A stretch of 33,125 nucleotides of DNA, taken from the NCBI GenBank assembly GCA_025935615.1, contig JAICUY010000013.1, positions 1 to 33,125 on the forward strand, in the 5' to 3' direction. The position numbers and the translations under genes were made by a program. Below the pieces are notes generated by a model, which was given only the letters and a program-made list of their open reading frames with translations, did not search any database and was not told where the DNA came from. Shown in pieces: positions 1-33,125 of the stretch. Every line of letters starts with the position of its first letter. The first letter of the stretch is position 1. Source of the stretch: Steroidobacteraceae bacterium. Lineage in GTDB: Bacteria; Chloroflexota; Limnocylindria; QHBO01.

Positions 1-1237
<1,237 letters not shown>

Positions 1238-1245
<8 letters not shown>

Positions 1246-2344
1246 GTGTCTCGCCATAGTGGCTGGTGATGAGCTCGTCCATCAGGGCCGCCAGATACCG
1301 CACCGTCGGGATGGCGCGCGGATAGGGCATCCGGGTCGGGCCAAGTACACCCAGCAATCCGAGTGCCCGGCCCGGGGCACCGTACGGCGCGAAGACCAGG
1401 CTGACGTCGTGCATCGCGTCGTTGGCGTTTTCGTGCCCGATGATCACATGCACCCCACCGCGTCGCGCGAGCACCGGAACAAGCTGCTCCAGGAAGTCGC
1501 TGCGCCGCAGCACCTCCAGGATGCCCCGCAGCTTGGCGCCCTCGGCGAACTCGGGCTGCTCCAGCACATTGACGATGCCGTCGGTGAAGACCTCCTCGAT
1601 GATCGCGCCGTCGGCCTCCTCCAGCACCTGAGCGGCAATCTCGGCGACATGCGCCGTCAGCTGCGGCAGCTTGGCCGCTCGGCGCCGAACCTGCGGCGCC
1701 GATGCACCGGTCAGCTCGCGATTCAAGATCGCGGCTGCCTCGTCGAGGTGCGCCTGATCGATGCTCGTCGACGGGTCACTGCGCTCGAGCAACGCGGAGT
1801 CCAGGCGGCGTTGCACAACGTTGCCATCGGCCAGCACCAGAACCGCCAGCCGGCTGCGATCAGCCAGCTCGACGAGCTGGACGTGCCCGAAGCGCGCGCG
1901 GCGTGAGCGCGCCGGTGTGACGACCGATGCGGAGCGCGTGTTCGCCGCCAGGATCGAGGCCGCCAGCCGCAGCCACTCGTTGGTCGTGAGCTGCACCTGG
2001 GCGAACTGGTGGCGGATGGTGAGCTGGTCGGCACGGTCGAGCACCGATTCGTGCATGAGCGACTCGACGTACAGCCGGTAGCCGAGGTCGGACGGCACCC
2101 GTCCGGCGGACGTGTGGGGATGCGTCAGCAGACCGAGTGCCTCGAGCTCGGCCATGGCGCTGCGAACCGTCGCCGATGACACACCCAGGCCGAACCGATC
2201 CACCAGGGCCTTGGAGCCGACCGGCAGCGCGGTGGTGACGTAATCCTCCACCACGGCGCGCAGCACGGTCCGCTGCCGCTCCGACAGCTCGAGCGCCGGG
2301 CGGGACGTGCCGCGTTCGTTCAGGTGTCGTGGTTCACCGACCAT
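1238..2344 (-). CDS. hrcA: Heat-inducible transcription repressor HrcA
   Basis: HrcA is a dimeric repressor that binds CIRCE elements and is kept active by GroEL in well-studied bacteria. The 368-residue product begins with a winged-helix domain (about residues 18-95) carrying the hallmark SSATVRSAMAELEALGLL and HPHTSAGRVPSDLGYR segments. A GAF-like ligand or dimerisation domain follows, with the expected FTDGIVNVLEQPEF region, and the product ends near the family's usual length. The ATG at 2342-2344 lies 30 bp from a CIRCE box, so the gene should repress its own operon. The nearest purine-rich GGAG is about 17 nt upstream of the ATG, further than ideal, so the exact start is less certain than the gene. 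Confidence 0.95.
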
Positions 2345-2374
2345 CAGGTTGCGCCGTCGATCTCCGTGAATGCG

Positions 2375-2401
2375 TTAGCACTCTAAGGTCGAGAGTGCCA
2401 A
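2375..2401 (-). promoter_or_regulatory. CIRCE operator (HrcA-binding site)
   Basis: On the plus strand this reads TTAGCACTC, nine spacer bases, then GAGTGCCAA. That is the 9-9-9 CIRCE inverted repeat with one departure from consensus (C for T in the second arm). It lies about 6 nt downstream of the predicted transcription start and before hrcA, so it would be in the 5' leader of the hrcA-grpE-dnaK mRNA. Confidence 0.93.
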
Positions 2402-2414
2402 TCGGGTTGCGACT

Positions 2415-2444
2415 ATGGTAGGCAGCCGCCAAGACCGATGTCAA
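2415..2444 (-). promoter_or_regulatory. Sigma-70-type promoter of hrcA-grpE-dnaK
   Basis: The minus strand has a perfect -35 TTGACA (2439-2444), an 18-bp spacer and a -10 TACCAT (2415-2420, four of six consensus bases). Predicted initiation is near 2408, just ahead of the CIRCE box. The -35 box includes the TGA stop codon of hemW, so the promoter begins inside the end of the upstream gene. Confidence 0.65.
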
Positions 2445-3619
2445 CGCGCCGCGGGCAGCAGCTCGGCGAGCACCTCGTTGGCCAGTAACCGTCCGCGCGG
2501 GGTGAGGCGAACGGCGACGTCATCGATCGCCAGCAGCCCCTGGCGTTCCGCTGCGTCGAGCTCCGTCCCCCAGCGTCCGACTGGATCGATGCCGAATTCC
2601 GCGTGAAAGGCGGCGCGCTCCACGCCCGCGACGGTTCGCAGGCCAAGCGCCATGGCCTCGAATGCGCGCGTCGGCTCGTCCGCTGACTCGCGCCCGCCGA
2701 GCGGAAGCGTCCCATTTTCGACCGCCTCGAGGTACCGGTCGAGATCGCGCTCGTTCCACGAGCGGGTGTTCCCGTCGTACGAGTGGGCGCCGGCACCGAT
2801 GCCGGTGTACGGGGCACGGCTCCAGTACGCCGCGTTGTGCAGCGACTCCCGTCCCGGAACCGCCCACGAGCTCAGTTCATAGTGCCGGTAGCCGGCCCGG
2901 TCCAGCAGCTCCTCCGCCGTGCCGTACTGCGCGGCAGCCAGGTCCTCGTCCTGACGAGCTGCCATTCGGCGCCGCCAGCGCAGCGCGCCGGGGCGCGGCG
3001 GCGCGGCCCATTCGTCCGGCGCCAGGACGAGCTGCAGGCCGTACAGCGAGAGGTGGTCCGGCGCGAGCCCGATCGCGGCGCGCAACGTCGTCCGCCAGTC
3101 GTCGAGCGACTGTCCCGGGATGCCGTAGATCAGATCGATCGACACGTTGTCGAAACCGGCGGCGCGCGCAGCGCGGTAGGCATCGAGCGCTTCGGCGGCG
3201 GTGTGGCCCCGGGCGAGGGCTCGCAGCTGCACATCGGCGAGCGATTGGATGCCGAGCGACAGGCGGGTCACGCCGGCGGCGCGCAGACCAGCCCAGTCGG
3301 GACGCTCGCGGGTCCCGGGGTTGGCCTCGACCGTCGATTCTACGGGCCGCCCGCCCCACGCCGAAGCGGCCGCGTCGATCAGCCGGCCGATGCTCTGCGT
3401 CGGAAGCAGCGAGGGCGTGCCGCCACCGAAATAGATGGTCCGCAACTGTCCCACGACCGGTCGCAGTGCCAGCTCGGCAAGCAGCGCATCGACGTAGCGC
3501 GGGATCTCCGCCGCCCGGCCACCGACGGTGACGAAATCGCAGTAGGCACACACCAATCGGCAGAACGGCACGTGCACGTACAGGTGATGGGGCCGAGGAG
3601 GACGCCGCTCAGTGCTCAT
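2441..3619 (-). CDS. hemW: Heme chaperone HemW-like radical SAM protein
   Basis: Radical-SAM protein of the coproporphyrinogen-III-oxidase-like family; HemW proteins bind heme and deliver it to respiratory enzymes rather than oxidising coproporphyrinogen. The 392-residue product has the radical-SAM cysteines C20, C24 and C27 in PFCRLVCAYC, the GGGTP motif (65-69), and the HNxxYW motif (LHNAAYW) in the C-terminal part that marks HemW rather than true HemN. A C-terminal HemN-type winged domain closes the protein (FGIDPVGRW, LTPRGRLLANEVL). Start is the ATG at 3617-3619; no strong ribosome-binding site is seen. The gene sits between the CPBP protease and the heat-shock operon, whose promoter overlaps its stop codon. 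Confidence 0.93.
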   Translation of the reverse strand: MSTERRPPRPHHLYVHVPFCRLVCAYCDFVTVGGRAAEIPRYVDALLAELALRPVVGQLRTIYFGGGTPSLLPTQSIGRLIDAAASAWGGRPVESTVEANPGTRERPDWAGLRAAGVTRLSLGIQSLADVQLRALARGHTAAEALDAYRAARAAGFDNVSIDLIYGIPGQSLDDWRTTLRAAIGLAPDHLSLYGLQLVLAPDEWAAPPRPGALRWRRRMAARQDEDLAAAQYGTAEELLDRAGYRHYELSSWAVPGRESLHNAAYWSRAPYTGIGAGAHSYDGNTRSWNERDLDRYLEAVENGTLPLGGRESADEPTRAFEAMALGLRTVAGVERAAFHAEFGIDPVGRWGTELDAAERQGLLAIDDVAVRLTPRGRLLANEVLAELLPAAR

Positions 3620-3641
3620 CGAGAAATCCAGTGGAGGCGGC

Positions 3642-3677
3642 TGGCCGGGCTGCGCAGGCTGTTGCTTCAGCCGGCCA
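3642..3677 (-). other. Hairpin between CPBP protease gene and hemW
   Basis: TGGCCGG (3642-3648) pairs with CCGGCCA (3671-3677), and three more pairs continue after a single-base bulge, giving about 10 bp. There is no T-run on the downstream side, so it is not a typical intrinsic terminator. It could be a weak terminator or a processing site in the 93-nt gap. Confidence 0.3.
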
Positions 3678-3712
3678 AGCAGTCCGGTCAGTCGGCAACC
3701 ACTGCATCGGTC

Positions 3713-4375
3713 CTAAATCGGTCGCTGGCGGAGCCTGGCGCCGGCGAACGCGAAGAAGGCCATGGTGACCGCGAAGTGGCCGACGATGGCCGGGATCACC
3801 GAGCCGGTCGTCACGGTCGCGAGTCCACCCGCGTAGCCGAGGATCACCGAGCCTGCCAGGAAGTACCAGTCGCGCTCCTGCCACAGGCGACGGTGCGCCA
3901 GCCCGTAGACCAGTGCCTGCACCACCAGCGCGATCCCGGTCGGAACCCCGGCGAAGAGCAGCATGCCGAGCACGATCGAGCGGAACTGGAGCTCCTCGGC
4001 GATAGCATTGGCCGCCGCACCCACCACCCGCTCGGGCAGCAGCTGGGATGGCAGCGGCAGAATGCCACCGAAGCGCAGGAAGGCGAGCGCCGCGCCGTTG
4101 ATCAGCGCCACGACCACGAACAGCAGCATCACGTTGAACGAGGTCTGCGGGTCCCCACCGGTCAGGAACAGCTGCGCGCGACCGGAGGGCAGGATCAGCG
4201 CGATGCCGATCGCGAAGGCGATGACCAGGGCGTAGTAACTGACCGGTCCGAGCCATGGCGTGCGATAGCGGAAGTAGTCGGAGCGCATGATCCGCTCCGA
4301 GTCGAAGCGCAACAGCACCAGGAACAGGGTGAGCCCCAGGGCGATGGCGACGCTCAGCGAATCGAACAGGCTCAC
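3713..4375 (-). CDS. CPBP-family intramembrane metalloprotease (Abi/Rce1-like)
   Basis: Integral membrane protein of 220 residues with about six hydrophobic segments. CPBP-family members are glutamate metalloproteases related to Rce1; substrates are usually unknown. The active-site motifs are present: EExxxR as E127, E128 and R132 (EELQFR), a second motif YGLAH ending in H161 (Tyr in place of the common Phe), and H200 in the last motif (IPAIVGHF). I chose the GTG at 4373-4375, which forms a GTGA overlap with the lepA stop codon, implying translational coupling. The frame stays open much further upstream, but only as an antiparallel shadow inside lepA. Function beyond the family level cannot be read from context. 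Confidence 0.85.
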
Positions 4376-6225
4376 GAGCCGCTCTCGTTGACGCGCAGGA
4401 CGGCGAGAAACGCCTCCTGCGGGATCTCGACCGAGCCGATGCGCTTCATCCGCTGCTTCCCCTCCTTCTGCTTCTCGAGGAGCTTCCGCTTCCGGGTGAT
4501 GTCCCCCCCGTAGCACTTGGAGAGCACGTTCTTGCGCATGGCGCGAATCGTCTCGCGGCTGATGATATGGGAGCCGATGGCGGCCTGGACCGGCACTTCG
4601 AACATCTGTCGCGGAATCAGCTCCTTCAGCTTCTCGACCAGCGCCTTGCCGGTGCGGTAGGCCTGGGACCGGTGCACGATCAGCGACAGGGCGTCCACCG
4701 GATCGCCGTTGACGAGCACGTCGAGCTTGACGAGGTCGCCGGGCCGATAGCCCCGGTAGGCGTAGTCGAGGCTGGCATAGCCCGACGACCGGCTCTTGAG
4801 CTGGTCGTAGAAGTCGACGATGAGCTCGGCCAGCGGCATCTCGAAGTGCATGTTGACGCGTTGCGGATCGAGGTACTCCATGTTGTCGAACTCGCCGCGC
4901 CGCCCGGTGGCGAGCTCCATGATCGGGCCGATGTAGTCGCTCGGGGTGATCACCTGCGCGCTGACCCACGGCTCGCTGATCTGCTCGATCTCGCCGGGGT
5001 CCGGCATCTGGGCCGGGTTGTCGACCACGACCTCCTCGTTCCCGTGGATGAGCTTGACCCGGTACTCGACGCTCGGCGCACCGGCGATCAGATCGAGCGC
5101 GAATTCGCGCTCGAGCCGCTCCTGGACGATCTCCATGTGCAGCAGCCCCAGAAAGCCGCAGCGGAACCCGAAGCCGAGTGCGACGCTCGACTCCGGCTGG
5201 TACACGAAGCTGGCGTCGTTGAGGTGGAGGCGTTCGAGCGCGTCGCGCAGCAGCGGGTAGTCGTCACCTCGCATGGGGTAGATCCCGGCGAAGACGAGCG
5301 GCAGCGCCTCGTTGTATCCGGGCAGCGGTTCGGCCGCCGGGCGCTGCACGCTGGTCAGCGTGTCGCCGACGCGAGCCTCCGCGATGCTCTTCAGCCCGCT
5401 GGCTACGTAGCCGACCTCGCCGGCGGTGAGTCGCTTGGTCGCGACAGGCCCCGGCCGGAAATAGCCCAGCTCGAGGATCTCGCTCTCGGCGCCGGTGGCC
5501 ATGAACCGGATCCGCTCGTGGTCGTGCAGCGTGCCGTTGGCGACGCGCACGTAGGCCACCACCCCCTTGTACGGGTCGTAGTGGCTGTCGAAGACGAGCG
5601 CCTGCAGCCGCTGCTCCGCCTCGCCGTGGGGCGCGGGAACGCGCTGCACGATCGCCTCGAGAATCTGTCCCACGCCGGTCCCATCCTTTGCCGAGGCAAG
5701 GATCACCTCCTCGCGCGGGATGGCCAGCGTCTCCTCCAGCTCGGCCACCACCGCGTCCGGATCGGCGCTGGGCAGGTCGATCTTGTTGAGGACGGGGATG
5801 ATGACGAGGTTCTGATCCATGGCGAGATGGACGTTGGCCAGCGTCTGAGCCTCGATCCCCTGGCTGGCATCGACGACCAGGATCGCGCCCTCGCAGGCCT
5901 GTAGCGAGCGGCTCACCTCGTAACTGAAGTCGACATGGCCCGGCGTATCGATCAGGTTGAGGGCGTAGGTCTGGCCGTCGTCGGCGTCGAAGTGGAGCCG
6001 CACGGCGCGGGCCTTGATGGTGATCCCCTTCTCGCGCTCGAGGTCCATGGTGTCGAGAACCTGGCTCGTCATCTGGCGCGGATCGATGGTATGGGTCGCC
6101 TCGAGCAGCCGGTCGGCGAGCGTCGACTTGCCATGGTCGATGTGCGCGACGATGCTGAAGTTGCGGATACGCTCCTGCGGGATCACCGCCGCGAGTCTAT
6201 CGAAGACCGATACCATTCGCGGCAT
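4372..6225 (-). CDS. lepA: Elongation factor 4 (LepA/EF4), ribosome-associated GTPase
   Basis: Translation GTPase that acts on the ribosome and has been linked to back-translocation and 30S biogenesis. The 617-residue product has every G motif: AHIDHGKS (27-34), the switch [20 protein letters not shown] and SAKDGTG. The EF-G-like domains II, III and V follow, then the LepA-specific C-terminal domain with [22 protein letters not shown]. The ATG at 6223-6225 is preferred because GAAGGA lies six bases upstream; the same frame is open 26 codons further, but that part looks non-natural. The stop overlaps the CPBP protease start. No convincing promoter was found in the 139 nt upstream, so it may be read from the VanW gene's transcript. 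Confidence 0.97.
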
Positions 6226-6267
6226 TCCGGATCCTTCGGCCTGGACCGACCCCGCCTGGACGGCCCG

Positions 6268-6354
6268 GTGCCGTCGATCACCGAGCTCGACGCCTACCGC
6301 CACGCGGGCGGCATGGTGGACGAGCTGCTGACGATATTGCGCGCGCTGGACTGA
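6268..6354 (+). pseudogene. Coding-like 3' fragment of an unidentified plus-strand gene
   Basis: A short plus-strand frame ending in TGA at 6352-6354 reads like a natural protein C-terminus ([22 protein letters not shown] is the clearest part, quoted here only as hallmarks: DAYRHAGG and VDELLTIL). Almost all codons end in G or C, as in the real genes. There is a possible GTG at 6268 but no ribosome-binding site, and upstream the frame runs into the antisense of lepA. It may be the stump of a gene truncated by rearrangement, or chance. It lies in the gap between lepA and the VanW gene. Confidence 0.25.
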
Positions 6355-6364
6355 GCCCCGGCCG

Positions 6365-8191
6365 TCAGCGCTTGGGTCCGACCTCGGTAACCGAGTTGAC
6401 GACGTGGTAGAAGCTGCGCCACACGTCGGCGTGGATCACATTGCCCGCTGCATCACGGACCGTCCGGCTGACGACAGCGTTGAAGCCGTCGTGCGCCCCC
6501 TCGACGACGCGTGAGGTGCCCGGCTTCAGGCTGCGGTTCACGACGACCGTGCTGCCGGCCGCGACGTGGTTGGAGGTGACCGGCGCGGACAGGCTCACCG
6601 TTCGGCCGTCCGGAACGCCCCACACGTCGAAGCGCACGAAGCCGGTTCCGGTGTAGGAGCGGATCACGATCGGGTGCTGCGTGTCGTTGCGGAACGTCAT
6701 GTCGGTGACCGACGTATCGGTCCGCAGGACGGTGGCGTCCAGGCCGACCGGGTAGCGATCGATGTAGTAGGAGTGGTTGGTCCGCTCGCCGATCTCGAGG
6801 CCGCTGCGCATGGCCGCGTTGAAGAGCGTCGTCGAGGTGGAGCAGATCCCGCCGGCCAGCGCGCCGGTCTGGTAGCTGCGGCCGTTGATGATCACGCCGC
6901 CGTACCCGTATCCGCGAGCTGTGCTGACGGGACCGATCCCGTTCCAGAAGCTGAACCACTGACCCGGCGCCACGACGTAGCCATCGAGGTCGCGGGCCGG
7001 GATGCTGATGTTGGCGCCCCAGTAGTTGTTCTCGCCGGGGACGTAGTGCGTCGTCCACGTCCCGAGCCGCCGCATCTTCGGCGCGGCGGCCCTGGCTTCG
7101 GCGGTGGTGAGCGGCGCGGGCGTGACACTGAAGTCCAGCTTGGCGCCCGGCGAGGTCGCTCCAGCGGCGCGCGCCTCGAGCGCCTCGACGACCGTATCGG
7201 TCGAGGCGGCAAGGTCGAGCTCACGACCGTCAACCGCCGGATTGACACCGGTGATCCCGGTGGCGCCCCAGGCGAAGGTCGCGTTGCGAGGAGCGACGGC
7301 CAGATCGGGGGCGAGCTTCTTGAGGAGGTGGCGTGCCGCCGCGCTGTCGATCGTGGCCCGGTAGCCGTCGTCGGTCGTCTCGAAGGTCACGAGGCCCGCA
7401 AGCTGGCGCGGGCGGAGGGCGGCCACCGTCCCAGCATGGCCGTCGGTGAGCTTCAGCCTTCGGGCCGCAACCTCGTTGGCGGCCGTCGCCGCCGCTTCCG
7501 CCTCGGCGGTGCCGACCGCTGCCGGGATCGAGATGCTGGCGACGCTGATCCGCGCGTTGGCCGCGTCCGAGGTCGCCAGGAGGGCAGCCAGCCTCGTCCG
7601 CAGCGTCACCGCATCAAGGGTCGCGCCGTCATGCGCCGGGGTCACGATGAACGACCCGTCGTCGAGCGCGACGCTGGCGTCGACCGATTCGCGCGCGATG
7701 CTGCGGCTCACGTCGGAGACGAAGGCCTCGAGGGCAGTGTCGTCGTACGCGTGCACGGCCACCGGCACCTGGGTTCCGTTGAACAGGGCGCGGAGGCGCG
7801 CAATTCCGTCGCTCAGCGGGCTGCCGTCGCGCGCGACACCGAATGCCGCGTCGAGCATGGTGTCGGTGTCGTAGCCGCGTCCCAGGCGCTCGTATCCGAT
7901 CGCGGTCGCTTTGCCGTCGACCTCGACCGTGAGCGAGCCGCTGCTCAGCGAGGGAAGGGATGAGCGGAGCCGGTCGGCGGCGGCCGCCCGATCCAGACCA
8001 CCGAGCTCGATGCCGGCGACGGTGACATGGGGCATGACCTTGGACTCGTTGCCGAGCGCGACGCCCAGCGACGCACCGGCCAGCACCAGCACCCCGAGCA
8101 GCAGGGTGAGCGAGAAGGCGAGCAGCGCGGCACGCCAGCGCGGCGATGGGCTGCTCGGGAAGCGTGAGCGACTGAGGGCGGTGGTCGTCAT
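6365..8191 (-). CDS. VanW-domain cell-envelope protein with PG_binding_4-like repeats
   Basis: Predicted envelope protein of 608 residues. A basic N-terminus ([14 protein letters not shown]) is followed by one transmembrane signal anchor (about residues 20-47). Next come two beta-rich modules of the PG_binding_4 type often found before VanW domains, then the VanW domain (about 390-520) with [16 protein letters not shown], the [13 protein letters not shown] segment, [15 protein letters not shown] and [19 protein letters not shown]. The C-terminal tail is beta-rich. VanW is named from vancomycin-resistance clusters, but its activity is unknown, and no other resistance genes are here, so a general peptidoglycan role is more likely. 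I chose the ATG at 8189-8191; an in-frame GTG at 8210-8212 would add seven residues. It diverges from rpsT. Confidence 0.88.
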
Positions 8192-8260
8192 CCGATAACC
8201 GACGTGTGGCACTGACTGAAGGTTGCAGCGAAACGGAGGGCGGCCCGGATCGCCGCGCGC

Positions 8261-8289
8261 AGTATCGCCGCTGAGCCGTCATCTGTCGA
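8261..8289 (-). promoter_or_regulatory. Predicted promoter of the VanW-domain gene
   Basis: On the minus strand, TCGACA (8284-8289, five of six consensus bases) and GATACT (8261-8266) are separated by 17 bp. This would give a leader of about 65 nt before the ATG at 8191. Confidence 0.45.
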
Positions 8290-8301
8290 GTAGAACCTGA
8301 C

Positions 8302-8330
8302 TTGGGCCGATTGGCGGCGGGTGCTATACT
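8302..8330 (+). promoter_or_regulatory. Predicted promoter of rpsT
   Basis: A good -10 box TATACT (8325-8330), preceded by TGC as in an extended -10, sits 17 bp after TTGGGC (8302-8307), a weak -35. Predicted initiation is near 8337, giving a leader of about 50 nt. Confidence 0.6.
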
Positions 8331-8339
8331 TTCGAGCCT

Positions 8340-8357
8340 GCGCCTCCCGCGAGGCGC
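8340..8357 (+). promoter_or_regulatory. Leader hairpin upstream of rpsT
   Basis: GCGCCTC (8340-8346) pairs with GAGGCGC (8351-8357) around a CCGC loop. GA and TTTT follow, as in a small intrinsic terminator or attenuator. It falls at the start of the predicted rpsT mRNA, about 30 nt before the start codon. Role is inferred from shape alone. Confidence 0.4.
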
Positions 8358-8388
8358 GATTTTCATGTCCCCTTGGTCGAGGAGTCAC

Positions 8389-8931
8389 GTGGCAAGAAAG
8401 GCTCGCATCTGGAAGGGCGCACGCACGCCCCAGGCTCTCAAGCGCGTGCGCCAGGCCGTGCGCCGGCACGCCGTCAACCAGCGCACGCGCAGCGCGACCC
8501 GCACCCTCGTTCAGGGCGCGGCGAACATCGCGCTCGGCCGGCGGGAGGGCGATGGCCCCGAGGCGGTTGCCGCCGCCATCAGCGCGCTCGACAAGGCTGC
8601 CGAGAAGGGGATCATCCATCCCAACAACGCTGCGCGTCGCAAGAGCCGGCTGATGGCGAAGGTCAACGCCGCGCACCTGCTCGACGATCAGCAGACAGCC
8701 GCCGCCGGTGCAGCGGCCGGCACCGCCCGCAAGCGCACCACTGCCAGCAAGACCGCGCAACGCAAGAAGGTCGCCGCTGCCAAGGCGTCCAAGGCGGCTG
8801 CCGGAAAGGCCGCCGATCGGCCGCGCACCGCAGCCGGTAAGGCCAAGGTCGCGGTCACCCGCGCCTCGCGCGAATCGGCCGCCGCGCGACGCCGCAAGAA
8901 GACGAGCGAGGACGACATCTCCGAGGGCTAG
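8389..8931 (+). CDS. rpsT: 30S ribosomal protein S20 with Lys/Ala-rich C-terminal extension
   Basis: Primary 16S rRNA-binding protein of the small subunit. The GTG at 8389-8391 is preferred because GAGGAG lies four bases upstream and the resulting N-terminus (ARKARIWKGARTPQAL) fits S20. Residues 1-98 form the normal helical S20, including QALKRVRQAVRRHAVNQRTR and the conserved GIIHPNNAARRKSRL. Residues 99-180 are an extra tail dominated by Ala, Lys, Arg, Ser and Thr with repeated KAAAGKA-like stretches, ending in an acidic SEDD patch. Bacterial S20 is usually about 85-100 residues, so this product is nearly double. The tail resembles histone H1 or the C-terminal tails of some actinobacterial HU proteins. 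The gene ends 4 bp from the convergent eno stop. Confidence 0.92.
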   Translation: MARKARIWKGARTPQALKRVRQAVRRHAVNQRTRSATRTLVQGAANIALGRREGDGPEAVAAAISALDKAAEKGIIHPNNAARRKSRLMAKVNAAHLLDDQQTAAAGAAAGTARKRTTASKTAQRKKVAAAKASKAAAGKAADRPRTAAGKAKVAVTRASRESAAARRRKKTSEDDISEG

Positions 8932-8935
8932 GAAG

Positions 8936-11421
<2,486 letters not shown>

Positions 11422-11427
11422 CGAAAT

Positions 11428-12438
<1,011 letters not shown>

Positions 12439-13461
12439 TCAGGTCTCCTCCAGCTTGGGCGCGGCGACCCGGTCGAAGGCCGGGTCGGCGATACGTTCAT
12501 TGAGCAGCGGCAGCCAACCGAGCAGCGAAACGTCGTCTGAGTGCTGCGCACGCTCGAGTCGCACGCGACGTGCCGGGATCGGAAAGGCGCGACGTGACAC
12601 CTCGCGCCGCACCGCCTCGAGCATGTCGGGCCGATGCACGCTGATACTGCCGCCGAAGACGATGACTTCCGGATTGAGCAGGTTGACGATGCTGGCTGCC
12701 ATGGCGCCGATGGCGATCCATGCCTGGTCGAGGATGGCGCGCGCCGCTTCGTCACCGGCATCAGCGGCGCGCGAGACGAGCGCCGCATCGACCTCCTCCG
12801 CATCCCGGGCAAGGGCCGCGAGCGTCGATGACGGGTCGCGCTCCACGAGCGCACGTCCCTCACGGGCGATCGCCGTCCCTGATCCGATGGCCTCGGCATG
12901 GCCGGGCTGGCCGTCGCCGCACAGCGGCCCGTCGAGGTCGACCGTGATGTGGCCCACCTCGCCGGCGGTCCCGTCCACGCCGATCAGCTCGTGCCCATCG
13001 ACCACCACCCCGCCGCCGATGCCGGTCGACACCGTCACGTACACGGCGTCCCGGCTTCCGCGGGCAGCACCGTAGCGGCGTTCGGTGACGATCGCCACGT
13101 TCGTGTCCCGCTCCAGGAAGGTCCGCAGGCCGGTGGCCGCCTCGACGCGGTCGGCGAGCGGCACGTCGTGCCAGCCGCTCAGGTTGGGCGGGGCCACGAC
13201 GATGCCGCGGCGCTGGTCGAGCGGGCCCGGCGATGAGATGCCGATGCCTGCCGGCGCCGGAAGGCCGCTGGCCGCCGCCTGGTGGCGCACGTCGCTGGCG
13301 AGGTCGCAGATGCGGTCGACGACCGCGTCGACCCCCTCCTCGTCGGCGGTCGGCACGGCCCGCCGGCAGGAGAGTGTCAGATCGGGACTGATGTGTGCGG
13401 CGCGGATCTGGGTGCCGCCGAGGTCGATCGCCAGGACCGCCTGGCCGGCTGCCTCCACCAC
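12439..13461 (-). CDS. ROK-family sugar kinase, likely glucokinase
   Basis: Phosphorylates a hexose, most likely glucose, with ATP. The 340-residue product has the actin-like phosphate-1 motif AIDLGGTQIR (11-20), the proposed catalytic Asp119 in ERDTNVA, the adenosine motif TVSTGIGGG, and EVGHITVDLDGP. In the ROK zinc motif (His plus CxCGxxGC) only H171 and C181 are kept; the second and third cysteines are Asp183 and His188, a variant that may alter metal binding. It lacks an N-terminal helix-turn-helix, so it is an enzyme rather than an NagC-type repressor. The start is a GTG at 13459-13461, with a second GTG next to it. Lead position in a glycolytic operon supports glucokinase. Confidence 0.85.
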   Translation of the reverse strand: MVEAAGQAVLAIDLGGTQIRAAHISPDLTLSCRRAVPTADEEGVDAVVDRICDLASDVRHQAAASGLPAPAGIGISSPGPLDQRRGIVVAPPNLSGWHDVPLADRVEAATGLRTFLERDTNVAIVTERRYGAARGSRDAVYVTVSTGIGGGVVVDGHELIGVDGTAGEVGHITVDLDGPLCGDGQPGHAEAIGSGTAIAREGRALVERDPSSTLAALARDAEEVDAALVSRAADAGDEAARAILDQAWIAIGAMAASIVNLLNPEVIVFGGSISVHRPDMLEAVRREVSRRAFPIPARRVRLERAQHSDDVSLLGWLPLLNERIADPAFDRVAAPKLEET

Positions 13462-13467
13462 GCGGCC

Positions 13468-13473
13468 ATTCTA
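13468..13473 (-). promoter_or_regulatory. -10 box placing the ROK operon start at its GTG codon
   Basis: The minus strand reads TAGAAT at 13468-13473, six bases before the GTG at 13461. Initiation at the usual distance would fall on the start codon itself, and there is no clear ribosome-binding site. This fits a leaderless mRNA. The -35 region is not recognisable. Confidence 0.4.
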
Positions 13474-13490
13474 GCCGTGCCGGATGCGAA

Positions 13491-13546
13491 CGGCCGCCCG
13501 GACCACGCCCCCGGGGATGTCCCGCGGAACGCGCGCCGGGCGGCCG
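13491..13546 (-). terminator. Inverted repeat between zinc-ribbon gene and ROK kinase
   Basis: CGGCCGCCCGG (13491-13501) and CCGGGCGGCCG (13536-13546) form a perfect 11-bp stem around a 34-nt GC-rich loop that can itself fold. It lies after the zinc-ribbon stop and before the predicted ROK promoter, so it may end the upstream transcript. There is no T-run. Confidence 0.35.
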
Positions 13547-13568
13547 GTGCGAGATGAACGAGCGGCGA

Positions 13569-13712
13569 TCAGCCGCCGATCTTGAACATCTTGGTGCCGC
13601 ACACCGGGCACTGGCCCTCGGTGGCCGGCTTGCCGTTCTTCATCGTGATCTTGTTCTCGTTCTTCATCTCGCGCTTTGCCTTGCACTTCACGCAATAGGC
13701 TTCGGTCGCCAT
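13569..13712 (-). CDS. 47-residue zinc-ribbon protein (DUF5679-like)
   Basis: A tiny protein read from the ATG at 13710-13712, with a strong ribosome-binding site GAAGGAGG ending 10 bases upstream. It has two CxxC pairs, YCVKC near the N-terminus and CPVCG near the C-terminus, separated by a basic KxKREMKNENKIT segment. This is the pattern of DUF5679-type small proteins, which I recall as common in Chloroflexota and Actinobacteria. The four cysteines should bind one zinc ion; RNA or ribosome binding is plausible but not shown. It follows the nucleoside phosphorylase gene by 46 nt and may share its mRNA. Confidence 0.88.
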   Translation of the reverse strand: MATEAYCVKCKAKREMKNENKITMKNGKPATEGQCPVCGTKMFKIGG

Positions 13713-13758
13713 CGGTCAGTAGCCTCCTTCTACCGGCTCACGGATGCCGGCTTGCTGG

Positions 13759-14634
13759 TCACCCGCCTCGTCCGCCGACCAGCGATGCCCAACGCGCGTG
13801 CGCGTCGCCGGTATCGGCCTGATCGATCGTCCAGAGCAGGTGGATGCCGGCCAGTCCGGCATCGATACAACGTGCCTCCGCGGCCTCCTTTGCCGCGCCT
13901 TCGAGGAACGTGCCGTCGGTGCGCTGCGCGTAGGCGGCGCAGACCGTTCCCGAGCGAAGCCCCGCCAACCCGGCGAGGATGAACAGGGCCGACGATTCCA
14001 TTTCGAGGTTAGCGACGCGCTCGCGCCGCAGCTCCTCCGCGAGCTCAGGATAGCGAACCGGGAGCGTGCGCATCTGTCGCCCCTGCGGAGCGAAGAACCC
14101 GCTGGCGGTCGCGGTGAGCCCGATGTGATACGTGAAGCCCAGGTCCCGGCAGGCCGCTTCGAGTGCCCAGACCACGTCCCGATGGGCGATGGCCGGGTAG
14201 CCATCACGCACGTAGAAGGCGGTCGTGTTCTCGAGCCGGACCGCGCCGGTGGAGATGACGAGGTCGCCCAGCGCGATGTCGGGCTGAAGCGCTCCCGAGG
14301 AGCCCACCCGGATGAACGTTGGCCGATCGGTGATCTCGAGGACCTCGGCGAGCACGATCTCGACGTTGTCGGTGCCCATCCCGGTCGACATCACGCTCAG
14401 CGCCATGCCGCGATACGTGCCTGTGGCCGTCGTGATCTCGCGGCTGCTGCGCTCGAGCGACACCTCGTCGAAGCGACCGGCCACCTTGGCCACCCGCCCC
14501 GGGTCGCCGACCAGCAGGATGTGCTCGGCCAGCTCCCCGCGCTCGAGGCCCACGTGGTACTGCCGAGCCCCGCTGCGCGGCGCATCGGCTCGGGAGAGGC
14601 CGTCGGGGAGCTGGGTCAAGCCACGCGTCCTCAC
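13759..14634 (-). CDS. Nucleoside phosphorylase, uridine phosphorylase-like
   Basis: Member of the PNP/UDP family that splits nucleosides with phosphate to give a free base and ribose 1-phosphate. The 291-residue product has the phosphate-binding LLVGDPGRV near residue 40, the GMGTDNVEIVLAEV segment, the RVGSSGALQPDI loop, GDLVISTGAVR, and the ribose-binding NLEMESSALF. The EMES motif and GSSG loop resemble uridine phosphorylases more than purine phosphorylases, but substrate cannot be fixed by eye. The predicted start is a GTG (14632-14634) with no evident ribosome-binding site, so the true start may lie slightly inside. It probably serves pyrimidine salvage. Confidence 0.85.
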   Translation of the reverse strand: MRTRGLTQLPDGLSRADAPRSGARQYHVGLERGELAEHILLVGDPGRVAKVAGRFDEVSLERSSREITTATGTYRGMALSVMSTGMGTDNVEIVLAEVLEITDRPTFIRVGSSGALQPDIALGDLVISTGAVRLENTTAFYVRDGYPAIAHRDVVWALEAACRDLGFTYHIGLTATASGFFAPQGRQMRTLPVRYPELAEELRRERVANLEMESSALFILAGLAGLRSGTVCAAYAQRTDGTFLEGAAKEAAEARCIDAGLAGIHLLWTIDQADTGDAHARWASLVGGRGG

Positions 14635-14687
14635 TTCGCCGGGTTCGATGCGGACCGCTCGTTGCGATCCGTGCTCAGACCGGCGGG

Positions 14688-14693
14688 AGTATA
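14688..14693 (-). promoter_or_regulatory. -10 box upstream of the nucleoside phosphorylase gene
   Basis: TATACT on the minus strand, in the 93-nt gap after the lamin-tail gene. It would give a leader of about 47 nt. The -35 region 17 bp further upstream is poor, so the call rests on the -10 box. Confidence 0.4.
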
Positions 14694-14727
14694 CGCGGCG
14701 CGGAGCGTGAATTCAGGCCGTTCACGC

Positions 14728-17289
14728 TCACGGTGCACCGGGCTCGTGCGGAACGCGGATCACGCTCAGCCGGGGCATGCCCTCGACGGTGGCCAGCTGC
14801 GGCTGGGAAGGAGGGTCCAGCCTCACCGCTGCGCCGGCTGTCGAGCTCCCATCAGGGCGCGTCCGCAGCGCATTCAGCAGACGTGTGAAGGTGCCGTCGT
14901 GCCAGCCCATGAACGCCACGCCGCCCAACGCCGCCAGCGCCATCAGCAGGACGGCAAGAGCCGGCAGGCGGTCTCCCGGAGGAGTCGACTCGGGGCCGCT
15001 CGTCACCTCGAGCGCAACGCCGGCTGGCGCCGGAGACTGGCCGGCGCCACCATCGCCGGCGCCGGTCGTCGGGACGGCGTTCGGCGCCGTCGTCGTTGCC
15101 GTATCGGGGCCGAGACCGCGGGCCACGGCGCCGATCGGGAGGGTGCGCCCCGAAGGCGTCAGCCCCGGTCCCGCCGATGAGGATGGCACTGGCCCTGGCG
15201 TGCCGTCGGGCGCGGTGATGAGGTCGATGTCATCGCTCGCCCGCGGCCACAGGCGATAGCCGCGCTGCGGCTGGCTGCCGGTCGTCTCCTGCCCCAGCAC
15301 CCCGCGGATCTCGACCCAGGATCCTCGGAGAACGACGCCAACCTCGATGTCGGCCGCCGCCGCCACGGCGACCCGAAGCTCGCCGCTGCCGTCGTCGATG
15401 GTGAAGAAGACGTTTCCGGCCGAAGAACGCAGTGGTGCGGCCGTCACGGCGCCGCGGGCGATCACCAGCTGCGCCTCCAGATCCTCGCCAACCTCGCCGG
15501 TGCCACGGCGCGCCGGACCGGGCTCGGCCTTGGCGCCGAGCTGGCGCGGCATCTCGGTCAGCTGGATGCTGAGCATCCCGCTGCGCGTGGAACGCCGGCC
15601 GTTGACCTCCACCTGCTCGCCGCGCCGCAGGGCACCGAACTCGTCGCCGACTCGCAGCAGGATGGCGCCGCTGGAGTCCTGGATGACGGCACTGGGCGGA
15701 TCGATCAACCCGGTTCCCAGCGTCACGACGCCGCGCACGCGTACCCACGTGCCGACGGCGGCATTCCGGGCCTCGGCGATCGAGATGACGCCGGGGTCGG
15801 TGCCCGGCGTGGGCGTGGGTGTGGCGGATGGGGCTGGCGAAGGCGTGCTGGTGGGCGCCGGCGTCGGCGACGGCACAGGAGCCGCGATCTCCACGTCAGC
15901 CACATCGCGAGGCTGAACCCGATAGCCGGTGGTACCGGTACCGCTCGCGTCGCGCTGACCCACCACGCCGATGACGGTGACGTTCGCGTCGCGCTGCCAC
16001 TCGGTCAGGTCGATGCCGGTCGCCGACCCGATCAGGACGCGCACCGGGCCGGAGCCATCGTCGACGTCGTAGGCGACTCCTGAGGAGAGCGTCGTCGCCG
16101 ATGAGACGACCGTGCCGCCGATCTGGACGAGGGTCGACTCGACGCCCTCGTTGACCGAAGCCGTCTGAACGCCAAGCGGCAGGGGCTCGCCCGCAGGCCC
16201 CAGATCGGTGACCTGCGCCGCGATGGCGCGCAGCGTCCGTTGCTGGTAGCGCGTGTCCAGCTCGCCGCTGACCACCAGCTGACGGGCGCGGCCGAAGCTG
16301 CCGTCCGAAACCATGACGGCGAGGCCGCCGGTCGCATCGGTCAGGTATCCCCCGCCGTCGCTGAAGGCCGAATCGCTGAGGGTGATGCCAGCGACGGTGA
16401 CGACGGTCCCATCCGGCAGGCCGCGAGCCTCGGCAATCGAGATGACTGGTTGCGGCGTGGCGGTGGGACTCGGCGTCGGACTCGGCGGCGCCGGCGTGGG
16501 GGTCGCGGTCGGTATCGGCGAGGGCGGCGATGTGGGCACCGGCGTGCCAGTCGGCGAAGGCGTAGGCGTGGACGTCGCGGTCGGCGATTCGCTCGGCGTC
16601 GGGGTCGGGTTCGGCGTGGGCGGCGGGATGGGCGCCGATGCGCTGTTCTGCGGGTCCGGCACCGCACGGGCGACGAAGTCGACGAGGTTGTCATCGGTGT
16701 CCTGGAACGACCCGTCTCCGCCGCCGAGGAGACGCTCCAGACTCGTACCGGCAGGGACGGCGGGAGCGGGCGTTCCCTCGAGCCAGGTGCTGGTCGCGGT
16801 CCCCCAGCCGACCGCATCGACCGCGCTGCTGGCGCCCTGGATGCGGACCGCGACGCTGCCACCGGTGCCTGCCAGGCCCCCCGAATAGGTGGCGTCGGCG
16901 ATGCCGGCGTAGATGCCGGCTTCGTTGGCGATCAGCAGGTGCGCCCCGGACCGCAGCTCAGGCGCACCGGCAGCCCAGGCCGCCTTGCGAGTGATCGTTC
17001 CGCCGCTGGCGGTGACGTAGACCAGCTCGAGCCCTTCCAACGGCAGTGAACCCGAAGCCGGGTTGAAGAGCTCGATGAACTCGTCCGATGCGCTGGTCGC
17101 GCCGGTCAGCACTTCGCTGACCACCAGATGGGCCGACGCTGCCTCGCTCGGCGTGGAGCTGCCCGACGACAGCATGAAGCCACGCGCCGGACCCAGACCG
17201 GTCAGCGCCAGGGCGGCGCATGCGAGGATCGGAATTGCTTCGAGCGGACGGGCACGACGGAGACGCAGGACGGACACGGCACACCTCAC
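14728..17289 (-). CDS. Secreted/anchored lamin-tail-domain protein with OB-fold modules
   Basis: Large predicted surface protein of 853 residues; function unknown. A signal sequence (about 13-38, ending ARG) leads to a lamin-tail domain (about 54-205) with [17 protein letters not shown] and [11 protein letters not shown]. Two linkers made almost only of Pro, Thr, Ser and Ala (about 218-281 and 476-506) separate beta-rich modules that look like OB-fold nucleic-acid-binding domains; two begin with the same words, VISIAEAR, showing internal duplication. A transmembrane helix (about 774-796) and a short basic cytoplasmic tail end the protein. Lamin-tail plus OB modules also occur near secreted nucleases, so extracellular nucleic-acid binding is possible, but no nuclease motif is present. 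Start is GTG at 17287-17289; a second GTG four codons on is possible. Confidence 0.8.
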
Positions 17290-17329
17290 TGGCGGAGGCG
17301 GCAGCTGCGACAGGATGCCCGATGAGCCC

Positions 17330-17362
17330 TTACCGTCCGCTTACTGTCCGCTTATCGGTCCG
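17330..17362. repeat. Three 11-bp direct repeats in a divergent promoter region
   Basis: TTACCGTCCGC (17330-17340), TTACTGTCCGC (17341-17351) and the weaker TTATCGGTCCG (17352-17362) lie head to tail. An 11-bp period places repeats on the same DNA face, as in sites for OmpR/PhoB-type response regulators. They lie between the divergent lamin-tail gene and the small membrane protein gene. Confidence 0.55.
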
Positions 17363-17389
17363 GGTCGCGGGCCAGTCGTCCCCGTCGCG

Positions 17390-17395
17390 TACAAT
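17390..17395 (+). promoter_or_regulatory. -10 box of the small membrane protein gene
   Basis: TACAAT (five of six consensus bases) lies eight bases before the ATG at 17404, so initiation would fall within a base or two of the start codon. The leader would be absent or almost so, and there is no ribosome-binding site. The -35 position is GC-rich and unlike consensus; the direct repeats lie just upstream. Confidence 0.5.
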
Positions 17396-17403
17396 CGCCG
17401 CCC

Positions 17404-18054
17404 ATGTCGAACCCATCCCGACGCGAGATTTCGCGGGCGGACGCCCGTCGGCGCGCGCGACGCATGAACCAGGGGCTCGAGCCCGAAGAGCAGAGCGCCG
17501 ACGACGCGCCTCGGACCGAGTCGGCGTCCGAGCCATCGTTCCTGGAGCGCATCTTCCCGGCTGCGCCGCCGTTGCAGGGACGCTCCGATCCGCTTGCCGG
17601 ATTTGACTATGACGGACCGATGCGGCCGGTGGTGACGACGCTGTACCTGCTCACCCGAAATCCGCTGGCCTGGATCGCGATGGGCGTCCTGTTCGCCGTT
17701 GCCTATCTTGCCTGGCAGGCGTTTCCACAGAATCTGATCGGCATCGTGGCCTCGATGCTGACCTTCGTCGCCCTCATCGCCGCGGGCTGGCTCGGCTGGC
17801 AGCGGCCATGGGCCTTCGGGCTCGCGGCCGCCCTCGTCGGGTACCTGCTGTACGTCGTCTACCTGCTGATCAGCCTGTGGCGCATCCCGACCAACGACGG
17901 CGAGGTGTTCGATGCCGGAAATCTCATCTCGTTCGTGCTGGTGAACGGCCTCTTCCAGCTTGGGATCGGCGTCATCTCCGGCTTCTACGGCGGCTACCTG
18001 CGTCGCCGGATGGCGCAGCCCACCACGTCCACCAACCGGCGGCGCCGGCGCTGA
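17404..18054 (+). CDS. Conserved-looking membrane protein with four predicted helices
   Basis: Hypothetical 216-residue protein. The first 85 residues are hydrophilic: a very basic start (SRREISRADARRRARRM) and an acidic, Ser-rich stretch. Four hydrophobic segments follow, about residues 88-106, 110-130, 134-158 and 174-195, and the protein ends in an arginine-rich tail, suggesting both ends are cytoplasmic. No catalytic motif was recognised. Start is the ATG at 17404, next to a good -10 box. It is one of only a few plus-strand genes and diverges from the lamin-tail gene. Function unknown. Confidence 0.75.
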   Translation: MSNPSRREISRADARRRARRMNQGLEPEEQSADDAPRTESASEPSFLERIFPAAPPLQGRSDPLAGFDYDGPMRPVVTTLYLLTRNPLAWIAMGVLFAVAYLAWQAFPQNLIGIVASMLTFVALIAAGWLGWQRPWAFGLAAALVGYLLYVVYLLISLWRIPTNDGEVFDAGNLISFVLVNGLFQLGIGVISGFYGGYLRRRMAQPTTSTNRRRRR

Positions 18055-18229
18055 TCAGCTCCGACGGACTGGCACGCAACCTGCTACATCGGCGGCGCGT
18101 AGACGCAGAGTGGACAGAAAGACCGGGTCGACACCCTCGGGAGACGGTCGTCACCAACGGAAGCTCGGGCCAGCGGTGACATTTGAGACCTCACCCGTCG
18201 ATCGGGCGTTCGCTCACCGGCGTCTTCAT

Positions 18230-18280
18230 GAGGGCCGTTGTGGTTCCAGGACCCTCCGTACTGGAACCGCGACGGCCCTC
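18230..18280 (+). other. Long near-perfect fold-back stem, possible terminator or small RNA
   Basis: Arms 18230-18249 and 18261-18280 form a 20-bp stem around an 11-nt loop. In plus-strand RNA all 20 positions pair, two of them as U-G (18239 with 18271, 18241 with 18269). In minus-strand RNA those two become A-C mismatches. It lies 175 nt after the plus-strand membrane protein gene and 25 nt beyond the carB stop. There is no T-run. The rest of the 251-nt gap (18055-18305) has several short GC-rich stems but no gene I can support. Confidence 0.55.
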
Positions 18281-18305
18281 TCTCGTTGCCCGGCGCTGCG
18301 GCGTC

Positions 18306-21112
<2,807 letters not shown>

Positions 21113-21116
<4 letters not shown>

Positions 21117-22330
21117 GAACGCGCGCGCTCCACCGCCAGATCGAAGACGCGAGCCGCATCGATGGGCCCCGGCGCCCCCTCCGGATGGAACTGGACCGAT
21201 GCGACCCGTCCGCCGACATGCCGCAGCCCTTCGACCGTGCCGTCGTTCAGGTCGCGGTGGCTGACCACATACCCGGCCGCGTGGAGGGCGGGATCCTCGA
21301 CCACCGCGATCTCGTGGTTGTGGGCGCCGATGTCGACGCGCCCGGTGGCTGTCTCGATGACCGCGTGGTTGCCGCCGTGGTGGCCAACTGCCAGGCGCCG
21401 CGTCGGCGCACCGGCGGCGAGCGCCAGCAGCTGATGGCCGAGGCAGATGCCCAGCACCGGCGGTCCGCCGGCGATGGCGCGTGCCGCGATCTCGCCGACG
21501 GCGGCGATCTGGGCTGCCATGCGCGAGGGGTCGCCCGGGCCTGGCGAAAGGATGATGAGATCCGGATCGCGAGCTGCGACGTCCGCCGCGGTCGCGTCCG
21601 GCGGCAGGACCGTCAGCTCCAGCCCGCGCGCGGTGAAGGCGGTGAGCAGTGAACGCTTGACGCCGTAGTCGACAAGCACGCCACGTGCGCACTGCCTGCC
21701 GGAGGGCGGCACCAGGCGCGGCTCGCGGGCGGCGACCGCGGCGACGTGGTCGACCGACTCCCAGGTCGGGCTTTCCGCGGCCTCGGCGACCGCGCGCAGC
21801 TCCTCGGGCGACGGCGTCGCGTCACTCGGGGCGGAACGGATCACCGCGCGGCGGCGGACACCGCGACGGATCTCGAGGGTGAGGGCGCGCGTATCGACGC
21901 CTTCGAGGATCGGAACGCCGGCGGAGGCCAGGAGCTGCTCGAGGCTGATCCCCGCTCCGTCGGGCGGAGTCAGCAGCCGCGACACGACGAGGGCCCGGAC
22001 GTGGACGCGATCCGACTCCAGCTCGGCCGCATCGATCCGGTAGTTGCCGGCCATGGGATGAGTCAGCACCAGGATCTGACCGGCGTAGGACGGGTCGCTG
22101 ACGATCTCGCCCCAGCCACTGGCCGCCGTGGTGAAGATCAGGTCGCCGGCCGCCGCGACCGTCGCGGCGCGCAGTCGGCCGCGATGCACGGTGCCGCCCT
22201 CGAGGGCGAGCAGCGCCGGAACGTGGGGCGCCGTCCCGGTCGCGACCGCATCGGCCCGAATAGAGAACGACGCCGGCCGCGCTTCGGCGGCTGGCGTCGT
22301 ATCGGTTACCTGGGAGACCGTCTGCGTCAA
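21113..22330 (-). CDS. carA: Carbamoyl-phosphate synthase small chain (glutaminase)
   Basis: Hydrolyses glutamine and channels ammonia to CarB. The 405-residue product has the CarA-specific N-terminal domain (about 38-165: LEGGTVHRGR, GEIVSDPSYAGQI, GNYRI) and a class I amidotransferase domain with Cys296 in GICLGHQ, His382 and Glu384 in VQFHPEG, and the LSPGPGDP oxyanion segment. Some positions in the first domain differ from consensus (FTTAASGWGE where many have FNTxMTGYQE). The start is a TTG (22328-22330) with AAAGGAG ending six bases upstream. This adds about 35 residues before the conserved domain. It is coupled to carB by a 4-bp overlap and preceded by a leader that can fold over the ribosome-binding site. 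Confidence 0.95.
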
Positions 22331-22336
22331 TTCGCG

Positions 22337-22370
22337 CTCCTTTCCGGCATCGCAGTGCCGGGCTTAAAGG
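22337..22370 (-). promoter_or_regulatory. carA leader hairpin covering the ribosome-binding site
   Basis: In the carA mRNA, CCTTT (22366-22370) can pair with AAAGG (22339-22343), which is part of the ribosome-binding site AAAGGAG (22337-22343). Inside it, CCGGCA pairs with TGCCGG (22344-22349 with 22356-22361), leaving a 4-nt bulge and a 6-nt loop. The fold would hide the site and could switch carAB translation; the signal is unknown. Confidence 0.5.
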
Positions 22371-22379
22371 ACCGCGGGC

Positions 22380-22385
22380 AGTCTA
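22380..22385 (-). promoter_or_regulatory. -10 box of the carAB transcript
   Basis: TAGACT on the minus strand would start an mRNA near 22373, just before the leader hairpin. The -35 region is weak. Confidence 0.35.
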
Positions 22386-22398
22386 GCGCATCGGCATC

Positions 22399-23349
22399 TC
22401 AGCTTGCCGGATCACTCGGCGCGGCTGGTGTCGCCGGCAGCCGGCGTCGAACCTCGAACAATCCGCGCAGCACGATCAGGGCGATGATGGCCAGCACGAG
22501 CAGCACCGGCAGCCAGACGATGGCGAACCAGATGACGACGGACGCCAGGCCCTGCCCGATCTCGACCAGGGCGGCCAGCGCCTCCGACGCGGTCTTGCCC
22601 GGGTCCCAGCCCGATGAGGCCCGCTGCACCGGCTGCTGGCGCGGCACCAGCGAGACGGTCAGCGTGGCCAGGTCGGACTGGTTGCTGATCGACTTGAGCT
22701 GGCCGCTGAGCTGCTCGATCTGACCGCGGACATCGTCGAGTCGTGACTGGACGCTGAGGATGTCCTCGATCTTCTCGGCCCGGTCGAGCAGCGCGCGGTA
22801 TTGCTGCTCGGACGCCTGCAGGTTGGTGATTCGAGCCTTGAGGTCGACGATCGAGCTGGTGACGTCCTCCTCGCGGGTCGCCTCGACCAGCACCTTGGCA
22901 TCCAGTTCGTGGAGCGCGGCCAGCGCGTCGTCGAACCGGGCCGCCGGGATCCGCAGGGTGAGCGTGGCGCGGTCGTCGACCGTTCCCGCCTGCGAGCCGC
23001 CGACGTAGCCGCCGAGCTGCAGCGCCGTCGCTCGGACCTTCGACAGCGCCACGCCGATGTCGGCCACTTCGAGGCTCACCTCGCCGGTCTTGATGATGTG
23101 GCGCTCGGCGTCGATAAGGTCGGCGTCCGGGGCAGACGACGGTCGCTCACCCGACTCGCCATCCTTGTTCGTGTACTGGTCGGCGGGCGCCGGTTGGCCT
23201 GCCAGGTCGCGTCCGGCATCGCCGCCAGCCCCCTGGGGAGCGACGCTGGCACCGCTGCTGGCGCACGCGGCGAGGAGCAGGAGCATGACCAGCGCGACGG
23301 CGCTGAGCCAACGGGCGCGCGGGGCGAGGCGAGCGGGGAATGGGCGCAT
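22399..23349 (-). CDS. DUF4349 lipoprotein with coiled coil and C-terminal membrane helix
   Basis: Predicted lipoprotein of 316 residues, function unknown. A basic N-terminus and hydrophobic stretch end in the lipobox LAAC with Cys29. Residues about 75-235 match DUF4349: IIKTGEVSLEVADI, GGYVGGSQAG, LTLRIPAARFDDALAAL, then a long heptad-rich coiled coil (VDLKARITNLQASEQQY, SVQSRLDDVRGQIEQL) and LATLTVSLVP. A C-terminal transmembrane helix (about 268-295) and a basic tail follow. The ATG at 23347-23349 is chosen because GGGAGG lies nine bases upstream; the frame opens 11 codons earlier without support. It precedes carA by 68 nt and diverges from the VIT1-type gene. Confidence 0.88.
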   Translation of the reverse strand: MRPFPARLAPRARWLSAVALVMLLLLAACASSGASVAPQGAGGDAGRDLAGQPAPADQYTNKDGESGERPSSAPDADLIDAERHIIKTGEVSLEVADIGVALSKVRATALQLGGYVGGSQAGTVDDRATLTLRIPAARFDDALAALHELDAKVLVEATREEDVTSSIVDLKARITNLQASEQQYRALLDRAEKIEDILSVQSRLDDVRGQIEQLSGQLKSISNQSDLATLTVSLVPRQQPVQRASSGWDPGKTASEALAALVEIGQGLASVVIWFAIVWLPVLLVLAIIALIVLRGLFEVRRRLPATPAAPSDPAS

Positions 23350-23432
23350 GACGTGAACCTCCCGGTCAGCTTTGTTGCACATCAGACGCAGCGCGCCGCG
23401 GCTGGTTCCATCCGATGTCCGGCGATCTTGGC

Positions 23433-23438
23433 TACGAT
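23433..23438 (+). promoter_or_regulatory. -10 box adjacent to the VIT1-family start codon
   Basis: TACGAT sits six bases before the ATG at 23445, so transcription would start at or next to the start codon. No ribosome-binding site is present, which fits a leaderless mRNA. The -35 position is not consensus. Confidence 0.4.
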
Positions 23439-23444
23439 CAATCC

Positions 23445-24254
23445 ATGGAGCCGTCGACTGCGGAGCTGATGAGCGACGAGGCGGCGCGTGCCGAGCTGGC
23501 GCCCCACGAGTTCGACCGCGCCTGGCTGGCAGCGCACATCGCCGAGGAACGGCGGCGCGCCGGCCTGCTGGGGGAGATCCGGGAGGTCGTCTTCGGCGCG
23601 CAGGACGGCCTGGTCAGTACGCTGGCCGTCGTGAGCACGGTGGCCGGCGCGACGCCCGACCGATTCCCGATCCTGGTGGCCGGGATCGCATCGGCCCTGG
23701 CCGGCGTCTTCAGCATGGCGGCCGGCGAGTACACCAGCAGCAAGAGCCAGGGCGAGATCTTCGACGCGCAGATCAGCGGCGAGCGCGAGGAGGTGGCCGA
23801 GCGGCCCGGCGAGGCGCAGGCCGAGATCGCCTACATGCTCGAGGAGGACGGGCTGCCCGCACCCGACGCCACCGAGGTTGCCGGCATCATGGCCCGCCAC
23901 CCCGATGTCCTGCTCAAGACGATGGTCGAGAAGGAGCTCGGGCTGGCTGTCGAGCACGGTCATGGCTCGCCGCTGCAGGGGGCCATCTTCATGTGCATCG
24001 CCTTCGGGCTCGGATCGCTGGTGCCGCTGCTCCCCTACCTGGTGATGCCGGTCAGCCGCGGCGCGACGTACGTGTCGATGGTCGCCACCGGCGTGGTGCT
24101 GCTTGGCATCGGCATCGTCAAGAGCCGCTGGACCCGGCGCAACTGGCTGATCTCAGGCATCGAGATCCTGCTGCTGGGCGCATTTGCCGGCGTGATCGGC
24201 TACTTCTTCGGAAGCGTCCTGCCCGAACTGCTAGGGGCGCAGGCGCCCGGCTGA
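23445..24254 (+). CDS. VIT1/CCC1-family iron or manganese transporter
   Basis: Membrane transporter of 269 residues related to vacuolar iron transporters, which move Fe2+ or Mn2+ out of the cytosol. The N-terminal helix AHIAEERRRAGLLGEIREVVFGAQDGLVSTLAVV is the family signature region (key part EVVFGAQDGLVST); the second helix pair has ASALAGVFSMAAGEYTSSKSQ, with the Met and Glu residues expected near the metal path. A cytoplasmic acidic/helical segment (about 115-175) contains glutamates of the metal-binding domain, and three more helices follow. I chose the ATG at 23445, six bases after a -10 box; an ATG ten codons upstream is less likely. It converges with the damaged baeRF-like gene. Confidence 0.9.
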   Translation: MEPSTAELMSDEAARAELAPHEFDRAWLAAHIAEERRRAGLLGEIREVVFGAQDGLVSTLAVVSTVAGATPDRFPILVAGIASALAGVFSMAAGEYTSSKSQGEIFDAQISGEREEVAERPGEAQAEIAYMLEEDGLPAPDATEVAGIMARHPDVLLKTMVEKELGLAVEHGHGSPLQGAIFMCIAFGLGSLVPLLPYLVMPVSRGATYVSMVATGVVLLGIGIVKSRWTRRNWLISGIEILLLGAFAGVIGYFFGSVLPELLGAQAPG

Positions 24255-24776
24255 CGTGGCGGCCGTCAGCCTCAATTGCCGGTCGCGCGACTGACGGCCT
24301 CCGAGATCGTCCCGGCTGCCTGGTACATCATCCCGTCGGCCCGCCGCGGGCCCGATCGGCTGCGGCAGCACGAGCACCTCGAGCCGGCGCGGCGTCTCGG
24401 TGCCGAAGATCGCCAGCGAGCGGCGCAGCATTCCCGGGTCGAGCTCTGCCTTCAGCCGCTCCAGCAACCACTGCCCGAGCCTCGCGAGCGAGGTCGCCGA
24501 GTCGTGGTCGACGTCGCCGTCGAGCAGCTGGTTGAGCTGGTCCTTGAGCTTGATATGCCAGGCCGGCGTGCTGGCCGCTCCTTCGCGCGCGTCGGCGTTG
24601 ACGTACACCGATAGGACGCGCCCGGGAGGTTCGGCGCGCAGCGCGGCGATCGCATCCAGGCTGACGCCGTCGCCATCGCGGCCGGGAACGTGCCAGCCCT
24701 CGCTCGCGCGCTTGTCCTCGATGGGGTTCGGGCTGACTGACGTGAGTGATGCGTTCGTGCGCGACTCATGGAGCAC
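24231..24776 (-). pseudogene. Truncated, probably frameshifted baeRF/Vms1-like protein
   Basis: A 181-codon frame from a GTG at 24774-24776. Residues about 38-135 read naturally (SLDAIAALRAEPPGRVLSVYVN, KLKDQLNQLL, RRSLAIFGTE, LEVLVLPQPIG) and resemble the first part of bacterial eRF1-like (baeRF) proteins, which are usually well over 300 residues. After VLPQPIG the sequence turns into unnatural Arg/Asp-rich text and overlaps the VIT1 gene by 24 bp. One base over, another frame gives a natural C-terminus (ADGMMYQAAGTISEAVSR) with a stop at 24272-24274, outside VIT1. A one-base indel near 24335-24355 would explain this. Even so repaired it is short, so it is a remnant, or a sequencing error in a short gene. 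It lies 27 nt after dnaE2. Confidence 0.5.
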
Positions 24777-24803
24777 CGAGCAGCAAAGCGCCTGCCGTGC
24801 GTG

Positions 24804-27800
24804 TCAACGGAACATCCGCTGCTGCCGGGCGAGCTCGATGGCCGGCTCGGCGGCGACCTCGTCGACGCTGCGCAACCGCCGGGCGACGACGTTGAGCACC
24901 TCGCCCTCGACCTGCAGGACGCCATCGACCACCAGCAGCGGGTGACGGTGCAACAGGCTCCGGTGCTGCTGGTAGACGTCGGGGCGCACCGTCACGTTGA
25001 TCATGCCGCTCTCATCCTCGAGCGCGATGAAGACGAAGTACTTGGCGGTCATCGGGTGCTGGATGCTGACCGCCAAGCCCGCCAGACGGACCATCGACCG
25101 ATCGCGCCGCCGCCCCGCCTCGGCCACCCGGATCACGCCGCGCGCCGCCAGGCGTGACCGGTACAGCTCGACGGCGTGCAGGTGCGGGCTGACGCCGGTG
25201 TCGCGGTAGTCGGCGGCGACGCGCTCCGCATCGGTCATGGGCGGCAGCGAAGCGCCGAGAGCGCGCTGGGCGTCGTCGGTCAGGCCGAGCGCCGGATGCG
25301 CCGGGTCGGCATCGGCAAGGGTGGTGCGCAGCTGCCAGAGCAACTCGCGGCGTGGCGCATCGGTCCAGTCGAAGGCCCCGACGCTGATGAGCCGTTCGAC
25401 GACCTGTTCGCCCAGGCCGGTGCGCGCCACGAACTCCCTGACGGACCGATACGGACCACGCGCGCGCTCCTCGGTGAGCCGCTGCCGCTCGGCCTCGCCG
25501 ATGCCCTTGACCTGGCTCAGCCCCAGGCGCAGCGCAAACTGCCTGCTGGCCGGCGCCCGTTTGCGGGGGGAGCAATCCACGGCTGGAGAGATGCGCGAAT
25601 CGGCCTCACCTTCGCCGTTACTTGCGCCACCGACAAACGGATCGCGTTCAAGGGGCTCGGTGTCGTGCTCCCAGGCCGATGCGTTGACGTCGACCGGCAG
25701 CACGATGACGCCGTGGCGCTTGGCGTCGTTGACGATCACTGCCGGCGAGTAGAAGCCCATCGGCTGGTTGTTGAGGATGCCGGCGTAGTAGTGCACCGGA
25801 TAGTGGAGCTTCAGCCAGGCGGTGTCGTAGGTGATCTTGGCGAACGCGGCGGCGTGCGCCCGCGCGAAGCCGAACTCGGCGAACGCGCCACAGCGCTTGA
25901 ACAGCTCCTCGGCGTTCTCGGGCGTCAGGCCCGTGCGCTGGGCGCCGGCCACGAAGCGGGCGTGCTCCTTCTCCATCTCGCGGTGGCTGCGGTGGCTGCC
26001 CATCGCCTTGCGGAAGATGTCGGCCTCGAGCGCCGAGTAGCCGCAGACGTCGATCGCGATCTGCATCACCTGCTCCTGGTAGAGGATCACGCCGAGCGTG
26101 TCGGCGAGGATCGGTTCAAGGCTGGGATGGAGGTAGGCGACCTCCTCCGCACCGGCGCGCCGCCGCAGGTACGGGTGGACGGCATTGCCCTGGATCGGGC
26201 CGGGCCGGATGATCGCCACCTGGACCACCAGGTCCTCGAAGCGCTCGGGACGGGCCTTGGGCAGCGCCTGCATCTGGGCGCGGCTCTCGATCTGGAACAT
26301 GCCGACCGTGTCGGCGCTGCGGATGGTCGCGAAGACCTCGGGGTCGTCATGCGACAGGCTGTCGAGATCCGGCCGTTGCTGCGTGTCGCGCTCGATGCGG
26401 TCGAGCGCGTCGCTGACCACGCCAAGGGTGCGCAGGGAGAGCAGATCGATCTTGACCAGGCCGAGCTGCTCGACGTCCTCCTTGTCGTACTGGGTCACGA
26501 CCCGGTTGGGCATGGTCGCCTTCTCGATCGGCACCAGATCGATGAGTGGAGTACGGGTGACGAGCATGCCGCCGACGTGGATGCCGAGGTGCCGCGGAAA
26601 GCCGTCGATCTCGCCGCAGAGGGTGAGCAGCCACTGCCAGCGGTTGCGCGGATGGGCGTGGATGACGGCAGCCCCATCGGGGTCGGACACGTCGGACACG
26701 TCGGCGTCGTCGGCGTCGGATCCGTGCGGTGCTTGCCAGACTTGCATGGCAGCGGGCTTAGACGGGCGCCTGGCCGGCGCGGACGCCGTCGATGGCTGCG
26801 GATCGCCTCGGATGCCCAGATTCGCGGGATTTATGGGCCGATTTCCATTGAGGGCAGCCGCCTGGGGCACGTGCGCTTCGCCTAAGCCGATCCTCGTGCT
26901 CGTTTGGCCAGGTTCAGGGCCGCCGGCGATCGACAGCACCGACCGCCGGCGCCGCTCCTCGACCGGCATCCCGCTCTCCGGATCAAGGCGCACCATCGCG
27001 CGCCGCTCGCCCGCCGGCCCGGGCGAGCCGGTGTCACGCGGCTGCGGCAGATGGTCTGGCTCGACGCCGCCGGCATAGCGCTTCGTCTGTGTCGCCTCGA
27101 ACCGGACGGCCGTCACCGACTGGTCGAAGACACGGGGCCGCTTCGGCGGGTACCAGCCGCCCTCGGACACCGGCCGGCCACGCCCGTCGCGACCGGGCGG
27201 GACGGCCGCCGCCTCCATGTCGATCCCCAGCTCGTCGAACAGCCACGCGAATGAGCCGTCCAGCGCCAGGTCGCGGGCCACGTCGGCCGCGTCACGCGTG
27301 TCGAGCGCCTTGGCCAGCTTGTCGACCGATTCTGCCGGGAAGCCGAGCGCCTTGGCCACCTCGCGCACGGCGCTCCGGGCACGGTAGGTGACGATGGTGC
27401 AGACCATGGCCGCATGGTCGGCGCCGTACTTCTGATAGAGGTACTGGATCACCTCCTCGCGGCGGTTGACGTCGAAATCGATGTCGATGTCGGGCAGCGT
27501 GCGCGCCTCGTTGATGAAGCGCTCGAACAGCAGCTTGTGCTCGATCGGGTCGACCTTGGTGATGCCCAGGCAGTAGGCCACGATCGAGTCGCCGGCGCTC
27601 CCCCGCCCCTGGCCGATGATCCCGTTCCGCCGGGCGAACTCCATGAGATCCCACACGATCAGGAAGAACTCGGCGAGATGCGTGCGCTCGATGATGTCGA
27701 GCTCGTGGGTCAGCTGCTGCAGCGCACGCTTGGTAATGGGCCGGTAACGCCGCAGTAAGCCGTCATGTGCAAGCTGGTAGAGATATGAGAACGGCGTCTC

Positions 27801-28829
27801 GCCCTCGGGGACCGTGTAGCCCGGGAACCGATAGCGTTCGAAGTTCAGGTCCAGCCGGCAGGCCTGACCGATGCGGCCCGCCTGCGCCATCCCGTCGCGC
27901 CACGCGCGGCGCGACGTCGCGTCGGGTAATGCGTCGCCGATGGCGGCGAGCTCGGCTTCCGGCTTGAGCCGATACTCCGCGTTGGGCAGCAGCAGCTCGC
28001 TCGCCTGTTCCAGTGTCGCGCCGTGGCGGATGCAGACCAGCACGTCCTGGAGCCGATGCCCACCGGGTTCGGCGTAATGCACCTCGTTGGTCACGACCGT
28101 CGGCAGGCCGGCGCGCTGCGCCAGCTCGGCGAGCTGTGCCACGAGCCAGTCGTCATCCGGCTGCAGGTGGTGGCTGAGCTCCACTCCGAAGCTGCCCTCC
28201 GGGAAGTGGCCGGCCCAGCGTTGTGCCGCGGCCAGCGCCGCGTCGTCATCGCCGGCCAGCAGGCGATGCGGAACCTCGCCGTTGCGACAGCCGGAAAGGC
28301 CGAACAGGTGGCCCCACGCCTCGTCGAGCGCCGCTTCAACCAGGCTTGACTCAAAGATCGGGAACTGCTTCTCACCGGCCTGATGGCCGCGGCTGGCGAG
28401 GCGCGACAGGGCGGTGTAGCCGTCGCTGTCGGCGGCCAGCAGGACGAGGTGGTCGCCGGGCATCGGCCCGGCATGCAGCTCGCCCGGCCAGCCGCGGCTG
28501 GCGCGCTCCCCGCGCAACGGGTCGTTCAGCTTCCGGCCGCGACGCGCCAGGCGCAGCTCGCCGTCGTCGCGCGGGATGGCGAGCTCGAGGCCGATGATCG
28601 GCTGCACCGGGGAGAGCTTCGCGGCGCGGGCGGCATCGGTTCGGGTCTGCTCAGCTGCCTTGGCCAGGCGCACCGCGGCATACAGGCCGGCGTGATCGGT
28701 GACGGCGAGGGCGGGCAGCTCGAGCAGCGCGGCCTGCGCCACCAGGTCCTCCACGTGGCTGGCGCCGTCGAGGAAGCTGAAGTTGGTGTGCGCGTGCAGC
28801 TCGCAGTAGGCGAGGTCCGGCGTGCCCAT
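24804..28829 (-). CDS. dnaE2: Error-prone DNA polymerase DnaE2 (ImuC-type)
   Basis: C-family polymerase alpha subunit for damage-tolerant synthesis. The 1,341-residue product opens with a PHP domain (ELHAHTNFSFLDGASH, metal-type His12 and His14). The palm has PDIDIDFDVNRR with aspartates 447-451 and a third, D795, in VKIDLLSLRTLG. DnaE2 rather than DnaE1 is indicated by FGFARAHAAAFA, LNNQPMGFYSPA and RHGVIVLPVDVNAS, and by the C-terminal OB domain with TAKYFVFIALEDESG. DnaE2 is usually near 1,050-1,100 residues; the excess is a low-complexity insertion at about 541-725 and a smaller one (WEHDTEPLERDPFVGG onwards). The frame is open throughout. A perfect LexA-like palindrome lies 15 bp upstream. 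No imuB-like gene is seen in the window. Confidence 0.92.
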   Translation of the reverse strand: MGTPDLAYCELHAHTNFSFLDGASHVEDLVAQAALLELPALAVTDHAGLYAAVRLAKAAEQTRTDAARAAKLSPVQPIIGLELAIPRDDGELRLARRGRKLNDPLRGERASRGWPGELHAGPMPGDHLVLLAADSDGYTALSRLASRGHQAGEKQFPIFESSLVEAALDEAWGHLFGLSGCRNGEVPHRLLAGDDDAALAAAQRWAGHFPEGSFGVELSHHLQPDDDWLVAQLAELAQRAGLPTVVTNEVHYAEPGGHRLQDVLVCIRHGATLEQASELLLPNAEYRLKPEAELAAIGDALPDATSRRAWRDGMAQAGRIGQACRLDLNFERYRFPGYTVPEGETPFSYLYQLAHDGLLRRYRPITKRALQQLTHELDIIERTHLAEFFLIVWDLMEFARRNGIIGQGRGSAGDSIVAYCLGITKVDPIEHKLLFERFINEARTLPDIDIDFDVNRREEVIQYLYQKYGADHAAMVCTIVTYRARSAVREVAKALGFPAESVDKLAKALDTRDAADVARDLALDGSFAWLFDELGIDMEAAAVPPGRDGRGRPVSEGGWYPPKRPRVFDQSVTAVRFEATQTKRYAGGVEPDHLPQPRDTGSPGPAGERRAMVRLDPESGMPVEERRRRSVLSIAGGPEPGQTSTRIGLGEAHVPQAAALNGNRPINPANLGIRGDPQPSTASAPARRPSKPAAMQVWQAPHGSDADDADVSDVSDPDGAAVIHAHPRNRWQWLLTLCGEIDGFPRHLGIHVGGMLVTRTPLIDLVPIEKATMPNRVVTQYDKEDVEQLGLVKIDLLSLRTLGVVSDALDRIERDTQQRPDLDSLSHDDPEVFATIRSADTVGMFQIESRAQMQALPKARPERFEDLVVQVAIIRPGPIQGNAVHPYLRRRAGAEEVAYLHPSLEPILADTLGVILYQEQVMQIAIDVCGYSALEADIFRKAMGSHRSHREMEKEHARFVAGAQRTGLTPENAEELFKRCGAFAEFGFARAHAAAFAKITYDTAWLKLHYPVHYYAGILNNQPMGFYSPAVIVNDAKRHGVIVLPVDVNASAWEHDTEPLERDPFVGGASNGEGEADSRISPAVDCSPRKRAPASRQFALRLGLSQVKGIGEAERQRLTEERARGPYRSVREFVARTGLGEQVVERLISVGAFDWTDAPRRELLWQLRTTLADADPAHPALGLTDDAQRALGASLPPMTDAERVAADYRDTGVSPHLHAVELYRSRLAARGVIRVAEAGRRRDRSMVRLAGLAVSIQHPMTAKYFVFIALEDESGMINVTVRPDVYQQHRSLLHRHPLLVVDGVLQVEGEVLNVVARRLRSVDEVAAEPAIELARQQRMFR
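26682..26717 (-). repeat. Four 9-bp tandem repeats inside dnaE2
   Basis: Plus-strand units GTCGGACAC, GTCGGACAC, GTCGGCGTC and GTCGGCGTC follow each other exactly. They encode the Asp/Ser-rich DADDADVSDVSD stretch of the DnaE2 insertion. In-frame 9-bp units can change in number by replication slippage without breaking the gene. Confidence 0.8.
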
Positions 28830-28843
28830 CAGACCGACTAGGA

Positions 28844-28859
28844 TAGAACATATGTTCTA
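28844..28859. promoter_or_regulatory. LexA (SOS) box upstream of dnaE2
   Basis: TAGAACATATGTTCTA is a perfect 16-bp palindrome containing GAAC-N4-GTTC, the core recognised by gram-positive-type LexA. It sits in the 42-bp gap between the LLM oxidoreductase stop and the dnaE2 ATG, 15 bp before that ATG. dnaE2 genes are classic SOS members in other bacteria, which supports the call. Confidence 0.85.
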
Positions 28860-28871
28860 CCCACCGGAACG

Positions 28872-29780
28872 CTAGCCCGCCAGCGCCTCCAGCGTGGCCA
28901 CGTGCTCGCTGACGCCGTCCGGGCCGATGGGAATGATGGCGACGTGGTCGGCGCCGGCCGCCACGAACTCGGCGATCCGAGCGCGCACATCGTCCACGCC
29001 GCCGACCACGACCATCGCGTCGACCAGCCGGTCGCTGCCAGGCTTCTCCCAGTCGGCCGCCTCGAATCCCTGCAACTCCCAGCTGGCGTGGTAGGTCGGA
29101 GTCCGCAGGTACGGCGCGAGGTAGGCGCGGGCGGCGACCCGTGCCTGGTCGGCATCGTCGTACAGGGCGACCGGCATGGTGACGGCCAGCGTGGCGCGCG
29201 GCGCATCGGCGCTGGCCACCGCACCGTCGAGCAGCGTCCGCATCTCGGCGATGCGTTCCGGCGTGACGAGGTACGGGAAGGCGCCATCCGCCTCGACCGC
29301 AGCCAGCGCCAGCATGCGCTCGCGAAGCGCCGCGACCAGGATCAGCGGCTCGCCGGCCGGCTGTGGCGGCATCGGTCCCTTGTAGATCGCGGAGCGGTAG
29401 GCCGCCAGGTATTCGCGCATGCGGGTCAGCGGGCGATCGAAGTGATGACCGCGCAGCTTCTCGGCAAGGTGCGGGTGCGAAACGCCGAGTCCGAGCACGA
29501 AGCGTCCCTCGGTCATCTCGTGGATGGTCATGGCGGCCATGCGCGTGGTCTGTGCGTCTCGCGCCCAGATGCTGGCGATGCTGGTGCCCAGCTTCATGGT
29601 GGTGGTCGCCTCGGCGATGCCGGCCAGCAGGGCGAACGGCTCGCGACCGACCGTCTCCGCGACCCACAGCGTGCCGTAGCCGAGCTCATCGGCGCGCCGT
29701 GCGTAGTCACGGCTCTCGGCGATCGACAGGCTGTCGAGGTGGCCCCACAGGCCGAGCCGCCCAAGATCGAGATCGGTCAT
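28872..29780 (-). CDS. F420-dependent LLM-class oxidoreductase
   Basis: Luciferase-like (beta/alpha)8-barrel enzyme of 302 residues; this class moves hydride between F420 and varied substrates. Family features include LGYGTLWVAETVGREPF, KLGTSIASIWARDAQTT, the MTIHEMTEGRFVLGLGVSHPHL stretch (core ALGLGVS-like GLGVSHP), RMREYLAAYRSAIYKGP and the C-terminal VDDVRARIAEFVAAGADHVAI. Use of F420 is inferred from family resemblance; some LLM enzymes use FMN. Start is the ATG at 29778-29780, 9 nt after the RibD-like stop and without a ribosome-binding site. A TAGCAT six bases upstream could be a -10 box but overlaps that stop codon. The gene is followed by the LexA box of dnaE2. Confidence 0.87.
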   Translation of the reverse strand: MTDLDLGRLGLWGHLDSLSIAESRDYARRADELGYGTLWVAETVGREPFALLAGIAEATTTMKLGTSIASIWARDAQTTRMAAMTIHEMTEGRFVLGLGVSHPHLAEKLRGHHFDRPLTRMREYLAAYRSAIYKGPMPPQPAGEPLILVAALRERMLALAAVEADGAFPYLVTPERIAEMRTLLDGAVASADAPRATLAVTMPVALYDDADQARVAARAYLAPYLRTPTYHASWELQGFEAADWEKPGSDRLVDAMVVVGGVDDVRARIAEFVAAGADHVAIIPIGPDGVSEHVATLEALAG

Positions 29781-29789
29781 CGACCGATG

Positions 29790-30542
29790 CTACCCAAACC
29801 GATACCGAAGGAAGAGTTCGTCGTCATTGCGATGCACGCTCACCAGTGATCCGCGACGTGGATGATCCGCCCACGGCGATCCGCCGGGCAGCGCCGCGAT
29901 CATCGGCAGCGCGTCGCTGCCCACCAGCCTGGCGCCGACGGTCCAGAAGATCTCGTCGAGAGCGCCCGCCGCCAGGAAGGCGGCGTTGACCGTCGGCCCT
30001 CCCTCGAGCAGGACCGATTCGATCCCTCGCTCGGCGACCTGGGCCAGCAGCCAGTGGGGCTCTGGATCGTCCGTCGGCGCCCGCAAGAGCTCGACGCCGG
30101 CCATCGGCGCCTGGGGGTTGGCGGTGCCGACGAACAGCATTCGTCCACCCTCGTCGCCGTGCCAGCGCTCGAGGTCGACCGGCGTCGAGCCGGCGATCAC
30201 CAGGCTGAGCGGCTGTGCGCTGCGACCGGCAGCGCGTCGGCGCTCGGCCAGCTCGGGCGGGACGCCGGGCCAGAAGCCGGTGGCGCGCAGCGTGCCGGCA
30301 CCGCTGGCCACGGCGTCGAACCCGGCCCGCAGCAGCCGCATCACACGCCGGTCGACGCGCGACCCGAGGCCCTCGGCGGTACCCGCCACCTGGGCGCGGC
30401 CGTCGACGCTGGTCACCATGTTGATGGCGACGTACGGCCGCCCCGCCCCCGACGAGGGGAGGTCGAGGTCGGCGAACGCCTCGTCGAGCGGGAGATCGCT
30501 CGCCGGATCGGGAAAGAGGCGGTCGATGTGCAGGTCGCTCAC
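29790..30542 (-). CDS. RibD C-terminal-domain reductase (pyrimidine reductase family)
   Basis: NADPH-dependent reductase of the dihydrofolate-reductase-like fold, as in riboflavin synthesis; 250 residues with only the RibD-C domain and no deaminase. Key segments are INMVTSVDGRAQVAG, SRVDRRVMRLLRAGFDAVASGAGTLR (core GAGTLR), and the nucleotide-binding VLLEGGPTVNAAFL with LDEIFWTVGARLVG. The first natural-looking start is the GTG at 30540-30542; the frame opens 12 codons earlier with no support. A TACGAT box lies eight bases upstream. It probably shares an mRNA with the LLM gene. Whether the substrate is the riboflavin intermediate or another pyrimidine or pterin cannot be told. Confidence 0.85.
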   Translation of the reverse strand: MSDLHIDRLFPDPASDLPLDEAFADLDLPSSGAGRPYVAINMVTSVDGRAQVAGTAEGLGSRVDRRVMRLLRAGFDAVASGAGTLRATGFWPGVPPELAERRRAAGRSAQPLSLVIAGSTPVDLERWHGDEGGRMLFVGTANPQAPMAGVELLRAPTDDPEPHWLLAQVAERGIESVLLEGGPTVNAAFLAAGALDEIFWTVGARLVGSDALPMIAALPGGSPWADHPRRGSLVSVHRNDDELFLRYRFG

Positions 30543-30550
30543 GCCGGCTG

Positions 30551-30556
30551 ATCGTA
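30551..30556 (-). promoter_or_regulatory. -10 box adjacent to the RibD-like start codon
   Basis: TACGAT on the minus strand, eight bases before the GTG at 30542, in the gap after the ABC permease gene. It would give an almost leaderless mRNA. The -35 is not recognisable, so confidence is low. Confidence 0.3.
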
Positions 30557-30594
30557 CGCCCGGCGGCTGACAACGCACGGCCTCGCAGGCGCGG

Positions 30595-31464
30595 CTAGTC
30601 CACCTCGACCAGCCCGCGATTGGCGCGGATGCGTCGTTCGATGCTGCCGAAGACGAGCTGGTCGACGGCGATGCCGATCGCCAGCACCACGATCATGGTG
30701 GCCAGCAGGCCGGTGGCATCCGACATCTCGCGCTGGAACTGGAGCATGACGCCCAGTGACGGCCGCTCGGCGATGATCACCAACAGCTCCCCGGCCATCA
30801 GGCTGCGCCAGGCGAACGCCCACGCCTGCTTCATGCCGGCCAGGAATGACGGCAGTGCCGCCGGCAGGACGATGAATCGGTAGAACCCGAGACCGCGAGC
30901 GCCAAGCACCCGCCCGGCGCGCAGCTGGATGCGCGGGATGTGGTCGACGCCGTGGATCAGCCCGTTCGCCACCGAGGGCGCCGCGCCGAGGACGATGACG
31001 AACAGGATGGCGCCCTCGCTCAGGCCGAAGAGCAGGATCGCGAACGGAAACCAGGCGATGGACGGCATCGTCTGCAGACCGGTGATCAACGAGGCGACCG
31101 CGGTGCGCAACAGTCGCCAGCGGACGATGGCCAGGCCCAGCAATGAACCGATCGCGACGGCCAGCGCGAAGCCGATCGCCGCGCGCCCCAGCGTCGTCGC
31201 GACCGCGGCCGGCAGGTCGTCGCCCAGCTCCTGGACGATGCGCGGCAAGACAGCGGCCGGTCCCGGGAGCACCCATGGCGGCCGCCAGCCGCTGGCGACC
31301 ACCACCTGCCAGGCGACGAGCACGAGCCCGACGGCGGCAAGCTGCGGCCAGGCCCCGAGCCAGGCGCGCCGCAACCGGCCGGGCCGTGGGGCGATCGGCA
31401 GCTCGAGCGCGTCGAGACCCGCCAGCGCCTGGTTACGCCGTCCGACGATGTCAGCCGGCTGCAT
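30595..31464 (-). CDS. ABC transporter permease, SsuC/TauC/NrtB type
   Basis: Inner-membrane permease of 289 residues with about six helices in a BPD_transp_1 domain (about 85-270). The cytoplasmic EAA-type loop that contacts the ATPase is seen around GRVLGARGLGFYRFIVLPAALPSFLAGMKQAWAFAW (core LPAALPSFLAGMK). The N-terminus has a long hydrophilic stretch before helix 1. This type imports sulfonates, taurine, nitrate, cyanate or thiamine precursors; sequence alone does not choose. The ATG at 31462-31464 overlaps the ATPase gene by 14 bp, so it is the third gene of a binding protein-ATPase-permease operon. Confidence 0.92.
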   Translation of the reverse strand: MQPADIVGRRNQALAGLDALELPIAPRPGRLRRAWLGAWPQLAAVGLVLVAWQVVVASGWRPPWVLPGPAAVLPRIVQELGDDLPAAVATTLGRAAIGFALAVAIGSLLGLAIVRWRLLRTAVASLITGLQTMPSIAWFPFAILLFGLSEGAILFVIVLGAAPSVANGLIHGVDHIPRIQLRAGRVLGARGLGFYRFIVLPAALPSFLAGMKQAWAFAWRSLMAGELLVIIAERPSLGVMLQFQREMSDATGLLATMIVVLAIGIAVDQLVFGSIERRIRANRGLVEVD

Positions 31465-32248
31465 GACGCGCGACCTCCTGGCGCAGCCGAGACGCCACGC
31501 GGTCAGCGAGTGCGGCGACCGACGGATCTGCCAGCGTGCGTGGCCGCCGGAGCGGCACCTCGACCTCCTCCACGATCGTCCCTGGCCGGCTGCTCATGAC
31601 CACGACCCGATCGGCCAGACGGATCGCCTCGCGCACGTCGTGCGTGACGAACATGATGGTCATGGCGCTGTCGGCCCACAGCGACTCGAGCTCGTCGTGG
31701 AGCAGGTCACGGGTCATGGCGTCGACCGCGCCGAACGGCTCGTCCATGAGCAGCACGTCGGCGCCCTGGGCCAACGCCCGTGCCAGCGCGGCGCGCTGGC
31801 GCATGCCACCCGACAGCTCGTGGGGTCGGCGGTCGCCGAAACCGCCCAGATGGACGCGCGCCAGCAGCTCCTCGCTGCGCCGCGCGCGCTCGGTCCGCGC
31901 CACGCCAGCCAGCCGCAGTGCCAGCTCGACGTTCTGCGAGGTGGTCAGCCACGGAAACAGCGCTGCGTCCTGGAAGAGCAGACCGACGCGACCCTGAACG
32001 TCGATCGTGCCCTTCTGCGGCTGATCGAGCCCCGCCAGCAGGCTGAGCAGCGTGCTCTTGCCACAGCCCGACGCGCCGACCAGGCAGACGAAGCTGCCCC
32101 GCTCGACGGTGAGCGTCACGTCAGACAGCGCCAGGACATGGTTGCCGCGTGGACCGTAGGCGCGATGGACGTGGCCGACCCGGATCGCCGGCCCTGCTGC
32201 GCCGTTCCCCGCCGTTTCCCGCCGTTCGAGCGGGTGTGGCGCGATCAC
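31451..32248 (-). CDS. ABC transporter ATP-binding protein, SsuB/TauB/NrtD type
   Basis: Cytoplasmic ATPase that powers the importer; 265 residues. Walker A GASGCGKST (58-66), Q-loop Gln93, signature LSGGMRQRAALARAL (from 145), Walker B LLMDEPFGAVD with D169 and E170, and the switch His203 in VTHDVREA are all intact, so it should be active. The NHVLALSDVTLTVERG opening and the RPGTIVEEVEVPL tail are typical of the nitrate/sulfonate/taurine group. It starts with a GTG (32246-32248) forming a GTGA overlap with the stop of the binding protein gene, and overlaps the permease start by 14 bp, so all three are translationally coupled. Confidence 0.95.
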   Translation of the reverse strand: MIAPHPLERRETAGNGAAGPAIRVGHVHRAYGPRGNHVLALSDVTLTVERGSFVCLVGASGCGKSTLLSLLAGLDQPQKGTIDVQGRVGLLFQDAALFPWLTTSQNVELALRLAGVARTERARRSEELLARVHLGGFGDRRPHELSGGMRQRAALARALAQGADVLLMDEPFGAVDAMTRDLLHDELESLWADSAMTIMFVTHDVREAIRLADRVVVMSSRPGTIVEEVEVPLRRPRTLADPSVAALADRVASRLRQEVARHAAG

Positions 32249-33125
32249 TCCCCCACCTCCCGCGCGCCGCGCTCGCGGAGGACCTCGTTGAGCAGCGTGA
32301 GGTCATGGATGCCGTCGAGGTTGACGCGGTCGAGCAACCCAAGCTGTTCGGCATGCTGCGCGGTCACCTGCAGCGAGGACGCGATGGGGTCGACGGTGAA
32401 GGTCAGGTTGTGCCAAGCGGTCTCGAGGGTGGATGCAGGCAGCGTCGCATCGGTCAGGTCGGCGATTGCCTTGCCGACGGTCGACTGCGCCTCCGCCGGG
32501 TGCTGGTTCACCCAGTCCGTCGCCTCGACGTGACCGATGAGCAGTCGCTTCACGATCTCCGGATGGGCTGAGAGGAACTGCGTGGTGACGATGAGATCGG
32601 TCGTCACGAAGCGGCCGCCGGGCCACAGGTCGCGCTCATCGACCAGGACGTGGCCGCGCCCTTCCTGGACCATGCGCGTTGCCCACGGCTCGGGAACCCA
32701 GGCGCCGTCGATGCTGCCCGTCACGAAGGCCTGCAGCGCGTCGCCATTCGCCTGTGGCCTCACCGATACATCGCCACCGCCTTCGAGGTTGGCAGCCAGC
32801 CCCTGCTCGTTCAGCCAGGCACGCAGCGCGACGTCCTGGGTATTCCCGAGCTGCGGCGTGGCCAGGGTTGTGCCGCGCAGGTCATCGACCGTATCGATGC
32901 CGGACCGGACGACCAGCGCGGCACCACCGGAGGTCGCGCCGGCGATGATGCGGATGGCCTGCCCGGCTGAGCGCGCATAGGCATTGATGGCCGGATTCGG
33001 GCCGATGTAGGCCGCGTCGAGCGCCCCGCTGAAGATGGCCTCCACGACCTCGGGTCCGGCGTTGAATGCCTGGCTGCGCAGCTCCACGTCGCTGCCCAGC
33101 GCATCGGCCAGGATCCCGCGCTCGA
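32245..33125 (-). CDS. ABC transporter substrate-binding protein (NMT1/SsuA-like), partial
   Basis: Extracellular solute-binding protein of the COG0715 type; 293 residues visible, with the N-terminus and signal peptide beyond the window edge. Family marks are SGALDAAYIGPNPAINAYARS, the hinge-region GTTLATPQLGNTQDVALRAWL (core LATPQLGNTQD), the INGAWVPEPWATRM-type segment (here SIDGAWVPEPWATRM) and the VTTDLIVTTQFLSAHPEIVKRLL helix. These fit aliphatic sulfonate, taurine or nitrate binders; the ligand is not fixed. The start is not in the window. The stop overlaps the ATPase start. Confidence 0.92.
   Translation of the reverse strand, partial: ERGILADALGSDVELRSQAFNAGPEVVEAIFSGALDAAYIGPNPAINAYARSAGQAIRIIAGATSGGAALVVRSGIDTVDDLRGTTLATPQLGNTQDVALRAWLNEQGLAANLEGGGDVSVRPQANGDALQAFVTGSIDGAWVPEPWATRMVQEGRGHVLVDERDLWPGGRFVTTDLIVTTQFLSAHPEIVKRLLIGHVEATDWVNQHPAEAQSTVGKAIADLTDATLPASTLETAWHNLTFTVDPIASSLQVTAQHAEQLGLLDRVNLDGIHDLTLLNEVLRERGAREVGE

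Follow-up and report, generated by a model that had tools for sequence, protein, structure and literature searches.

The analysed window, a stretch of 33,125 nt with a G+C content of 70%, carries a minus-strand gene for an error-prone DNA polymerase (Table 1), whose ATG at 28829 is separated by a gap of 42 bp from the end of the upstream gene at 28872. The gap holds a perfect 16-bp palindrome. Its core, GAACATATGTTC at 28846-28857, is an exact GAAC-N4-GTTC dyad of the LexA operator class, placed at the very start of dnaE2; on the minus strand, the region upstream of the gene reads GTTCCGGTGGGTAGAACATATGTTCTATCCTAGTCGGTCTGATGGGC. Both the sequence and its location in the gap agree with the original prediction, which had described a perfect palindrome of this type before an ImuC-type polymerase; the adjacency to the polymerase start holds as well, with a distance to the ATG of 14 bp rather than the proposed 15 bp.

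The product of the polymerase gene matches the NF004225 model of error-prone DNA polymerases with 1053 bits (cut-off 939), and its Pfam domains comprise PHP, polymerase, finger, HHH, and OB, after which the chain stops. DnaE1-like pieces are encoded separately in the same genome, on contigs C75 and C99. The model match, the end after the OB domain, and the status of a second copy beside DnaE1 characterize the protein as a predicted DnaE2 (ImuC). Among the named entries of the genome collection, the proteins closest to it come from Chloroflexi MAGs, with 72% (a partial sequence) and 47% identity. Residues ~515-730 (window positions 26640-27287) constitute a poorly conserved insertion of ~200 residues between two stretches of the polymerase model, and this part is variable in relatives too.

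DnaE2 works together with ImuA and ImuB. Neither imuA nor imuB was found in the organism's own assembly, which is 68% complete. Most relatives encode the pair, with the one-strand order imuA, imuB, RibD_C gene, LLM oxidoreductase gene, other genes, and dnaE2. The window keeps the order dnaE2, oxidoreductase gene, and RibD_C gene, followed by the ABC transporter and the contig end; a synteny comparison found no match to the transporter at the corresponding place in relatives. The organism's own imuA and imuB may lie just past the contig end or may have been lost.

Table 1. Features of the dnaE2 locus (window coordinates)
Feature	Position	Strand	Basis and remarks
LexA operator (SOS box), predicted: TAGAACATATGTTCTA	28844..28859		exact match, family conservation, matrix score
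dnaE2 (imuC), 1341-aa error-prone DNA polymerase III alpha homologue	24804..28829	-	NF004225, Pfam domains
-10-like hexamer TATCCT	28840..28845	-	its TA also belongs to the right arm of the box; TATCAT in most relatives
Possible -35 hexamer TTCCGG	28864..28869	-	spaced 18 bp from the -10; many relatives have a TTCCC-type sequence
LLM-class F420-dependent oxidoreductase	28872..29780	-	TIGR03620 above cut-off; between imuAB and dnaE2 in relatives too
RibD_C-domain protein	29790..30578	-	PF01872; in relatives, located between the oxidoreductase gene and imuAB
ABC transporter (permease, ATPase, NMT1-like binding protein)	30595..33123	-	Pfam; extends to the contig end; relatives carry imuAB on this side

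The palindromy as such carries little weight. A perfect 16-bp palindrome had been regarded as very unlikely by chance in this DNA, and that argument was abandoned: the window contains four of them, compared with a mean of 2.5 (maximum 8) in dinucleotide shuffles. The rare thing is the exact box inside the 42-bp gap. Within the window, GAACN4GTTC occurs exactly once, as the palindrome itself, with expectations of 0.26 per window and ~2.4e-4 per 42-bp gap. The genome-wide site count constitutes poor evidence, as the organism's own 1.88-Mb assembly contains 24 exact sites vs. 8 occurrences of the reversed control pattern and ~14 expected by composition. Numerous exact sites fall within genes; many of the matches in the genome are background, from which promoter position and flanking bases tell the others apart. 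With a matrix trained on the sites of relatives, from which the dnaE2-promoter set and the own-genome sites were left out, the window site scores 26.2 and takes the sixth place among the 24 exact sites of the genome. The ranking puts it among the sites of lexA, uvrA, and a gene for an 87-aa protein (see below), well above the intragenic matches. The best-scoring box of the genome (L028:2020-2031, contig C75) lies upstream of a 96-aa ORF followed by a DnaE1-type polymerase gene, while another high-scoring box (27.6; L026:2022-2033, contig C63) has no convincing downstream gene.

Conservation was assessed in the 22-genome GTDB family to which the organism belongs, with 16 distinct readable dnaE2 starts, its own included. 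The exact box precedes dnaE2 in 15 of these loci, so that the palindrome is kept in close relatives, a point on which the original prediction had been made to depend. In the remaining locus (genome G001) the right half-site is absent together with the -10, which may be due to an assembly error. In most of the 15 loci, 16 bp lie between the end of the box and the aligned ATG, with predicted start codons differing in a few. In an alignment of these loci anchored on the box, row selection by itself makes the half-sites invariant, and the bases outside them serve as an independent test: the TA on the right is present in 100% of the rows, the T and the A on the left in 100% and 93%, respectively, and then TCAT in 80-93%. 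The spacing of the box is nearly fixed, while variation affects the four central bases and the greater part of the upstream flank. Since the centre varies, the ATAT that gives the perfect 16-mer is not conserved, and the 16-bp perfection is partly accidental. The longer pattern AGAACN4GTTCT is found in 21 of the 22 family genomes, with 74 sites vs. 3 of the control pattern. Outside the family, the conservation is represented by one further, distant Chloroflexi MAG (DnaE2 47% identical), whose dnaE2 promoter reads TTGACC-GTAGAACATCCGTTCTG-TATCAT with the box in the 17-bp spacer; none of 78 other dnaE loci, mostly non-DnaE2, has a box in that promoter stretch. The four palindromes of the window, close to the ~2.5 of the shuffles, and the ~14 exact dyads that composition alone predicts per genome would be compatible with a chance sequence without function. 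Nevertheless, given the position in the 42-bp gap and the retention of the half-sites and of their spacing to the -10 and the ATG in 15 of 16 loci from diverged genera, such an origin is exceedingly improbable.

The surroundings of the box include candidate promoter elements. The -10-like hexamer lies only 10 bp from the dnaE2 ATG, and this short spacing suggests that the dnaE2 transcript would be nearly leaderless. TTCCGG, a weak match to TTGACA, possibly serves as the -35 element. A consensus sigma-70 scan of the dnaE2 upstream region called no promoter, the -10-like hexamer included. As the repeat is located just past the stop of a same-strand gene (28872), it might also be read as belonging to the upstream oxidoreductase gene, as its terminator or as a hairpin in its mRNA. 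This reading was rejected because a scan for terminators finds none, and it is very improbable on other grounds too: the stem is AT-rich and no T-run follows it, the central four bases vary freely, and in relatives dnaE2 has the same box with the oxidoreductase gene kilobases away.

The genome encodes a LexA protein, the absence of which would have spoken against the original prediction. The gene is present on contig C107 (193.8 bits, above the TIGR00498 cut-off), and its product contains the LexA_DNA_bind and Peptidase_S24 domains. In an alignment with solved LexA proteins, the Ala-Gly of the cleavage site and the two catalytic residues, Ser and Lys, match; with its cleavage and catalytic motifs intact, the protein is a canonical LexA. 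The gene is followed by dinB in a lexA-dinB operon, whose promoter is TTGACATTAGAACAGGCGTTCTGCTAGCGT with the box between the -35 and the -10. The same box was found at lexA in 21 of 21 family loci (the organism's own and all 20 readable relatives), where a TTGACA-like -35 and the -10 mostly flank it; its presence there points to autoregulation through the same operator. The presence of lexA with its box and the 15 of 16 dnaE2 loci support the claim that a LexA-type palindrome controls dnaE2. Another dyad-binding regulator could share the half-site at which LexA is predicted to bind; however, the same sequence stands in the lexA promoter at all 21 loci and before classical SOS genes, and for gram-positive bacteria GAAC-N4-GTTC has been published as the LexA motif (PMC3323433), so that use of the site by a regulator other than LexA is highly unlikely.

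Just after the lexA-dinB operon, contig C107 encodes an 87-aa protein (L010:5376-5639) with two LexA boxes upstream of its gene. An exact box is present in all 20 family loci, mostly as two boxes. A confident model (pLDDT 89.5) shows an all-beta protein, for which Foldseek returned no significant fold match; the family match to DUF6504, for 2 of 19 members and with E 0.039 at best, is too weak for an assignment. The small, mostly-beta ImuB-C domain also occurs as a stand-alone protein, often beside dinB and lexA (PMC3765255). By its size, modelled strands, and neighbourhood, the 87-aa protein is possibly such a stand-alone ImuB-C-like protein.

The same box also accompanies other DNA-repair genes in the family, in addition to the lexA-dinB operon. 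It is exact in 19 of 20 uvrA loci, the exception being a divergent match. An Lhr-type helicase has a box in this genome and in a single further genus. A DEAD-box helicase with the MrfA zinc-binding domain (L015:1-2154, contig C9; best NCBIfam match TIGR03817, below cut-off) has an exact one in 15 of 20 family loci. In relatives, imuA-imuB is preceded by an exact box of its own (16 of 16 imuA loci, two of them from one genome), built in the same way as that of dnaE2: it usually stops 16 bp short of the start codon and passes into a TATCAT -10. In some relatives (L288:78-989, L291:84-986, and L287), a LexA box also lies just before the start of an Rv2578c-like radical SAM protein (match below cut-off), 12 bp before it in two of them. 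Because the same site stands before dnaE2, lexA, and other repair genes in relatives, the palindrome is, with high confidence, predicted to be a LexA operator that represses dnaE2 by blocking its promoter.

The original prediction proposed to look for boxes at recA or lexA; unlike lexA, recA shows no proximal box in any of 18 loci (the organism's own and 17 relatives). The readable upstream sequence, up to ~1.5 kb, contains no box in the organism's own locus or in 16 of the 17 relatives' loci, and one relative has a site 389 bp upstream. The missing recA box limits the regulon and leaves the dnaE2 operator unaffected. The organism's own recA lies in two pieces at the ends of two contigs (L012 on C76 and L011 on C103); these ends have exactly 78 bp in common, past which they diverge. 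Identity to family RecA is ~88% for the C103 piece and ~78% for the C76 end; in view of this difference and of the divergence past the 78 bp, the C76 end is probably chimeric.

In an undamaged cell, a dimer of the LexA encoded on C107 would occupy the GAAC-N4-GTTC dyad within the dnaE2 promoter spacer. There it would also cover the TA with which the -10 begins, leaving RNA polymerase unable to use the promoter; as the box fills the spacer and overlaps the -10, repression would most simply work by sterically blocking RNA polymerase. Upon DNA damage, RecA filaments would promote self-cleavage of LexA at its Ala-Gly bond and thereby free the operator. The dnaE2 gene would then be transcribed from a start very near the ATG, and the error-prone polymerase would contribute to the bypass of lesions, for which its usual partners are ImuA and ImuB. 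We infer that mutagenesis might be inducible in this organism. For the family as a whole, it is an evenly balanced proposition that there is a compact regulon around mutagenic repair (dinB, imuA-imuB, and dnaE2), uvrA, and helicases, with recA outside it, that the stand-alone small beta protein under twin boxes is a further SOS component, and that near-leaderless twin promoters fire dnaE2 and imuA together.

From conservation alone, damage-inducible mutagenesis is probably wired to LexA in this family of uncultured Chloroflexota. For this family, the analysis yields the motif together with a list of genes, and it sets recA apart from the regulon; the understanding of SOS control is left unchanged. 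The operator is real and conserved, and ordinary in kind: a clear example of an already known type of control. The motif type and the position of recA outside the regulon have been known in Chloroflexota since the work on Dehalococcoides in 2002. In Dehalococcoides ethenogenes, LexA is said to recognize GAAC-N4-GTTC and, as reportedly described by Fernandez de Henestrosa and colleagues in the Journal of Bacteriology, to bind its own promoter and that of uvrA, but not that of recA. That organism shares with the present one the phylum, the motif, and the predicted exclusion of recA; it belongs to a different Chloroflexota lineage, and the regulon predicted here adds dnaE2, imuA, dinB, and helicases. 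A paper cited in PMC8565304 likewise states in its title that LexA does not bind recA in Geobacter, and on these two parallels, a recA gene outside the LexA regulon is not unusual.

The half-sites and their spacing are the same as in the LexA box of gram-positive bacteria, such as Bacillus subtilis and Mycobacterium tuberculosis (PMC3323433), and in Streptomyces the LexA targets include lexA, dnaE2, dinP, and probably uvrA (PMC9380542). These regulons include recA, whereas the family described here has no proximal recA box. The gram-positive type originally proposed for the regulon is correct for the motif, while the organism belongs to a Chloroflexota lineage and recA stands outside. LexA-regulated imuA-imuB-dnaE2 mutagenesis cassettes are known in contiguous and split forms (PMC3919608). 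As in the present locus, such cassettes carry a LexA box before dnaE2 (PMC3919608; PMC3765255). The imuA-imuB part of the relatives' cassette shares this feature in having a box of its own, and the difference lies in the split form, with oxidoreductase genes between imuAB and dnaE2.
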